The notes beneath the pieces are model-generated. The model saw nothing but the letters and a program-made list of their open reading frames with translations, searched no databases and was not told the origin of the DNA. A stretch of DNA of 64,000 nucleotides, from positions 124,001 to 188,000 of the forward strand of contig NZ_AQXT01000002.1 in assembly GCF_000376805.1 (NCBI RefSeq). The letters are read 5' to 3'. Below are positions 1 through 64,000 of the stretch, in pieces. The stretch comes from Henriciella marina DSM 19595 (lineage in GTDB: Bacteria > Pseudomonadota > Alphaproteobacteria > Caulobacterales > Hyphomonadaceae). The position numbers and the translations under genes were made by a program. How positions within the stretch are numbered: position 1 is the first letter of the stretch; every line of letters starts with the position of its first letter.

Positions 1-3000
1 AAGGCGCGGGCGTCATCCTGCCGCGCGACAATGCCGATGGCCTGCCGATCGAGACGGTCAATGTCGATGCCGTTGATGTCACCGTCTACCGCGTCAATGA
101 CCGCGCGCTGGCCTTCAAGTCGATCAGCCAGGGCGATGAGGCTGCGCAAGGGCGCTATTCCTACCTCTATGGTGAGGAAGACCCGCGCGACGTTTCCAGC
201 GAAGTCTGGTCCGGCAGCATGGACATCGAGAATGTCACCAATGCGCCTGTCACGACGGTCTTTCCGCTGCAGGATGTGATCGGAGAGCTGCGTCCAGGTT
301 CCTATTTCGTTGAGCTGACCGATGCCAAGGAAGTCAGCGATTATGATGGCCCGGCCGCCTCTGCGCGCCGCTGGATCATGCTGACCAATCTGGCGCTGAC
401 CGGTTATCGCGGCGAGAACGGTCTCGATGTGACGCTGCGCTCGTTGCAGGACGGCGAGATCCTGTCGAATACGCGCGTCCAGCTGATTGCGTTCAACAAT
501 GAGGTGCTGGGCGAGTCTGAGACCGGCGAGGATGGCCGTGTGCGCTTTGATGCACCGCTGCTTGCGGGCACAGGCAATTCTGCGCCGCGCATGGTGATGG
601 CGTATGGCGCCAAGGGCGACCTTGCGGTTCTGGACCTGACCCGCGCACCAATCGATCTCTCTGAAATGAATACGGGCGGGCGCACAACGCCGGGGCCTGT
701 CGATGGCTATCTCTATGCAGATCGCGGCATCTTCCGTCCGGGCGAGACCGTGCACCTGACCGCGATGATGCGTGACCGCAGCGGCGTTGCCATCTCCAAC
801 CGGGCTGGCCAGATCATCATCTACCGCCCGAACGGCGTCGAGGCTGACCGCAAGCGCTTCACCGAAGCAGCTGGCGGCGCGCTTGTCTGGGACTATGGCC
901 TTGCAAGCAGCGCATCGCGCGGCATGTGGCGCGCCGTTATGGAGATCGATGGGGCAGGGGAAGCCGGCTCGCTGCGCTTCTCGGTCGAGGATTTCGTACC
1001 CCAGCGTATCGCCGTCGAGCTTGAGGGCGACGAGGACGCCTTCATGGCCGCTGGCGACACACGTGAGATCGAGGTCAATGCACGCTTTCTTTATGGCGCC
1101 CCGGGCGCCGGCCTGACCGTGCAGGGACAGGCACGTCTTGAGCCTGATCCAAGCCCGTTCGAAACGCTTGATGGCTTTACGTTTGGCCGCTCCGACGAGC
1201 AGTTCCGCGAACGTATTCTGGAGCTGGAGCCGCAGACCACCGATGGCGCAGGCCGCGCCGTTGTTCGCCTCAACCCTCAGGATATGGGCGAGGACTCCTC
1301 GCAGCCGCTTCGCCTTAACGCCAATGTCAGCGTGCTTGAACCGGGCGGCCGTGCCGTCACCAACAGCGTGCGCATCCCTTATCGCCCGCGCGACAGCTAT
1401 GTCGGCATCCGCAAGGATTTCGAGGGCCGCGCCGAGCGCGATGGCCCGGCAACCTTTGAGCTCGCCGCCGTAAGCGCAAATGGCGACATTATTGATACGC
1501 GGCTCGACTGGCGCGTGATCGCGATCGACTATCATTATGACTGGTACCGCGATGGCAGTGAGTGGCGCTGGCGCCGTTCGCGCACCGTTCGAACGGTGAA
1601 TGAGGGCGTTTCCACGACGGATGGCACGACGCAGACGATCAGCGTCGACGGGCTCGACTGGGGCCGCCACGAGCTGATCGTGAGCGATGCCAATAGCGGC
1701 GCTGAGGCCAGCACCGGCTTCTATGTCGGCTGGGGCGGGTCTGTCTCCGATGACGGCGTCGAGGCACCTGACCGCGTCGAAGTCATCATCGAAGAACAGG
1801 TCATCGTTCCGGGCCGCCCGGCTGCGATCACCATTGTGCCGCCCTATGATGGGGAAGCGCAGATCATCGTCGCGACCGACAAGATCCTTCGCATAGAGAC
1901 GCGGGACGTGTCGGCTGAAGGCACGCAGTTCACCCTGCCAGTGACGGAAGAGTGGGGCGAGGGCGCCTATGTGCTCGTCAATGTCTACACACCGCGCGAC
2001 CCTGTCCTGCAGGCCAAGCCGCGCCGCGCGGTCGGTGTCGGCTATGTGCCGCTCGACATGGACGAGCGCACCTTCGAGGTCGAGATCGATGCGCCGGATG
2101 TTGTCCGCCCGCGCCGTGAGCAGACGATCGAGGTCGATATCGGAGATCGCCCGCGCGAAGGCGTCTACATGACGCTAGCGGCCGTCGATGAGGGGATCCT
2201 GCAGCTCACCAAGTTCCAGAGCCCGGACCCTGTCGCCTATTATTTCGGCAAGAAGGCGCTCGGCGTCGATGTCTATGATGATTATGGCCGCCTGCTTGAT
2301 CCGAATATGGGGCTTCCCGCTGAAGTGCGGACCGGCGGCGACCAGCTTGGCGGCGAAGGTCTCTCCGTGGTGCCGACGAAAACGGTGGCGCTCTTCTCAG
2401 GCAAGCTGAATGTCGGCCGGTCGGGCCGCGCCGAGGTCACATTCGATGTGCCGGACTTCAATGGTGAGCTTCGCCTGATGGCGGTGGTCTGGTCTGAGAC
2501 AGGTCTTGGTTCTGCCAGCCGTCCGCTGACAGTGCGCGACCCGGCGCCTGCCGATCTCATCCTGCCGCGCTTCCTCGCGCCAGGCGATGATGCCATCGCG
2601 ACCGTTTCGATCGACAATATCGAGCTGGAGAGCGGCACGTTCACAGCCTCGCTCAATGCGACCGATCCGGTCAGCGTTGCGGCGACCGAGCTTTCGCGGA
2701 CCATTCCGTCCGGACAGCGCGTCGATGAAGGCCTTCGTATCGAAGCGGGCGAGACAGGTATTGCCGACCTTCGCCTCGATGTGAGCGGCCCCGGCGGCTA
2801 TGACGTCACGCGCAACTATCAGATCCAGTCGCGGTCCCCGTGGCTGCCTGCAACCACGATCTCGACAGCCCTGATGGAGCCGGGGGCGAGCTGGTCGGTG
2901 CCAGGCGATCTGATGGAAGGCTATGTTCCGGGAACGACGGAAGTCTCCGTCACCTTCTCGACGCTGCCGCTGGACGCCAACGCGCTCTACAGTTCGCTGG

Positions 3001-4457
3001 CGCGCTATCCTTATGGCTGTACCGAACAGACGGTCAGCCGGGCCATGCCGCTCCTCTATTCAGAACAGCTGGTTGCGATGGGCGCTGATGAAGCGGGCCG
3101 TGAGCCTGCGCGGGCGCAGGTACAGGAAGCGGTGATGAATGTGCTGAACCGCCAGTCCTCCGAAGGGGCGTTTGGCCTCTGGCGCGAGGGTGACCGCAAC
3201 GCGTCACCATGGCTTGGCGCCTATACGACGGACTTCATCTACCGCGCGAGCGAGGCGGGCTATGAAGTGCCGGACGCCGCGCTTGAGCGGGCCTTCCAGT
3301 CGATGCGCGCCGTTGCGCAGGGCGATGCCTGGCGGGCCTATGGCTATGACACCGATGTCTGGGAGAGCGAGTGGCACAATGACACCGAAGCCAAGCTGAT
3401 GCGCCGGGCGTCTGCCTATGCGCTCTATGTGCTGGCAAAGGCTGGCCGCGCCGATATCAGTCGCCTCCGCTATCTGCATGACCGTGCGCTGGACAACATG
3501 GAGAGCCCGCTTGCCCGCGCGCACCTTGCGGCTGCGCTTGCCTTCATGGGCGACCGGTCGCGTGCATTGTCCGCCTTCGAGGCGGCAGAAGACGCGCTCG
3601 GCTATACGAATACGGGCGACTATTACCAGACGCCGCTGCGCGATCTTGCAGGTCTTGTCGCGCTGGCGGCAGAAGCCGGTTTCGACGAGGTGGTTGTCCG
3701 CCAGACAGAGCGCCTCGGCGATGACGCCCCTGATCCAAGCGAGCTGACCACGCAGGAGAAGGCGTTTGCGCTGCTGGCGATCAACGCCATGAATGATGGC
3801 GGCGACGACTACCGGATGGTGGTTGAAGGGCTAGGCAACGGCAATAATAACGACCGGCGCTATCAGCTGACCGAGGCGCAGGCCCGCGATGAGGGTGTCA
3901 GCTTCTCGCTCGGTGCCAGGAGCTCATCCATGTTCCGGACCGTCATGGTTCGCGGCACACCGGCATCGCCGCCAGCCGCCACATCGTCGAACCTTCGGGT
4001 GTCCAAGCAGGTGCGGACCCTGCAGGGCGGCGCTGTTGACCTTGGCGACATCGACCAGGGCGACCAGCTTGTCGTCACCGTCCAGATCACACCTGACCAG
4101 AAGCGCACCAACCCGGTGATCGTCGCCGACCTTCTGCCAGCAGGTTTCGAGATCGAGACGATCCTGAAGCCAGCCGATGGCGACCGAAGTGATGAGACAG
4201 ATGGGGCCTTTGCTTGGGCCGGTAGCATTGATGCGGCGAAGACAGCAGAGGCGCGTGATGACAGGTTCATCGCAGCCATTGATGTGCGCAACCAGCCGGT
4301 CCGCCTTGCCTATGTGGTGCGTGCGGTCACGCCGGGTGAGTTTGTCATGCCGGGCGCCAATGCCGAGGACATGTACCGGCCTGACGTGTTCGCACGGTCT
4401 GCGCCGGGCCGCATCACCATCGGTACGGCCAACGCGACAACAGGCGGACAGAGATGA
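1..4457 (+). CDS. Bacterial alpha-2-macroglobulin family protein (YfhM/ECAM-like), 5' end outside window
   Basis: The frame is open from base 3, so this is the C-terminal ~1485 residues of a larger protein. The thioester motif GCTEQ, in the context YGCTEQTVSR, lies at bases 3015-3029; in this family the Cys-Gln pair forms the reactive bond that traps attacking proteases. Upstream are repeated beta-sandwich (MG-type) stretches, including a DRGIFRPGETVHL motif typical of bacterial macroglobulins; downstream is the alpha-helical thioester domain and a final beta domain. Family members are periplasmic, inner-membrane-anchored protease traps; the signal peptide would lie upstream of the window. 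The stop codon overlaps the pbpC start (ATGA), matching the known pairing of these two genes in peptidoglycan defence and repair. Confidence 0.93.
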   Translation, partial: GAGVILPRDNADGLPIETVNVDAVDVTVYRVNDRALAFKSISQGDEAAQGRYSYLYGEEDPRDVSSEVWSGSMDIENVTNAPVTTVFPLQDVIGELRPGSYFVELTDAKEVSDYDGPAASARRWIMLTNLALTGYRGENGLDVTLRSLQDGEILSNTRVQLIAFNNEVLGESETGEDGRVRFDAPLLAGTGNSAPRMVMAYGAKGDLAVLDLTRAPIDLSEMNTGGRTTPGPVDGYLYADRGIFRPGETVHLTAMMRDRSGVAISNRAGQIIIYRPNGVEADRKRFTEAAGGALVWDYGLASSASRGMWRAVMEIDGAGEAGSLRFSVEDFVPQRIAVELEGDEDAFMAAGDTREIEVNARFLYGAPGAGLTVQGQARLEPDPSPFETLDGFTFGRSDEQFRERILELEPQTTDGAGRAVVRLNPQDMGEDSSQPLRLNANVSVLEPGGRAVTNSVRIPYRPRDSYVGIRKDFEGRAERDGPATFELAAVSANGDIIDTRLDWRVIAIDYHYDWYRDGSEWRWRRSRTVRTVNEGVSTTDGTTQTISVDGLDWGRHELIVSDANSGAEASTGFYVGWGGSVSDDGVEAPDRVEVIIEEQVIVPGRPAAITIVPPYDGEAQIIVATDKILRIETRDVSAEGTQFTLPVTEEWGEGAYVLVNVYTPRDPVLQAKPRRAVGVGYVPLDMDERTFEVEIDAPDVVRPRREQTIEVDIGDRPREGVYMTLAAVDEGILQLTKFQSPDPVAYYFGKKALGVDVYDDYGRLLDPNMGLPAEVRTGGDQLGGEGLSVVPTKTVALFSGKLNVGRSGRAEVTFDVPDFNGELRLMAVVWSETGLGSASRPLTVRDPAPADLILPRFLAPGDDAIATVSIDNIELESGTFTASLNATDPVSVAATELSRTIPSGQRVDEGLRIEAGETGIADLRLDVSGPGGYDVTRNYQIQSRSPWLPATTISTALMEPGASWSVPGDLMEGYVPGTTEVSVTFSTLPLDANALYSSLARYPYGCTEQTVSRAMPLLYSEQLVAMGADEAGREPARAQVQEAVMNVLNRQSSEGAFGLWREGDRNASPWLGAYTTDFIYRASEAGYEVPDAALERAFQSMRAVAQGDAWRAYGYDTDVWESEWHNDTEAKLMRRASAYALYVLAKAGRADISRLRYLHDRALDNMESPLARAHLAAALAFMGDRSRALSAFEAAEDALGYTNTGDYYQTPLRDLAGLVALAAEAGFDEVVVRQTERLGDDAPDPSELTTQEKAFALLAINAMNDGGDDYRMVVEGLGNGNNNDRRYQLTEAQARDEGVSFSLGARSSSMFRTVMVRGTPASPPAATSSNLRVSKQVRTLQGGAVDLGDIDQGDQLVVTVQITPDQKRTNPVIVADLLPAGFEIETILKPADGDRSDETDGAFAWAGSIDAAKTAEARDDRFIAAIDVRNQPVRLAYVVRAVTPGEFVMPGANAEDMYRPDVFARSAPGRITIGTANATTGGQR

Positions 4458-6517
4458 TCTGGCTGAAACGGTCAGCGATTGCCTTACTGGCAGGGCTGGC
4501 CGTCCTGTTCCTGCTGGACAGGGTGTTTCCGCCGCCACTCGAACGCGGCGAGGTGGTCTCCAAGCTGATCAGCGATCGGCATGGCCGCCCGCTTCGCGCG
4601 ATACCGACGCCCGACAATTACTGGCGCTTTCAGGCAGATTTGGATGAGATCGATCCGATCTTCGTCGAGGCGCTTCTGGAGGTTGAGGACCAGCGTTTCT
4701 GGCGCCATGGCGGGGTCGACTGGGCCGGTATGGTGCGGGCTGCCTGGACGTCTGCACTGGCGGGGCGCGTGGTGTCCGGCGGATCGACGATAACCATGCA
4801 GACCGCCCGGCTGTTGGAGCCGCGGCCACGCACAATCCCATCCAAGCTCATCGAAATGTTTCGCGCCCATCAGATCGAAGCGCGCCTTAGCAAGAAAGAG
4901 ATCCTCGAGCTCTATCTGACGCTGACGCCCTATGGCGGCAATATCGAGGGCATACGCGCGGCAAGCTGGCGGTATTTCGGACGCGCGCCTGATCGGCTCT
5001 CCGATGACCAGATCGCGCTTCTCATCGCCTTGCCGCAAAGCCCGGAGGTTCGCCGCCCTGACCTTCGCCCGGAAGGGGCAGATTTGGGCAGACGCGCCAT
5101 CGTGACGAAGCTTGAGCGTCTAGGCTATCTTGACGCGGCGCGGGCCGAAGATGCGCGCACAAGCGATCTGCCGACCGGGGCGTATGCTTTCCCGTCCGAG
5201 GCGTGGCATGCAACGGCGCGGGCGGCAAAGGATGTCCGCGGCGATGTCCGCTCCACGCTGGACGCCCGTCTTCAGGCCGAGATGGAAGCCCTCGCGCTGT
5301 CGCATGCAAAAGAGTTTGGCAGGGAGACACAGCTTGCGATCCTGGTGGTCGATATTCCGACGCGCGGTGTGCGGGCGGCGGTCGGGTCTGCGTCGCGCGA
5401 TATTGCCGGGGGCTGGCTCGACCTGACGGCGCAGGCGCGCTCGCCCGGGTCGACCTTGAAACCCTTCATCTATGCCATGGCGTTTGATGATGGGGAGGCG
5501 AGCGGGTCGACGCGTATTTCCGACCTGCCGAAACGGTTCGCGTCCTATCAGCCCGACAATTTCGACCGGATGTTTCGCGGCGATGTCCGCGTTTCCGATG
5601 CGCTGCAGCATTCGCTCAACGTACCCGCCGTTCTTGCGCTCGACCGTGTTGGCCCAGAGCGGTTTGCTGCCACGCTGACACTTGCGGGCGCGCCGCCGCG
5701 CATTCGGGGCGGGGCAGATCATCAGGCCGGGCTTGCGCTCGCGCTTGGCGGGGCAGGGATGACGGCGCGGGAACTGGCCGTGCTCTATGCGGCGCTTGGC
5801 GATGGCGGGCGGGCAAAGCCGCTCGTGTGGACGGCAGCCGAAGAAACGGGCAGCCGAGAAGCAAGCGGCTTCGGCCTGATGGGGGCTGAGAGCGCTGGCG
5901 AAATTCTCTCCATCCTGCGCCAGACACCAACACCTGAAGGGCGCATGCCAGGCAGACTGACCGCAGATGCGCCGCAGGTCGCCTTCAAGACGGGCACCTC
6001 ATACGGCTTTCGCGATGCCTGGGCCGCGGGCGTGTCCGGCGATCACGCCATCATCGTCTGGGTCGGCAGGGCCGATGGCGCGCCAAGACCGGGAGAGACG
6101 GGGCGGAGCGCGGCGCTTCCCATCCTGTTCGAGGTCGCCGACCGGGCCGCTTATCACCTCGGCGGGGACGGCAATGCGAAGGCGCGGCTGATGTCAGATC
6201 GCCAGAACGAAGCCGACGGCGCGCTTCAGGCCTTCGACCATAACCGCGCCGAGGCCCCGCATATCCTCTTCCCGCCCAAGGATGCTGAGCTCTGGTCAGG
6301 TGAGATCAACGGCGCTCCGTCCCGGCCTTTCGTTCTGGCAGGTCGCGGGGAGGGCGAGCTCAGCTGGTTCATCGATGGGGCGCCATGCGCCAGCGATGAT
6401 GCGGGCCTGCCGATCTGGCAGCCGCAGCGCGCGGGCTTTTATGAGGTTAGCGCCGTCGACTGGTCCGGCCGGTCCAGCAGTGTTCGCGTGCGTGTAATCG
6501 GGATCGGCGAGAGCTGA
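4454..6517 (+). CDS. pbpC: Penicillin-binding protein 1C
   Basis: A 687-aa class A PBP with an N-terminal membrane anchor (about residues 5-22). The GT51 glycosyltransferase domain carries the catalytic-Glu motif EDQRFWRHGGVDW and GGSTITMQTARLL. The transpeptidase domain has the SxxK box in SPGSTLKPFIY, an SxN box in SLNVPA and KTGTSYGFRDAW. A C-terminal beta domain of the BiPBP_C type ends the protein. It polymerises and is predicted to cross-link peptidoglycan in the periplasm. ATGA overlap with the macroglobulin gene implies translational coupling. All catalytic motifs appear intact. Confidence 0.95.
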   Translation: MIWLKRSAIALLAGLAVLFLLDRVFPPPLERGEVVSKLISDRHGRPLRAIPTPDNYWRFQADLDEIDPIFVEALLEVEDQRFWRHGGVDWAGMVRAAWTSALAGRVVSGGSTITMQTARLLEPRPRTIPSKLIEMFRAHQIEARLSKKEILELYLTLTPYGGNIEGIRAASWRYFGRAPDRLSDDQIALLIALPQSPEVRRPDLRPEGADLGRRAIVTKLERLGYLDAARAEDARTSDLPTGAYAFPSEAWHATARAAKDVRGDVRSTLDARLQAEMEALALSHAKEFGRETQLAILVVDIPTRGVRAAVGSASRDIAGGWLDLTAQARSPGSTLKPFIYAMAFDDGEASGSTRISDLPKRFASYQPDNFDRMFRGDVRVSDALQHSLNVPAVLALDRVGPERFAATLTLAGAPPRIRGGADHQAGLALALGGAGMTARELAVLYAALGDGGRAKPLVWTAAEETGSREASGFGLMGAESAGEILSILRQTPTPEGRMPGRLTADAPQVAFKTGTSYGFRDAWAAGVSGDHAIIVWVGRADGAPRPGETGRSAALPILFEVADRAAYHLGGDGNAKARLMSDRQNEADGALQAFDHNRAEAPHILFPPKDAELWSGEINGAPSRPFVLAGRGEGELSWFIDGAPCASDDAGLPIWQPQRAGFYEVSAVDWSGRSSSVRVRVIGIGES

Positions 6518-6521
6518 CGCC

Positions 6522-7817
6522 CTAGCTCCACGGATTGAAGCGTGACTTGCGGCGAACCGATTTTGCCGGCTTTTTATCCTTGTCGCGTCTGGACGGCTTC
6601 GGCTGAGGCTCTGGCGCCTCACCGTCATCGAAGAGTTCGGTGTCCGGGCTGATAGGCGATTTTTCGTCTTCAGCGGGCGGGGAGACCGCGTCGAGATCGG
6701 CAGGCGAAACCGGATCTGGCCGTTCGCCTTCATCCTCGCCCGTTTCGCCATCGTCGGCCGCTAAATCGTCTTCAGAAGCGGCGGTCTCTGTCTGCCGAAC
6801 GCTCAATTCTTCCTCGATGCGCGCGCGAAACCCGCTGAGGTTCAACGGATAGCTGATCGGCGCGCCGCCCGGTTCATTCTCTTCATCATAGTCATAGGAC
6901 GTGTCAGCGCGTTTGGTGGGTGGCAGGCGCATACCGGTTGAGGCGGCGCCAAGCTCTGAATCGATATCGTCATCGGCAATACTGTCCTCGGAGGCCTCGC
7001 TGCCTGCGACCTGCGCTCCGCCGAGCCCGAACGGGATATAGGCCGCCGTCTTACCGCTCGATGTGTCACCGGCGAGCGGCGCTTTAGTGTCTGGCCCGGC
7101 TTTGTCCCATACGTCCGGACTTTCTACGCCCTCGTTGACGTCCAAATGGTCAACAGTGTCGGCTTTTCCGCCCTCGTGTGAAACAGAGGCCTCCTCAGCG
7201 GCAGGCGCTTCAGGTTTTGCTCTCGAAAACCTGCCAGTCTCGCTGCCGCTCCCCTTTCCGTTCACCTCTTCAGCCAGCCGCGCCACCGCGCCGCCAACAT
7301 CGTCCTCATCAAGATCGGTCTCATCTGAGAGGTCCTCATCGATCAGGGCGGTCTCGGGAACGCTTGCGTCTACCGGAGGGGGGCTGGTGACATCCTCACC
7401 CGCATCTTCCTCGGTCGCCTTGTCGGCGTCCGCCTCTTCTGGGTCGCTATCAGCCGCAGGCTTGTTTCGCGTCGTGTTCGGCGCCTGACCGCTAAGGCCT
7501 GCCAGCAGGGCATCGATGGCCGCCTCGGTACCTTTGGCGATCCGCGCAGCTTCTTTCACGACGGCAATGATGAGATCGCTATAACTGCCGCGGCTATCAT
7601 GGGGCGTTTCTTTCAGGATGTCCGCGGTCGCCTCTTCGAGGGTTTTGCCCTTCTCGGTGGCGAGTGTGACGTGCGGCGGACTGTCGAACAGGCGAACCGA
7701 ATAGCCTTCGGTCGAATAGACAACACCGCCATCGTCGGCCTCGGCCCAGTCGATCTGTTTCAGGGCGGTCATCTCGGCCAGCCTGTCGATGAGTTTCTGT
7801 GTCGAAGGGTGAAGCAT
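6522..7817 (-). CDS. Hypothetical acidic, largely disordered protein
   Basis: A 431-aa protein I do not recognise. Residues 1-110 look globular: alpha-helical with a short beta segment, starting MLHPSTQKLIDRLAEMTALK and continuing to the ALLAGLSG helix. Residues ~115-400 are low complexity, dominated by Asp, Glu, Ala, Ser, Pro and Gly, with almost no predicted structure. The last ~30 residues switch to a basic tail rich in Lys and Arg, ending RRKSRFNPWS. This acidic linker with a short basic end suggests a scaffold or a polar or nucleic-acid interaction protein, but that is only inference. It is convergent with pbpC, 4 bases away, and is probably monocistronic. Confidence 0.8.
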   Translation of the reverse strand: MLHPSTQKLIDRLAEMTALKQIDWAEADDGGVVYSTEGYSVRLFDSPPHVTLATEKGKTLEEATADILKETPHDSRGSYSDLIIAVVKEAARIAKGTEAAIDALLAGLSGQAPNTTRNKPAADSDPEEADADKATEEDAGEDVTSPPPVDASVPETALIDEDLSDETDLDEDDVGGAVARLAEEVNGKGSGSETGRFSRAKPEAPAAEEASVSHEGGKADTVDHLDVNEGVESPDVWDKAGPDTKAPLAGDTSSGKTAAYIPFGLGGAQVAGSEASEDSIADDDIDSELGAASTGMRLPPTKRADTSYDYDEENEPGGAPISYPLNLSGFRARIEEELSVRQTETAASEDDLAADDGETGEDEGERPDPVSPADLDAVSPPAEDEKSPISPDTELFDDGEAPEPQPKPSRRDKDKKPAKSVRRKSRFNPWS

Positions 7818-8008
7818 GGGGAAACCGATCCGTCAGGCAGTGGCCGTGTAGCCTTCTACACTAGCCCCGATAGGACAGGCTTCAAAGGCATAGGAGGGGT
7901 GGACGCTGTGAAATAGTGCGGCGCGGCACGCGGGGGAGGCCATTGCCGCTTCAATATTTGCCGCAAGAACCCACATGAGAGCCAGAACAGGAAAGGTCGT
8001 TCCAGCAA

Positions 8009-8803
8009 TTGAACCATGACGTTTTTATCCGGATCGGCGTGTTTGCAGGCGTGTTCGCCGCACTGGCAGCGCTTGAAGTCCTGGCGCCGCGCCGGGACGC
8101 TGCCTTGCCGCGCGTTGAACGCTGGCCCGGCGCGACGGCGATCTTTGTCGCGGGAGCCGCTCTTGGGCGGCTGGTTCTGCCTGCAGGTCTTGCCGGTATC
8201 GCGCTGTTTGCGGACCAGATTGGCTTTGGGCTTTTCAATTTGATCTCTGCGCCAGTCTGGCTGGTCGGTCTTGCTGCTTTCGTGTTGCTGGACCTGTCGG
8301 TCTGGGGCCAGCATGTGCTCATGCACCGCGTGCCCATTCTCTGGCGCATGCACCGGGTGCATCACTCAGACCCGCATATCGACGTCATGACAGCGCTCCG
8401 GTTTCATCCGGCAGAAATCCTCGTCTCTCTGGTGTGGAAAGGCGCGGTGGTCTTCCTGTTCGGTATTCCGGCCTGGGCTGCCTTTTTCTTCGAGGTCGCT
8501 TTGAACGCGTTTGCCCAGTTTAATCATGCGAACTGGCATATTTCGCCAGCGGTCGACCGCGTCCTGAGATGGCTTGTTGTGACACCTGACATGCACCGCG
8601 TGCACCATTCGGTCGAGCGGCGCGAGGCCAACCGGAATTTCGGCTTTTGCCTGTCGGTCTGGGACAGAATGTTCCGCGTCTATAAAGACCAGCCCGATGC
8701 CGGACATCGGGACATGCTTATCGGTCAGCACGACTGGCGCTCGAGCGGCGACCAGACGCCGGCAGAGCTTCTGGTCCAGCCGCTCAAGACACCGCCGTCT
8801 TAA
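8009..8803 (+). CDS. Sterol desaturase / fatty acid hydroxylase family membrane protein
   Basis: A 264-aa integral membrane protein with several hydrophobic segments in the first 120 residues. The di-iron histidine boxes of the fatty-acid-hydroxylase superfamily are clear: HVLMH, then HRVHH in RMHRVHHSD, and late HRVHHS in PDMHRVHHSVE. Such enzymes use two iron atoms to hydroxylate or desaturate lipid substrates; the substrate here is not known. The start chosen is TTG at 8009, with a purine-rich AGGAAAGG at 7989-7996. Homologues of this size normally begin just before the first membrane helix, as here. No partner genes are adjacent. Confidence 0.88.
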   Translation: MNHDVFIRIGVFAGVFAALAALEVLAPRRDAALPRVERWPGATAIFVAGAALGRLVLPAGLAGIALFADQIGFGLFNLISAPVWLVGLAAFVLLDLSVWGQHVLMHRVPILWRMHRVHHSDPHIDVMTALRFHPAEILVSLVWKGAVVFLFGIPAWAAFFFEVALNAFAQFNHANWHISPAVDRVLRWLVVTPDMHRVHHSVERREANRNFGFCLSVWDRMFRVYKDQPDAGHRDMLIGQHDWRSSGDQTPAELLVQPLKTPPS

Positions 8804-8832
8804 TCCTCGACCGGGCGTGGCGCGCCTGGCTT

Positions 8833-9567
8833 CTAGGATGCCTTTACCTCTTCTATATCGGCCAGCAGATCGGCGACCGGATCGTCTGAACCGGCGGCTG
8901 CAAGCTCAGATCGGAAGCCTTGCACGGTGAGGTCTGGCGCAACCAGAATGTAGGTCGGCGTCCATGCGATCCCCAGCGTGTCGCGGATAGACGCATCCTC
9001 ATCGACGAGTGTCGGATAGGAGTACCCCTTCTCCTCAAAATAAGCCTCGACTGAGCCGAAGCGGCCGAAGGCTTCGTCAGCGCGTTGTGCGTTCGGTGGG
9101 GTATGGATGGTAAGAAAAGCAAGCTCATCGCTTCCAGACACTTCATTCCAGAGTTCTTCGACATAGGGCGCATCAGCCATACAGTCGCCGCACCAGAGGC
9201 CCCACACATCGATCAGGGTCCACTGGTTCTCAAGTTCCTGCGTGGAAAATAGTGGCCCGGAAATCATCGTGCCGCTGAAGGCCGGCAATTCGCGGCCAAG
9301 GAATCGATAGTCATAGGGGCGGCCATAATCATCGCGCGGAACCCCATCATCGCCGCGCTCGGCACTTTCGGGAACGGAGGCACCCGGCGTTATGAAACCT
9401 GTGGCGCTGTCGGCGCCAGCTGTCTGATCGTGGGCGTCCGTCTCACCTGCCACGGTCTCATCGGTGGGGGGCGCAGGTGCAGCCATATCATTGCGGTCTG
9501 TGCTGGACGGCTCTCCGCAGGCGGTGAGCAAGGCGATGATCGAAACAGATAGAAGGGTGCGGACCAT
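8833..9567 (-). CDS. Thioredoxin-like (TlpA/redoxin fold) lipoprotein
   Basis: A 244-aa protein with a lipoprotein signal peptide (lipobox LLTAC, Cys17), a Ser/Thr/Asp-rich linker to about residue 95, and a thioredoxin-fold domain. The active site is WCGDC (Cys126/Cys129) in VDVWGLWCGDCMADAP, and the cis-Pro region is in WTPTYILVA. It is probably a periplasm-facing, membrane-anchored disulfide reductase. The substrate is unknown, because no cytochrome maturation or metallo-oxidase gene is nearby. It is convergent with the hydroxylase-family gene; the promoter would lie between it and the terminator at 9621-9650. Confidence 0.88.
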   Translation of the reverse strand: MVRTLLSVSIIALLTACGEPSSTDRNDMAAPAPPTDETVAGETDAHDQTAGADSATGFITPGASVPESAERGDDGVPRDDYGRPYDYRFLGRELPAFSGTMISGPLFSTQELENQWTLIDVWGLWCGDCMADAPYVEELWNEVSGSDELAFLTIHTPPNAQRADEAFGRFGSVEAYFEEKGYSYPTLVDEDASIRDTLGIAWTPTYILVAPDLTVQGFRSELAAAGSDDPVADLLADIEEVKAS

Positions 9568-9620
9568 GAAGGACTCCGGTGGCTGAAATGAACCGAAGCT
9601 AGGGAGAGAAGCCCAATAAG

Positions 9621-9650
9621 AAAAGCCCCGGCGCTTGGACCGGGGCTTTA
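9621..9650 (-). terminator. Rho-independent terminator of the 9679-10008 lipoprotein gene
   Basis: Perfect 10-bp inverted repeat (9622-9631 with 9640-9649) around an 8-base loop. Read on the minus strand, the GC-rich stem is followed by TTTTCTTATT, so it terminates the leftward transcript coming from the small lipoprotein gene. Confidence 0.85.
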
Positions 9651-9678
9651 TCAGATATCTTAAAGACCAAACGAGCGA

Positions 9679-10008
9679 TCAACCACCGGCAAGTGGATCC
9701 CGCGTCTGAAGGCCACGCTGCTGAATGCTGCGCGCTCCATCCTGGCTCGCTTGCGTTTTAGCGGCCCAGGCTGCCCGCGTTGCGCAGACATTCTTTGGGA
9801 TCGTGGAGCCCATTTGCTCTTCACGGCGACAGATTTCCTCGTCAGGGTCGTGACCCTGGCGACGAATTTCTGCCTTGATTGCAGGTGTGATTGCTACGGT
9901 CTGCCCTGAGGCAGCTGAACCAGCATAGTCGCTATTAGCGGCTGTGGTGCAAGCGGCGGGAATAGCGGCAAGCGTCAGCAGGCCAGCGAACATTGCAAAT
10001 GTCTTCAT
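9679..10008 (-). CDS. Small lipoprotein of unknown function
   Basis: A 109-aa protein with a typical lipoprotein signal and lipobox IPAAC (Cys20). The mature part is about 89 residues and includes two cysteines in the stretch EEICRREEQMGSTIPKNVC, which could form a disulfide in the envelope. I recognise no catalytic motif. It has its own strong terminator just downstream and stands alone between the redoxin lipoprotein and the thiolase. I can assign it to the cell envelope but not to a function. Confidence 0.8.
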   Translation of the reverse strand: MKTFAMFAGLLTLAAIPAACTTAANSDYAGSAASGQTVAITPAIKAEIRRQGHDPDEEICRREEQMGSTIPKNVCATRAAWAAKTQASQDGARSIQQRGLQTRDPLAGG

Positions 10009-10055
10009 TCAGTACTCCGAGGTTTCAAAATTTAATACTCGACCCTGTTTGTACT

Positions 10056-11264
10056 CTAGCTGTAGATTTCAAAAAGGCCAGCCGCGCCCATGCCGCCACC
10101 GACGCACATTGTGACAACGCCCCATTTTGCACCACGACGCTTGCCTTCGAGCAGGATTGAGCCTGTGCAACGCGCACCGGTCATGCCGAATGGGTGGCCG
10201 ATGGAGATCGAGCCGCCATTGACGTTGTACTTCTCAGGGTCGATGCCGAGACGGTCGCGGCTGTAGAGACACTGCGAGGCGAAAGCTTCGTTAAGCTCCC
10301 AGAGGTCGATATCGTCGACTTTCAGGCCGTGACGCTCAAGCAGACGTGGCACAGCGAAGACCGGGCCAATGCCCATCTCGTCCGGATCACAGCCAGCGAC
10401 GTTGAAACCAACGAAACGGCCGAGCGGCTCAATGTTGCGCTTCTTGGCTTCAGCCGCTTCCATGACGACAACAGCTGCGGCGCCATCTGAAAGCTGCGAG
10501 GCGTTGCCAGCGGTGACGTATTTGCCTTCCTTGACGACCTGGCCGCCGGAGAAGACCGGCTTCAGGCCTTGAAGCGACTCAAACGTGGTGCCGGGGCGGT
10601 TACAGTCGTCGCGGTCGGCGACGACGTCCTGATAGGTTTCTTCACCGGTTTCGCGGTTGACCAGTTTCATGCGCGTGTTGAGCGGCACGATTTCTTCAGC
10701 CATCCAGCCTTGTTGCTGGAAATTGGCGGTCCGCTTCTGGCTTTCCGCGGCATACATGTCCTGGGCCTCGCGGCTGACATCGTAGCGGTCGGCAACGATT
10801 TCGGCCGTCTCGATCATCGTCATCCAGATCGCAGGCCACTTTTTCATCAGCTGCTCTTCGGTGTAGCGATGCGTGTTCATGTGACCGGAACGCGAGACCA
10901 GCGAGAGGGACTCAACACCGCCGCCGATCGCCACCGGTGCACCTTCATTGGTGACGGTGTGGGCTGCGTTCGCAATGGCCTGCAGGCCCGACGAGCAGAA
11001 ACGGTTGATGGTCGCGCCCGATGTGGACGATGGGCAACCGGCCCAGAGGGCGGCGTTGCGCGCAACATTGTGACCGGTGGCACCTTCAGGCTGGGCCGCG
11101 CCGAGGAATACATCCTCGACCTCGGCAGCGTCGATACCAGCGCGCTCGATGGCGCCCTTGATCGCGTGGCCGGCCATTGTAATGCCGTGTGTGTCGTTAA
11201 GCGCGCCGCGGCCAGCTTTGGTAAGCGGCGTGCGAGCGGTTGAAACGATGACTGCTTCTCTCAT
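10056..11264 (-). CDS. Acetyl-CoA C-acyltransferase (thiolase)
   Basis: A 402-aa thiolase. The nucleophilic cysteine is in [10 protein letters not shown], the conserved His is in [16 protein letters not shown], and the second catalytic cysteine is in [13 protein letters not shown]. It cleaves 3-ketoacyl-CoA, or condenses acetyl-CoA, in fatty acid metabolism. The open frame extends to 11564, but ATG at 11264 is chosen because it has an excellent GGAGGAG ribosome-binding site about 9 bases upstream and starts the family-typical [13 protein letters not shown]. Together with the acyl-CoA dehydrogenase at 13474 and ETF-QO at 39710 it fits beta-oxidation, though these genes are unlinked. Confidence 0.95.
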
Positions 11265-11383
11265 GATAATGTCTCCTCCAGACAGGTTCTCGTTTGTTGC
11301 GCTGCAACCTAACGGGGCCTCTGCCATGAAGCCAGCACAAATTAGCGATTTGCTGGAAGAGGCCGCGCCTGCCTTCTCGGCCG

Positions 11384-11408
11384 GGAACAGAACGGGGAAG
11401 CGTCCGTT
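11384..11408 (+). promoter_or_regulatory. Candidate sigma-EcfG (general stress) promoter for the DUF4112 gene
   Basis: GGAAC at 11384-11388 and CGTT at 11405-11408 are separated by exactly 16 bases. This matches the alphaproteobacterial EcfG consensus (GGAAC, 16-17 bases, CGTT). It ends 25 bases before the DUF4112 ATG, in the right orientation. Confidence 0.55.
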
Positions 11409-11433
11409 GCTCAAATGAAAGGAATATTCATCT

Positions 11434-11805
11434 ATGCCGACAGGAAATCGCGCCGACATCGACAGACTTGCCCGCCTGCTGGATACCCAGTTCAAACTGC
11501 CGGGAACGAACTTCCGGTTCGGGCTTGATGGCATTATCGGGCTTATCCCCGGGGTTGGCGACACGATTTCGGGTGGGCTTGGCCTCTACATCGTACACCG
11601 CGCGCGCCAGGAAGGTGCCTCCGGCGGTATGATCTTCAAGATGATCTGGAATCTTCTGGTCGACACGATACTGGGCGCGATCCCGCTTGTGGGCGACCTC
11701 TTTGACTTCGCCCACAAGGCAAATGCCAAGAATGCCAGAATGTTGCAGCAGCATCTCGACAAGCATGAGGCCACCCTAAAGCCTGTTGGCCGTGGGCGTG
11801 CTTAG
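11434..11805 (+). CDS. DUF4112 domain membrane protein
   Basis: A 123-aa protein matching the DUF4112 pattern: an N-terminal amphipathic stretch ([19 protein letters not shown]), a glycine-rich [18 protein letters not shown] segment, a second hydrophobic segment around [17 protein letters not shown], and a charged tail. Family function is unknown; the two Gly-rich hydrophobic hairpins suggest membrane association. It follows an EcfG-type promoter candidate, which would place it in the general stress response. The ATG start is preceded by AAAGGA. Confidence 0.9.
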
Positions 11806-11845
11806 GCGATAGACTTCGCGGTGGGCAACCTGCGGAGGCACAGAC

Positions 11846-12343
11846 ATGATTTCACCAGACCATGCGGCCCTTATGGCGCGGTACAATCGCTGGCAGAATG
11901 AAAGCCTTTATGCGGCGGCGGACACGCTGGATGATGCGGCGCGGCTTGCAGACCGGGGCGCGTTCTTCGGCTCCATTCATGAGACGCTCTCGCATATCCT
12001 CTGGGCCGACCGTATATGGCTTTCGCGCTTCGACGCTTGTGAAAAGCCGGGCTGCAAAGGCGATGAGACGCTGACCCTCTGGCCCGAATGGGCCGGGCTC
12101 AAGGCCGACCGGCTGGAGATGGATAACGTCATTGAAGAGTGGGCCACTGGTTTCGATGCCGCTGCGCTCGCAAGCGATCTCAGCTGGTACTCCGGCGCGG
12201 CCGGCCGCGACATGTCAAAGCCGGTCTGGCTGCTCGTCACCCATATCTTCAATCATCAGACCCATCATCGCGGACAGGTCCATGCCATGCTGACGGCAGC
12301 GGGCGCGAGGCCGGACGACACCGATCTCTTCTTGATGGGCTAG
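11846..12343 (+). CDS. DinB family protein
   Basis: A 165-aa four-helix-bundle protein of the DinB/YfiT superfamily. The metal-binding histidines are His50 in HETLSHILWAD and the C-terminal HIFNHQTHHRGQVH cluster. Members bind a divalent metal and often act as thiol-dependent transferases; the substrate here is not predictable. It starts 40 bases after the DUF4112 gene and has GGAGG upstream, so the two may share a transcript and the stress promoter. Confidence 0.9.
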   Translation: MISPDHAALMARYNRWQNESLYAAADTLDDAARLADRGAFFGSIHETLSHILWADRIWLSRFDACEKPGCKGDETLTLWPEWAGLKADRLEMDNVIEEWATGFDAAALASDLSWYSGAAGRDMSKPVWLLVTHIFNHQTHHRGQVHAMLTAAGARPDDTDLFLMG

Positions 12344-12428
12344 GCGCTCCCGGAGGGGGCCTTCCGCGCTGACTGGCGCAGGGTGGCTTTTTCCGGCAGA
12401 ATGGCCGCTGGTTATCGAGGGGGCGAAC

Positions 12429-12824
12429 ATGGCGAAAGTGATCGGGGTCGGCGGGATATTCTTTCTTTGCGAGAATGTCGACGCGACCAAGGACTGGTAT
12501 ACGCGCGTCCTGGGGATCGAGGCGTCGGAGTATGGCATCTCGTTCAGTCACGGTGAGGCGGCGAAGGTTTTTCCAAAAGGGGCGATGACGATTTTCGCGC
12601 CGTTCAAGGCTGGCAGCGATTATTTCAAGCCATCCGAACACGACGTCATGTTCAACCTGATGGTCGATGATCTCGATGGCATCCTGAAGATCGCAGAAGC
12701 GGCAGGTGCCGAGCAGGTCCAGCCGCTGGAGGATCATGATTATGGCCGGTTTGCGTGGCTGATGGATCCCGATGGACGGAAGGTCGAGCTGTGGCAGCCC
12801 AAGGAGCCGGCAGCCAGCACCTGA
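12429..12824 (+). CDS. VOC (glyoxalase/bleomycin-resistance fold) family protein
   Basis: A 131-aa single VOC domain with two beta-alpha-beta-beta-beta units. It starts GVGGIFFLCENVDATKDWYTRVLG and ends DYGRFAWLMDPDGRKVELWQP, the usual C-terminal metal-site region of the fold. Proteins of this class include lyases, dioxygenases and binding proteins, so no substrate is given. It is co-directional with the DinB gene, 85 bases downstream. Confidence 0.88.
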   Translation: MAKVIGVGGIFFLCENVDATKDWYTRVLGIEASEYGISFSHGEAAKVFPKGAMTIFAPFKAGSDYFKPSEHDVMFNLMVDDLDGILKIAEAAGAEQVQPLEDHDYGRFAWLMDPDGRKVELWQPKEPAAST

Positions 12825-12861
12825 TCACGAAATCGACGTTCGCTCATTATCGACAAAAAAA

Positions 12862-12885
12862 GCCGTCCTTCGACTGAAGGACGGC
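12862..12885 (-). terminator. Terminator of the 12918-13220 gene (possibly bidirectional)
   Basis: A 10-bp perfect stem (12862-12871 with 12876-12885) closes a 4-base loop. On the minus strand it is followed by seven T residues. On the plus strand it is followed by AAGTTTATT, so it may also weakly stop the VOC transcript. Confidence 0.85.
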
Positions 12886-12917
12886 AAGTTTATTCAGAGA
12901 AGTGAGATGAAGCTTAA

Positions 12918-13220
12918 CTAGTCTTTCGCAGCCGTATTGCATTCGGCCAGGTCTTCCTCGGAGAGGGCACCATTGGTCGATTCAAACGATGCGAGGACGC
13001 CCACTTCAGAGGCGACTTGCTTGCACGTGCGCACCGTGGCGGTGCGACGGTTGAGTTCAGCGACACAAGTGTCGGCATCGCAGCTCCAAATGGCCTTGGC
13101 AGCGACGACGCTGTCCTGGGCGTCGGCAGGCGTGACGAGCTTTGCGGTGAAGGCGGTGCCGGCGATGGCTGGCATGGCGATGGCGGCAAAACCAGCAGTA
13201 ACAGCGATAGAGCGGATCAT
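12918..13220 (-). CDS. Small secreted protein, CC_3452-like
   Basis: A 100-aa protein with a signal peptide (MIRSIAVTAGFAAIAMPAIA) and a mature part of about 80 residues holding four cysteines: WSCDADTC, TCKQVA and ECNTAAKD. The spacing (W-x-C, C-x-AELNRR, C-K-x-x-A-x-x-x-G, then a final CN) resembles small secreted proteins of Caulobacterales known as the CC_3452 family; this match is from memory. No function is known. It is monocistronic with its own terminator, and a palindromic site lies in its upstream region. Confidence 0.75.
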   Translation of the reverse strand: MIRSIAVTAGFAAIAMPAIAGTAFTAKLVTPADAQDSVVAAKAIWSCDADTCVAELNRRTATVRTCKQVASEVGVLASFESTNGALSEEDLAECNTAAKD

Positions 13221-13290
13221 TGGGAGGAAACCTTTCGGGGTCAGGGGCTGTCTTTTATTGTGTGATGAGACTTATTAATGACCGCTGAAC

Positions 13291-13320
13291 AAAATGTCAA
13301 TCATTCAGCAGTGACATTTT
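13291..13320. promoter_or_regulatory. Palindromic operator-like site
   Basis: AAAATGTCA at 13291-13299 and its exact reverse complement TGACATTTT at 13312-13320 are separated by 12 bases. The dyad sits between the divergent secreted-protein gene and the acyl-CoA dehydrogenase gene. Such AT-ended 9-bp arms are typical of dimeric repressor sites, but no regulator is encoded nearby. Confidence 0.45.
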
Positions 13321-13473
13321 CGTGAATTTCGTTGTCCCGTATCTTCTGCCCGATGTGCACCGCGTCAAAATCTCTGATCGCTTGACGCAACGGCCCGCAT
13401 TGATGCGGCTGTCGGCGCCGGTATCCTCTCCTGCAAACAAGACAAAAGCAGATAAGCGCCAGGGAGAGCCAAT

Positions 13474-14784
13474 ATGGACTTCAATATTCCAGAAGAGATC
13501 GCAGACTACCTCGTCGTGCTCGACAAGTTCATTGAGGACAAGATCAAGCCGCTCGAGCAGAAGGACGACAATATCCGTTTCTTCGACCACCGGCGCGAAT
13601 GGGCACGGACAGATTTCGACAATGACGGACTGCCGCGCAAGGAATGGGAAGACCTGCTGCGACAGGCGCGCCAGATCGCCGATGAGGCGGGCCATCTTCG
13701 CTATGCACTGCCCAAGGAGTTCGGCGGGCAGGACGGCACCAATCTCGGCATGGCGATCATCCGTGAGCACCTCGCCCGCAAGGGTCTTGGCCTTCACAAC
13801 GACCTTCAGAATGAACACTCCATCGTCGGGAACATGCCGCAGATTCTGATGCTGCGTGACTTTGCGCGCCCTGAGCAGAAGCACCTGATCCAGGATGCGC
13901 TCGACGGGAAGTTCCGCGCCACCTTCGGCCTCACAGAGCCGCATCACGGCTCTGATGCCACGCATATGGAAACGCGCGCCGTCAAAGAGACACGCGACGG
14001 CGTCGATGGCTGGCTGATCAATGGCGAGAAGATGTGGATCACCGGCATGCACCATGCCAGCCACATGATGTGCTTCTGCCGGACATCCGGCGAGGATGGT
14101 GACGCGCGCGGCATTTCTTGCCTTCTGGTCCCGGCAGATGATCCGGGCATCACGATCGAAGAGTATATGTGGACATTCAATATGCCCACGGACCATCCGC
14201 GTCTGACGATCAATAATGTGTGGGTGCCGGAAAGTGCGCTCTTCGGCCCGCCTGAGGGTGGCCTTGCGCTCGCCCAGCACTTTGTTCACGAGAACCGGAT
14301 CCGCCAGGCGGCCAGTTCCTGCGGCGCGGCGATGTACTGCATTACCGAAGCGATCAACTACGCCAATGAGCGTCGTCCCTTCGGCAAGGCATTGTCGCAC
14401 AATCAGGCGATCCAGTTCCCGCTGGTCGAGCTGTCGACGCAAGCCGAGATGCTGCGCCTCCTGATCTTCAAGACGGCCTGGGAGATGGACCATATGTCGA
14501 AGCCGGATGTTGCCATCTATCTCTCCGACAAGGTGTCGATGTGTAACTATTACGCCAACAGGCTCTGCTGCGACGCAGCTGACCGGGCGATGCAGGTACA
14601 TGGCGGCATGGGCTATTCGCGTCACAAGCCGTTCGAGCACATCTATCGCCACCACCGTCGCTACCGGATCACGGAAGGCTCCGAAGAGATCCAGATGCGC
14701 AAGGTTGCCGGACATCTGTTTGGCTTCATGGGCCCGAACAAGGGCAAGAACCGTAATGAGCCATTCGACTTTGCGGTTCGGTAG
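13474..14784 (+). CDS. Acyl-CoA dehydrogenase family protein
   Basis: A 436-aa flavoenzyme of the acyl-CoA dehydrogenase superfamily. Family signatures visible are FGLTEPHHGSDA (FAD and substrate binding), GEKMWITGMHHAS, the arginine-containing RRPFGKALSHNQAIQF and the C-terminal MQVHGGMGYSRHKPFEHIYR followed by RITEGSEEIQMR. It oxidises an acyl-CoA at the alpha-beta bond and passes electrons to ETF and then ETF-QO (encoded at 39710). Its length is slightly above the usual ~380-400 aa because of a longer N-terminal helix region. A palindromic site about 150 bases upstream may be its operator. Confidence 0.94.
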   Translation: MDFNIPEEIADYLVVLDKFIEDKIKPLEQKDDNIRFFDHRREWARTDFDNDGLPRKEWEDLLRQARQIADEAGHLRYALPKEFGGQDGTNLGMAIIREHLARKGLGLHNDLQNEHSIVGNMPQILMLRDFARPEQKHLIQDALDGKFRATFGLTEPHHGSDATHMETRAVKETRDGVDGWLINGEKMWITGMHHASHMMCFCRTSGEDGDARGISCLLVPADDPGITIEEYMWTFNMPTDHPRLTINNVWVPESALFGPPEGGLALAQHFVHENRIRQAASSCGAAMYCITEAINYANERRPFGKALSHNQAIQFPLVELSTQAEMLRLLIFKTAWEMDHMSKPDVAIYLSDKVSMCNYYANRLCCDAADRAMQVHGGMGYSRHKPFEHIYRHHRRYRITEGSEEIQMRKVAGHLFGFMGPNKGKNRNEPFDFAVR

Positions 14785-14833
14785 AGGGTTACTCGCCAGT
14801 TAAGGGAAACTGGCACATGCATTGCACTTCATT

Positions 14834-14862
14834 AGCGAAGAGGCCGTGAGGCTTTTTTCGCT
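14834..14862 (+). terminator. Probable terminator after the acyl-CoA dehydrogenase gene
   Basis: AGCGAAGAGGCC pairs with GGCTTTTTTCGCT (one bulged T, some G-T pairs) around a GTGA loop, with the T-run at 14853-14858 inside the right arm. A smaller perfect 7-bp hairpin without a T-run precedes it at 14795-14814. Confidence 0.5.
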
Positions 14863-14879
14863 GATGAGGGAGCAGGGCG

Positions 14880-16079
14880 ATGAAGACAGCAATCAGGAAT
14901 TTTGGCAGCGACACATCTGGTGCCTCGGCCGTCATTTTTTCGCTGGTCGCTGTCGCCCTTGTGGCGGTTGCCGGGCTGACGCTGGACCTCCAGCGCGGCT
15001 CCAACGCCGACAACAGGCTTCAGGCCTCTCTCGATAGCGCAGCCCTCGCCGGGGCGAAGGCGCTGGAAGATTCTTCTTTGACTGATGCTGAAGTGACGGC
15101 ACTGGCCGAGGCTGCTTTTGCCGCGAATATGGCAGGGGCGTCAGCAGACCTTGTCTGCGATGAGCTACGCGTCGACATCGACCGGCTGTCGGGCCGTGTC
15201 CGCGCCGATACGGGCTGCAGCGTCCCGACAACGGTGGCCAACCTCGTTCAGGTCAATGAGCTATCCATAAATGAAGCGTCGACGGCGCGCGCGGCGATCA
15301 CAAGGCTGGATGTCGCCATGATGCTGGATGTGTCTGGTTCGATGTCAGGCGACAAGATTAATGCGCTGAAGGATGCGGCGGGCGAAGCCATCGATATTCT
15401 GGTGAATGAGCGGACAGGTGACCGGGTGCGCGTCGCCTTCAATTCCTATTCGACGTCGGTCAATGCAGGCAGCTATCTGAACGCGGTGACCGATCCCGAC
15501 GATCGCCGCCGCTCTGGAAGTTGTGTCTCGGAACGTGCTGGCGTCTGGGCCTGGCGCGACGAAGCACCGGGCAACCGCCGGTGGCTCGGGCAAGAAGCAA
15601 CCCGCTGTCCTGCGTCGTCTGTCGAACCGCTCACAAGCGAGCCAGCCCGTCTAAAGGCCGCGATCGACGGCTTGGTCGCTGACGGCCTCACCGCAGGTCA
15701 TATCGGTGTGGCCTGGGCCTGGTATCTGATTTCACCGGAGTGGTCGTCTATCTGGCCGGCTGCGTCTGCGCCGCTCGCCTATGATGCGCCAAATTCCAAG
15801 AAAGCTGTCATCCTGATGACGGATGGCGAGTTCAATACAGCCTATGCCCGCGGCCAGGGTAATAGCGCCCAGCAGGCAAAGAAGCTTTGCCGCCGAATGC
15901 GCGATGAGGGTGTGATTGTCTATGCGGTCGCGTTTGATGCACCGTGGTCGGCCAAGCGAACCCTCGAAGACTGCGCAGGCTCCTCCGATCGCTATTTTGA
16001 GGCCGGAAACGGCGAGGAGCTGCGCGCAGCCTACCGGGCGATCGCAAGCCAGCTCAGCAATCTGTCACTAACTGAGTAG
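14880..16079 (+). CDS. TadE/TadG-like pilus assembly protein with VWA domain
   Basis: A 399-aa protein. It has an N-terminal TadG-type membrane segment (GASAVIFSLVAVALVAVAGLTLDLQRG) followed by the typical RLQASLDSAALAGAKAL helix. A von Willebrand A domain then carries the metal-ion site DVSGSMSGD and a later LMTDGEFNT. TadG-like proteins are surface or periplasmic components linked to Flp (tight adherence) pili, anchored at the inner membrane by the N-terminus. No other tad or cpa gene is in the window, so this is a solitary copy. Upstream is the acyl-CoA dehydrogenase with a terminator between; downstream is the glycine riboswitch. Confidence 0.9.
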   Translation: MKTAIRNFGSDTSGASAVIFSLVAVALVAVAGLTLDLQRGSNADNRLQASLDSAALAGAKALEDSSLTDAEVTALAEAAFAANMAGASADLVCDELRVDIDRLSGRVRADTGCSVPTTVANLVQVNELSINEASTARAAITRLDVAMMLDVSGSMSGDKINALKDAAGEAIDILVNERTGDRVRVAFNSYSTSVNAGSYLNAVTDPDDRRRSGSCVSERAGVWAWRDEAPGNRRWLGQEATRCPASSVEPLTSEPARLKAAIDGLVADGLTAGHIGVAWAWYLISPEWSSIWPAASAPLAYDAPNSKKAVILMTDGEFNTAYARGQGNSAQQAKKLCRRMRDEGVIVYAVAFDAPWSAKRTLEDCAGSSDRYFEAGNGEELRAAYRAIASQLSNLSLTE

Positions 16080-16172
16080 AAGCTAGCCATAGCGCAGGAT
16101 TCTAAAAATCAGACCGCTGTGGGCGCTTGCCGAAGCTGCTGATCCGAAATAGGTGTGGGGGAAGTTAACTCC

Positions 16173-16368
16173 CTCCCGGGAGAGAGCAGGCCTTGTAGAC
16201 CTGCCGCCGAAGGCGCAACCGCCCCGGAAACGCTCAGGCAAAAGGACCGGGAGAGATCTAAACGCTGGAAAGAGGTAGACCGACACTGGTTCGGTCAGAA
16301 GCCTCGCCGAAGGAGCAAGCCGGCCCATCCCAGGGCTTTGGCGGAATCTCTCAGGCGCCAAGACAGCG
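16173..16368 (+). promoter_or_regulatory. Tandem glycine riboswitch upstream of gcvT
   Basis: Two consecutive aptamers are visible. Aptamer 1 spans about 16173-16253, closed by CTCCCGG pairing with CCGGGAG, with core GCCGAAGG and GCTCAGGCAAAAGGACC. Aptamer 2 spans about 16263-16368, closed by CGCTG with CAGCG, with core CGCCGAAGGAGCAA and ATCTCTCAGGCGCCAAGAC. These are the conserved glycine-binding junctions. The nine-base linker gives the usual tandem arrangement. Glycine binding should turn on the glycine cleavage operon. Confidence 0.95.
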
Positions 16369-16382
16369 GGGGCGGCAACTCG

Positions 16383-16406
16383 ACCTGGATCGTCCGGGTG
16401 GAGAGG
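16383..16406 (+). promoter_or_regulatory. Expression-platform hairpin next to the gcvT ribosome-binding site
   Basis: ACCTGGA (16383-16389) can pair with TCCGGGT (16393-16399) with one G-T pair. The helix directly abuts GGAGAGG at 16400-16406, the likely ribosome-binding site for the ATG at 16416. The position suggests translational rather than transcriptional control, which is inference. Confidence 0.4.
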
Positions 16407-16415
16407 CCGTTTCAA

Positions 16416-17585
16416 ATGTCAAAGGGCGCCATGGCTGATCAAGCAAACAACTCGCTTCGCAAGACCCCACTGCACAGCCTTCACGAAGAGGCTGGCGGCA
16501 AGCTGGTCCCGTTCGCTGGCTATGAAATGCCAGTCCAGTTCGAAGGCGTGAAGCCTGAACATCTCTGGACCCGCGAACATGCTGGTCTGTTTGATGTCTC
16601 TCATATGGGCCCATGCTTCCTCTTTCTGAAAGAGGGGCTCGGCGAGCCTGGCGCGCATGAGAAGATCTCCGCGCTGATCGAGCGGCTGGTGCCAAGCGCG
16701 ATCTCGACGCTGAAGCCGGGGCAGGGGCGTCTGACGGTGCTGCTCAATGATGAAGGCGGCATCCTGGACGATCTAATCATCACACGGATGCCGGACGAGA
16801 ACCTGCAGGGCATGCTCTACATCGTGGTCAACGGCGCGGTGAAGCAGGAAGACTGGGCGCTGATCCGCGAGACGCTCGGCGATGAGGCGCAGCTGCAGAC
16901 CGCGGATGATCGCATTCTGGTGGCGCTGCAGGGCCCCGAAGCCGAGGCGGTGCTCACCCCGCATTTTCCCGAAGCTGCCGACCTCAGCTTCATGCGGTGC
17001 GCGCATGTCGTGAAGGATGGCGAGCGCTACATGGTATCGCGATGCGGCTATACCGGCGAGGACGGGTTTGAGCTCCTTCTGCCGAATAGCGAAACCGGGC
17101 TTGGCTATGTCCGCAAGCTGCTGGCCGATGATCGGGTCAAGCCGATTGGTCTCGGGGCGCGCGATAGCCTGCGGCTGGAAGCCGGACTTTGCCTCTACGG
17201 TCATGACATGGACGCCAGCCGGACACCGGTCGAAGCAGACCTGCAATGGGTCATCCAGAAATCACGGCGGGCACGCATGGATTTTCCCGGCGCGGCGAAA
17301 ATCCTCGACCAGATGACCAATGGTCCAGCTCAAAAGCGTGTCGGTATCCGGCCGCTTGAGCGCGCGCCGGCCCGTGAGGGTACGGGAATACATGCGGACG
17401 GGCTGAAAGTCGGCGTGGTCACGTCAGGCGGTTTCGGCCCTAGCGTCGATGCGCCCATCGCCATGGGCTATGTCCGCGCAGATCTCGCAGAACCCGGTAC
17501 GAAAATTGACCTTATGGTGCGGGGCAAGGCCCGCGCCGGAGAGGTCGCCGCCCTGCCATTCGTCAAATCAAATTACAAACGTTGA
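16416..17585 (+). CDS. gcvT: Glycine cleavage system aminomethyltransferase (T protein)
   Basis: A 389-aa aminomethyltransferase that transfers the methylene unit from the H-protein-bound intermediate to tetrahydrofolate, releasing ammonia. Family marks are LRKTPLHSLHEEAGGKLVPFAGYEMPVQF at the N-terminus, LFDVSHMG, the folate-site region VSRCGYTGEDGFE, and the C-terminal GVVTSGGFGPSVDAPIAMGYV. The open frame extends back into the riboswitch to 16155, but ATG at 16416 follows GGAGAGG at 9-base spacing; ATG at 16431 is an alternative. First gene of the riboswitch-controlled gcv operon; gcvH follows after 12 bases. Confidence 0.96.
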   Translation: MSKGAMADQANNSLRKTPLHSLHEEAGGKLVPFAGYEMPVQFEGVKPEHLWTREHAGLFDVSHMGPCFLFLKEGLGEPGAHEKISALIERLVPSAISTLKPGQGRLTVLLNDEGGILDDLIITRMPDENLQGMLYIVVNGAVKQEDWALIRETLGDEAQLQTADDRILVALQGPEAEAVLTPHFPEAADLSFMRCAHVVKDGERYMVSRCGYTGEDGFELLLPNSETGLGYVRKLLADDRVKPIGLGARDSLRLEAGLCLYGHDMDASRTPVEADLQWVIQKSRRARMDFPGAAKILDQMTNGPAQKRVGIRPLERAPAREGTGIHADGLKVGVVTSGGFGPSVDAPIAMGYVRADLAEPGTKIDLMVRGKARAGEVAALPFVKSNYKR

Positions 17586-17597
17586 GGACTTAGCCAG

Positions 17598-17987
17598 ATG
17601 ACACAATTCACCCAGCAGACGACCTTTTATACCGAGGATCATGAATGGGTCACGGTACATGGTGATCTCGCCACGGTCGGCATCACGAAGTTTGCGGCCG
17701 AACAACTCGGCGATGTCGTTTTTGTCGAGACCCCCGAGGTCGGCAAGACCTTCAGCAAGGGCGACGAAATGGCTGTCGTCGAGAGCGTGAAAGCCGCGTC
17801 TGACGTCTATGCGCCGCTGTCTGGCGAAGTCATCGATGCCAATGGCGCGCTGGCCGACGCCCCTGAAAAAGTGAACGAGCATCCAGAGAGTGAAGGCTGG
17901 TTCTGCGTCATCAAGTTTTCTGATGGCGCCGAGACCCGCAATCTCATGGACAAGGAAGCCTATTTCGAGTTCTGCAAAGGACAATAA
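17598..17987 (+). CDS. gcvH: Glycine cleavage system H protein
   Basis: A 129-aa lipoyl carrier protein. The lipoylated lysine is Lys62 in [18 protein letters not shown], in the normal hammerhead hairpin. The N-terminal [27 protein letters not shown] is a textbook match. It shuttles the aminomethyl group between the P protein (gcvPA/PB) and the T protein. It lies 12 bases after gcvT and 2 bases before gcvPA, so the genes are almost certainly co-transcribed. Confidence 0.97.
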
Positions 17988-17989
17988 TC

Positions 17990-19333
17990 ATGCGTTACCT
18001 CCCCCTGACACCAGAAGACCGCAAGGACATGCTCGCCACGATTGGCGCCGCGTCCGTTGATGCGTTTTACGCAGACGTGCCCGAAGCGGCCCGGCTTGGC
18101 GCCAAGATTGAGGGCCTGCCCGATCACCAAGGGGAGTTGGCGGTTGAACGGCATATGGCGGCGCTGGCTGCCAAGAACCGCACCGCGTCCGAAGGTCCGT
18201 TCTTTGTCGGTTGCGGCGCTTACAAGCATCATGTTCCAGCCACCGTGGACCATATCATCCAGCGCTCTGAATTCCTGACAACCTACACGCCGTACCAGCC
18301 GGAAATCGCCCAAGGCACGCTTCAGAGCCTTTACGAGTTCCAGAGCCAGGTCGCGTCGCTGACATCAATGGAGGTGGCAAACGCCTCCATGTACGACGGG
18401 TCAACGGCCTGCGCGGAGGCGGCGCTGATGGCGTGCCGCGTCACCAAGCGAGAGAAAGTGGTGCTGTCCGGCGGCCTGCATCCGCATTATGCGGCGGCAA
18501 CGCGCACCGTCTGCGAAGCGCAGGGTATCGAGATCGTCCAGCTTGCGTCCGGCGTCGATGACGAACTCGCGCTTGGCGATGCTGTCGATGATGAGACGGC
18601 CTGCGTCATTGGCCAGAGCCCAAACGTCTTCGGTACGGTAACGGATCTGACGCCTGTCGCCGACGCGGCGCATGAGAAAAAGGCGCTCCTGGTGTCCGTC
18701 TTCACCGAAGCGGTTGCCCTCGGCATGACGATGCCTCCCGGTGAAATGGGTGCGGATATCGCTGTCGGCGAAGGCCAGTCGATCGGCAATCCGCTCAATT
18801 TTGGCGGGCCTTATGTGGGCCTCTTTACCTGCTCGAAAAAGCTGATGCGGCAAATGCCGGGCCGGCTTTGTGGTGAGACGGTGGATGCCGACGGTCAGCG
18901 CGGCTTCGTTCTGACGCTCTCTACGCGCGAGCAGCACATCCGCCGCGACAAGGCGACCTCGAACATCTGCACCAATGCGGGTCTTTGTACCCTCGCGTTC
19001 ACCGCGCACATGACCCTGCTTGGTGAACGTGGCCTCAACCATCTGGCCCAGCTCAACCATGAAGCGGCCTGTATGCTGGCCGAGGCGCTGGAGGCCGTCG
19101 AAGGTGTCGAGATCCTGACGCCGCGCTTCTTCAATGAATTCGCATTCCGCATTCCCGGAAATGCTGAAGACGTGCTCGAGAAGCTGGACGGGCAGGGCAT
19201 TATCGGCGGCGTTCGGGCATCCCGCATATACCCAGGCAAAGGTCTGGACGATGTCATCATTGCCGCAGCGACCGAGTGCACCAGCGAAGCCGACATCAAG
19301 GCCTATGCCGATGCACTGGCGAAGGTGCTGTGA
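17990..19333 (+). CDS. gcvPA: Glycine dehydrogenase (decarboxylating) subunit 1
   Basis: A 447-aa alpha subunit of the two-part P protein. It begins [20 protein letters not shown], and carries the family motif [20 protein letters not shown] and [22 protein letters not shown]. The PLP lysine is on the partner subunit. With gcvPB it decarboxylates glycine and loads the H protein. The stop codon overlaps the start of the next gene (TGATG), an arrangement that normally couples translation. Confidence 0.96.
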
Positions 19334-19644
19334 TGACAGAAGTCCCTCAACATCAGGAAGCCTGGGAGCACAAGCGGGCGATACGGGAGTATGAGGATTT
19401 CCTCGAGGAGATCTTCGCGCGGATGGGCGCGGACAAGACGGCGGTCAGCCGGCGCAGATCCCAGTTCCAGGCGATCTATGACGACCCGTCTACCTGGCGT
19501 GAGCCAGAAGACTTCAAGAAGCTTTACGCTGATTTGCGCCGCGAGATTCTCGCGCTTGGCGCCCTGCATGTCAGCGCCGCCAATAAGCGTCTGAAAGAGA
19601 CTTTCGGACCGAACACACAGCATTTCGTGGAGGCTCAGCCATGA
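19333..19644 (+). CDS. Unrecognised small protein embedded between gcvPA and gcvPB
   Basis: A 103-aa mostly helical, charged, soluble protein with no signal peptide, membrane segment or cysteine, starting [21 protein letters not shown] recognise no domain. Its ATG overlaps the gcvPA stop (TGATG) and its stop overlaps the gcvPB start (ATGA), so it is translated in step with both P-protein subunits. An upstream in-frame start at 19276 exists inside gcvPA but is less likely. The embedding suggests a role with the P protein, such as assembly, stability or regulation, but this is inference from position alone. Confidence 0.85.
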   Translation: MTEVPQHQEAWEHKRAIREYEDFLEEIFARMGADKTAVSRRRSQFQAIYDDPSTWREPEDFKKLYADLRREILALGALHVSAANKRLKETFGPNTQHFVEAQP

Positions 19645-21206
19645 GCATGAATTCCCAAGGCCGCTCGACTGCCCCATCAGACGCGACCCCGCAGTCCGAT
19701 ATCAAGACGGTGTCAGGGTCGCGTGGCCTGCAACAGCGTGAAGGCCTCATCTTCGAGACAGGGTCTACGACCAAAACCGGCGTCGACCTTCCGGCCCCGA
19801 AAGGTGGCATGAACCGTCTCGGCGGCGTCACGCGCAAAAAGAGCGTCGGCCTGCCAGGCCTCTCAGAACCGGAAGCCGTGCGCCATTATGTGCGCCTGTC
19901 GCAGAAGAATTACGCGATTGATCTGGGCCTCTTCCCGCTCGGCTCATGCACGATGAAGCACAATCCGCGGCTAAACGAAAAAACCGCGCGCATGCCAGGT
20001 TTTTCCGACATCCACCCGATGCAGCCGCAGGCGACCGTGCAGGGCGCGCTGGAACTGATCGATCAGCTGGCCACCTGGCTGAAGACGCTGACCGGCATGC
20101 CGGCTGTCGCGATGAGCCCGAAAGCGGGCGCGCACGGCGAGTTCTGCGGCATGATGGCGATCCGCGGCGCCCTGATGGCGCGCGGTGAGATCGAGACCCG
20201 CACCCGTGTGCTCGTCCCGGCCTCTGCGCACGGGACCAATCCGGCAACTGCGGTCCAGTGCGGCTTTAAGGTCGATGAGATCAAGGCTGACGCACGTGGC
20301 CGTGTCGATATGGACGACTTCAAGTCCAAGCTTGAAGACAGCCACGACATTGCCGGCATCATGCTGACCAACCCCAACACGTGTGGCCTGTTTGAGACCG
20401 ATATCCGTGAAATCGCCGACCTCATCCATGAGGCGGGTGGTTATTTCTACTGTGATGGCGCGAACTTCAACGCCATTGTCGGACGGGTGCGCCCCGGTGA
20501 CCTCGGCGTCGATGCCATGCACATCAATCTGCACAAGACCTTCTCGACCCCGCATGGCGGCGGCGGGCCGGGGTCTGGCCCGACCGTGCTGTCCGAAGCG
20601 CTGGCGGACTTCGCGCCCGTGCCTTTCGTCGTGGAGGAAGACGGAGTTTATCACCTCGTCGAGCAGCGCACAGGCGACGGTCAGGAAGCGTTCGGCCGGC
20701 TCTGCGCCTTCCATGGCCAGATGGGCATGTTTACGCGTGCGCTGACCTATATGCTGAGCCACGGCGCCGATGGCCTGAAGCAGGCCGCCGAGGATGCAGT
20801 CCTGAATGCCAACTACATTCAGGCGCGCCTCAAGACAGTGATGACGCCAGCCTTTGACGGCTATTGCATGCACGAGGCGCTCTTCTCCGACGCCTTTACC
20901 GCAGAGGGCATCGAGACGCTCGATATCGCAAAGGCGATGATCGATGAGGGTTACCATCCGATGACGATGTATTTCCCGCTGGTCGTCCACGGCGCCATGC
21001 TGATCGAACCAACGGAAACCGAATCGAAAGCTGAACTCGACCGGTTCTGCGAGTCGATGCTGTCGATCGCTGAGAAAGCAAAGGCGGGAGACGAGAGCCT
21101 GAAAGGTGCGCCTTATCTTGCGCCGATGCGCCGTCTTGATGAGACGCAGGCCGCAAGAAAACCTGAGCTTCGCTGGAGTGAGCCTGACAAGGTCGCAGCA
21201 GAATAA
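19641..21206 (+). CDS. gcvPB: Glycine dehydrogenase (decarboxylating) subunit 2
   Basis: A 521-aa beta subunit of the P protein. It contains FPLGSCTMKHNPRLNE, the conserved SAHGTNPATA region and the PLP-binding lysine in MHINLHKTFSTPHGGGGPG. It catalyses pyridoxal-phosphate-dependent glycine decarboxylation as a complex with gcvPA. The first ~25 residues form a polar Ser/Thr-rich extension before the conserved domain. ATGA overlap with the upstream small gene; a terminator follows 15 bases after the stop. Confidence 0.97.
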   Translation: MSMNSQGRSTAPSDATPQSDIKTVSGSRGLQQREGLIFETGSTTKTGVDLPAPKGGMNRLGGVTRKKSVGLPGLSEPEAVRHYVRLSQKNYAIDLGLFPLGSCTMKHNPRLNEKTARMPGFSDIHPMQPQATVQGALELIDQLATWLKTLTGMPAVAMSPKAGAHGEFCGMMAIRGALMARGEIETRTRVLVPASAHGTNPATAVQCGFKVDEIKADARGRVDMDDFKSKLEDSHDIAGIMLTNPNTCGLFETDIREIADLIHEAGGYFYCDGANFNAIVGRVRPGDLGVDAMHINLHKTFSTPHGGGGPGSGPTVLSEALADFAPVPFVVEEDGVYHLVEQRTGDGQEAFGRLCAFHGQMGMFTRALTYMLSHGADGLKQAAEDAVLNANYIQARLKTVMTPAFDGYCMHEALFSDAFTAEGIETLDIAKAMIDEGYHPMTMYFPLVVHGAMLIEPTETESKAELDRFCESMLSIAEKAKAGDESLKGAPYLAPMRRLDETQAARKPELRWSEPDKVAAE

Positions 21207-21221
21207 GCGAAAGAACTGATC

Positions 21222-21247
21222 CGGCCGGGCCATGTCCCGGCCGTTTT
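21222..21247 (+). terminator. Terminator of the gcv operon
   Basis: CGGCCGGG (21222-21229) pairs with CCCGGCCG (21236-21243) across a 6-base loop and is followed by TTTT. It lies 16 bases after the gcvPB stop. Confidence 0.85.
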
Positions 21248-21248
21248 C

Positions 21249-22439
21249 CTACCAGATCGCGGCTTTTATCGGGGCGGGCTTGAGCTGGGCGTTCGTCTCC
21301 TCGAAAAGGCTCCGGCGCCAACGCCCGGTAATCTGCATGGCTGGCTTTTCGAAAAATCTGAAGACCAGCCCGGCGAGGGCAATGCTTCCGACGGCGCCTA
21401 GGACGTAGAAGAGGACATTGTCGTCGATGCCGGGCGCGCCAAGCAGAAAGACCTCCTGTATCGGGCTGCCCTCTAGCCGGATTGCTAACTCCGAGAAAAT
21501 CCGGCGAAGGACGCTCAGCACGATCGCATGTCCGAGATAGAGCGCGTAGGACCAGTCGCCGAGGGTGACCAGCCAGTTCGGAACGCTGAGCCTGTCCTCC
21601 GCTTCCATCGCAGCGGCGCCGTAGACGATGAGAATGCTGGGAATACCGAAGAAGAGAACGCGGCCCCAGCCCAGCGTGAAGTCTGTGGGATAGGGCTGGA
21701 AGTAGAGCGCGGCCACAAAGGCGATGAGGCCGATGACCAGTACCGGCAGGGCAAGGAAGCGCCGGCCGGATATGATCAGGAGTGCGGCTGCGCAACCGCC
21801 CAGAAATTCCAGAGAGAGCGGGTGAACGACAAGCGAGACGTAGTCGACCGCGACAGGCTTCGCGACGCCCGCCACTGTGCCCAGAACGATAATGCCTGCC
21901 CAGGCAAGGAGGCCGAGGGGCAGGAACCGGCGCGGCAGCAGAATGAGTAAGGCGAAGCCAAGGTAGAAGTGCATCTCATGAATGAGGGTCCAGCCAACGC
22001 CATGCACGGGCACAGCCTGCTGCGGCAGCAGGGCATATGAGTAAAGCAGGTGGAGCCAGGGATGGTCACGCATGAGCTCACTGCCGCCCGCCAGCCTGTC
22101 CGCATCATAGGGCAGACCATAGGCAATAAAGAAATAGCCAGTCATGACTGCCGCAAACAGCCACCAGAGCGGATAGATACGTGCGGCGCGGGCAAACAGG
22201 AACGCCCCGGCTGTCGCAAGGCGCGGCTGCACCTTGCCCGTCACATAGACCATGATGAAGCCGGAAATAACGAAGAAGAAGTCGACGCCGGAAAAGCCGT
22301 TCATGACAAAGGCGCTTAGAAACGGGTCTTCATCCAGACCGTTGCGCAGGATCGCTTCCATCTCGATCGCACGCGTATGATAAACCATAACCAGAAGGGC
22401 GGCGATTGCTCGCAAAGCCTGGATTGTGTGAAGCTTCAA
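21249..22439 (-). CDS. Acyltransferase family (OafA/YrhL-type) membrane protein
   Basis: About 396 aa of an integral membrane acyltransferase-3 protein with roughly ten hydrophobic segments. Family motifs are IQALRAIAALLVMVYHTR near the N-terminus (catalytic-type His) and GVDFFFVISGFIMVY. Members transfer acetyl or other acyl groups to sugars of lipopolysaccharide, capsule or peptidoglycan; the acceptor is unknown. TTG at 22439 is preferred because the conserved domain starts immediately and AAGGGA lies 9 bases upstream; an ATG at 22520 would add 27 non-conserved-looking residues. Confidence 0.9.
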   Translation of the reverse strand: MKLHTIQALRAIAALLVMVYHTRAIEMEAILRNGLDEDPFLSAFVMNGFSGVDFFFVISGFIMVYVTGKVQPRLATAGAFLFARAARIYPLWWLFAAVMTGYFFIAYGLPYDADRLAGGSELMRDHPWLHLLYSYALLPQQAVPVHGVGWTLIHEMHFYLGFALLILLPRRFLPLGLLAWAGIIVLGTVAGVAKPVAVDYVSLVVHPLSLEFLGGCAAALLIISGRRFLALPVLVIGLIAFVAALYFQPYPTDFTLGWGRVLFFGIPSILIVYGAAAMEAEDRLSVPNWLVTLGDWSYALYLGHAIVLSVLRRIFSELAIRLEGSPIQEVFLLGAPGIDDNVLFYVLGAVGSIALAGLVFRFFEKPAMQITGRWRRSLFEETNAQLKPAPIKAAIW

Positions 22440-22623
22440 GGCGCCGCGTCCCTTGCTGGCGAGGGCTGGACCAGACTGTCCTTGCCCGGAATATTGGTCA
22501 GCCGTGTCATGGCATGGCAACGCTCATCTGCAAAGACTGCATCTGGGGCTCTCTGCAGCGAGGATGGCGGCTTTATGGAAGGTCAGCCTAGGCATTCCGG
22601 CGAGAAAAGCCATATTGGTCTGG

Positions 22624-22971
22624 ATGTCCTCAAACACCCCAGATCATCAGCAGAATGCGAGGAAAGAGGCGCCAGCAAGCCGAATACCGTTCCGGCATCT
22701 GACGACTGGTGCGCGGACGCTCCTGCGCCAGTCTCTGGCGGCGCTCGGTCTGGTGCTCATCATCATCGCGATCCCGATTGCGTTTCTGACGCCGATCCTG
22801 CCTGTCGGATTGCCTATGGCCATCCTCGGTGTCGTCCTGCTTGGCAGAAACGCAGTGTGGGGACGGCGCTGGATGGAGCGGATGATGGCGCGGCACCCAC
22901 GGCTGGAACGCTTCGCACCGAACTGGCTGATGCGCGCCGTCTTCCGACGTGAAAAGCGCGCGCGAGACTAG
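22624..22971 (+). CDS. Small two-helix membrane protein (PGPGW-like)
   Basis: About 115 aa. The reliable part is the C-terminal 85 residues: two hydrophobic segments around LAALGLVLIIIAIPIAFLTP and ILPVGLPMAILGVVLLG, followed by a basic amphipathic tail (RRWMERMMARHPRLERF). This resembles small PGPGW-type transmembrane proteins. The start is uncertain: the open frame reaches back to 22453, but ATG at 22624 leaves a more plausible N-terminus. Function is unknown. It is divergent from the acyltransferase and convergent with the ATP synthase operon, whose terminator follows. Confidence 0.6.
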   Translation: MSSNTPDHQQNARKEAPASRIPFRHLTTGARTLLRQSLAALGLVLIIIAIPIAFLTPILPVGLPMAILGVVLLGRNAVWGRRWMERMMARHPRLERFAPNWLMRAVFRREKRARD

Positions 22972-22999
22972 CCGCTCACATTGAAGACCGGGAACAAAA

Positions 23000-23026
23000 A
23001 ACGCCCCGCAAAGATTGCGAGGCGTT
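23000..23026 (-). terminator. Terminator of the F0 (atp) operon
   Basis: A 10-bp stem (23000-23009 with 23017-23026, one G-T pair) and 7-base loop, followed on the minus strand by TTTTTGTT. It lies just downstream of atpF. Confidence 0.85.
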
Positions 23027-23057
23027 GTAAATTTAAGCTTCGAGACCGGCGAGAAAG

Positions 23058-23660
23058 CTAGTTCAGCGCTTTTTCGATTTCGCCGAGCGCTTCGGAGAAG
23101 AGATCGCCGCGTTTTCCCGAGCTGGAAACGATATCCTTGGACGCGCGGGTGGCGGCGTCGGCAGCAGCGCGGCGCACATCATTAGTGGCTTCGGCCTCGG
23201 CGCGCGCGATACGCGCTTCGGCCTGCGCCTCGCGGCGGGCGACCTTCTCTGAGAGATCCTTGCGGGCCTGTTCGATCATCATCTTGGCGTCGGCCTTGGC
23301 CTGCTTGATCATGTCTTCGGCGGCCTGATCGGCTTCCTTCTGGCGACGTTCGGCCTCGGCGAGGGCAGCCGCAGCTTCTTCGCGAAGCTGGCGCGACTCG
23401 TCGAGCTGGCGTTTGATCTCATCGGCGCGGCCATCGAGAGCGGAGGTAATCGCCTTGAGGGCGCCCAAGGAGATGGCGATCAGGAGGAAGGCGACAAAGG
23501 CGGCAAAAGCAAAGTTCGTGGCAACATCCGTGAAAGGATAGACGAGGTTGCTGAAGCCTGTGGTCGGGCCATAGCTGCCATCTTCAGCAGGTGCGGCAAG
23601 AGCGGCTGGTGCGGCAAGAGCCGCAGCGGTCAGCATGATTGAAAAACGTTCAATTCTCAT
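23058..23660 (-). CDS. atpF: F0F1 ATP synthase subunit b
   Basis: A 200-aa peripheral stalk subunit. After an Ala-rich hydrophobic N-terminal stretch (residues 8-23) comes the true membrane helix (about 47-70, ATNFAFAAFVAFLLIAISLG), then a long charged coiled coil to residue ~185. It links F0 subunit a to F1 delta/alpha in the stator. The N-terminal stretch looks like an additional signal-peptide-like segment, not usual in short b subunits. Last gene of the atpI-B-E-F'-F operon, 6 bases after atpF'. Confidence 0.94.
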   Translation of the reverse strand: MRIERFSIMLTAAALAAPAALAAPAEDGSYGPTTGFSNLVYPFTDVATNFAFAAFVAFLLIAISLGALKAITSALDGRADEIKRQLDESRQLREEAAAALAEAERRQKEADQAAEDMIKQAKADAKMMIEQARKDLSEKVARREAQAEARIARAEAEATNDVRRAAADAATRASKDIVSSSGKRGDLFSEALGEIEKALN

Positions 23661-23666
23661 GATCGT

Positions 23667-24215
23667 CTATCCTTCTTGCTGCGTGTTACGGGCAACGGCC
23701 TCGCGGGCTTCTGCTTCATTGGCGGAAATACCTAGCCGGGCAAGCATGGCTTGGGTCGTCGATGTGGCAATCTGCTCGACGTTCGACATGGCTTCGGTTC
23801 GCATCGTCTGGATGCGGGCTTCTGCCTCTGCAAGGCGTTCAGCAACATCGGCATCAATTTTGGCGGTTTCCGCCGCGATCTCTGCTTCGACTTTCTCGCG
23901 GGCCTTATCGGCCGTGTCGCGGGCCTTGGCGCGGCCTTCAGCCAGCGCGAGGTCCTGCTGCTGCTTGGCTTCTTTTGATTGTTCGTTCAGACGGGCTGCT
24001 TCGTCGAGCGAGTCAGCAATCGTATCTTCGCGGTTTTCGATCACGCCACCGAGCTTGGGCAGGATGAAGCGTGACAGCGCGATGTAGAGCGCACCAAACA
24101 GAATCGCCAGCCAGAAGAGCTGTGACGGAAAATGCCACGGATCAAACGGTGGGAACGAGGCGCCGCCGGCGGCTTCGCCGTTAGCAGCCGGAGCAGCAAG
24201 CGACAGGAAATTCAT
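23667..24215 (-). CDS. atpF': F0F1 ATP synthase subunit b'
   Basis: A 182-aa b' subunit of the type found in alphaproteobacteria and phototrophs, which forms a heterodimeric stalk with b. The N-terminal ~30 residues are Gly/Pro-rich, followed by a membrane helix (FPSQLFWLAILFGALYIALS), the conserved RFILPKLGGVIENRE turn and a coiled-coil stalk. The gene is separated from atpE by 88 bases that contain a strong hairpin, and precedes atpF by 6 bases. Confidence 0.94.
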   Translation of the reverse strand: MNFLSLAAPAANGEAAGGASFPPFDPWHFPSQLFWLAILFGALYIALSRFILPKLGGVIENREDTIADSLDEAARLNEQSKEAKQQQDLALAEGRAKARDTADKAREKVEAEIAAETAKIDADVAERLAEAEARIQTMRTEAMSNVEQIATSTTQAMLARLGISANEAEAREAVARNTQQEG

Positions 24216-24244
24216 GGCGCGACCTTGTCAGTCTGGATGGTGGA

Positions 24245-24277
24245 GGCTGGCCCGACGCAAGAAGCGCGGGGCCAGCC
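24245..24277 (-). promoter_or_regulatory. Intercistronic hairpin between atpE and atpF'
   Basis: GGCTGGCCC (24245-24253) is perfectly complementary to GGGCCAGCC (24269-24277). There is no T-run on either side, so it is not a standard terminator. It may stabilise the upstream atpE message or partly reduce downstream expression. Confidence 0.5.
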
Positions 24278-24303
24278 CATAATAAGTCGTCCGGTTACTT
24301 TGC

Positions 24304-24540
24304 CTAAACGACAAAGAGGATCAGGACGGACACCAGGAAGGCCAGGATGCCGAGAGCTTCAGCAAGGGCCATACCGATGAAGAGGTTACCGGTCTGCTGA
24401 GGAGCAGCCGATGGGTTGCGCATGGCAGCATCAAGGAAGCTGGCAAAGATGTTGCCCACACCCAGCGCGGCACCGATCATGCCGAGAGTTGCGAGGCCTG
24501 CGCCAACATATTTGAGGCCAAGTGCGATATCGCCTTCCAT
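24304..24540 (-). CDS. atpE: F0F1 ATP synthase subunit c
   Basis: A 78-aa two-helix proteolipid. The first helix holds the glycine-rich AALGVGNIFASFLDAAMRNP segment, the polar loop is NPSAAPQQ, and the second helix carries the ion-binding glutamate in MALAEALGI. No sodium-type ligand pattern is obvious, so proton coupling is expected. It forms the rotor ring. A very good AAGGAG ribosome-binding site lies 7 bases upstream, fitting the high copy number of this subunit. Confidence 0.97.
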   Translation of the reverse strand: MEGDIALGLKYVGAGLATLGMIGAALGVGNIFASFLDAAMRNPSAAPQQTGNLFIGMALAEALGILAFLVSVLILFVV

Positions 24541-24652
24541 TTCGTGTCTCCTTTGAGGGATTGGCGTTGGTTCGGTTTGATGCCCGTGAAGCCTGTTCGG
24601 CGGGGCGCGTCAAGAGTTGAGGCGCGGCTCTTTTGGCCGCACCGGCGAGAAA

Positions 24653-25432
24653 CTAGTGCGATGGATGAAGTGCGTCGTTGAGATAGACGCAGGTCAGGAT
24701 CGCGAAGATGTAAGCCTGGAGGCCTGCAACGAGAAGTTCTAGCGCGTTGATGGCGATACCCATTGCAAAGGCGAGCACACCGACAACACCGAGGAGCGCC
24801 GTGCCTGCCAGCGCCGCAGCAAACAGCTGCGCAGCAAAGGTGGCGAACAGCTTCAGCATGATGTGACCGGCAAGCATGTTCGCAAAGAGACGAAGCGCCA
24901 GTGTCACAGGCCGCGCGATGAAGGAGATGACCTCGATCGGCACGAGAATGAGGTAGATGAAGAACGGGGCGCCGGACGGGGCGAAAAGTTTGAAGAATTT
25001 CAGGCCGTTCTTGTAGAGACCATAGATGATCACGATGGAGATCACGAGCAGGGCCAGGGCACCGGTAACGACGATGTGGCTGGTTGTCGTGAAGGCGTAC
25101 GGCACCATGCCGATCATGTTCGCGAAGAACACGAAGAAGAAGAGCGTGAAGACAAACGGGAAGAATTTCAGGCCTTCTTCGCCCGCAGTGCTGCGCACCA
25201 TGTTGGCCACGAAGCCGTAGCCGATTTCTGCGATGGACTGGGAACGCGACGGGATGAGCTTGCCGCGCGACGCTGCAAGGCCGAAGAAGACGATGATCAG
25301 CGACACAGCAAGCAGCATGTAGAAAGCTGCGTTGGTGAAAGAAAGATCGATGCCGCCAATCTGCAGCTCGAAGAGTTTCTTCACTTCGAACTGGCTCATC
25401 GGGTCAGCCATCTGGTGGAAGGATAGGTTCAT
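24653..25432 (-). CDS. atpB: F0F1 ATP synthase subunit a
   Basis: A 259-aa membrane subunit with about six hydrophobic segments. The essential arginine is in the conserved PVTLALRLFANMLAGHIMLKL helix; ELLVAGLQAYIFAILTCVYLNDA is the conserved last helix. It provides the proton half-channels next to the c ring. The start overlaps the atpI stop (TGATG), so translation is coupled; atpE follows after 112 bases. Confidence 0.97.
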   Translation of the reverse strand: MNLSFHQMADPMSQFEVKKLFELQIGGIDLSFTNAAFYMLLAVSLIIVFFGLAASRGKLIPSRSQSIAEIGYGFVANMVRSTAGEEGLKFFPFVFTLFFFVFFANMIGMVPYAFTTTSHIVVTGALALLVISIVIIYGLYKNGLKFFKLFAPSGAPFFIYLILVPIEVISFIARPVTLALRLFANMLAGHIMLKLFATFAAQLFAAALAGTALLGVVGVLAFAMGIAINALELLVAGLQAYIFAILTCVYLNDALHPSH

Positions 25433-25791
25433 CAGCCCTGGTTCCCGTTTTCCGAACCCTTTGTCTGGTCCGTTCCCTGAAGTTCCGCATATGCCGTTAG
25501 CTGGCGATAGGCGCGTATAACACTAAGGATTCCGGCTGCAAGGCCGAATCCCAGCCAGACAAGCAGTCCCCAGGGCTCTGTCTCGAAAACCTTATCGAAC
25601 CAGTATCCGATAAGAAGTCCAATGACGATGCAGCCGGCCATCTCCGCGCCGTAGCGCAGGGCCATGCCAGCCCCTGAGTTCACATTCTCCTGGTCTGCCT
25701 CGCGCTTGCGTTTCCTGGCATCCCGCGCGTCATTGTCGGCCTGCGCTTTGGCAATCCGCTCTGAAAGATTATCACGCTCAGGACCGGCCAT
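25432..25791 (-). CDS. atpI: ATP synthase protein I (AtpI/AtpZ family)
   Basis: About 119 aa: a charged N-terminal helix (SERIAKAQADNDARDARKRKRE) and two membrane helices (GAEMAGCIVIGLLIGYWFD and GLLVWLGFGLAAGILSVIRAY), the AtpI/ATPase_gene1 pattern. It is thought to help assemble the c ring or supply magnesium. The open frame starts at 25839, but ATG at 25791 (MAGPERDNL) gives the typical N-terminus. First gene of the F0 operon; its stop overlaps the atpB start. Confidence 0.9.
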   Translation of the reverse strand: MAGPERDNLSERIAKAQADNDARDARKRKREADQENVNSGAGMALRYGAEMAGCIVIGLLIGYWFDKVFETEPWGLLVWLGFGLAAGILSVIRAYRQLTAYAELQGTDQTKGSENGNQG

Positions 25792-25952
25792 GGAGAATCG
25801 CCTAGATGCCGCTCGAAACAGACCCGGGAAACACCCCATGTCTTTCGAGCCGGAAGCTATTGAACGGGGTGGGGCAAGTCAAGCCAGCCAATTTCTGCGC
25901 AACATATTGTTTATATGAGGAAAAAAGCAAAATGCGCTTTTGACGCATGCGC

Positions 25953-28900
25953 CTATTCCGCCGCAACAAGCTCTTCGGCTGCATCAAGGTCGACAGAGAC
26001 CAGTTTCGACACGCCTTTCTCGCGCATGGTCACGCCGAAAAGCCGGTCCATGCGGCTCATCGTGACGGCATTGTGGGTGATCACGATAAACCGCGTGTCG
26101 GTTCGACGGCGCATCTCATCGAGCAGGCGGCAATAGCGGTCCACATTGGCGTCATCGAGCGGGGCATCGACCTCATCGAGGACGCAGATTGGGGCAGGGC
26201 GCGACAGGAAGACTGCGAAGATGAGGGCCGTTGCCGTCAGTGCCTGTTCGCCGCCGGACATGAGCGAAAGCGTCCCAAGGCGCTTGCCAGGCGGTTGCGC
26301 CATGATCTCGAGACCGGCCGACAGCGGATCATCGTCATCCACCAGGCGAAGCTCTGCCGCACCGCCGCGGAAAAGCGTCGTGAACAGGGCCTTGAAATGC
26401 TCGTTGACGTGGTCGAACGCCGCCAGCAACCGCGCGCGGCCCTCATCGTTGAGGGCTGTCACGCCTTCGCGCAGGCGAGCGATGGCCTTGATCAGGTCGT
26501 CTTTCTCGGAGGCCTGCGTGCCCAGACGTTCAGCCAGTTCCTCGGCTTCGGCCTCTGCTTCCATGTTGACGCCGCCCAGCTGGTCGCGATCCCGGCGCAG
26601 GAAGTCGAGCTGACGCTCAGCTTCGGACGGGTCCAGCGTCTCCAGCTCTTCCTCAGTGAGGCCAGCCTTGGCGAGCGTGATCAGGCCATTTGGCGCACGC
26701 TGGAACTGGTTGCGCGCCGCCTCCACAGCATCGCTGAGGCGGGATTCGGCATTCTCGATCCGGACCTTGGCGCCGGCGAGCGCTTCGCGGGCCTCGACAG
26801 CCGCGTTGGACGCGTCACGTGCTTCGGTCTCGCTTTCACGAAGACTGGCTTCCTTCTCGGCCAGCGCATCTGCCGCCACAGCGCGTTCATTTTCGAGCGT
26901 TTCAACACGCCCGGCCAGCGCGTCGATATTGCCCTGCATTTCTTCGGGCCGGGCGCGGGCTGATTCGGCCTCACCGGCTGCCTCACGGCGACGGGCCAGA
27001 AGATCTTCCAGCCGCTGTTCGCTGGCGGCGAACCGGCGCTCCCAGCGCTCGACATCGCGCGCAAATCCCTCGCGGCGCGCGATGGCCTGCTCGCGGTTGC
27101 GCGTGATGTCGGCCAGCTGGCCGCGATATTCGGTTTCGTCCGTGCGGGCCTTTGCCAAGGCTTCGCGCGCCTCGGCGAGCTCTTTTTCTGACGCCGCGAG
27201 ATCTTCAGGATCGCCGCCAATCGAAACGTCAGCCAGCGTCTCTTCAACGCCGCGAAGGTCTGATTCGACGCGGGCGAGTGCTTCTGCGGCCGATTCGCGT
27301 TTTACATCCGCGCGATCTGCCGCCTGCCGCGCCTCTGCAGTTGCTGACCGCGCCCGGTTAAGCTCTGCCGCTTTTGGTGACACCTGCTGGCGAGCGGCTT
27401 TGAGATCGCTTTCGGCCGTCTCGCGCGTTTCCTTGGCGTCCTTGAGCTCGGCGGAGGCCGCTTCAAGCCGTGCGCGGGCTGGACCGATCTCTGCCTCGGC
27501 GGCGTCGAGACGCGCCTGCTGGGCAAGGCGCTCTGCGGCAGACACAGGCGCATCCGGCGTGCGGGTGAACCCGTCCCAGCGCCAGAGATGGCCTTCGACA
27601 GACACCAGCCGCTGGCCGGGCTTCAGCTGCGTGGCCATGCGCGGCCCCAACTCCGGAGCGACGACACCGCACTGCGACAGGCGAACAGCAAGCTCGACCG
27701 GGGCCTCGACATAGGTCGACAGCGGCGCGGCCCCTTCAGGCAGGGCCGAAGTCTCAATCGAGCTTCCTGCCCAATAGAGCGCCGAGTCCGCGCGGGTCGA
27801 CGCCTGCAGATCATCGCCGAGGGCCGCGGCCACGGCTTTTTCATAGCCGTCATCTGAGCGGATGCGATCGATGACCGGCGGGGCTTTGGGCGCCGAAGAA
27901 GACTGCAGGAGGCGTTTCAAACCCGCGATTTCAGAGTCCAGCGTGCGCACAGCCGTGTCCGCCTGATTTCGCGGCTGCTGGGCAGCGGCCTCGCTTGTGC
28001 GGGCCTCGACCAGTGCCTCATCTGCCGCATCGACCGCGCGTTCGGCATCATGAAGCGCGATCTCGGCGGCTTCTTCGGCCTTTTCGGCGCTGGCCAGCCG
28101 GTCTGCGAGCGCAGTCGTGTCCGGCATGGAAGAGAGCTGCTGGCGAAGGCGGGTGGCCTCGGCCTCCAGCGTGTCCTTGCGGCGTCTCTGTGAGTTGGCA
28201 TTTGCTTCGGCTGCCTGGCGCTCGGCCTTCATTGCGGCAAGCTTTCCGCCAAGCGTATCGCTGAGTTCCTGCGCCGTTTGAAGATCGCGTCTGGCCTGCT
28301 CAAGCCTGGCGCTTGCTTCGGCTTCGAGCGCTTCATTTGCCTGAGGGTCTTCGGTCGGCAGGGCGGCGAGGCTTTCGCGGGCTTCGGCGAGTGCGCCTTC
28401 TGCCTCTTCCTTCTGGGCCTGCTCACGCTCGATATCAGACATGATCCGGCGCGCTTCGCTCTCATGGCGGGCGAGCAGCTCTGCGGCAGACTTTCGTTCT
28501 GTCTCAAGACGCGCAAGATCGATCTTGGCCTGACCCAGCTTGCCCGAAATTTCCGCCTCGGCATTGCGAAGCGGCTGAATGCCTTCGCCAGCTTCGATGC
28601 GGCGTGTCTCTGCCACTGCAGACGCGCGCGTCAGGGCCTCGACGGCATCGCGGCATCGCACCAGCTCGCCCTCTGCAAGCGTCTTTGCCTCAGTCGCGGT
28701 CTGCCAGCGAAGGTGGGCGAGGAAGGCCTCAAGTGCGGAAATTTTCTCCGACAGTTCTTTATATTTGCGCGCCTTGCGGGCCTGCCGTTTCAGACTTTCC
28801 AGCTGGCGCTCAACCTCGGCTGAGACTTCTGACAGGCGTTCGAGATTGGTTTCGGCCGCCCGCAGCTTCAGCTCTGCTTCGTGGCGGCGCGAGTTCAGCC

Positions 28901-29414
28901 CGGAAATGCCGGCGGCCTCTTCAAGGATACGGCGTCTGTTCTGCGGTTTGGAACCGATCAGCTCTGAGATCTGGCCCTGCCGGACAAGCGAAGGTGAGTT
29001 CGCGCCGGTTGAGGCGTCAGCGAAGATAAGCTGGATGTCCTTGCCACGAACCGTGCGCCCATTGAGCTTGTAGGTCGAGCCCGCGCCCCGTTTGAGGCGG
29101 CGCATGACTTCCAGCGTATCAGAGCCATTGAATTCGGGCGGCGCGGTGCGGTCTGAATTGTCCAGAACCAGCGTCACCTCAGCAAGCTCACGCGCTGGCC
29201 GCGACTGGGAGCCCGAGAAGATGAGGTCGTCCATCTCACCGCCCCGCATGGCACGGGCGGAATTGGCACCCATTGCCCAGCGCAGGGCTTCGAGAAGGTT
29301 GGATTTGCCGCATCCATTTGGCCCGACAATGCCTGTCAGGCCGGGATGGATCGGCACTTCCTGGGGCTCAACGAAGGATTTGAAGCCTGCAATGCGCAGT
29401 TCTGAAATGTGCAA
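25953..29414 (-). CDS. smc: Chromosome segregation protein SMC
   Basis: A 1153-aa SMC ATPase. The Walker A motif GPNGCGKS is at residues 31-38, a hinge domain lies around residues 490-620 (containing DGYEKAVAAALGDDLQA), and two long coiled coils flank it. The C-terminal head has the signature motif LSLMSGGEQALTATAL and Walker B region CVLDEVDAPLDDANVDRY. It forms the condensin ring that organises and segregates the chromosome. ScpA/ScpB are not in the window. The gene order dciA, dsbA-like, smc on one strand is common in alphaproteobacteria. Confidence 0.97.
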   Translation of the reverse strand: MHISELRIAGFKSFVEPQEVPIHPGLTGIVGPNGCGKSNLLEALRWAMGANSARAMRGGEMDDLIFSGSQSRPARELAEVTLVLDNSDRTAPPEFNGSDTLEVMRRLKRGAGSTYKLNGRTVRGKDIQLIFADASTGANSPSLVRQGQISELIGSKPQNRRRILEEAAGISGLNSRRHEAELKLRAAETNLERLSEVSAEVERQLESLKRQARKARKYKELSEKISALEAFLAHLRWQTATEAKTLAEGELVRCRDAVEALTRASAVAETRRIEAGEGIQPLRNAEAEISGKLGQAKIDLARLETERKSAAELLARHESEARRIMSDIEREQAQKEEAEGALAEARESLAALPTEDPQANEALEAEASARLEQARRDLQTAQELSDTLGGKLAAMKAERQAAEANANSQRRRKDTLEAEATRLRQQLSSMPDTTALADRLASAEKAEEAAEIALHDAERAVDAADEALVEARTSEAAAQQPRNQADTAVRTLDSEIAGLKRLLQSSSAPKAPPVIDRIRSDDGYEKAVAAALGDDLQASTRADSALYWAGSSIETSALPEGAAPLSTYVEAPVELAVRLSQCGVVAPELGPRMATQLKPGQRLVSVEGHLWRWDGFTRTPDAPVSAAERLAQQARLDAAEAEIGPARARLEAASAELKDAKETRETAESDLKAARQQVSPKAAELNRARSATAEARQAADRADVKRESAAEALARVESDLRGVEETLADVSIGGDPEDLAASEKELAEAREALAKARTDETEYRGQLADITRNREQAIARREGFARDVERWERRFAASEQRLEDLLARRREAAGEAESARARPEEMQGNIDALAGRVETLENERAVAADALAEKEASLRESETEARDASNAAVEAREALAGAKVRIENAESRLSDAVEAARNQFQRAPNGLITLAKAGLTEEELETLDPSEAERQLDFLRRDRDQLGGVNMEAEAEAEELAERLGTQASEKDDLIKAIARLREGVTALNDEGRARLLAAFDHVNEHFKALFTTLFRGGAAELRLVDDDDPLSAGLEIMAQPPGKRLGTLSLMSGGEQALTATALIFAVFLSRPAPICVLDEVDAPLDDANVDRYCRLLDEMRRRTDTRFIVITHNAVTMSRMDRLFGVTMREKGVSKLVSVDLDAAEELVAAE

Positions 29415-29441
29415 TGCAGGCTCCCCAATTTCGTCGAAGGT

Positions 29442-30221
29442 CTATTGCTGCGGGACAGCTTCACCTTCGGTTTCGTCCATGGACTCTGCGTCACTGTTCA
29501 TAGATTCGCCCGACATGTCGCCCTCATCAGTCATGACGGGCTCTTCAGCGTCGCCGGGTGCCTCTTCGCCAAGCTCTTCGTTCAGGATCTCCTGCATGGC
29601 TGGCCACTGGCGCCAGGCATAGCCCTCAAGCTGCTCGCCATTCAGGAAGACGGTCGGCGTAGCGTTCACGCCCTGCTGGTCGCCGGCGGCGACAGAGGCA
29701 GAGATTGCGCGGCGAACGTCGGAGTTCTGAAGGCAGGCGTCGAACTCGGCCGGGTCGCTGATGCCGTGATTGGCGGCAACCTGTTGCAGGGCCTGCTTCA
29801 CCTGGCCACCCTGGCGCGCAAGGCTCAGTATGGCGGTCTGACGCGAGAAGAGCTCATCGAGAACATCATAATAGCTGTCTTCGCCGGCGCACCGGGCAAT
29901 CGCAAAGCCAGCGACAGAGATCTCTGCTGGCGCGGTCGGGAACTCGCGGAAGACATAACGGACCTTGCCGGTATCGACATAGTCTTCCTTCAGATTGCCA
30001 ACGACTTCATTGTGAAACTGAAGGCAGGCCGGGCAGGTCCACGATGCATATTCGACGATGGTCACGGGCGCATCATCAGCACCGAGCGAGATTTCCTGAA
30101 GGGCTGCTTCCGAGCTGCCATTGGCCTGGCCCGTTTCGTCGCCCGAGGCGCCGCACGCCGCCATCATCAGGAAGGAAACTGCCAGGATGGAGGACCGGCG
30201 GGTAAGTGCATTCATCTTCAT
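29442..30221 (-). CDS. DsbA-family thioredoxin-fold lipoprotein
   Basis: A 259-aa protein with lipobox MMAAC (Cys23) and a DsbA/BdbD-type thiol-disulfide domain: active site CPAC (Cys63/Cys66) in VEYASWTCPACLQFHNEV, an inserted helical domain, and the cis-Pro motif GVNATPTVFLNGE. It probably oxidises or isomerises disulfides on the periplasmic side of the membrane. The last ~40 residues form an acidic tail rich in Glu, Asp, Met and Ser (MTDEGDMSGESM and so on), which is unusual. It lies 27 bases upstream of smc on the same strand. Confidence 0.92.
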   Translation of the reverse strand: MKMNALTRRSSILAVSFLMMAACGASGDETGQANGSSEAALQEISLGADDAPVTIVEYASWTCPACLQFHNEVVGNLKEDYVDTGKVRYVFREFPTAPAEISVAGFAIARCAGEDSYYDVLDELFSRQTAILSLARQGGQVKQALQQVAANHGISDPAEFDACLQNSDVRRAISASVAAGDQQGVNATPTVFLNGEQLEGYAWRQWPAMQEILNEELGEEAPGDAEEPVMTDEGDMSGESMNSDAESMDETEGEAVPQQ

Positions 30222-30257
30222 GGGCTCATTCTCGTGAGATTGATGTTGGACCGCCCG

Positions 30258-30845
30258 TCATGTCTCGTCGGGCTGATTTCGATTGTCATCGCTGGCTAGC
30301 ACAGCTTCCCCCAGCGCCAAAACCGCTTCGCGCAAGGCGCGGTCTTCGATCCTGGCGACAGAGGCCTGCAGCGCCGCTTTCTCTTCGGCAGTCAGGGGCC
30401 GTTTGGCGCGCACAGGCTTCTGAAGCGGCTGGCGGGCAAGTGGTCCCTGCTTGATACGGATTTCGCTGATATCCCCGCCAAGCGCGACAGAGACACGCTG
30501 GCGTATAAGCTCGCTCTGATGCTGGATCATGGTGGATGCGGCCGGGATGCACTGAACCGTCAGCACCCGACCCTTGCCCTTGCCACCGGAACCGATTTTT
30601 TCTGGCTCACAGACACGGGCGATCTGCGCGCCGACAATCTCACCCCAGAGGAGCTTCAGCTTGCCGATGGCCGGGCCCTTGTCGGGCAGGCGGCTGCGCG
30701 TAATTCGCTGGCTGAGCGTGCCAATCGTCTTCGGCGAGGGCGCCACAGGCTTTGCCCGCGCATGGCGAAGGCGTATCCGGGCACGGGCTTCTTCCAGCGG
30801 ATCGAGGCTTGATCTCATCACCATGATGGAGATTGTGCCCTGCAT
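30258..30845 (-). CDS. DUF721 / DciA-like protein (replicative helicase loader family)
   Basis: Up to 195 aa. The DUF721 core is visible: LSQRITRSRLPDKGPAIGKLKLLWGEIVGAQIARVCEPEKI, then VLTVQCIPAASTMIQHQSELIRQRV, the KH-like beta-alpha unit that contacts DnaB in DciA proteins. It likely loads the replicative helicase. The start is uncertain: ATGs at 30845, 30824 and 30818 are all in frame without a clear ribosome-binding site. The first would abut the divergent mutY start exactly. Downstream is the DsbA-like gene on the same strand. Confidence 0.85.
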   Translation of the reverse strand: MQGTISIMVMRSSLDPLEEARARIRLRHARAKPVAPSPKTIGTLSQRITRSRLPDKGPAIGKLKLLWGEIVGAQIARVCEPEKIGSGGKGKGRVLTVQCIPAASTMIQHQSELIRQRVSVALGGDISEIRIKQGPLARQPLQKPVRAKRPLTAEEKAALQASVARIEDRALREAVLALGEAVLASDDNRNQPDET

Positions 30846-31905
30846 GGCGAAACGAGAAAAGGCCGATTCTGCGGCTGAGGCGCGCTTTGAGGGTCTGCCA
30901 GCCGCGCTTCTGGACTGGTATGGGCGTCACGCGCGCAGCCTGCCATGGCGAATCGGGCCGGGAAAACGCGCCGAAGGCGTTGTGCCGGACCCTTACCGTG
31001 TCTGGCTGGCAGAGATCATGCTGCAGCAGACAACGGTGCCCCATGCGGCAGGGTATTTCGAGACTTTCACCCGGACCTGGCCCACCGTTGAGGCGCTGGC
31101 AGGCGCTGAAGATAGCGATGTCATGGCGGCCTGGGCGGGGCTTGGCTATTATGCCCGCGCCCGCAACCTCCTGAAATGTGCACGTGAGGTGACCGCGAGA
31201 GGTAGCTGGCCACGAACAGAGGCGGGCCTTCGCGATCTACCGGGGATCGGTCCCTATACTGCAGGCGCCGTTGCCGCGCTGGCATTCGGCGAACCTGCCG
31301 CCGCCGTTGATGGCAATGTCGACCGCGTTTTCTCGCGCCTCATGGCAACGAAAGGCGACTGGAAGGAGGAGAAACGCCGTATCGCAGAGACGGTGAAGGC
31401 AACCGTACCAGGCGACAGGCCCGGGGAGTTTGCCGAAGCTCTGATGGACCTTGGCGCGACGGTATGTACCCCCAAACGGCCCAACTGCCTGATCTGCCCC
31501 TTGCGGGATTGGTGCGCGGCTTACGCCGAGGGGACGCCGGATCAATATCCCATCAAGCCAGCAAAAAAGACAAAGCCGGTGCGCTATGGTGAGGTCTATG
31601 TCGTCCGCGGCCCGTCCGGTGTGGCGGTGGAGACCCGCCCGCCGCACGGGCTTCTGGGCGGTATGCTCGGCCTGCCCACCACCGCCTGGCTGCAGGACGA
31701 CAGACCAGAGCGGGCGGCATGGATGACAGGGGGCTCAGAAATCGGCGAGGTAAAACACGTCTTCACGCATTTCGAACTTCGCCTGCTTGTCGTGACCGCA
31801 GGCGATACCGCCGCTCTGCCGCAAGGCTATGGGTTCAAGGATGAAGAGACCGTCGGCGCGGCCCTCCCAAGCGCCTTTCGCAAGGCACTGAAGCTCGCCT
31901 CATGA
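30844..31905 (+). CDS. mutY: Adenine DNA glycosylase
   Basis: A 353-aa glycosylase removing adenine opposite 8-oxoguanine. Catalytic Glu is in WLAEIMLQQTTV, the helix-hairpin-helix is LRDLPGIGPYTAGAVAALAF followed by the catalytic Asp in VDGNVDRVFSR. The iron-sulfur cluster is CTPKRPNCLICPLRDWC (C-x6-C-x2-C-x5-C). A C-terminal NUDIX-like domain (from about residue 235) reads the oxidised base. The frame is open back to 30574, but ATG at 30844 begins the conserved sequence and has TGGAGA upstream. Confidence 0.95.
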   Translation: MAKREKADSAAEARFEGLPAALLDWYGRHARSLPWRIGPGKRAEGVVPDPYRVWLAEIMLQQTTVPHAAGYFETFTRTWPTVEALAGAEDSDVMAAWAGLGYYARARNLLKCAREVTARGSWPRTEAGLRDLPGIGPYTAGAVAALAFGEPAAAVDGNVDRVFSRLMATKGDWKEEKRRIAETVKATVPGDRPGEFAEALMDLGATVCTPKRPNCLICPLRDWCAAYAEGTPDQYPIKPAKKTKPVRYGEVYVVRGPSGVAVETRPPHGLLGGMLGLPTTAWLQDDRPERAAWMTGGSEIGEVKHVFTHFELRLLVVTAGDTAALPQGYGFKDEETVGAALPSAFRKALKLAS

Positions 31906-33648
31906 CGTCTCGCGCGTGCCTGTTCGATAGGCTTCCTCACGCTCGGCCGCCAGTAGGTCGCGCACGGTTTCACCGGCATATCCGAACTCTTCGAGCACGC
32001 GTCCAGACAGCTGCAAGGCCGCTTCTATTGCGTCGGGTATGACGTGATTGGCGCCTGCGGCCTCCAGCTGACGGCCGTGCTCGGGGTCGCGCGCCCGGAC
32101 CAGGATCGGCAGGGCAGGGCGCTTGCGCCGCACGGCCTCGACCATACGCTTTGCGATCGTTGCATTATCCACCGTGATCACAATCATGGAAGCCCCTGCG
32201 AGGCCGGCTGCATCCAGCATTTCAGGTCGCCCCGCATCACCGATCGAAATCTGCCATCCACTATCGCGTCCTTGCTGCACAAGGGTCGGGTCGCGTTCGA
32301 TCACAACGACGTCAGTGTTTGCTTCGGCGAGAACGCGGGCGATGGTGCGGCCAACGCGTCCGAAGCCAGCGACGATCACATGGCCATCACGATCGGTGTA
32401 GTCAGTCTCTGACACCGGCTCAGGGGGCTCGCTCGGTCGGGATGTGGTCTGTTTTGCCAGCATCTGGCCTAGGCGCGAGGTGACGGGGATCAACAACATG
32501 GAGACACCAGCGATTGCCGTGACGGGCGTCGCTTGCTGCGTGGTCAGCAAGCCAGCCGAGGTGGCGGCCGCCATGACCACGAAGGCGAATTCACCTGCCG
32601 GTGCCAGAAGGAAGGCCGCTTCCGTGGCCGCTGGCCTGCTCGCGCCAGCAAGTCTTGTGCTGGTCCAGGCAATCACAAGTTTCAGCGCGATCAGGGCGGC
32701 CAGCCCGCCAAGGACGAGCGGTGCCAGTTCGACGAGCACAACAAGGTCAACGCTCATTCCAACGGTCATGAAGAAGATGCCGAGAAGAAGCCCCTTGAAT
32801 GGATCAAGGTCGACTTCAGCCTGATGACGAAATTCGGTTTCGCCCAACAGGAGCCCCGCAAGAAAGGCGCCGAGGGCCACGGACAGACCTGCCGACGCTG
32901 TGATGACCGCCGCGCCGATCACCGTAAAAAGGGTGACCGCCATCAGGAAGTCGCGACCGCCCGCCTCGGCAGCCAGTCTGAAGACCGGCCGAACCGCAAA
33001 CCGACCGATTGCGATGATCACGACCAGCGCCAGAAGGCCTTCACCGAGAGCCCGGAAAACGTCGCCCAGAATGCTGCCGCCGCTTTCGGCTGACAGAAAG
33101 CTGATCAGGATCAGAATGGGCGCGACAAGAATGTCCTGAAAGAGAAGCACACCGAGGGCTGTCTTCCCGGTTGGCCCGGTGGCCCGGTGCTCACTGGTGA
33201 GCATCTGCATCACGATGGCCGTCGAAGACAGGGCCAGCGCCAGGCCGATTATCGCTGCGGCGCGGGGATCCATGCCGAACAGCCAAAGGGCGGCGCCAAT
33301 CGCCGTTGCGCTCGCTGTCGTTTGCAGGACCCCTGCGCCGAAGACAGCCTCCTTCATGCGCCAGAGCTTGGTAAAGGACAGCTCGAGCCCGATCAGGAAG
33401 AGCAGGAAGAGAATTCCAAGCTCTGCAAAGGGCTCTGCGGCTTCAGGCTCGCCAACTGTAACGAATTGAACAGGCGCCCAGATATCCTCGAACGTACCGA
33501 GGCCATAGGGGCCGAGCACGACGCCAGCGACCAGAAAACCGGCCACGGCGGGCACACGTATCAGTCGCAGCGCCGGCACAATCACACCGGCGGCGAATAG
33601 AAAGACGAGCATGTCTTTCAGGAAGATGTCCTGACCCTCATGTCCCAT
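31900..33648 (-). CDS. CPA2-family monovalent cation:proton antiporter (KefB/KefC-like)
   Basis: A 582-aa protein. Residues ~10-390 form about twelve membrane helices of the Na/H exchanger fold, with the characteristic FLLFLIGLELSFTKLW helix. The C-terminal part is a TrkA-N/RCK nucleotide-binding domain starting HVIVAGFGRVGRTIARVLAEA (GxGxxG). It probably exports potassium in exchange for protons under ligand control, as in Kef systems that protect against electrophiles; no KefF/KefG ancillary gene is adjacent. It overlaps the mutY 3' end by 6 bases in convergent orientation. Confidence 0.93.
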   Translation of the reverse strand: MGHEGQDIFLKDMLVFLFAAGVIVPALRLIRVPAVAGFLVAGVVLGPYGLGTFEDIWAPVQFVTVGEPEAAEPFAELGILFLLFLIGLELSFTKLWRMKEAVFGAGVLQTTASATAIGAALWLFGMDPRAAAIIGLALALSSTAIVMQMLTSEHRATGPTGKTALGVLLFQDILVAPILILISFLSAESGGSILGDVFRALGEGLLALVVIIAIGRFAVRPVFRLAAEAGGRDFLMAVTLFTVIGAAVITASAGLSVALGAFLAGLLLGETEFRHQAEVDLDPFKGLLLGIFFMTVGMSVDLVVLVELAPLVLGGLAALIALKLVIAWTSTRLAGASRPAATEAAFLLAPAGEFAFVVMAAATSAGLLTTQQATPVTAIAGVSMLLIPVTSRLGQMLAKQTTSRPSEPPEPVSETDYTDRDGHVIVAGFGRVGRTIARVLAEANTDVVVIERDPTLVQQGRDSGWQISIGDAGRPEMLDAAGLAGASMIVITVDNATIAKRMVEAVRRKRPALPILVRARDPEHGRQLEAAGANHVIPDAIEAALQLSGRVLEEFGYAGETVRDLLAAEREEAYRTGTRETS

Positions 33649-33725
33649 ACCCCTGTATCGACACGATCAGAACGGTCAGGGCAAGGCGCAGCCTTCGAAC
33701 AAGTGCGCTGAGACGGGTATCCGGC

Positions 33726-34838
<1,113 letters not shown>

Positions 34839-35010
34839 TTACAGGCGCGCATCCCGCAGGAATTTGGTTATTCAATCGTTACATCTGGCGCTCACGGCGC
34901 AGCAGCAGACGAGAATGATTGTTCCGGCTCCGCAATAAGCCTCTTTTCGGCCTGTGGACAAGTTTGTGGAAATCTCTCTTTAGCCGGGCTCTGGCGGAGG
35001 TCAGTAGCGA

Positions 35011-36144
35011 TCAGAGTTCGAGCCGCATCTGCCCGTTTGGCGGCTCTGCTGGCCGGAAGAGATCTGTGCGAAGCCGCGGGCGGCCTTCATCGAGACCGAG
35101 CCTTCGGGCCGCTTTCTTGAAGCGCTGTGAAATCAGGCGGGCATGAACGCCGCGTCCCCGGCCACGTTCGAACCAGTTCGCATCATAGTCCTGCCCTCCG
35201 CGCATATCGCGCAGCGTGTTGATGACCTTGGCCGCCCTGTCCGGGTAATGCTCCGCCAGCCATTCATGAAAGATATCCTTCAGCTCGAAGGGCAGGCGCA
35301 GGACCACATAGCCTGCATTGGTCGCGCCATGCTCAGCGGCGGCTTCCAGCATGTCTTCCATCTCTGGCTCATTCAGCGCGGGTATGATCGGCGCCGTCAT
35401 CGTGATGACGGGAATACCGGCTTCGGCAAGCGCAGAGATGGTCTGAAGCCGCCGGTATGGCGCTGCGGCGCGCGGCTCCATCAGGCGCGACAGGCGTGGG
35501 TCAAGCGATGTCAGGGACACACCAACACGCGCAAGACCTTTCTCCGCCATCGGCGCGATGAGATCGATATCGCGCTGGATCAGGGCCGACTTGGTGAGCA
35601 GGGTCACCGGGTGATTGTGCTCTGACAGGATTTCCAGAAAGGTCCGCGTCAGCTTCAGCTGGCGTTCGACTGGTTGATACGCATCGGTGTTCATGCCGAG
35701 CGCGATGGGTCTCGGCACATAGGAGGGGCGCGACAGCTCCTTCTTAAGAAGGGCAGGGCCGTCAGGCTTGAAGAAGATGCGGCTCTCGAAATCGAGTCCG
35801 GCCGATAGTCCATGATAGGCATGTGTCGGCCGCGCAAAACAATAGACGCAGCCATGCTCACAGCCGCGATAGGGATTGATCGTGCGGTCGAAGGAAATGT
35901 CCGGTGAGCGATTATAGGTAATGATGGTGCGCGCGGTCTCGCGGGTCAGGCTCGTCTGAAGACGCCCGGCTGCCTCTTCAACTGTGCCCCAGCCATCATC
36001 AAACGCGTCGCGTGTTTCACGCTCGAATCGCCCCGTCTGATTCGAAATAGCGCCGCGTCCACGATGTTCATGGCGCTCAGCCGTGTGCGAGACGTCGAGA
36101 TTGGTGACGCGGCCCTTGGGGGGAAGTTTCTGGTTCAGTCTCAT
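35011..36144 (-). CDS. PA0069-family radical SAM protein
   Basis: A 377-aa radical S-adenosylmethionine protein. The cluster motif is CEHGCVYCFAR (C-x3-C-x2-C), typical of the spore-photolyase-like PA0069/Rv2578c group rather than standard CxxxCxxC with aromatic spacing. The N-terminal region TNLDVSHTAERHEHRGRGA contains the usual PA0069 segment, followed by a TIM-barrel with GVSLTSLDPRLSRLMEPRAAAP. Its reaction is not known. ATG at 36144 is chosen over a TTG at 36186. Downstream of the BLUF gene on the same strand, 89 bases apart. Confidence 0.9.
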   Translation of the reverse strand: MRLNQKLPPKGRVTNLDVSHTAERHEHRGRGAISNQTGRFERETRDAFDDGWGTVEEAAGRLQTSLTRETARTIITYNRSPDISFDRTINPYRGCEHGCVYCFARPTHAYHGLSAGLDFESRIFFKPDGPALLKKELSRPSYVPRPIALGMNTDAYQPVERQLKLTRTFLEILSEHNHPVTLLTKSALIQRDIDLIAPMAEKGLARVGVSLTSLDPRLSRLMEPRAAAPYRRLQTISALAEAGIPVITMTAPIIPALNEPEMEDMLEAAAEHGATNAGYVVLRLPFELKDIFHEWLAEHYPDRAAKVINTLRDMRGGQDYDANWFERGRGRGVHARLISQRFKKAARRLGLDEGRPRLRTDLFRPAEPPNGQMRLEL

Positions 36145-36233
36145 GGCGTGGAGGAAACCATGAGAAATGGAACAAAACAAGAACAATATGGATAAGCGGA
36201 AGCAGCTTCCACAAGCTGTTTCCTATGAGGGGC

Positions 36234-36647
36234 CTATCCGCGCCTGGTGTCGAAACTTTCCAGGATCGTCCGGAAGTGTTTTGCAAGGCTCGAGGGAAGG
36301 AAGAGCGCAATATCCTTGGTGATCGTCATGCCGTCCGGGGCGTCACCATGTGAGGCAGGCACGATCTGAAGCAGCATCGGCGCCTCGTCGAACTCGCGCA
36401 CCGCCGTGCGTTCGCGATAGATCACGACGACGTTGCGGTGACGGTCATCCTTGCAGATCTGGTCGAATACCTTCTCGACGGCCTTCTGCGGGCCCTCGAT
36501 CACCTGCATGAAGTTCGTGCCATTGAAGAGCAGGATGCCGGTGACGTCACTCTCCCGGTTATTCGTAATGGCAGACTCCAGGATGTTCTGAAGATCGACT
36601 GAAGAAAGCGTCTTGGTGGCGACACTGACATAGGCGAGTTTGAACAT
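36234..36647 (-). CDS. BLUF-domain blue-light sensor
   Basis: A 137-aa short BLUF protein that should bind FAD. Key residues align with AppA: Tyr6 (AYVS), Asn30 (TNNRESDVTG) and Gln48 (FMQVIEG), plus Met91. The position equivalent to AppA Trp104 is Ala89 in the stretch FDEAPMLL. The last ~40 residues form two extra helices without an output domain, so it likely signals by protein contact, like other short BLUF proteins. Immediately upstream of the PA0069 gene on the same strand, so the two may be co-transcribed. Confidence 0.93.
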   Translation of the reverse strand: MFKLAYVSVATKTLSSVDLQNILESAITNNRESDVTGILLFNGTNFMQVIEGPQKAVEKVFDQICKDDRHRNVVVIYRERTAVREFDEAPMLLQIVPASHGDAPDGMTITKDIALFLPSSLAKHFRTILESFDTRRG

Positions 36648-36729
36648 GACGGACCCTTCTCATTGGGACGCGACATGGGGCCATCCGTGCCGCCACGTCG
36701 ATAACTTGCATCAACATTTACGTTCAGAT

Positions 36730-37335
36730 TCAGCGACTGTACTGCTTTTTATACAGTTGCCAGTCGGCCCATGTATCGATGTCGATTAGTTGAGGCAAGA
36801 GTGAAACCTTTGCCTGAGATGGCAGGTTACTGCAGACGTCTTCCATTGCGTGCGGGCTGGACCAACGGACCCCTTCGAATACTGATGGGTCGCGCAAACT
36901 ATGGCTGAGACCAAACAGCCAGAACCCGCCGTCACGCGCCGGGCCAAAGACCGCGCCATCATGCTTCAGATGCTGGATGCAGCGCAGGATCATCGCACGG
37001 GTGAGACCGGGTGCGTCTGTGCCGATGAAGATGACCGCCCCATGCGGGGCCTCCTTCATGGCATTGGTCAGCCGCGCGCCAAGTCCGCGTCCGCGCTGTG
37101 CCCGCCGCTCAATGTGTGCAGGCCATAATCCGCCAAGGGTCGAACGGATCTCGGACGGTGGATCGACAAGCAGGCGCGTGCGCCAGGCAGGATGCTGCGA
37201 CTGACGGATCGTGTGCGCCGTCAGCGCGCGCGACATGCGGCGCGCCGTGCCTCGGCCTGCATCCGCCGCAAGCCGTGTCTTCGAGGCGCCGATGCGCGGC
37301 GCCTTGGTGAAGATGAGGAGCGTGGGTCTGGTCAT
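36730..37335 (-). CDS. TIGR04282-family glycosyltransferase (DUF2064)
   Basis: A 201-aa small GT-A-like nucleotide-sugar enzyme. It begins PTLLIFTKAPRIGASKTRLAAD and has IFIGTDAPGLTRAMI and the GPARDGGFWLFGLS motif diagnostic of the TIGR04282 group, which is associated with arsenosugar biosynthesis or related pathways. The partner TIGR04283 gene lies directly upstream (22 bases). No ArsM, ArsR or radical SAM ArsS gene is visible, so the product of this pair is open. Confidence 0.9.
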   Translation of the reverse strand: MTRPTLLIFTKAPRIGASKTRLAADAGRGTARRMSRALTAHTIRQSQHPAWRTRLLVDPPSEIRSTLGGLWPAHIERRAQRGRGLGARLTNAMKEAPHGAVIFIGTDAPGLTRAMILRCIQHLKHDGAVFGPARDGGFWLFGLSHSLRDPSVFEGVRWSSPHAMEDVCSNLPSQAKVSLLPQLIDIDTWADWQLYKKQYSR

Positions 37336-37356
37336 CGGGTCTCAGCTCACTCGTGG

Positions 37357-38040
37357 CTAGCGATAGGCGGCGGCGAGCTTTTCAGGGCTCGCACCCATGA
37401 GATAACGTGTAATCAGCCAGGCATTCTTCCAGCTTCTCTTGCGCCAGCCATCCCGCTCATATTTCTCGCCAGACGTTCGCGCCTCAGCCGAGAGCATGAC
37501 CAGCCTGCGTTTGCCGATCGCCTGAACCAGCCGGACATCCTCCATCAGTGGAATATCCTCATAGCCACTGGTCTCTTCATACAGTGTTCGCGGAATGAGC
37601 AGCCCCTGGTCGCCATAGGGCAGACCGAGCATGCGCGCGCGCCAATTGGCCCGGCGGGCAATGTGCTTGGCCATCGGATGGTCTGACCGGAAGGCCAGCG
37701 TGAAATAGGCGGCCTTGCCCGGCGCGTCGGCGAGATGATCCCGCACACGCTCTACCCAGTCGCGGGTGAGCGCCGTGTCAGCGTGAAGAAATAACAGCCA
37801 GTCACCCTTTGATGCGTCGGCGCCTGCCGCAAGCTGGCGTCCGCGCCCCGGGCCACCTTCGAGAAAGTTCGCGCCTGCTGCGTCAGCCATGTCTGCTGTG
37901 GCATCGCTGGAGCCGCCATCGCTGATCCAGACATCTCGAATGAGGCCAGCTTCGGCGCCGGGCATCAGGCTGGCCAGGCAGTTGGGCAGATCGGACGCCG
38001 CATTCAGCGTTGGGATCACGACGGAAATGGGCGCTGGCAT
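37357..38040 (-). CDS. TIGR04283-family glycosyltransferase (GT2)
   Basis: A 227-aa GT2-fold glycosyltransferase: ISVVIPTLNAASDLPNCLASL at the N-terminus, the sugar-nucleotide loop WISDGGSSDATADMA and LLFLHADTALTRDW as the metal-binding DxD-like site. TIGR04283 members are almost always paired with TIGR04282, as here. Genomic association in the family is with arsenosugar synthesis and with other envelope glycolipids; which applies cannot be decided here. Confidence 0.92.
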   Translation of the reverse strand: MPAPISVVIPTLNAASDLPNCLASLMPGAEAGLIRDVWISDGGSSDATADMADAAGANFLEGGPGRGRQLAAGADASKGDWLLFLHADTALTRDWVERVRDHLADAPGKAAYFTLAFRSDHPMAKHIARRANWRARMLGLPYGDQGLLIPRTLYEETSGYEDIPLMEDVRLVQAIGKRRLVMLSAEARTSGEKYERDGWRKRSWKNAWLITRYLMGASPEKLAAAYR

Positions 38041-38093
38041 ATCGGTTTCCCGGCAAGGTTCAAAATGTCGCGCGGGTGTGCGCCTCTTACAGC

Positions 38094-38118
38094 GGAACAG
38101 GCCGGGCCAGGCAGCGTT
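38094..38118 (+). promoter_or_regulatory. Candidate sigma-EcfG (general stress) promoter for the hemerythrin gene
   Basis: GGAAC at 38094-38098 and CGTT at 38115-38118 with a 16-base spacer match the alphaproteobacterial EcfG consensus. The site ends 36 bases before the hemerythrin ATG and points towards it. Confidence 0.6.
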
Positions 38119-38154
38119 TAAGCAGTGTTCTAATCACGAAGAAAGAGGACCGGT

Positions 38155-38631
38155 ATGTCCACGATTTACGAAACCCTGAAGAAAGACCACGACAAGCACC
38201 GCGAGATGCTCGACCTGATTGTGACCACAAGCGGTGACAATGAGATGCGCCGCGACGTCTGGGACAAGTTCTACTACGATGTCAGCGCGCATGCGGCCGC
38301 TGAAGAAGAGACCTTCTATTCCAAGCTGATGGCAACAGAGGATGGCCAGCCAGAAGGCCGCCACTCCGTCGCTGAGCACAAAGAGCTAGACGACCTCATG
38401 GAAGAGCTCAACGACACCGACATGTCATCGCCGGGCTGGCTCGTGAAATTCAAGCAGCTGAAAGAACGCTACGAGCACCACATGGAAGAAGAAGAAAACG
38501 ACGTTTTTCCAGTGGCGAAAGAAACAGTCGGTAAGGATGGGAACGAACAAATCGGAGCTGCGTTCAAGAAGCGTAAGGCAGACGAATTCGAGCTTGTCGA
38601 GGAAAAAGCCGAAGAGAAGCTCGAAGAGTAG
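38155..38631 (+). CDS. Hemerythrin-domain protein
   Basis: A 158-aa soluble four-helix protein. Candidate di-iron ligands are spread as expected: His in KKDHDKHREM, HAAAEEETFY (His and Glu), RHSVAEHKEL and RYEHHMEEEENDVFP. The C-terminal 30 residues are a Lys/Glu-rich tail. Hemerythrins of this bacterial class bind oxygen or react with peroxide or nitric oxide in stress. The EcfG-type promoter directly upstream fits a stress role. Ribosome-binding site AGAGGA precedes the ATG. Confidence 0.92.
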   Translation: MSTIYETLKKDHDKHREMLDLIVTTSGDNEMRRDVWDKFYYDVSAHAAAEEETFYSKLMATEDGQPEGRHSVAEHKELDDLMEELNDTDMSSPGWLVKFKQLKERYEHHMEEEENDVFPVAKETVGKDGNEQIGAAFKKRKADEFELVEEKAEEKLEE

Positions 38632-38731
38632 ATTAGACAGACTGGACACCCAAGGAAGCTGGACCGCACATCCGGTGGACGTCCATCGAAAAGAGGTTGA
38701 AGCGTTCCCTCCCCCTCACGCTTTACCCTCT

Positions 38732-38782
38732 AAAAAAGCCCCGGAGCGCACTCCTCCCCTCCCACGCGCTCCGGGGTTTTTT
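38732..38782. terminator. Bidirectional terminator between hemerythrin and UDG genes
   Basis: A long hairpin: an A-run and GCCCCGGAGCGC on the left, GCGCTCCGGGG and six T residues on the right (38766-38782). It is symmetrical, so it ends transcripts from both convergent genes. Confidence 0.93.
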
Positions 38783-38816
38783 AATGCGCGGAAGAAACTT
38801 ACAGGGCCCGGCGCGT

Positions 38817-39611
38817 TTAGCTGAGCGCCTCAAATCTCTCCTGTATCTGCAACAAGTCACGCCAGGCGCGGCTCTTCTCTTCTGGCCGCCTTAGCAGGAA
38901 GGCTGGATGGAAAATCGGGAAGAGGGGGGCTGAATAGCCGCCCGGTGTCTCGAGCTTCTGTTCCGTCCCGCGCAGTTTCATGATGCCGATCGAGGCCTGA
39001 AGCAGCGACTTCGCTGATACGCCTCCAGCCGCGATGATCAGTTTTGGCTGGCCGATCTCGATCATCCGGTCGACAAAGGGGCGGCAGAGTGCGAGCTCCT
39101 CGTCAGACGGGTTCCGGTTTCCGGGCGGGCGCCAGTAATTCACATTCGTGATGAACACATTCGTCGCGCGAGAGAGGCCAATCGCGCCCAGCATACGGTC
39201 CAGCAATTGCCCGGCCCGCCCCACAAAAGGCAGGCCCTGCTTGTCCTCTTCAGCGCCCGGGCCTTCGCCGATAACCATGACAGGCGCGCCCTCGACCCCA
39301 TCAAAACATGCCGCATGCCGGGCCGCTTCCTTCAGAAGGCAGCCATCAAACCCTTCAATCGCACTTTTAAGATCACTGAACGAAGCTGCGGCGCGGGACA
39401 GGTTTCGGGCCTCCTCGACCCAGTCTTCATGACGCTTTTCTCTCGGAATTGTGCGTGGACGCCGCGCAGGTGACGCAGCGTCCTCCGGGGCTGCGTTGGC
39501 TCGCGCAGCCTTTGTCAGGGCACGGATTTCAGCCTCATCAGCCTCCACACCCATTTCCGCCCACCAGTCACGGAGGGCTTCGAGTGCCTGAATCTGCTGT
39601 GGTTGAGACAT
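38817..39611 (-). CDS. Uracil-DNA glycosylase, family 4
   Basis: A 264-aa glycosylase. Motif 1 is VIGEGPGAEEDKQGLPFVGRAGQLLDRML, the following TNVNYWRPPGNRNPSDEE and the late FHPAFLLRRPEEK are family-4 signatures. It removes uracil from DNA. Family-4 enzymes usually hold an iron-sulfur cluster; Cys residues in FDGCLLK and ALCRPFVD are in suitable places, though I cannot confirm all four. A frame extension to 39668 exists, but ATG at 39611 has AAGGGT upstream. An N-terminal ~90-residue extension is typical of alphaproteobacterial versions. Confidence 0.93.
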   Translation of the reverse strand: MSQPQQIQALEALRDWWAEMGVEADEAEIRALTKAARANAAPEDAASPARRPRTIPREKRHEDWVEEARNLSRAAASFSDLKSAIEGFDGCLLKEAARHAACFDGVEGAPVMVIGEGPGAEEDKQGLPFVGRAGQLLDRMLGAIGLSRATNVFITNVNYWRPPGNRNPSDEELALCRPFVDRMIEIGQPKLIIAAGGVSAKSLLQASIGIMKLRGTEQKLETPGGYSAPLFPIFHPAFLLRRPEEKSRAWRDLLQIQERFEALS

Positions 39612-39709
39612 TGAGACCCTTTGGAATTCTGGCAAATCGACTGTAAACCGGACTGTGAGTATGTACAAAGCGGACTATCACAGATGGTCTTAGCCGGGAG
39701 AGACAAGAT

Positions 39710-41392
39710 ATGAGCGAAGCGGTCGAACGCGAATCCATGGAATTCGATCTCGTGATCGTCGGCGGGGGACCTGCAGGTCTGTCCGCCGCGATCCGGGCCA
39801 AACAGCTGGCGAACGAAGCAGGCGAAGAGCTTGAAGTCGTCGTGCTGGAAAAAGGCGGTGAGATCGGCGCGCATATCCTCTCTGGTGTGGTTGTCGACCC
39901 ATCCGGCCTCGATGCGCTGATCCCTGGCTGGCGAACACGCGATGATGCGCCGCTCAAGACCGAAGTGACAGGCGACAAGTTCATCTGGCTCGGCCCCAAG
40001 GGATCGATGGATATTTCCCTGCTGCCAATGCCTGGCTATATGAAGAACCATGGCAACTATACCGGCTCGCTCGCCAATGTGACCCGCTGGCTCGGCCAGG
40101 AAGCGGAGAATCTCGGCGTGAACGTGTTCCCGGGTTTTGCGGCTTCCGACATCGTTTATGGCGAAGCCGGTGAAGTGAAGGGCGTCATTGCTGGCGTCAT
40201 GGGCATTGCCGCCGACGGCAGCCACAAGGCCGACTATGAGCCCGGCATGGAACTGCTCGGCAAATATGTCTTCTTCGCCGAAGGCGCACGCGGCTCTCTT
40301 TCAAAGCAACTCATTCAGAAATTCGACCTCTCCAAGGACCGCGATCCGCAGAAATACGGCATCGGCCTGAAAGAGCTCTGGTCCGTACCGGAAGAGAATT
40401 TCCAGGAAGGCTACGTTCAGCACACGCTCGGCTGGCCGCTCGACAACAAGACCGGCGGTGGCAGCTTCCTTTATCACTTCCGTGATGGCGGTGAGCCGTT
40501 CGTCTCGCTCGGCTTTGTCGTGCACCTCAATTACAAGAACCCGTACATCTCCCCGTATCAGGAGCTGCAGCGCTGGAAGCACCATCCGGACATCCTGAAA
40601 TTCATTCAGGGCGGCAAGCGCGTAGGCTATGGTGCCCGCGCAATCACCGAAGGCGGCTATCAGTCCCTGCCGAAGCTGACCTTCCCGGGCGGCGCGCTGA
40701 TCGGCTGTTCGGCCGGTTTCGTCAACGTGCCACGCATCAAGGGCAGCCATAACGCCATCCTGACTGGCATGATGGGCGCAGAAGCTGCTGTCGCCGCGAT
40801 CAAGGAAGGCCGTCAGGGCGATGAGCTCACGGCCTATCAGGAGGCTTATGAGGTCTCGTCAGTTCGCAAGGAGCTGTTCGCGGTTCGCAATGTGAAGCCG
40901 CTTCTCTCCAAGGCCGGAACGGTTCTCGGCACACTGCTCGGCGGTGTCGAGATGTGGACCACGAAACTCCTCGGCGGGTTTTCCTTCTTCGGCACGCTCA
41001 GCCACGGCAAATCCGATGCAAACTCGCTGGAGCCTGCCTCCAAGTACAAGCCGATCGACTATCCGCGGCCTGACGGCAAGATCAGCTTCGACAAGCTGAC
41101 CAATGTCTCCTTCACCAACACGAACCATGCAGAAGACCAGCCGGTCCACCTGATCGTGAAGGATATGGAGCTGCAGAAGAAGTCAGAGCACGATGTCTAT
41201 GCAGGCCCGTCGCAGCGTTACTGCCCGGCTGGTGTGTATGAGTGGGTCGAAGAAGACGGCAAGGAGCCGCGCTTCCAGATCAATGCGCAGAACTGCATTC
41301 ACTGCAAGACGTGCGACATCAAGGATCCGAACCAGAACATCAACTGGGTCACGCCTGAAGGCGGCGGCGGTCCGGCCTATCCGAACATGTAG
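39710..41392 (+). CDS. Electron transfer flavoprotein-ubiquinone oxidoreductase
   Basis: A 560-aa membrane-associated flavoprotein. The FAD site GGGPAG is at residues 18-23; the C-terminal 4Fe-4S ligands are in YCPAGVYEW and NCIHCKTCDIKDPNQNINW. It passes electrons from ETF, reduced by acyl-CoA dehydrogenases, to ubiquinone. The ETF subunits are not in this window. Divergent from the UDG gene, with a 98-base shared promoter region, and followed closely by a small membrane protein gene. Confidence 0.97.
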   Translation: MSEAVERESMEFDLVIVGGGPAGLSAAIRAKQLANEAGEELEVVVLEKGGEIGAHILSGVVVDPSGLDALIPGWRTRDDAPLKTEVTGDKFIWLGPKGSMDISLLPMPGYMKNHGNYTGSLANVTRWLGQEAENLGVNVFPGFAASDIVYGEAGEVKGVIAGVMGIAADGSHKADYEPGMELLGKYVFFAEGARGSLSKQLIQKFDLSKDRDPQKYGIGLKELWSVPEENFQEGYVQHTLGWPLDNKTGGGSFLYHFRDGGEPFVSLGFVVHLNYKNPYISPYQELQRWKHHPDILKFIQGGKRVGYGARAITEGGYQSLPKLTFPGGALIGCSAGFVNVPRIKGSHNAILTGMMGAEAAVAAIKEGRQGDELTAYQEAYEVSSVRKELFAVRNVKPLLSKAGTVLGTLLGGVEMWTTKLLGGFSFFGTLSHGKSDANSLEPASKYKPIDYPRPDGKISFDKLTNVSFTNTNHAEDQPVHLIVKDMELQKKSEHDVYAGPSQRYCPAGVYEWVEEDGKEPRFQINAQNCIHCKTCDIKDPNQNINWVTPEGGGGPAYPNM

Positions 41393-41416
41393 CCCTGCTT
41401 GGAGGAGAAGCGCCCG

Positions 41417-42022
41417 ATGAAGAGCTTCGAGTTCAAGCCTGCGCTCCTCAGGGAACGCAATAACTGGACGATCGACAGCGGCATGCTGACGCGAAATGGC
41501 GAGCTTTTCTGTAGCCTCGCCAACGTGCAGCATGCCCAGTTTGGTGATCTCAGCGTCAAGCAGACGACCAATGCCTGGCTCGACCTGAATACGGGGACGG
41601 CCGGCCATCGTATCGACTGTACTGCACCGCCCGGCGATCCAGATAGAGAGCAGTTCCTGTCGCTCAGCCGCGCAATTCTGGAAGAGCTCTCGCAGATCAA
41701 GCCTGAAATGAGCGTGTCGATTGGCGTCGGCGGCGCAGCCCGCTGGTCGCTCTTCCTCATCGGTGTGATCGCAGCCCTGCTCGGGCTCGCCCTGATGGGC
41801 TTCTCCGGTGAAGCCAGCCCGGACCTGTTCGTCGTCGCGCTCGGGGCCGGAGGCGCTTTCACGATATTCGGGGCGGTCCTAGCCTGGGCGTTCAGGCCAT
41901 GGAGTGCCCCGAAAAAGATGATCCCGTCAGACGCGCGCGACCATGTGGCGGCACGCTCGCTGAACAGTAATCCAGCCACCGCTGAGCAGGATGGTGAAGC
42001 AGACGAAGATCGCGAAGGGTAG
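41417..42022 (+). CDS. Membrane protein of unknown function
   Basis: A 201-aa protein. The N-terminal ~105 residues are soluble (MKSFEFKPALLRERNNW, with conserved-looking SLANVQHAQF), followed by two membrane helices (LFLIGVIAALLGLALMGF and VALGAGGAFTIFGAVLAWAF) and a polar acidic tail. No known domain is recognised; the first part could be a PH-like beta fold. Start ATG at 41417 follows GGAGGAG by 9 bases; 24 bases after ETF-QO, so probably co-transcribed. Its last 96 bases overlap the convergent transferase gene. Confidence 0.75.
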   Translation: MKSFEFKPALLRERNNWTIDSGMLTRNGELFCSLANVQHAQFGDLSVKQTTNAWLDLNTGTAGHRIDCTAPPGDPDREQFLSLSRAILEELSQIKPEMSVSIGVGGAARWSLFLIGVIAALLGLALMGFSGEASPDLFVVALGAGGAFTIFGAVLAWAFRPWSAPKKMIPSDARDHVAARSLNSNPATAEQDGEADEDREG

Positions 42023-42976
42023 GGCGCCGCCCCCGACCGCGCCGATTGAAGCGCCCGTCGCGCATGCGGCTGCAAGCCCCCACCAGACCAGCGCGACTTC
42101 AAATGCCGACCAGCCCGACTTGATAAGCGCTTGGTACGCGTGATCGCGGTGCGCCGTTAACAGACTCTCGCCACGCCGCGCCCGCATGGCAAGTGTCAGA
42201 AGCGTATCGACAAGCACCGGCAGCGCCAGCGTTGCAATCGTCCACACAGGCAGCCCGGAGATCAGGGCAAGAGCCGCAAAAAGGCCGCTCACACCGAACG
42301 CGCCAACATCTCCGGCATAGAGTTTCCCGCGCATGTTCAGGATCAGAAATCCGGCAATGGCACCGACCGGGGCGATCAGGCCGGGCGGGAAGTGGCCGCT
42401 CTCGCCAAGCATCAGGCTTGCGCCAAGACCGGCAAACATGATTGCCAGCGTGCCCATGGCGAGGCCATTACTGCCATCCATGAAGTTCGTGGCATTGGTG
42501 AAAACCAGTAGCCAGAGCGCGGACCCGGCCACAAGAATGAGCGGTGTCGCCAGGTCGCCGAACGGGCTGTCGATGGCAGGCGCGGCAACGCCCAGAAGCG
42601 GCGCGCCGATACAGACGGCAAGCAGCAGCCCGAGTTTCAAAGTGGCGTTGAGGTCGCTGATATCGTCGGCCGCACCGATTGCAGCGAAGAGAAGGCTCGC
42701 CGCTAGGGCCACGGCGACCGACCGTACTCCGCCCGGGAAAAAGTCACCGCCGATCAAAAGCGGCTGGACCGCGTGAAGCACGCCTGCAACCGCCACAATC
42801 GCGAAGACCCCGGCCAGCACGCCAACACCGCCCAGTCTCGGCACGGGAGCGCTCTGGAACTTGCGCTGACCATCGGGCACATCGAGCACGCCCCAGCGGC
42901 AGGTCAGCCTGCACGTCCAGTAGGAAACGAGTGCGGCCAGCACAAGGATGGCCAATAGGAGAATCAGTTCGCGCAT
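41927..42976 (-). CDS. WecA/WbpL-like undecaprenyl-phosphate sugar-1-phosphate transferase
   Basis: A 349-aa polytopic membrane protein of the MraY/WecA superfamily. Visible motifs are AADDISD (Asp pair), TNATNFMDGSNGLAMG and a cytosolic loop AHRDHAYQ, which resembles the WbpL/WbcO branch more than MraY. It would transfer a sugar-1-phosphate to undecaprenyl phosphate to begin O-antigen or another surface glycan. It starts 9 bases after the ispE stop and so lies in one transcription unit with it. Its 3' end overlaps the convergent membrane protein gene by 96 bases. Confidence 0.92.
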   Translation of the reverse strand: MRELILLLAILVLAALVSYWTCRLTCRWGVLDVPDGQRKFQSAPVPRLGGVGVLAGVFAIVAVAGVLHAVQPLLIGGDFFPGGVRSVAVALAASLLFAAIGAADDISDLNATLKLGLLLAVCIGAPLLGVAAPAIDSPFGDLATPLILVAGSALWLLVFTNATNFMDGSNGLAMGTLAIMFAGLGASLMLGESGHFPPGLIAPVGAIAGFLILNMRGKLYAGDVGAFGVSGLFAALALISGLPVWTIATLALPVLVDTLLTLAMRARRGESLLTAHRDHAYQALIKSGWSAFEVALVWWGLAAACATGASIGAVGGGALPFAIFVCFTILLSGGWITVQRACRHMVARV

Positions 42977-42985
42977 CGGCGGAGT

Positions 42986-43846
42986 TTAACCGCCTTTCAG
43001 CAGTGTGGGAGCTATCCACCAGTTCGGATGGCGTGATTTCAACGCATCCGTTGCAGATACGAGCGCGCTGCGCGTCTCAAAAAGGGCAAAGCAGCTTGCA
43101 CCAGAGCCTGACATCCGTGACAGGGCGCAGCCGGAAAGCTCAGAGAGCGCGTCGAGAACGTTTCGGATCTCTGGCACCAATTCGATTGCAGGGGCTTCAA
43201 GGTCGTTTCTTGAATTGCCGCGCAGCCAGGCGATCATTTCCGGCGGGTGATCAAAGGCTGGCAAATCCAGCGCCGTGATGTCCGATGCGCCTGCCTGCTC
43301 ATCGAAGGCCTGAAAGACAGGTCCGGTTGGACAGGGCAGGCCCGGATTGACGAGCAGGGTGGGCAGGTCGGGCAGTTTTGGCGTGCGCCTGACAATCTGC
43401 CCCTCGCCCTGCATCCGGCAGGCCTGTGCCAGATAGGCGGCTGGCACATCGCCGCCGAGACTCGCAGCCAGCGTCCAGGCGATCTGGTCGGTCAGCGTCC
43501 CCAGCTTAACCAGCTGGCGGAGCATGGCGCCTGCATCCGCAGAGCCCCCGCCGAGACCAGCGGCAACCGGGATGTACTTATGAAGGACAATTGCCATCGG
43601 CGGCACGCGAAGCCCGCGAGACGCGCAGGCCGAAAGGGTGCGCAGGACAAGGTTATCTGTCGTCGCAAGCTCTGGTGCCGCGAGCGGGCCATCCAGCGTC
43701 AGGCTGAGCGCGCTTGCCCGCCGTGCCTCGACCCGGTCGGACGCTTCAGGCCCGGCGAACATGACGAGAGAATCAAGGTCGTGGCGGCCATTGTCCTTGG
43801 CCGGCCCGACATGCAGGAAAAGGTTTATCTTGGCCGGGGCCAGCAT
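42986..43846 (-). CDS. ispE: 4-diphosphocytidyl-2-C-methyl-D-erythritol kinase
   Basis: A 286-aa GHMP kinase of the MEP isoprenoid pathway. It begins APAKINLFLHVG, has the ATP-binding PVAAGLGGGSADAGAMLRQL and the C-terminal LSRMSGSGASCFALF motif. It phosphorylates CDP-methylerythritol. The gene starts 3 bases after the TPR lipoprotein stop and is followed by the WecA/WbpL-like gene, so isoprenoid supply and polyprenyl-linked glycan initiation share an operon. Confidence 0.96.
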   Translation of the reverse strand: MLAPAKINLFLHVGPAKDNGRHDLDSLVMFAGPEASDRVEARRASALSLTLDGPLAAPELATTDNLVLRTLSACASRGLRVPPMAIVLHKYIPVAAGLGGGSADAGAMLRQLVKLGTLTDQIAWTLAASLGGDVPAAYLAQACRMQGEGQIVRRTPKLPDLPTLLVNPGLPCPTGPVFQAFDEQAGASDITALDLPAFDHPPEMIAWLRGNSRNDLEAPAIELVPEIRNVLDALSELSGCALSRMSGSGASCFALFETRSALVSATDALKSRHPNWWIAPTLLKGG

Positions 43847-43849
43847 GGA

Positions 43850-45616
43850 TTAATTGTCCCGGCTTGCGGCCTGCGTTTCCGGACCCGTCAGCATTTTGCG
43901 GCGCAGCTTCCGGATCTGCTGCTTATCATCCTGCAGCAGTGTGATCGCGCGCTCCCACTGAAAACGCGCTTCGGTGCGCCGTCCCGTCATCCAGTAGGCA
44001 TCGCCGAGATGATCGATAATTTCAGCAAGGTCGGGCTCGATCTCTGCAGCAAGCTCCAGATAATAGACGGCCTGATCGAAATCGCCGAGTTTGTAATACC
44101 CCCAGCCGAGGCTGTCGGTGATCGCGCCACTGTTTGGCCGCAGCGACAGGGCCTGGCGAATGAGGTCCATGCCGCGCTCAAGGTGAAGCCCGCGGTCCAC
44201 CCAGCTATAGCCAAGATGGTTGAGGACCTCCGGCGAGGACGGGTTGAGCATCTTGGCCTGAAGCAGGTCTTCTTCAGCTTCCGGCCAGTGACCGAGGCGT
44301 TCGCGAAGGGCCCCGCGCGCATAGTAAAGACGCCAGTCGCCGAGGTTTTCGGCCTCATCGGCAGCAATGATCTCATTGAACGCGGACAGCGCGTCCTCGT
44401 CGGCTTCGAGGGCACGTAGAAGGTCTGCAATCTGGATTTTCAGATCGCGTTGCGGACCTTCGGTGAGGGTCTGCCGCGCGATGTCGAGTGCTTCCTCGTC
44501 GCGCCCTGTGCGATGGAGCGCCCAGGCAAGCTGGCCAATGGCGGTGACATGATAAGGCGAGCTTTCCGGGATCGCCCGCAGCATGGTGATCGCGTCTTCG
44601 CTGCGCCCCGAGCGGTCCAGTGCGTCAGCAAAAAGCGCACGTGCGGCCTGCAATTGCGGGTCAAGGCGAAGGGCGATCGAGTAATAGACGCCCGGCAAAT
44701 CATCGGCTGATTGCGCCGCCAGAGCCGCCGCGGGCACATAGATCGAAAGCGCAGCGCCTTCGCTGGCGCTAAGCCGCACAACGGGTAGCGGCTCGCCTGC
44801 CGTCAGACGTTCAAGCGCATCTGAAATCAGCGGATTGTGCCCGGTCTCTTCCAGATAGACCGATAGCGCGCTCAAAGCATGCGCGGTTTCACCCCGGCTG
44901 GCGAGCAGGCGCGCATAGCTTTCGGCCGCCGCTGCCGTCAACGTGCCGTTGTCCTCCAGCACGCCAAGCGTCTCCAGTGCTTCGTCATCCTGTTCGGCCG
45001 CCACTTCCATCAAGGCGAGCGAGTTCAGCATGATATCGCGCAGGTACGGATCATCGCCTGCCGCATCCATCAGCGTCAGTTCGGCCGTGGCAAGCTCCCC
45101 CCGACCAAACAGTGACCAGGCTTCCAGCGAACCAAGGACGAGCGCATAGAACGGGCCGGACGTGTCGCGCTTTGTAAGCCGCGAAACTTGCTCATAATCC
45201 TTCGAGGCGATTGCTTCGGCCGCCATCGCAAGCCGTGGAAGGCTCGACTGCTCAAGGAGTTTATCGCCGGCGCTCTCGGACACAGACAGGGCCAGCGGGA
45301 AATTATTGGCAAGCAGGGCTGAGAAGACCGCGCGCTCTGTAATGCTGGCGTCGCCGGGCCGGGCCCGCGCCACTTGAGCATACTTTTCAGCGGCTTCTTC
45401 GGGGTCATTTGTCAGGGAGGCAAAGCGGGCAATCAGAAAGTCGCTGAAGTCACTGGACTGCGAGGTCGCTTCGGCCTCGGCCTGCGCCACCGCGATCTCA
45501 TCGGCGGGGCGCTCACTGCCAGAAAGCGAAAACCCGTAGTCTGGCAGAGACGTACAGCCCGACAGGAAGGCTGCCATGGCCGCGAGAGTAGCAGTGAGAT
45601 GGCGCGCTTTGATCAT
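43850..45616 (-). CDS. TPR-repeat lipoprotein A
   Basis: A 588-aa lipoprotein: signal with lipobox FLSGC (Cys21), followed by a solenoid of tetratricopeptide repeats to the end. The C-terminal repeats (NHLGYSWVDRGLHLERGMDL, ITDSLGWGYYKLGDFDQAV, IDHLGDAYWMTGRRTEARF) form the region found in bacterial tetratricopeptide proteins of the cell envelope. It probably scaffolds envelope proteins. Immediately upstream of ispE (3 bases) on the same strand. It is clearly related to the next lipoprotein at 45721. Confidence 0.9.
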   Translation of the reverse strand: MIKARHLTATLAAMAAFLSGCTSLPDYGFSLSGSERPADEIAVAQAEAEATSQSSDFSDFLIARFASLTNDPEEAAEKYAQVARARPGDASITERAVFSALLANNFPLALSVSESAGDKLLEQSSLPRLAMAAEAIASKDYEQVSRLTKRDTSGPFYALVLGSLEAWSLFGRGELATAELTLMDAAGDDPYLRDIMLNSLALMEVAAEQDDEALETLGVLEDNGTLTAAAAESYARLLASRGETAHALSALSVYLEETGHNPLISDALERLTAGEPLPVVRLSASEGAALSIYVPAAALAAQSADDLPGVYYSIALRLDPQLQAARALFADALDRSGRSEDAITMLRAIPESSPYHVTAIGQLAWALHRTGRDEEALDIARQTLTEGPQRDLKIQIADLLRALEADEDALSAFNEIIAADEAENLGDWRLYYARGALRERLGHWPEAEEDLLQAKMLNPSSPEVLNHLGYSWVDRGLHLERGMDLIRQALSLRPNSGAITDSLGWGYYKLGDFDQAVYYLELAAEIEPDLAEIIDHLGDAYWMTGRRTEARFQWERAITLLQDDKQQIRKLRRKMLTGPETQAASRDN

Positions 45617-45635
45617 GACCTCAGTGTGTTTGGGG

Positions 45636-45655
45636 TATGGTTAAACACCATAACC
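45636..45655. promoter_or_regulatory. Overlapping short palindromes upstream of TPR lipoprotein A
   Basis: TATGGT (45636-45641) pairs with ACCATA (45647-45652), and GGTTA (45639-45643) with TAACC (45651-45655). They lie within 40 bases upstream of the start and could be an operator; no regulator is known. Confidence 0.25.
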
Positions 45656-45720
45656 GGACCGCAGCATTTTTCCTAGGTAAAGATGATCACGCTATCGTCA
45701 GACAACAGAGCGTCCAGCGA

Positions 45721-47679
45721 TCAGATGTCCTGACGGTTCACTTCGCTATCATCGCCAAGGGAAACGTCGGGAAGGGGCTGTTCCTCAGGCGGCGGGCCTT
45801 GAAGACCGTTTTCCAGCTTGTCGACAAGGTTGCGGCGCGTCTCTTCGCGCGGATAGTCGTCCAGCGCAGCCTGCCATGCCTCGCGTGCATCCTCTTTGCG
45901 TCCAAGATGCCAGTAGATATCGCCAAGATGGTCTTCGATTTCCCAATGGGTATTGGGCTCAAGCTTGCGGCGGGCCTGCTCGATATAGCGGCGTGCCCCC
46001 TCAAGATCGCCAAGCCGGTAACGGGCCCAGCCATAGCTGTCGCTGATATAGGGGTCGTTTGGCGCAAGCGCGTTTGCCCGCGCCAGAACACGGTAGGCTT
46101 CGCTGTACTGATCGGTATTCTCGATCAGGAAATAACCAAGCGTATTCAGCATGTAAGGGTCGTTTGGCCGCCGCAGGGCCTCTGCCCGGATCAGCTCCAG
46201 CGCCTCATCGACTTCATCGGCGTCTGCAAGTGCATTGGCCAGCGCCAGGCGCCGGTCGTGCGTGTCGTCCAGTTCACGTGCGGCGCGGGCATGGAAGAGC
46301 GCGTTTTCGAACTCGCCGAACTGTGAATAAATGGTTGCGCTGGTCGCGTGCGCATTGGCTTTTTCTGCATCCGAATTCGCAAGCTCCGGCGTGCTCTCGG
46401 CAAGCTCTGTGGCGCGCTCGCGGTCATCCAGCAGGGCGAAAATCAGCATGGCGCTCGAATAGGTGCCAAGCTGCTCGTCTTCCTCGGCAAGCTCGATCGC
46501 CTTGGAAAGTTCTTCGCGTGACCGGTCAGTTTCGCCCAGCCGGATCAGCGACTGTGCCTTGGCAAGCTGCAGACCTGCCGTCGGCTCGGGCGCAACCTCT
46601 GCCACGTGGAGGGCGGCATCGAAGAATGTCTCATCATAAAGGTCGGCGATGACCGACAGGCGCAGGTCTTCATTGTCTGGATCGATCAGCAGGGCGAGCT
46701 GGTCGAACGCGGCTTTGGTGTCATCGAAGCCGCTTGCCTGCTGACCTGCAAAGGCGGACCGGATCATGCGCTGATAGGCAAGCGCCAGCGAATAATCCGC
46801 AAGCGTGCGAGCAAAGGCGGAATTGGTTTCCAGTGATGTGTCGTCCAGTCCGCGGCCTGTCTCGATCTGCTCTATCGCGGCTTCGAAACTTGCGGCCTGT
46901 TCTGGCTCAGCGGCGGCAAGCCGGGCATAGAGCGCCTTGGCTTCGTCCACCCGGCCCAACTGTCGCAGCAGCAAGGCCTGGCGCGATATGACAAGGCGGA
47001 TGTGGCTGTAGAGAATGGCCTGCGGGTCAAACTCGTGATCGGGCGCCTCGATCTTCGATGGCGTGATGGCAGAATAGACCGCCAGCGCTTCTTCCTCGCG
47101 CCCGGCGGCCTCCAGCAGGGCGGCGAGCGACAGGTCACCGGTCAGGCCAGGCAGACGCCCGCCGACGGTGCGATGAATGTCGACCGCTTCATCAAACCGG
47201 TTATCCAGTGCGAGATACCAGGCTTTCAGGAACCCGCCGAGCAGGGTCATATCTTCGCTGTCGACGGCGGTTTCAACGAGCTCCAGCGCGCGGTCATAGT
47301 CTTCGTCGACGGCGGCATCGAACGATGCAATCGCCGCAGAGAAAGGGATATCGACCCCGTCGCGCTCCATATTATTCTTCATCGCGGCAATGAAAGCGGC
47401 CATGTCGCCAGCTTTTACGGCGTCGACAGGCGAGGCATAGGCCAGCAGACCGACAGGGTCGCCGTTCGCATCCAGAACCGCTGTGGCCATTGCCGAATCG
47501 GAGACATCATAGACCCCGTCATAGGCTGAAAGCGCGCCCAGAATGGACTGTTTGCGCGCATCAACGGCGGCGCGGTCTTCTTCCGACATCTGGGGCGGCG
47601 GTGTCTCTGCGGCCCCTGTTGCGCAACTTGCGAGCGCTGTCGCGAACAGGGCGAAAGCGGAGGTCAGTTGCGATTTCAT
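45721..47679 (-). CDS. TPR-repeat lipoprotein B
   Basis: A 652-aa lipoprotein (lipobox LASC, Cys19) with tetratricopeptide repeats throughout. Its last repeats (LNTLGYFLIENTDQYSEAYRV, ISDSYGWARYRLGDLEGARR, IEDHLGDIYWHLGRKEDAREAW) align with those of lipoprotein A, so the two are paralogues. Start ATG at 47679 is preferred over 47793 because it has AAAGGA upstream and begins the signal peptide. It lies 104 bases upstream of lipoprotein A and 129 bases downstream of the polyprenyl synthase gene on the same strand. Confidence 0.88.
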   Translation of the reverse strand: MKSQLTSAFALFATALASCATGAAETPPPQMSEEDRAAVDARKQSILGALSAYDGVYDVSDSAMATAVLDANGDPVGLLAYASPVDAVKAGDMAAFIAAMKNNMERDGVDIPFSAAIASFDAAVDEDYDRALELVETAVDSEDMTLLGGFLKAWYLALDNRFDEAVDIHRTVGGRLPGLTGDLSLAALLEAAGREEEALAVYSAITPSKIEAPDHEFDPQAILYSHIRLVISRQALLLRQLGRVDEAKALYARLAAAEPEQAASFEAAIEQIETGRGLDDTSLETNSAFARTLADYSLALAYQRMIRSAFAGQQASGFDDTKAAFDQLALLIDPDNEDLRLSVIADLYDETFFDAALHVAEVAPEPTAGLQLAKAQSLIRLGETDRSREELSKAIELAEEDEQLGTYSSAMLIFALLDDRERATELAESTPELANSDAEKANAHATSATIYSQFGEFENALFHARAARELDDTHDRRLALANALADADEVDEALELIRAEALRRPNDPYMLNTLGYFLIENTDQYSEAYRVLARANALAPNDPYISDSYGWARYRLGDLEGARRYIEQARRKLEPNTHWEIEDHLGDIYWHLGRKEDAREAWQAALDDYPREETRRNLVDKLENGLQGPPPEEQPLPDVSLGDDSEVNRQDI

Positions 47680-47808
47680 ACGGCGGTCCTTTCGGGGCGT
47701 GTCCCCGTTGAAACTATAGTCTGTTGCCTGTCTGTCCAGCGTCCGAACGCGGTGTCGCGGCGGTGTCGCAATGGTGTACGGGCGGTGCCCCAATCGGGCC
47801 TTTTCCGG

Positions 47809-48822
47809 TCAGCTGACGCGGCGTGTGCAGAAATCAGCCAATTCAGACAGCATCGCGCGCCAGGGCGTGTCGGGCAGGCTGGTCAGCGCTGACTTTGCCA
47901 TGCCGACATAGGCTTCGGCTTCGGCAATTGTCGCTTCGGCGGCCCCGGTCGTGCGGATGAGGTGGATGGCGCGGGCAAGGTCGCTTTCTTCCTGTTTTCC
48001 AAGATCGAAAGCGCGGGCCCAGAACACCTGGTCTTCTGCGCGGCCACGCCGGCGGGCGATGATGACCGGCAGGGTAATCTTGCCCTCGCGAAAATCGTCG
48101 CCGACGACCTTGCCGATGACGGATGTGTTGCCGCCATAGTCGAGCACATCGTCGACGATCTGGAAGGCGAGGCCGAGATTTTTGCCATAGGCCGCCAGCG
48201 CGTCGGCATGGGCATCACCGCCGCCGGAGATGGCCCCTGCGCGCGCGGCCGCTTCGAAGAGGGCCGCCGTTTTGGCTTCGATGATGGCGAGATAGTCTTC
48301 GGTTGGCAGGTCCGGCTTGCCTTGTGAGGCGAGCTGGCGAACTTCGCCTTCTGCGATCACGGACGAGGCGTTCGACAGGATTTCGAGGATTTCCAGTGAC
48401 CCGGTTTCCACCATCAGCGTAAAGGCGCGGGCAAAGAGAAAATCGCCAACCAGGATCGAAGCCGAATTGCCCCAGATCGACTTCGCCGCCGGTTTGCCGC
48501 GGCGAAGGTCGCTTTCATCGATGACATCGTCATGCAGCAGGGTTGCGGTGTGGATGAACTCCACCGCGGCCGCCAGCGAGTGGGTCGACGGATTGGCCGA
48601 CCCGACAGCCTGGGCCGCCGCCAGCGTGATCATCGGGCGAAGCCGCTTGCCGCCCGCAGACACGATGTGCTGCGACATGTCCGGAATGATGTCGACGGGG
48701 CTTGCTGCCTTGGCCAGCAGCAGGGCTTCGACGGCGGCAAGATCCTGCTCGAGCAGGCTGCTCAGCCGTTCGACGACGGTTCTGTCGTTCTTGGACTCTC
48801 TCGCTGTCGCTGGTGTGGTCAC
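47809..48822 (-). CDS. ispB: Long-chain polyprenyl diphosphate synthase (octaprenyl-type)
   Basis: A 337-aa trans-prenyltransferase. The first Asp-rich motif is LLHDDVIDESDLRRGK (DDxxD at residues 98-102), the second is FQIVDDVLDYGG. GGKRLRPMI is the substrate-binding site. The presence of the full first motif and the size fit the octaprenyl/decaprenyl synthases that make the ubiquinone side chain. Chain length cannot be stated with certainty. Divergent from the DUF2007 gene. Confidence 0.93.
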   Translation of the reverse strand: MTTPATARESKNDRTVVERLSSLLEQDLAAVEALLLAKAASPVDIIPDMSQHIVSAGGKRLRPMITLAAAQAVGSANPSTHSLAAAVEFIHTATLLHDDVIDESDLRRGKPAAKSIWGNSASILVGDFLFARAFTLMVETGSLEILEILSNASSVIAEGEVRQLASQGKPDLPTEDYLAIIEAKTAALFEAAARAGAISGGGDAHADALAAYGKNLGLAFQIVDDVLDYGGNTSVIGKVVGDDFREGKITLPVIIARRRGRAEDQVFWARAFDLGKQEESDLARAIHLIRTTGAAEATIAEAEAYVGMAKSALTSLPDTPWRAMLSELADFCTRRVS

Positions 48823-48923
48823 AAAGAATTCCTGCTAAGCTCAATTGACTAGGTCATATGCATACGAATAGGTCCGCGGTCCAGCGATGCGGTACAGGAC
48901 CGCAGCTCCGGAAGGGACATGTC

Positions 48924-49133
48924 ATGGAAGAAGTGTTCCGCACCAATGACCTCGTCAAGCTAAGCTATATACGTCACCTGCTTTCCGAAGCAGACATCGA
49001 GGTTTTCGTGCTCGATGAGCACACCGCGCACATCGATGGACGCGGGCCGCTGGTGCCGATCCGGGTCGTCGTGCACGAGGATGATGCAACAGAGGCACGC
49101 CGGGCGCTGAGCGAACTGGACCAGGATGGCTGA
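48924..49133 (+). CDS. DUF2007 small protein
   Basis: A 69-aa protein of the DUF2007 (putative signal-transducing) fold: MEEVFRTNDLVKLSYIRHLL, EVFVLDEHTAHIDGRGPLVPIRVVV and a C-terminal DATEARRALSEL helix. The ferredoxin-like fold is usually joined to the metabolism or tRNA genes next door; here its 3' end overlaps the methyltransferase gene by 8 bases. ATG at 48924 follows GGAAGGGA and is preferred over 48858. Confidence 0.9.
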   Translation: MEEVFRTNDLVKLSYIRHLLSEADIEVFVLDEHTAHIDGRGPLVPIRVVVHEDDATEARRALSELDQDG

Positions 49134-49881
49134 AGACGAGGTCACGCAGGATGCCTTCCTGGGCGGGCTTGTCACGGTTTTCCAGCCGCGGCGGGGCTTT
49201 CGTGCTGGCACCGACAGCATGCTGCTCGCTGCCGCGCTCGACCCGACAATGACAGGCGATGCCGCAGAATTTGGCTGCGGGGCAGGGGGCGCGCTTCTGC
49301 CAGCCGCGCACCGGCTGCAGCATATGCGGTTCACCGGATATGAGCGCGATATCCGGCTTGCAGGACTTGCGCGCCGCGGGGTCGAAGCGAACGGTTTTGA
49401 AGACCGCATGTCGATCGAGCTGCAGGACGTTGCAGAGCTTTCAGACGCGCTGGAAAACCGCTTCGACCTCTGCTTTTCCAATCCGCCTTTCTTTCGCGGC
49501 GGCTCCATCACCTCCCCTGGTGAGGGCAAGCAGGACGCCTATCTCGAGACCGTGCCCCTGAAGGACTGGATCGGGCGGATGATGCATGTGCTGAAGCCGA
49601 AGGGGCGGTTCGTGATGATCCACCGCGCCTCGGAGCTTGCGCGTATCCTGACCCTGATTGAACGGCGCAGCGGTCAGATCGAGGTGCTGCCGGTGCGCTC
49701 ATGGCCGGGCGCGGACGCAAAGCGGGTCATCGTGCGGGCAAGAAAAGGCCTGCGGTCCGGCCCGATGCGGCTGCTGGCCGGGATCAATATCTATAAGGCA
49801 AAGGGCGGCGAGCGGACCGAACTGCTGGAGTCCATCTCACGCTCTGACGCCCTGCTCGACTGGGACTCGCCGCGCCAGTAG
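49126..49881 (+). CDS. TrmN6-like tRNA1(Val) (adenine37-N6)-methyltransferase family protein
   Basis: A 251-aa SAM-dependent methyltransferase of the YfiC/TrmN6 group. It has a SAM-binding region GDAAEFGCGAGGALLPAAHRL and the catalytic CFSNPPFFRGGS (NPPF motif for N6-adenine methylation). It may methylate A37 of tRNA-Val. The gene overlaps DUF2007 by 8 bases, an arrangement conserved in alphaproteobacteria, so the two are translated together. Confidence 0.9.
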   Translation: MAEDEVTQDAFLGGLVTVFQPRRGFRAGTDSMLLAAALDPTMTGDAAEFGCGAGGALLPAAHRLQHMRFTGYERDIRLAGLARRGVEANGFEDRMSIELQDVAELSDALENRFDLCFSNPPFFRGGSITSPGEGKQDAYLETVPLKDWIGRMMHVLKPKGRFVMIHRASELARILTLIERRSGQIEVLPVRSWPGADAKRVIVRARKGLRSGPMRLLAGINIYKAKGGERTELLESISRSDALLDWDSPRQ

Positions 49882-49904
49882 AGCAGCCTAGCTTCAGCCT
49901 CAGC

Positions 49905-50048
49905 ATGCAGGTTCTCTTCATCTTCCTTCTGATCACCGGCACGCTGGCGGGCCTCGCCATTGGCGCGCTGTCGCATCCGAAATTCCATGCAGCGGTCTTT
50001 GGCGGTCCAGCAGGGTCAGCCGACCACCCCGAAAGCCGCTGCTGGTAG
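49905..50048 (+). CDS. Possible 47-aa single-pass membrane peptide
   Basis: Short open frame beginning MQVLFIFLLITGTLAGLAIG, giving a hydrophobic helix of about 20 residues followed by a polar tail with SRCW at the end. It starts 24 bases after the methyltransferase stop and is co-directional with it. No ribosome-binding site is strong, so it could be chance. Confidence 0.35.
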   Translation: MQVLFIFLLITGTLAGLAIGALSHPKFHAAVFGGPAGSADHPESRCW

Positions 50049-50165
50049 CTCCCTTGTACGCTGACTGGCACACCGCCCGACAAGCGGCGCACCAGTTGCG
50101 AAATCGCCCATCTGGCGCTAGGCGGATGGCCAGACCTTCCCGGTATCCAATCAGGCTGATCAAGC

Positions 50166-51065
50166 ATGACTGCACCCATTGCCCGCGAGAAACCCGCTTC
50201 CTTTCAGGACCTGATCCTGCGCCTGCAAGCCTATTGGGCTGCGCAGGGCTGCGCGATCCTGCAGCCTTATGACATGGAAGTTGGCGCAGGCACGCTGCAC
50301 CCGGCGACTGTGCTGCGGGCGCTGGGTCCCAAGGACTGGCGCGCGGCCTATGTCCAGCCATCGCGCCGTCCGGCAGATGCGCGCTATGGCGAGAACCCAA
50401 ACCGGCTTGGCCATTATTACCAGTTTCAGGTCATCCTGAAGCCGAACCCGGCTGACCTGCAGGACCTCTATCTCAACTCGCTCTACGAGATCGGCATCGA
50501 CCCGACCGTCCACGATATCCGCTTTGTCGAGGATGACTGGGAAAACCCGACCGTGGGCGCCTGGGGCCTTGGCTGGGAAGTCTGGTGCGACGGCATGGAG
50601 GTTAGCCAGTACACCTATTTCCAGCAGGTTGGCGGGCTCGACGTGTTTCCGGTTTCAGGCGAGCTGACCTACGGCCTCGAACGTCTCGCCATGTATGTGT
50701 TCGGCCTCGACAATGTCTATAATCTGCCCTTCAACGATCCGGCCTCGCAGACGCCGCTTTCATACGGCGATGTGTTCCTGCAGAATGAGATCGAGCAGTC
50801 GGCCTTCAACTTCGAGCTTGCCGATGTCGAGATGCTGCAGACCTGGTTCTCAGGTTGCGAGAAACAGTCAAAGACGCTGCGCGATGCTGGAAAGCCGCTG
50901 CCCGCCTATGACTATGCGCTGAAAGCCAGCCACGTCTTCAACCTGATCGATGCGCGCGGCGCGATCTCGCCGACCGAGCGGCAGGCCTTCATCGCCCGTG
51001 TGCGCGATCTGGCGCGCGGGGCGGCGGAGCTGTGGGCGAAGCAGGAAGAGGAACGGGCGGCGTGA
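50166..51065 (+). CDS. glyQ: Glycyl-tRNA synthetase alpha subunit
   Basis: A 299-aa class II alpha subunit of the alpha2-beta2 type GlyRS. It begins [36 protein letters not shown], with [10 protein letters not shown]-like motif 2 region and [14 protein letters not shown]. It carries the amino acid activation site. The stop overlaps the start of the next gene (GTGA), which separates it from the beta subunit gene glyS; normally the two are adjacent. Confidence 0.97.
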
Positions 51066-51598
51066 GCGATAGACCTTCCCTCGACGATCAGCAGAACTAC
51101 TTTGCTCAACATCCGCCAAGAATACTAAGTGGTCTGGAAAAGTTCCTTGTGGATTCAGCCATTGGTCAGGGTGGGCATGGAGAAGCGCTCGGCACGTCAT
51201 TTGAACTAGGCTGCGTTTGCGGCTCAGCCCGCCTTAAAATTGAGGCTGCGAAAACAGAGTGGAAAGGGGAATCCCTCTTCGTAGTTCCGGTGCGGCTAGA
51301 ATGCGCTTCATGTCGCAAAGTCGTCGAGTTCTTTGATCCTGAACTGCATGGCTATGACGGCGAGCTCGGTCACAACAAACATTTGAACAACGAAGCCCGT
51401 CCCCAATTGAGTAGCGTGGAAACCGTGGACACCTCTCAGTTGGTGGCGTCCTTTTTCTACATGGATGACTTGTTCTGTGACGACTTCCCTGTTGATGGAG
51501 CATCGGTTGCTAAAGAAGACTTGTTCAGCTGGTTCGCCTTGTTTGAGAGAAGATGCGACGGAAAAGCGGTGTTGCTGATCGAGGAAGAGTGCGCATGA
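51062..51598 (+). CDS. Unrecognised protein between glyQ and glyS, with lower GC
   Basis: A 178-aa soluble protein starting at GTG 51062, which overlaps the glyQ stop (GTGA). It contains cysteine pairs GCVCGSA and CASCRK, about 35 residues apart, which could bind zinc as a ribbon, and a later FCDDFP. I do not recognise it. Sample stretches count about 50% GC against about 70% in glyQ, and codon choice differs, suggesting transfer into the operon. Its stop overlaps the lipoprotein start (ATGA). Confidence 0.75.
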
Positions 51599-52137
51599 TC
51601 GAACGTATTGCTTCAATAGTATTGGTTTCATTGGTCGCGCTGACTGCCTGCTCATCAGGAGAGTCGACGAGTGAGGGCAGCGAAACGCCCGCAAACGAAT
51701 ACCGCCAGAGCGTCGATGAACCGGCCCCTGATGCAGAAAGCGTTGCCGACAAGAACCCGCGCGCGCTGCAGATCGGCGCCATGCACGCGCCTGAAACCGA
51801 TGCCTATTGCACGTTCACGCAGGCCGCCCACACCTTCACCTATGACGATCCGGCAACCTGGCGCTTTGTCTTCCTGCGCGACATGGGCGGCACCCCGCCG
51901 CAAGCGAAAATCAAGATCAATGATGATGTGCTGACCTTCGATCAGGCCGACCTCACCACCGATGATGAGGGGATCGAGACCTGGCGCTATCGCTCCACCA
52001 ATCGCGGCATCCTCGTTGAGCTGCGCCTGCGCGAGACAGAGACCGGGCCGGAACACACCAATTACGAAGGCACGATGGCGATCATCGAACCAACGAAAAC
52101 CGAAAGAATGGGCATCAAGGGCAGTTGCGGCGTCTGA
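51595..52137 (+). CDS. Lipoprotein of unknown function between glyQ and glyS
   Basis: A 180-aa lipoprotein: signal with lipobox LTAC (Cys19), then a Ser/Glu-rich linker to residue ~50, and a beta-rich domain that starts around [15 protein letters not shown] and ends IKGSCGV. Two cysteines could form one disulfide. Base composition returns to the GC-rich local norm, unlike the gene before it. Start ATG at 51595 overlaps that gene's stop; glyS follows after 52 bases. Confidence 0.82.
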
Positions 52138-52189
52138 TAGACGGCGCCTTCGCTTCCCCCTTTACCCTCGCTGGATAAGACACCCGCTT

Positions 52190-54523
52190 ATGGCTGAACT
52201 CCTCCTTGAACTCTTTTCCGAAGAAATCCCGGCCCGCATGCAGGCGAAGGCCGAAGGCGACCTGCGCGATGCGCTGACCAAGGGCCTGACCGAGGCCGGC
52301 GTCGAGTATGGCGATGTCGTCGCCCTGTCGGGGCCGCGGCGTCTGGCCGTTGCGATTGCCGGTCTGCCGGACAAATCGGCCGATGTGAGCGAAGAGAAAA
52401 AGGGCCCGAAGGTCGACGCGCCTGAAAAAGCGATCGAGGGATTCCTGCGCGGGGCAGGCCTCACCTCGATCGATCAGGCGCAAGTGCGGAGCGACCCCAA
52501 GAAAGGCGATTTCTATGTCGCCATACGCGAAATCCCGGGCCGTCCGCTGGAAGAGATCATTGCAGGCCTCGTGCCAGATATCGTGCGCGGCTTTCACTGG
52601 CCGAAATCGATGCGCTGGGGCCGCGGCGAATTGCGCTGGGTGCGCCCGCTGCAGCGCATCCTCTGCGTCTTCAATGGCAAGACCGTCGACTTCGAGATCG
52701 ATGGCCTGAAATCCGGCAATCAGACCGAAGGCCACCGCGTTCAGGGACGTGGGCCGTTCAGGATCACATCACTCGAAGACTATCGCCAAATTCTCCAGAC
52801 AGAGGGCTTCGTTGTCGTCTCGCGCGATGATCGCCGCCTGCTGATCGAGGATCAGGCGCATATGGTCTGCGCGCAAGCCGGGCTGGAGCTGGTTGAGGAT
52901 CGCGGTCTGCTCGAAGAAGTGACAGGGCTCGCCGAATGGCCGGTCGTCATCCTGGGGGAGATGGACCCGGCCTTCCTGTCGCTGCCGCCTGAAGTCGTGC
53001 AGCTGTCGATGCGCACGCACCAGAAATATTTCGCCGTCCGCAACCCGGAGACGGGCGAACTTGCGCCGAACTTCGTCGTTGTCGCCAATATCGAAGCCAG
53101 CGATGGCGGCAAGTCGATCGCAGGCGGCAATGCCCGCGTTCTGTCGGCACGTCTCGACGATGCGCGCTTCTTCTGGGACCAGGACAAGAAGACCCCGCTT
53201 GAGACGATGGCGAAGAAGCTCGCAACCATCGACTTCAAGAAAGAGCTGGGCACGATTGCCGACAAGGTGGAACGGGTCGCCGCACTGGCGCGAGAGCTCG
53301 CGCCAAAGGTCGGCGCTGATTCTGATCTGGCCGAACGTGCCGCGCGCCTTGCCAAGGCAGACCTCGTCTCCGGCATGGTCGGCGAATTCCCTGAGCTTCA
53401 GGGCCTGATGGGGCGGTATTATGCTCTCGAACAAGGCCTCAACAGTGGTGTCATCCCGGACGCGCAGCGATCCGGGACCCAGAGCAGCGAAGTCACTGGG
53501 TCCCGGACAAGCTCTGACGAGCTTTCCGGGATCACGAATTTGCTGGCAGGGCTGTCTGAGGCGGAGGTGCGCAAGATCGCAGATGCGATCGGCGACCATT
53601 ACAAGCCGCAGGGGCCATCCGATGCCGTGCCGTCAGAGCCGGTCAGCATCGCGGTCGCACTGGCCGACAAGCTCGACACGCTGGTCGGTTTCTGGGCGAT
53701 CGATGAAAAGCCGACAGGGTCGAAGGATCCCTTTGCACTGCGCCGCGCAGCGCTGGGTGTTGTGCGGATTGTGCTAGAGAATGCGGTCCGGCTTCCGATG
53801 AAGCCAACTTTGAAGGAGCATGCCTACATTCATGCCCGCCGACAGGCGAGCGCATTTATGGAAGCTGATCGATTGGCAGCAGCGGATTTGGCAACAAAGT
53901 CAGGTGCAAACGAATTAGTCGATGTCTTCGAAAAAAGCCCACATGGTCAGGAGAGTTCAGGGAGCATCGGAGATCTAGCATTCGGAAACGTGACGCATTC
54001 TTCTCCGTTGCTTGAGTTCTTCGCTGATCGCCTGAAACAATACCTTCGCGATCAGGGCGCGCGTCATGACCTGATTGATGCGGTCTTTGCCCTCGGCGAG
54101 GATGACCTCGTCCTGATCGTGAAACGGGTTGAGGCGCTAGCCGCTTTCCTTGAGACCGAGGACGGCGCGAATCTGCTGGCCGGCTATAAGCGCGCCGCCA
54201 ACATCCTGAAAGCCGAAGAGAAGAAGGATGGCGCGCCCATCGAGGGCAAGGTCGATCCATCCCTGTTCGAGCAGGACGAGGAGCGCGCGCTTCATATCGC
54301 GATCGAGACGGCCGCCGCCCGCGCCGATGCCGCGCTGAAGGCGGAAGACTTCGAGGCCGCCATGGCCGCGCTCGCGGAACTTCGCGGGCCGGTCGATGCG
54401 TTCTTTGACGGCGTGACGGTCAATGCCGATGACGCGAAGCTGAGGGCCAATCGGCTTGCGGTCCTCACATCGATTCGCGCCGCGCTTCACAATGTGGCCG
54501 ATTTTACGAAGATTTCGGGCTGA
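52190..54523 (+). CDS. glyS: Glycyl-tRNA synthetase beta subunit with two inserted segments
   Basis: A 777-aa beta subunit, about 80 residues longer than the usual ~690-700. It begins [17 protein letters not shown], has [12 protein letters not shown], the HD-like [15 protein letters not shown] and the C-terminal anticodon-binding-like [14 protein letters not shown]. It binds tRNA-Gly. Residues ~421-449 are encoded by a palindromic repeat at 53450-53535, and residues ~540-605 (about 53803-54006) form a second, lower-GC insert before [28 protein letters not shown] at 52190 begins the conserved sequence; the open frame reaches back to 51962. Confidence 0.95.
53450..53535. repeat. Palindromic repeat element inserted in frame in glyS
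   Basis: Two hairpins in tandem: TCCCGGA (53454-53460) with TCCGGGA (53471-53477), and TCCCGGACAAGCTC with GAGCTTTCCGGGA (53501-53531). A perfect 12-base inverted repeat joins them (53471-53482 with 53496-53507), and the ends match inversely with one mismatch. It carries no stop codon in the glyS frame. Confidence 0.8.
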
Positions 54524-54549
54524 CCCGGCAGGAGAAAGACGCATAACCC

Positions 54550-54957
54550 ATGATCATCATCGTCTTCATTGTCGGCGTGATCGTGTTCGTCACCTACGGC
54601 CTCATCAACATGCCTTCAAAACAGGCACGCGCCATTTTCGATGCTCAGGGACCAAGCCCTGAGGGCATTCTCGACATCGACCGGGCCTATGTGGCTGATC
54701 TCCATGATCGATTCGGTGCCAGTGACTTCAGGTTGAAAGCGGTCCGCAACAAGCGTCTGGGCGCGGACATTGCCGAACGCTTTGGCGTGACACGCGCAAG
54801 GCTTGACGATACGCAGGCGCTCGGCGTGAGATTGCCGCAGTTAAAATTACTGGTTTCCTTTGAACCGGGGCGATATCGCCTTACAGAGGACGCCGCGCGA
54901 CTGGCCATAAGCCAGGCGGAGAGGAAACAGACTTTGGAGAGTAAGCATCATGGGTGA
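54550..54957 (+). CDS. Small membrane-anchored protein of unknown function
   Basis: A 135-aa protein with one N-terminal membrane helix (IIIVFIVGVIVFVTYGLIN) and a cytoplasmic, mostly helical domain starting RAIFDAQGPSPEGILDID and ending with a Lys/Glu-rich tail. No domain is recognised. It lies 26 bases after glyS and overlaps the ppdK start by 8 bases, so it is likely co-translated with ppdK. Confidence 0.78.
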   Translation: MIIIVFIVGVIVFVTYGLINMPSKQARAIFDAQGPSPEGILDIDRAYVADLHDRFGASDFRLKAVRNKRLGADIAERFGVTRARLDDTQALGVRLPQLKLLVSFEPGRYRLTEDAARLAISQAERKQTLESKHHG

Positions 54958-57646
54958 CACCGCTCAGCAAGCGTCGAAGGAAAAATGGGTCTATTCCTTC
55001 GGCGGTGGGTCCGCAGACGGCAATACCAAGATGAAGAACCTGCTGGGGGGCAAGGGCGCGAATCTCGCTGAAATGGCGACGCTGGGCCTTCCTGTTCCAC
55101 CAGGCTTCACGCTGACGACGGCGGTCTGCACCGCCTATTATGATCGCGGCGAAACCTATCCGGATGGCCTGGAGGCGCAGGTCGATGCCGCGCTGGAAGC
55201 TGTCGAGCAGGAGACGGGCAAGACGTTCGGCGACGCCGACAATCCGCTGCTGGTCTCCGTGCGCTCTGGCGCCCGCGCCTCCATGCCTGGCATGATGGAC
55301 ACGGTGCTCAACCTCGGCCTGTCGGAAGTGACCGTCGAGGGCCTCGCCAAGAAGGCGGGGGAGCGCTTTGCCTATGACAGCTATCGCCGCTTCATCCAGA
55401 TGTACTGCAATGTCGTTCTCGGCCTGAAGCACGACACGTTCGAGCACATTCTGGACGATTACAAAGAACGCCACGACTACAATCTCGACACCGATCTTCT
55501 GGCCGAGGACTGGAAAGAGATCATCGTCCAGTACAAGGCGGCGGTGAAGAAACAGCTCGGCAAGCCATTTCCGGACGATCCACGCAAGCAGCTCTGGGGC
55601 GCGATCGGCGCGGTCTTCGGTTCATGGATGAATGACCGGGCGATCCTTTACCGCAAGCTTAACGACATTCCTGCCGAATGGGGCACGGCCGTAAACGTGC
55701 AGTCCATGGTGTTCGGCAATATGGGCGACACGTCCGCGACCGGTGTTGCGTTCACCCGCGATCCGTCGACCGGCGAGAAGGTCTTCTACGGTGAGTTCCT
55801 CGTGAATGCGCAGGGCGAAGACGTGGTGGCCGGCATTCGCACGCCGGCGCCAATCTCCCGCTCACGCGCCGAGGCGCTCTCATCCGATGAACTCCCGCTC
55901 GAGAGCGCCATGCCGGCGGTCTACACCGAGCTGGTCGAAGTCGCGAACACGCTGGAAGCGCACTACCGCGACATGCAGGACATCGAGTTCACGGTCGAGG
56001 ACAACAAGCTCTACATGCTGCAGACCCGCACCGGGAAACGCACAGCCGGTGCAGCGCTCAAGATCGCCGTCGACATGGCTGAAGAAGGCCTCATCAATGA
56101 GGAAGAGGCTGTGCTTCGCCTCATGCCGGGCCAGCTCGACCAGCTGCTCCACCCGACCATTGCACCGGATGCCAAGCGCGACGTGATCGTGAAGGGCCTG
56201 CCAGCCAGCCCCGGCGCGGCGGTCGGCAAGGTGGTCTTCGATTCCGATGAAGCTGCCGAGCTTGCCGAGAAGGGCGAGGACGTCATCCTGATGCGCGTCG
56301 AGACATCGCCTGAAGACATTCACGGCATGCATGCGGCCCGCGCCATCGTCACCTGCCGCGGCGGGATGACCTCGCACGCGGCCGTTGTGGCCCGCGGCAT
56401 GGGGCGGCCTTGCGTCTGCGGCGCAGGCACGCTGCAGATCGACACCGCCAAAGGCATCTTCCGCGCGGGTGGGCGTGAGTTCAAAAAGGGCGATGTCGTC
56501 ACGATTGACGGCGCTGAAGGCGAAGTGCTCGTCGGCGCCATCGACATGGTCCAGCCAGACCTTTCGGGCGATTTCGGCAAGCTCATGGAATGGGCGGACC
56601 GGGCACGTGGCCTGAAAGTTCGCACCAATGCCGAGACCCCGGCTGATGTTGAAACGGCCAAGAAGTTCGGCGCAGAAGGCATCGGCCTCTGCCGCACAGA
56701 GCACATGTTCTTCGACGCAGAGCGGATCCCGGTCGTGCGCTCGATGATCCTGGCTGAAAACAAGAAGGGCCGTGAGGCTGCGCTTGCCAAGCTTCTTCCG
56801 ATGCAGCGCGGCGATTTTGCCGACATCTTCCGCATCATGGAAGACCGTCCCTGCACGATCCGCCTTCTCGATCCACCGCTGCACGAGTTCCTGCCGCATT
56901 CGGAAGAAGAGATGGCAGAGGTCGCAAAATCGGCTGGTGTCAGCGTCGAGATGCTGAAGCGCCAGGCCGACGATCTGCACGAAAGCAATCCGATGCTCGG
57001 CCATCGCGGTTGCCGCCTCGGGATCACCTATCCCGAGATCTATGAGATGCAGGCCCGCGCCATCTTCGAGGCAGCGGTCGAGGTCTCCAAGGAAACCGGC
57101 TACAAGCCGATCCCCGAAGTCATGATCCCGCTGGTCGCGACCCATAAGGAACTTGAAATCCTCAAGGCCCGCGTCGATGCGACGGCAAAGGCTGTGTTCA
57201 AGGAAACCGGGACAGAGCTCGAATATCTCGTCGGCACGATGATCGAACTGCCACGCGCCTGCCTGCAGGCCGGCAAGATCGCTGAATCTGCAGCCTTCTT
57301 CTCATTCGGGACAAATGACCTGACGCAGACGACGCTGGGCATTTCGCGCGATGACGCGGCCCGCTTTCTCAAGGCCTATGAAGAGCAGGGCATCTACGAG
57401 AAAGACCCGTTCGTCACGCTCGATCAGGTCGGTGTCGGTGAGCTCGTTCAGATGGCAGCAGAGCGTGGCCGCAAGACACGGCCCGATATCAAGCTGGGCA
57501 TTTGCGGTGAGCATGGCGGCGATCCGGCATCGGTGATGTTCTGCGCCGCAATCGGCCTCGATTACGTCTCCTGTTCACCATACCGGGTGCCAATTGCCCG
57601 CCTCGCAGCGGCGCATGCGGCTCTTGGCAAGCAGGGCTCTTCATAG
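54950..57646 (+). CDS. ppdK: Pyruvate, phosphate dikinase
   Basis: An 898-aa three-domain enzyme interconverting pyruvate, ATP and phosphate with phosphoenolpyruvate, AMP and pyrophosphate. The ATP-grasp part has SVRSGARASMPGMMDTVLNLG; the phospho-carrier His is in CRGGMTSHAAVVARGMGRPC; the C-terminal barrel ends with KLGICGEHGGDP and YVSCSPYRVPIARLAAAHA. Length is typical. It probably serves gluconeogenesis from pyruvate or amino acids. Ribosome-binding region overlaps the upstream gene. Confidence 0.97.
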   Translation: MGDTAQQASKEKWVYSFGGGSADGNTKMKNLLGGKGANLAEMATLGLPVPPGFTLTTAVCTAYYDRGETYPDGLEAQVDAALEAVEQETGKTFGDADNPLLVSVRSGARASMPGMMDTVLNLGLSEVTVEGLAKKAGERFAYDSYRRFIQMYCNVVLGLKHDTFEHILDDYKERHDYNLDTDLLAEDWKEIIVQYKAAVKKQLGKPFPDDPRKQLWGAIGAVFGSWMNDRAILYRKLNDIPAEWGTAVNVQSMVFGNMGDTSATGVAFTRDPSTGEKVFYGEFLVNAQGEDVVAGIRTPAPISRSRAEALSSDELPLESAMPAVYTELVEVANTLEAHYRDMQDIEFTVEDNKLYMLQTRTGKRTAGAALKIAVDMAEEGLINEEEAVLRLMPGQLDQLLHPTIAPDAKRDVIVKGLPASPGAAVGKVVFDSDEAAELAEKGEDVILMRVETSPEDIHGMHAARAIVTCRGGMTSHAAVVARGMGRPCVCGAGTLQIDTAKGIFRAGGREFKKGDVVTIDGAEGEVLVGAIDMVQPDLSGDFGKLMEWADRARGLKVRTNAETPADVETAKKFGAEGIGLCRTEHMFFDAERIPVVRSMILAENKKGREAALAKLLPMQRGDFADIFRIMEDRPCTIRLLDPPLHEFLPHSEEEMAEVAKSAGVSVEMLKRQADDLHESNPMLGHRGCRLGITYPEIYEMQARAIFEAAVEVSKETGYKPIPEVMIPLVATHKELEILKARVDATAKAVFKETGTELEYLVGTMIELPRACLQAGKIAESAAFFSFGTNDLTQTTLGISRDDAARFLKAYEEQGIYEKDPFVTLDQVGVGELVQMAAERGRKTRPDIKLGICGEHGGDPASVMFCAAIGLDYVSCSPYRVPIARLAAAHAALGKQGSS

Positions 57647-58000
57647 AATCAGGCGCGCAGACCGTGTAGGTCCGCACTTAAACACGGGTGCGGGGAACTG
57701 TAGTTTCCCCGCAACACTGCTTTTCGTTGATGAATTGCGCGCGTGTCGAACTCGGCGGCGGAAGCGGCTGAAATCACTCCGTTTTCCGAAAGTGTTCGCA
57801 ACCGTACTAAACTGCACAGCCCTGAATCGGTTCCGTCTCTAACGGAAATGTAAGTCTTGAGGCGCAGCTTATCGTTGATATAGGCGCGGGTCGACCAATA
57901 TCGGTGCCGGTAAGACACCTGTATAAGAGTGGCAGCCGGGCTGGTTTGGCCTGAATTTCGCTGCCATGAGAAATGAGCCGGGTTTAAGAGGGGGACAGGA
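57647..58000. other. Intergenic region between ppdK and the SleB-type hydrolase gene
   Basis: 354 bases with no convincing gene; a long minus-strand open frame across it continues antisense into the hydrolase gene and looks like a shadow. Near the ppdK end a GC-rich hairpin (57690-57712, GCGGGGA with TCCCCGC) may be its terminator, with a T-rich stretch after it. A GGGGACAGGA sequence directly precedes the hydrolase ATG. Confidence 0.5.
57690..57712 (+). terminator. Possible terminator after ppdK
   Basis: GCGGGGAAC pairs with GTTTCCCCGC with one bulge around TGTA; only a short T-run (GCTTTTCG) follows, 6 bases later. Confidence 0.4.
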
Positions 58001-58993
58001 ATGTCACTCAGAACCAGAAGACAGAGTTCGCAATTCATTGCGGACACATCGCTTCGCAATCGTGTGCGCCGCTGGTGGCTGGCGAAGACCGATTCCGAAC
58101 AGCGTTCCGCCGTGTCCCGCGCGGCGATGGTTTCCGCCTGCGCGATAGGCCTCAGCCTCGCGCTGCCTGCGATTTCCTCTGCCAATACGCAGAAGGAGGC
58201 CGAGGCCGATTTCCGTGAGCACACCATGCGTTTCGCAGCGGCACAGGATGGCGGCGACGCCGTGCGCGCCGACCCATCTGCGCCAGCCGTGATGCAGCAT
58301 GAATGGCTCCGCAATGTGGAGTATTCGCTCGAACGTGACCCAAAATCCGCGCTGACCCGTTATGGCGGGCTGGAACGTGATGCAGCCGTGCTCGCTGGCA
58401 TGAAGAGCTTTGAGCCTCTGCACCTTAAACGTGCCGAGGAAATGAGCGGCCAGATGCAGTGTCTCGCTGAAGCGGTCTATTACGAGGCGCGCTCTGAATC
58501 GACACAGGGACAGATCGCTGTCGCCGAAGTCATCATGAACCGCGTGCGCGATCATCGCTATCCGAACTCGGCCTGCGGTGTCGTCTATCAGGGCGCAACC
58601 CGGACCACGGGCTGCCAGTTCACATTCACCTGTGACGGCGCCATGGCGCGCGCCCCGCGCGGCTCGCGCTGGGAAGCGGCCAAGTCGATTGCAGCCCATG
58701 TCTATCTCGCACTCGATGAGCCACGCACGGGCGGGGCGACGCATTATCACGCCACTTATGTCAATCCGGTCTGGAACTCAGGCCTGATCCAGACATCGCG
58801 CATCGGCACCCATATTTTCTACCGCTTCCCACGCGGTGCCGAATGGGCGAGCGCCAAAGCCGCCGAGCGGGCCCGCATTGCTGAGGCGAAAGCGGACGAG
58901 ACCGGTGCAGAGGCGACGATCATGACGGTCGAGTCCGACAGCACGCAGGATCTCAACGCGAAATCCCTGAACGTTCTCAGCCCAGCTCCATAA
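58001..58993 (+). CDS. Cell wall hydrolase, SleB/CwlJ family
   Basis: A 330-aa protein. The hydrolase_2 domain (about residues 148-275) has [29 protein letters not shown] (catalytic Glu) and [24 protein letters not shown]. The first ~45 residues form a positively charged region with a hydrophobic segment ([19 protein letters not shown]), so it is probably exported or anchored with its catalytic domain in the periplasm. It would cut peptidoglycan during growth, by analogy with spore-cortex lytic enzymes. The C-terminal ~50 residues are charged and Ala-rich. Confidence 0.92.
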
Positions 58994-59002
58994 AGGCGCT
59001 AC

Positions 59003-59662
59003 ATGTCCGCTACACAGCTTTTCGAAGCCGTAGACACCTACATCAACAGCCTGTTTGCCGCCGACGATGCGGTGCTTAACCGTGCTGTCGAACGCGCACA
59101 TCGCGCCGGTCTGCCTGAAATCCAGGTCTCTCCGGGCCAGGGCAAGCTGATCTATCTCCTCGCAAAGATGATCGGCGCCAAGCGCATCGTCGAAGTTGGT
59201 ACGCTTGGGGGCTACTCCACGGTCTGGCTTGGACGCGCGCTGCCTGCAGATGGCCAGCTCGTCTCGATCGAGCTTGATCCGGCCCATGCCGCTGTCGCGC
59301 GTGAGACAATCAAGGATGCTGGCCTCAATGACCGGTGCGAGGTGATCGAAGGGCGTGGGCTTGATGAGATGCGCGCATTGGAGCCAAGCTTTGACCTCGT
59401 CTTCCTCGATGCAAACAAGGATGGCTACCCCGCCTATCTCAAGCAGGCCAAGCGCCTGTTGAGGAAGGGCGGGCTGATCGTGGCCGACAATGTCGTGCGC
59501 GAAGGCGCGGTGCTGGAGCCATCAAAGGTCGATCCGAATGCCATCGGCGCGGCGGCGTTCAACCAGGCGCTTGCCAGCGATACCGACCTTGAAGCGATCG
59601 TGCTCCAGCAGGTCGGCATCAAGGGTCATGACGGCCTCGCCATTGCGCGCGTGAAGGACTAG
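59003..59662 (+). CDS. O-methyltransferase family protein (class I SAM-dependent)
   Basis: A 219-aa member of the family related to caffeoyl-CoA and catechol O-methyltransferases. SAM-binding motif IVEVGTLGGYSTVWLGRAL, the acidic ELDPAHA, and the metal-binding DLVFLDANKDGYPAYL and VADNVVREG are visible. The acceptor is unknown. It starts 9 bases after the hydrolase stop on the same strand and converges on the SDR gene, whose stop is 9 bases away. Confidence 0.92.
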   Translation: MSATQLFEAVDTYINSLFAADDAVLNRAVERAHRAGLPEIQVSPGQGKLIYLLAKMIGAKRIVEVGTLGGYSTVWLGRALPADGQLVSIELDPAHAAVARETIKDAGLNDRCEVIEGRGLDEMRALEPSFDLVFLDANKDGYPAYLKQAKRLLRKGGLIVADNVVREGAVLEPSKVDPNAIGAAAFNQALASDTDLEAIVLQQVGIKGHDGLAIARVKD

Positions 59663-59671
59663 GCGACAAAC

Positions 59672-60481
59672 CTAGTCGCGCGACGGCAGATTTTTCATCA
59701 ATTGACGGCGCAGACGCCCCGGGATGAACCGCTGCGCGAACCTAACCTGTTGGGCGCGTTTGCCAGCCATATAATGAACGTCTTCGCCATGGGCCGCGTC
59801 CCAGGCGCGTTCAGCGGCAAGCTCGACCGGATAGACGTCCTGGCCCTGCTCGCGCAGCTCATCGCTTACTTTAGTGTTTGTCCGGTCGCCAGAGAACATG
59901 TCGAGGATCGGCGTATCGATCAGCCATGGCATGAGGCTCGTGACCCGGATGCCGATATTCGAGAACTCGACATCCAGCGCTTCAGTCAGACCGCGAACGG
60001 CAAACTTGGTCGCTGAATAGACAGCCATTTGCGGCCCGCCGACGACGCCCGCCGCAGACGCTGTGTTGACGATGCGCGCGCCCGGTGTGTTGCGAAGCAG
60101 GGGCAGGGCAGCGCCAACGCCGTTCAGCACGCCTTTGACGTTGATATCGACCATGAGGTCATTGTCTTCACCGGGAACGGTCTCGAACCAACCATGACGC
60201 GCAATACCAGCATTGTTGAACAGCACGTCCAGCTTGCCGCCTGTGGCCTCTGAAAAGTGCTCCATACCAGCGGTCCAGTCTTCGCGGGATCGCACGTCCA
60301 GTTTTTGCCAGACGCAATTTTCCTCACCGATTTCCTCGGCAATGGCTTTGAGGCCAGTCTGGTCGATGTCGTACAGGCCGACAAACCAGCTGCGCTCGGC
60401 GAACAGCTTGGCGGTGGCCTTGCCGATGCCGGATGCGGCGCCCGTGATAAAGATACTCTTGCGGCCTGCTGCTTTGGGCAT
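59672..60481 (-). CDS. Short-chain dehydrogenase/reductase
   Basis: A 269-aa classical SDR: cofactor motif TGAASGIG (residues 13-20), NNAGI, catalytic Ser142 and Tyr155/Lys159 in YSATK. The acidic residue after the second strand (LYDIDQ) points to NAD rather than NADP preference. The C-terminal extension with VHYMAGKRAQQVRFAQRFIPG is long. Substrate is unknown. Convergent with the O-methyltransferase gene; 61 bases downstream of nadC on the same strand. Confidence 0.92.
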   Translation of the reverse strand: MPKAAGRKSIFITGAASGIGKATAKLFAERSWFVGLYDIDQTGLKAIAEEIGEENCVWQKLDVRSREDWTAGMEHFSEATGGKLDVLFNNAGIARHGWFETVPGEDNDLMVDINVKGVLNGVGAALPLLRNTPGARIVNTASAAGVVGGPQMAVYSATKFAVRGLTEALDVEFSNIGIRVTSLMPWLIDTPILDMFSGDRTNTKVSDELREQGQDVYPVELAAERAWDAAHGEDVHYMAGKRAQQVRFAQRFIPGRLRRQLMKNLPSRD

Positions 60482-60542
60482 CGGTGAACTTCCTCCGGTT
60501 CCGGCCCACTTCAGTCATGGGCCGTTTTAGCAGGGCGCACCT

Positions 60543-61394
60543 TCAGGCGACGTCGAGGCCCACGTCAAGGTTTGACGCTGAGTGAGTGAGCGCGCCGACG
60601 GAGATATAGTCGACCCCGGTCTCTGCGATCCCGGCAACCGTATCGAGGTTCACCCCGCCGGAGGCTTCAGCCTTGCAGGCACCGTCAATCATGGCGACGG
60701 CCTTGCGGAGGGTTTCATTGTCCATATTGTCCAGGAGGACCGCATGCGGCTTGTAGGGCAGGGCCTCTTCGAGCTGCGCCAGCGTATCGACCTCAATCTC
60801 GATCATACGCAGATGGCCTGCATAGGCGTGGGCCCGTTTCAGGGCTTCGCTGATCGAGCCGCAGGCGGCGATATGGTTGTCCTTGATCAGGATGGCATCG
60901 TCCAGGCCATAACGATGGGATGTACCACCGCCGCAGCGCACGGCGCGCTTCTCAACCGCGCGGTGTCCCGGCGTGGTCTTGCGCGTACAGACAATCGTGG
61001 CGTTGGTCCCGGCGACCTTCTCCACGAAGGCGCCCGTCAGCGTGGCGATACCGGAGAGGCGGCCAAGAAAGTTCAGCATGGTGCGCTCTGCGATCAGGAT
61101 GGAGCGGGCCGGGCCGGACAGGGTGGCGATTGCCGCGCCGGGCGACAGCTTGCCTGCGTCATGGATAGCCACCTCAAGCGAGACCGACGGATCGACCAGT
61201 TTCAGCGCATAGGCGGCGGCGTCCATCCCCGCCAGGATGCCGGGCTTGCGGGCATTGATCGTGGCGCGCATCTCTGTGCCCGGCGCAATCGTCGCATCGG
61301 TGGTCAGGTCGCCTGCACGGCCAAGGTCTTCGGTGAGGGCAAGCCGCACGATCGGGTCCAGGATAAGGTCAGGCAGCGGCGGTGGGAGGGGCAT
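60543..61394 (-). CDS. nadC: Nicotinate-nucleotide diphosphorylase (carboxylating)
   Basis: A 283-aa quinolinate phosphoribosyltransferase. It shows LALTEDLGRAGDLTTDA, the RKTTPGHRAVEKRAVRCGGG-type substrate loop with HRYGLDDAILIKDNH and the C-terminal ETGVDYISVGALTHSASNLDVGLDV. It forms nicotinate mononucleotide from quinolinate in NAD synthesis. Its start overlaps the nadB stop by one base, so the pair is coupled. nadA is not in the window. Confidence 0.96.
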   Translation of the reverse strand: MPLPPPLPDLILDPIVRLALTEDLGRAGDLTTDATIAPGTEMRATINARKPGILAGMDAAAYALKLVDPSVSLEVAIHDAGKLSPGAAIATLSGPARSILIAERTMLNFLGRLSGIATLTGAFVEKVAGTNATIVCTRKTTPGHRAVEKRAVRCGGGTSHRYGLDDAILIKDNHIAACGSISEALKRAHAYAGHLRMIEIEVDTLAQLEEALPYKPHAVLLDNMDNETLRKAVAMIDGACKAEASGGVNLDTVAGIAETGVDYISVGALTHSASNLDVGLDVA

Positions 61395-62938
61395 CAGATG
61401 GTCTCTTTCGATACGGCCACCTCGGATGAGATGAGGAATGTCCGCGCTGAATTTGGCGCGCTGCCCGGAAAGTCGGACCGGAAATGACCGCCGCGGCTTT
61501 CCTCGCGGTCAAGCGCAGCGACGGCGATCAGCCGTGATGCGAGAAGCGCGTGGGCCGGGCCGTAGGTCTCGATCTGCGTGTCGATCAGATCGACGAGCGC
61601 CCGCAAGTCCTCACCTTTGCGAACGACGCCGCATTGTGCAGCCATGGCGCGGCGAAGATCCTGCAGCGTGTCGGTGGGGAGGTCGTCAGGGACATCCGCC
61701 CAGGATGGGCCGGGCGTGCCGAGGTCGTTCTTGTGGAGACGTTCTGCGATACGGGCAGAGAAGACCACCGCTTCCAGAAGCGAGTTCGAGGCAAGCCGGT
61801 TGGCCCCGTGCGCGCCGGTCGAGGCGCATTCGCCGCAAACCGAGAGCCCGTCCAGGGTGGAGCTGCCCCACGAATCGGCCACCACACCGCCCATATGATA
61901 ATGCGCCGCCGGGGCGACCGGGATCGGCTTGACGCGCGGATCGATCCCTGCAGCCATGCAGGCGGCAAAGACGGTCGGGAAATGGGCGGGGAAGTCTTCG
62001 CCAACGGCCTCTGTCGCATCGAGAAACGCGCCGCGGCCCGCCTTGATTTCGCTATCGATGGCGCGAGCAACTTCGTCGCGGGGCGCAAGCTCTGCCTTCT
62101 CATGATAGCGGGCCATGAAAAGCTCGCCCTTGCCATCGCGCAGGACCGCGCCCTCACCGCGCAGCGCCTCGGTGGCGAGCGGGGCCGGATCAAGCCCGAC
62201 ATCCATGGCGGTCGGGTGAAACTGGACAAATTCGGTATCGGCGACCAGTGCGCCTGCCGACCATGCCATGGCGAGGGCATCGCCGCGCGATTGCGGCGGA
62301 TTGGTCGTGACGCGGAAAAGTCCGCCAGAGCCGCCCGTGCAGAAGATCGTCTCGCGGGCCGTCATTGGATGAAGCCGGCCCTTGCGGTCGCGGGCGATGA
62401 CACCGGCGACGCGGCCATGATCATCCTGCAGCAGGCCGACGGCGCGATAGGGCTCAACGAGGTCGATGTGCTCGCCCGCCTGCACGGCGGTCGTCAGCGC
62501 GCCCATGATTGCCTTGCCTGCAAGGTCGCCAGCAACGCGCGCAACGCGCGGCACCGAATGCGCAGCCTCCAGGGACAGCGACAATGCCCCTTCAGGGGTG
62601 CGGTCGAACGGCACGCCGAGCTCGATGAGGTCCAGAACGCGGGCGGGCCCTTCTTCTGCGATTAGTTTGGCGATGACGGGGTCGACGAGCCCTGCGCCAG
62701 CCGCGACGGTATCCTTAGCGTGCGCATCGGCCGTATCGAGCGGGTCAAGTGCGGCCGCAAGCCCGCCTTGCGCCCAGGCAGAGGAGGCAGCCTCGCCCAG
62801 CGGGGCAGGGGCGATCACTGTGCACTTGCGCGGGGCAAGACGGAGCGCCAGGAACAGCCCGGCAAGGCCTGCGCCCACAATCAGGATATCACGCTCTCCA
62901 GCGGGAGCTTCGGCCTTCACTCTGCGGGTATTGGCCAT
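61394..62938 (-). CDS. nadB: L-aspartate oxidase
   Basis: A 514-aa flavoprotein oxidising aspartate to iminoaspartate, the first step of NAD synthesis. FAD motif GAGLAG is at residues 22-27; SSAWAQGGLAAAL, RGEGAVLRDGKGELFMARYH and GGVVADSWGSSTLDGLSVCGECASTGAHGANRLASNSLLEAVVF are family marks. It would pass its product to NadA, which is encoded elsewhere, and then NadC downstream. Confidence 0.96.
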   Translation of the reverse strand: MANTRRVKAEAPAGERDILIVGAGLAGLFLALRLAPRKCTVIAPAPLGEAASSAWAQGGLAAALDPLDTADAHAKDTVAAGAGLVDPVIAKLIAEEGPARVLDLIELGVPFDRTPEGALSLSLEAAHSVPRVARVAGDLAGKAIMGALTTAVQAGEHIDLVEPYRAVGLLQDDHGRVAGVIARDRKGRLHPMTARETIFCTGGSGGLFRVTTNPPQSRGDALAMAWSAGALVADTEFVQFHPTAMDVGLDPAPLATEALRGEGAVLRDGKGELFMARYHEKAELAPRDEVARAIDSEIKAGRGAFLDATEAVGEDFPAHFPTVFAACMAAGIDPRVKPIPVAPAAHYHMGGVVADSWGSSTLDGLSVCGECASTGAHGANRLASNSLLEAVVFSARIAERLHKNDLGTPGPSWADVPDDLPTDTLQDLRRAMAAQCGVVRKGEDLRALVDLIDTQIETYGPAHALLASRLIAVAALDREESRGGHFRSDFPGSAPNSARTFLISSEVAVSKETI

Positions 62939-62958
62939 GTCTCAGCGTCCCCGGCCGG

Positions 62959-63423
62959 TCAAGAAATGGCACCGTCCGCGCGTTGCCAGACCGCCGGATA
63001 GAAATCTGCGCCAACCAGCACGCCGCTCATGCGCGAAGCGGACTGAATCCGAAGCTGAAAACTGTCTGGCGTATAGAAAGCGGACGGTTCGCCCTGAAGG
63101 AATGTCTGGATCTCTGACCTGATCGTCATAGCGTCTCCATTAACCGTGGCCGTGCATGTCTGTTGGACGACATAGGTGACGTCGATCGAGGGGCAATCCT
63201 GTCGCGCGGTCAATTCGCACCCAAACACGTTTTTGGTGTCTGTGGGGGTCAGCCGGGCCTGGCCATCAAATGTGCAGGCCTGGTGGAGGTCCGCTTCGAA
63301 AACCCAGTTGCCAGCCAGTGTTGCCGGGGTGTCGCCATCTTGCCCAAGCGCAGCTGGCCCAAGCGCAGCGGGCGCGAGGCACAAGGCCGACGCCACCAAT
63401 ATTCGGGATCTTCGGCAGCTCAT
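62959..63423 (-). CDS. Secreted four-cysteine protein, copy 2
   Basis: A 154-aa protein with a signal peptide (SRILVASALCLAPAALGPAALG). The mature part has GNWVFEADLHQACTF, FGCELTA, QDCPSIDV and QQTCTATV: four cysteines that align with the upstream paralogue, then SEIQTFLQG and PDSFQLRIQSASRMSGVLVG. The pattern suggests a small beta-barrel with two disulfides in the periplasm or outside. Function is unknown. Its start overlaps the stop of copy 1 (ATGA); 20 bases upstream of nadB on the same strand. Confidence 0.82.
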   Translation of the reverse strand: MSCRRSRILVASALCLAPAALGPAALGQDGDTPATLAGNWVFEADLHQACTFDGQARLTPTDTKNVFGCELTARQDCPSIDVTYVVQQTCTATVNGDAMTIRSEIQTFLQGEPSAFYTPDSFQLRIQSASRMSGVLVGADFYPAVWQRADGAIS

Positions 63424-63881
63424 GAAATGCCTTCTTCGGCGCGGATGAACTCAACCGGCGCTGTCGCCGCAGAGACCAGAGAGCCATACATGCGGCGCGC
63501 GTCCTGAACCGTCAGGGCAAAATTGTCGGGCACATAGACGAGGCCCTCGGCCTTGGACTCGACGACTTGTTCGATATCCGATCGGATGGACACCTGATTG
63601 TTGAAGCGCCGCGCCTTGCAGCTCTGTACCACGACCGAGCGCCCCCACATCGAGCAGACCTCAACCGCCGTCAGCTCGCAATTATAAAGCCCCTCTTCGG
63701 GGTGCGGCTTCAGGCGCGCGGTCCCGGACATGATGCATTGTCCATTGCGATAGGGTTTGGTCTGAAAACTCCAATTGCCAAGCACATCGCCGGGATCGCG
63801 ATCTTGCCGGGCCTGCGCAGTGGCTGGGACCATGCTGGCAAGCGCAAGGGTCAGGCAAGCAAGGCTCAGGCGTTTCAGCAT
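63420..63881 (-). CDS. Secreted four-cysteine protein, copy 1
   Basis: A 153-aa paralogue of the next gene. Signal peptide SLACLTLALASMVPATAQA, then GNWSFQTKPYRNGQCIM, YNCELTA, VEVCSMWG and VVQSCKAR, RSDIEQVVES and DNFALTVQDARRMYGSLVSA. The shared GNWxF opening, NCELTA/GCELTA, and the IRS(D/E)I(E/Q) and final (A/S)-RxM-x-G stretches prove common descent. GNW starts recall lipocalin-like or protease-inhibitor folds, but that is only a resemblance. ATGA overlap couples it to copy 2. Confidence 0.82.
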   Translation of the reverse strand: MLKRLSLACLTLALASMVPATAQARQDRDPGDVLGNWSFQTKPYRNGQCIMSGTARLKPHPEEGLYNCELTAVEVCSMWGRSVVVQSCKARRFNNQVSIRSDIEQVVESKAEGLVYVPDNFALTVQDARRMYGSLVSAATAPVEFIRAEEGIS

Positions 63882-63903
63882 GCAAACTCTCTTCGTCTCT
63901 TGG

Positions 63904-63936
63904 CCCCGCTGACAATAGCAAAGACTGTCAGCGGGG
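63904..63936. repeat. Perfect inverted repeat between two minus-strand genes
   Basis: CCCCGCTGACA (63904-63914) and TGTCAGCGGGG (63926-63936), 11 bp with an 11-base loop. No T-run follows on either strand, so it is either an unusual terminator for the right-edge gene or a regulatory structure for copy 1. Confidence 0.45.
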
Positions 63937-63949
63937 GACTTTCAGGGCG

Positions 63950-64000
63950 TCACGATGCCGAAATAACTTCAATCTCCATCGGGGCGAGTCCCGTCTCGAA
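63950..64000 (-). CDS. 3' end of an unidentified protein (partial)
   Basis: The window ends inside an open minus-strand frame that reads FETGLAPMEIEVISAS and stops at 63950-63952. It precedes the inverted repeat at 63904-63936, which would fit a gene end. Too short to identify, and it may be chance. Confidence 0.4.
   Translation of the reverse strand, partial: FETGLAPMEIEVISAS

Follow-up and report, generated by a model that had tools for sequence, protein, structure and literature searches.

An in-frame palindromic repeat element in glyS of Henriciella marina, at a site that holds other repeat families in related species

The window analyzed here (the whole 64,000-nucleotide stretch of contig NZ_AQXT01000002.1 of Henriciella marina DSM 19595) carries glyS, which encodes the beta subunit of glycyl-tRNA synthetase (GlyRS). 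The glyS product matched the Pfam families tRNA_synt_2f (E value of 2.8e-183) and DALR_1 (E value of 9.5e-10) and had relatives in the PDB (7yse, 7eiv, and 8ie2). The features of this locus are as follows.

52190..54523, + strand: glyS, glycyl-tRNA synthetase beta subunit, 777 amino acids (Pfam, PDB relatives, intact frame)
53450..53535, + strand: palindromic repeat element, paired hairpins of the CGTC-tag type, in frame, residues 421 to 449 (pairing, fold, genomic family)
53454..53477, + strand: left hairpin TCCCGGA / TCCGGGA, arms 53454-53460 and 53471-53477
53471..53507, + strand: central perfect 12-nt inverted repeat TCCGGGACCCAG / CTGGGTCCCGGA, arms 53471-53482 and 53496-53507
53501..53531, + strand: right hairpin TCCCGGA / TCCGGGA, with inner stem AGCTC / GAGCT, arms 53501-53507 and 53525-53531
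53536..53575, + strand: non-repeat linker of ~13 amino acids, limits approximate (alignment; similar in G003, G025, and G013, less so elsewhere)
53810..54000, + strand: second hypervariable GlyS region, residues ~541 to 604, not repeat-derived here, limits approximate

An earlier note on this DNA had described the two TCCCGGA/TCCGGGA hairpins and the perfect 12-nt inverted repeat, and the coordinates of all of them were confirmed. The ends of the element, GTCATCCCGG (53450 to 53459) and CCGGGATCAC (53526 to 53535), also pair with one mismatch, and the whole unit therefore folds into a branched structure. Folding of positions 53445 to 53540 gave −49.5 kcal/mol, compared to a mean of −32.0 for shuffled sequences (z of −5.48), and none of 200 shuffles was equally stable. 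The pattern TCCCGGA-N10-TCCGGGA occurred exactly once in the window. When as many as 3 mismatches were allowed, it had 4 matches there, no excess over shuffles, so what stands above chance is the exact copy together with the whole-unit fold and not the loose matches. A repeat search within the window gave no second full copy, and an 82% match at 44546 to 44573 covered part of the right hairpin only. Three Rfam matches were all far below their gathering scores, and none was retained.

The element is read without a stop codon and encodes 29 amino acids, residues 421 to 449. The figure of about 29 extra residues in the earlier note holds for the repeat itself; the excess of the host GlyS loop over compact GlyS proteins is 42 residues instead, because ~13 linker residues stand 3′ of the repeat. 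In the AlphaFold model of GlyS (mean pLDDT of 88.7), residues 421 to 441 had pLDDT values of <50 and were flanked by helices at residues 406 to 417 and 457 to 469, in line with the loop location that had been envisaged for the segment. Alignment with Escherichia coli GlyS was interrupted at E. coli residue 421, which puts the insertion point between residues 421 and 422, and a passage of PMC8464048 assigns residues 341 to 540 of that protein to the HD domain. The insert is a loop of predicted disorder within the HD domain of GlyRS beta. Judged by sequence positions only, it falls outside the tRNA-contacting loop of that domain, since an excerpt of PMC9908026 places the contacting loop at ~473 to 482 and the insertion point is at ~421.

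Searches of the same genome showed that the element belongs to a repeat family. A DNA search gave 19 matches at an E value of ≤1, the glyS copy among them, and a pattern search gave 20, compared to 0 for a reversed control pattern. A covariance model built on 11 copies (7 intergenic copies and 4 from glyS of G000, G013, G021, and G014) gave at least 36 matches at an E value of ≤1 and at least 31 at ≤0.01, the latter merging to at least 17 distinct places; the search scored 150 of 2072 first-look candidates, and the count of places is therefore a lower bound. Over the 11 copies, 95.9% of stem cells were paired, and two-sided changes, which lie mainly in the right hairpin's inner stem, affected 19 cells compared to 6.4 in shuffles, in a test that is biased in favor of the structure because the structure was taken from the same alignment. 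When 22 places were checked for a containing open frame, the frame at glyS measured 857 amino acids within its locus and all others measured 264 or fewer; five frames of 185 to 264 amino acids, at four places, had no Pfam match at an E value of ≤0.01. Other genomic copies, on which the earlier note had made its reading depend, thus exist, and among the 22 places checked the glyS copy is the only one inside a recognizable gene. Several copies are clustered in ~750 bases at C2:276700-277460.

A 31-amino-acid peptide query, representing one frame of this one family, gave 38 matches in 18 of the 61 genomes searched. Five of these matches lay in frames of 737 to 874 amino acids, every one of them glyS. 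Candidates for the same peptide in frame in other genes were rejected: a 321-amino-acid frame (L264) had no Pfam match, a 197-amino-acid frame (L260) was antisense to a long open reading frame, and the rest were of 143 amino acids or fewer.

The corresponding site was then compared in 141 GlyS proteins, taken from 61 genomes and the best 80 further loci of GTDB species, with a few species represented twice. In 120 of them the form is compact, with 27 to 32 residues between the marker motifs; most of the relatives examined thus lack the segment, the outcome asked about in a check that the earlier note proposed. The other 21 have 24 to 49 amino acids beyond the usual 28 at the same site, all in frame and without a stop; L071 duplicates L044, which leaves 20 distinct carriers. 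Carriers made up 16 of the 61 genomes: 8 of 29 within the genus (counting the host), 1 of 8 from the rest of the family, and 7 of 24 from the rest of the order. What the earlier note did not see is that relatives have repeats of other families at this very site. Sorted by eye, the inserts comprised about ten palindromic repeat families and two non-palindromic inserts, assigned as follows.

CGTCATCCCGGA dimer: G000, G013, G021, G014, G012
TTCCCCCGC/GCGGGGGAA types: G003, G025, G043
CGTCATCCTGAGCG: L080
TTCATTCCCGCGAAGGCGGGAATCCAG: L144
CATCCCGACGAAAGTCGGGATCCAG: G055
CATCCTGAGG type: G047, G040
CCTCCCCACAAGGGGGAGG: G037
CCCCCTCAGTCGG type: G046, G050
CCCCGGATCAAGTCCGGGG type: G010
GC-rich: L145 (Frigidibacter, outside the order of the host)
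Without palindrome: G036, L089

Six families, that of the host element among them, were searched in the genomes that carry them, and each proved to be repeated there; the kinds found in L144, G037, G010, and L145 lay outside this comparison. Matches to the insert in the carrier's own genome numbered 21 for L080, 15 for G025, 26 for G003, 3 for G043, 18 for G055, 8 for G047, 3 for G040, 7 for G046, and 4 for G050, counts that take in the glyS copies and sometimes both strands of a palindrome. Thirteen of the 20 inserts folded more stably than every same-length window of the same gene. By this measure, control windows as stable as the insert numbered 1 for G014, 2 for G012, and 5 for G021, and the fold was not outstanding in L080, G010, G036, and L089 (12, 13, 24, and 56 control windows, respectively).

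A class-wide sample of 387 genomes gave GlyS matches in 329, the matches listed being the best, insert-free ones. A hotspot common to the whole class was rejected, as none of 30 reexamined genomes (weaker matches, apart from G417) had ≥20 extra residues. With 30 genomes of this sample read at the site, inserts seem to be concentrated in the host's order, L145 lying outside it. Two genomes of another family, G072 and G186 (L206 and L203), are longer by ~15 residues at this GlyS site, in a stretch that is not obviously palindromic. An open frame of 24465 amino acids around glyS in G315 was discarded as an artifact of masked bases (1039 N in a 3300-base locus).

GlyS varies in length elsewhere as well. 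The second variable region spans 37 to 172 amino acids between markers in the 141 proteins and is largely unalignable and mostly non-palindromic; a repeat origin for it in general was rejected, since its fold energy per length was not below that of control windows in most rows. L095 (Methyloligella sp. GL2) carries the palindrome CGTCATGGCCGGGCTCGACCCGGCCATCC in frame in this region. A further loop, past residue ~683 in the numbering of the window, contains in-frame palindromic repeats in L155 (G055; 629 to 669) and in L123. The glyS gene of G055 has a second copy of its own repeat in the C-terminal loop (41 nt, 90%), and the C-terminal-loop insert of Alkalicaulis satelles (L123) has exact stretches of 33 and 25 nt in common with the insert of G043 at the first site. 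Downstream of glyS in G012, C40:88046-88150 shows a short match to the glyS 3′ end (residues 743 to 777, 57%, one TAG), which is perhaps a decayed partial duplicate.

Several known repeats resemble the element in part. As described in excerpts of Di Nocera et al. 2013 (PMC3733652), CGTC REPs are alphaproteobacterial head-to-head dimers, mostly intergenic with some within open reading frames; the carriers named there include tRNA synthetase genes of E. litoralis and S. alaskensis, the excerpts leaving the synthetase unspecified, and same-site insertion is reported for recB of two Xanthomonas species, with different sites elsewhere. The repeat studied here is similarly interspersed and mainly intergenic (1 of the 22 checked places being in a recognizable gene), most of its aligned copies are head-to-head dimers, with single halves also occurring, and its unpaired tag at one end, for which TGTC and CCTC count as variants of CGTC, reads TGTC in the host glyS copy and CGTC in the G013 and G021 copies and in intergenic copies. 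It differs from the published description in its stem, which is the 7-bp TCCCGGA/TCCGGGA in each unit and not 8 to 9 bp starting with AT; the A preceding the left-hairpin stem faces a C, and AT pairs only between the outer ends of the element. Loops of 4 to 5 nt are described for CGTC REPs, whereas those here measure 10 nt on the left and 17 nt on the right and are longer in several intergenic copies (10 to 20 nt over the units, often with an inner stem of their own). A further difference from the excerpted account is that one glyS site is filled in many species by different families.

Rickettsia palindromic elements (RPEs) are, in passages of PMC10969869 and PMC3733652, repeated palindromes lying in frame in genes for housekeeping proteins, and about half of those in R. 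conorii are intragenic. The RPE-like architecture seen by the earlier note is apparent, in that the glyS element is palindromic, repeated, and in frame in a protein-coding gene, a likeness of behavior; the intragenic share differs (1 of 22 places checked, compared to about half as reported for R. conorii). Overlooked in that note, which knew of no such case in this lineage, were the CGTC REPs already described in frame outside Rickettsia (PMC3733652). GTAG REPs mobilized by RAYT, some of them intragenic by the same excerpts, share the paired-hairpin build; the GTAG tag is absent here. Another interspersed palindromic repeat of the same order is set apart by its reported strictly intergenic location. 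Intragenic REPs and RPEs are thus already known, and what appears new, no report of it having been found in the open-licence literature, is the recurrent filling of one glyS site by unrelated repeats.

We consider it highly probable that the element is a translated, in-frame copy of a CGTC-type REP-like dimer and that this glyS loop is a recurrent landing place for local repeats in the order. On this view, a copy of a palindromic repeat that is dispersed over the genome and built as a dimer of CGTC-tagged REP-like hairpins would have landed in frame in the HD-domain loop of GlyRS beta. To survive there, an insert would have to be divisible by three in length, carry no stop codon in the reading frame it enters, and meet a loop in which additional residues are tolerated. 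In related species, other locally abundant repeat families would have come to the same GlyS point. The loop may be favored mainly through tolerance, with one repeat later replaced by another in a loop already lengthened. The way the repeats move, and any function of theirs, we infer rather than observe. Of the 84 frames of 14 intergenic copies, 41 lacked a stop; a random insertion would stay open in ~16% of cases (the stop-free share times a one-in-three chance for length), compared to 20 of 20 observed, which argues for translation. Given this preservation of frame, the segment is probably translated as 29 mostly disordered residues.

How many times the site was entered is a separate matter, and a single ancestral insertion, spread and lost through exchange of glyS alleles among species and with the repeat later replaced in the loop, is a substantial possibility that nonetheless falls short of the probable. 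The linkers are alike in G000, G013, G003, and G025 despite two different repeat families, the flanks of compact alleles (GGYYAREQGE..) in close relatives are different as well, and the G012 element has its right half in common with G013 (43 nt, 95%) and a different left half. Against one ancestral event, the repeats of G037, G040, G046, G050, and G055, from other families of the order, and of L080, L144, and L145 are different ones, and a linker of this kind is missing from these carriers. Carriers are also as scattered as shuffled labels: on a tree of GlyS itself, in which within-gene recombination is uncontrolled (134 sequences, with 7 duplicate or truncated rows dropped and both variable regions masked), the presence of an insert in the 20 carriers took 19 changes, compared to a mean of 19.0 (range, 14 to 20) in 200 shuffles. 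Because alike linkers surround different repeats, the events were not all independent insertions, and 19 is not an insertion count. Replacement in an old lengthened loop or exchange of glyS alleles would account for part of the scatter.

The substitution pattern bears on whether the hairpin is retained for an RNA or DNA function in glyS (pausing, mRNA stability, or a protein- or gyrase-binding site), with selection on nucleotide structure and not on the peptide. Between G000 and G013, none of the 22 synonymous sites of the insert differed and 4 of its 64 nonsynonymous sites did; the flanks had differences at 126 of 354 synonymous and 46 of 1059 nonsynonymous sites (Fisher P value of 0.006). 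In four further, overlapping carrier pairs the ratio of nonsynonymous to synonymous differences also departed from that of the flanks (P values of 0.001 to 0.007). In all five pairs, insert pS was below flank pS (0/22 versus 126/354 for G000/G013). In three close pairs, differences were commoner at unpaired than at paired positions (1/54 paired versus 4/33 unpaired, 3/54 versus 6/33, and 2/54 versus 7/35; P values of 0.066, 0.077, and 0.026). No such bias was seen in the two pairs with G014 (11/54 versus 5/27 and 10/54 versus 7/27; P values of 1.0 and 0.56). Moreover, the linker of G000 and that of G013 are unusually alike too (93% window), so the low pS would also follow from a tract that the two shared or exchanged recently; and 120 of the 141 GlyS proteins do without any insert. 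We regard a retained RNA or DNA function as unlikely. Slightly less doubtful, and offered tentatively, is the idea that the HD-domain loop is a standing dock that, once lengthened, is refilled by whichever hairpin repeat abounds, the hairpin being kept and not the peptide, possibly as a useful mRNA structure or as an element that converts its own kind.

The earlier note had also spoken of an exapted copy. The same loop is used recurrently in an essential enzyme, as a useful adaptation of the GlyRS protein might be, but the families have no peptide in common and the segment is predicted to be disordered. The pN/pS comparison of carrier pairs revealed no peptide-level constraint on the insert: insert pN was not below flank pN in the five pairs, and all four G000/G013 differences are nonsynonymous. 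From these comparisons the peptide itself appears unconstrained, exaptation finds no support, and we think it very improbable. Intragenic hairpins that are bypassed or excised are known from other systems, but removal of the segment before or during translation, by hairpin processing or ribosomal bypass to leave a protein of normal length, is scarcely credible here, as each of the 21 inserts has a length divisible by three and lacks a stop, which removal would not need and which chance would give in ~16% of cases.

Palindromic repeats within reading frames are famous from Rickettsia, whose decaying genomes offer a ready excuse for them. Under the reading we favor, of an in-frame, translated repeat copy in a recurrently used loop, such repeats occur within an essential enzyme in genomes of free-living type (2.3 to 4.3 Mb), where one loop has taken up many unrelated families. 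Length variation of GlyS in this order should be read with the warning that it is repeat-derived. The natural series of compact loop, lengthened loop, and loops holding repeat A, B, or C would allow tests of how selfish hairpins get into proteins and replace one another, and of selection on RNA versus peptide.
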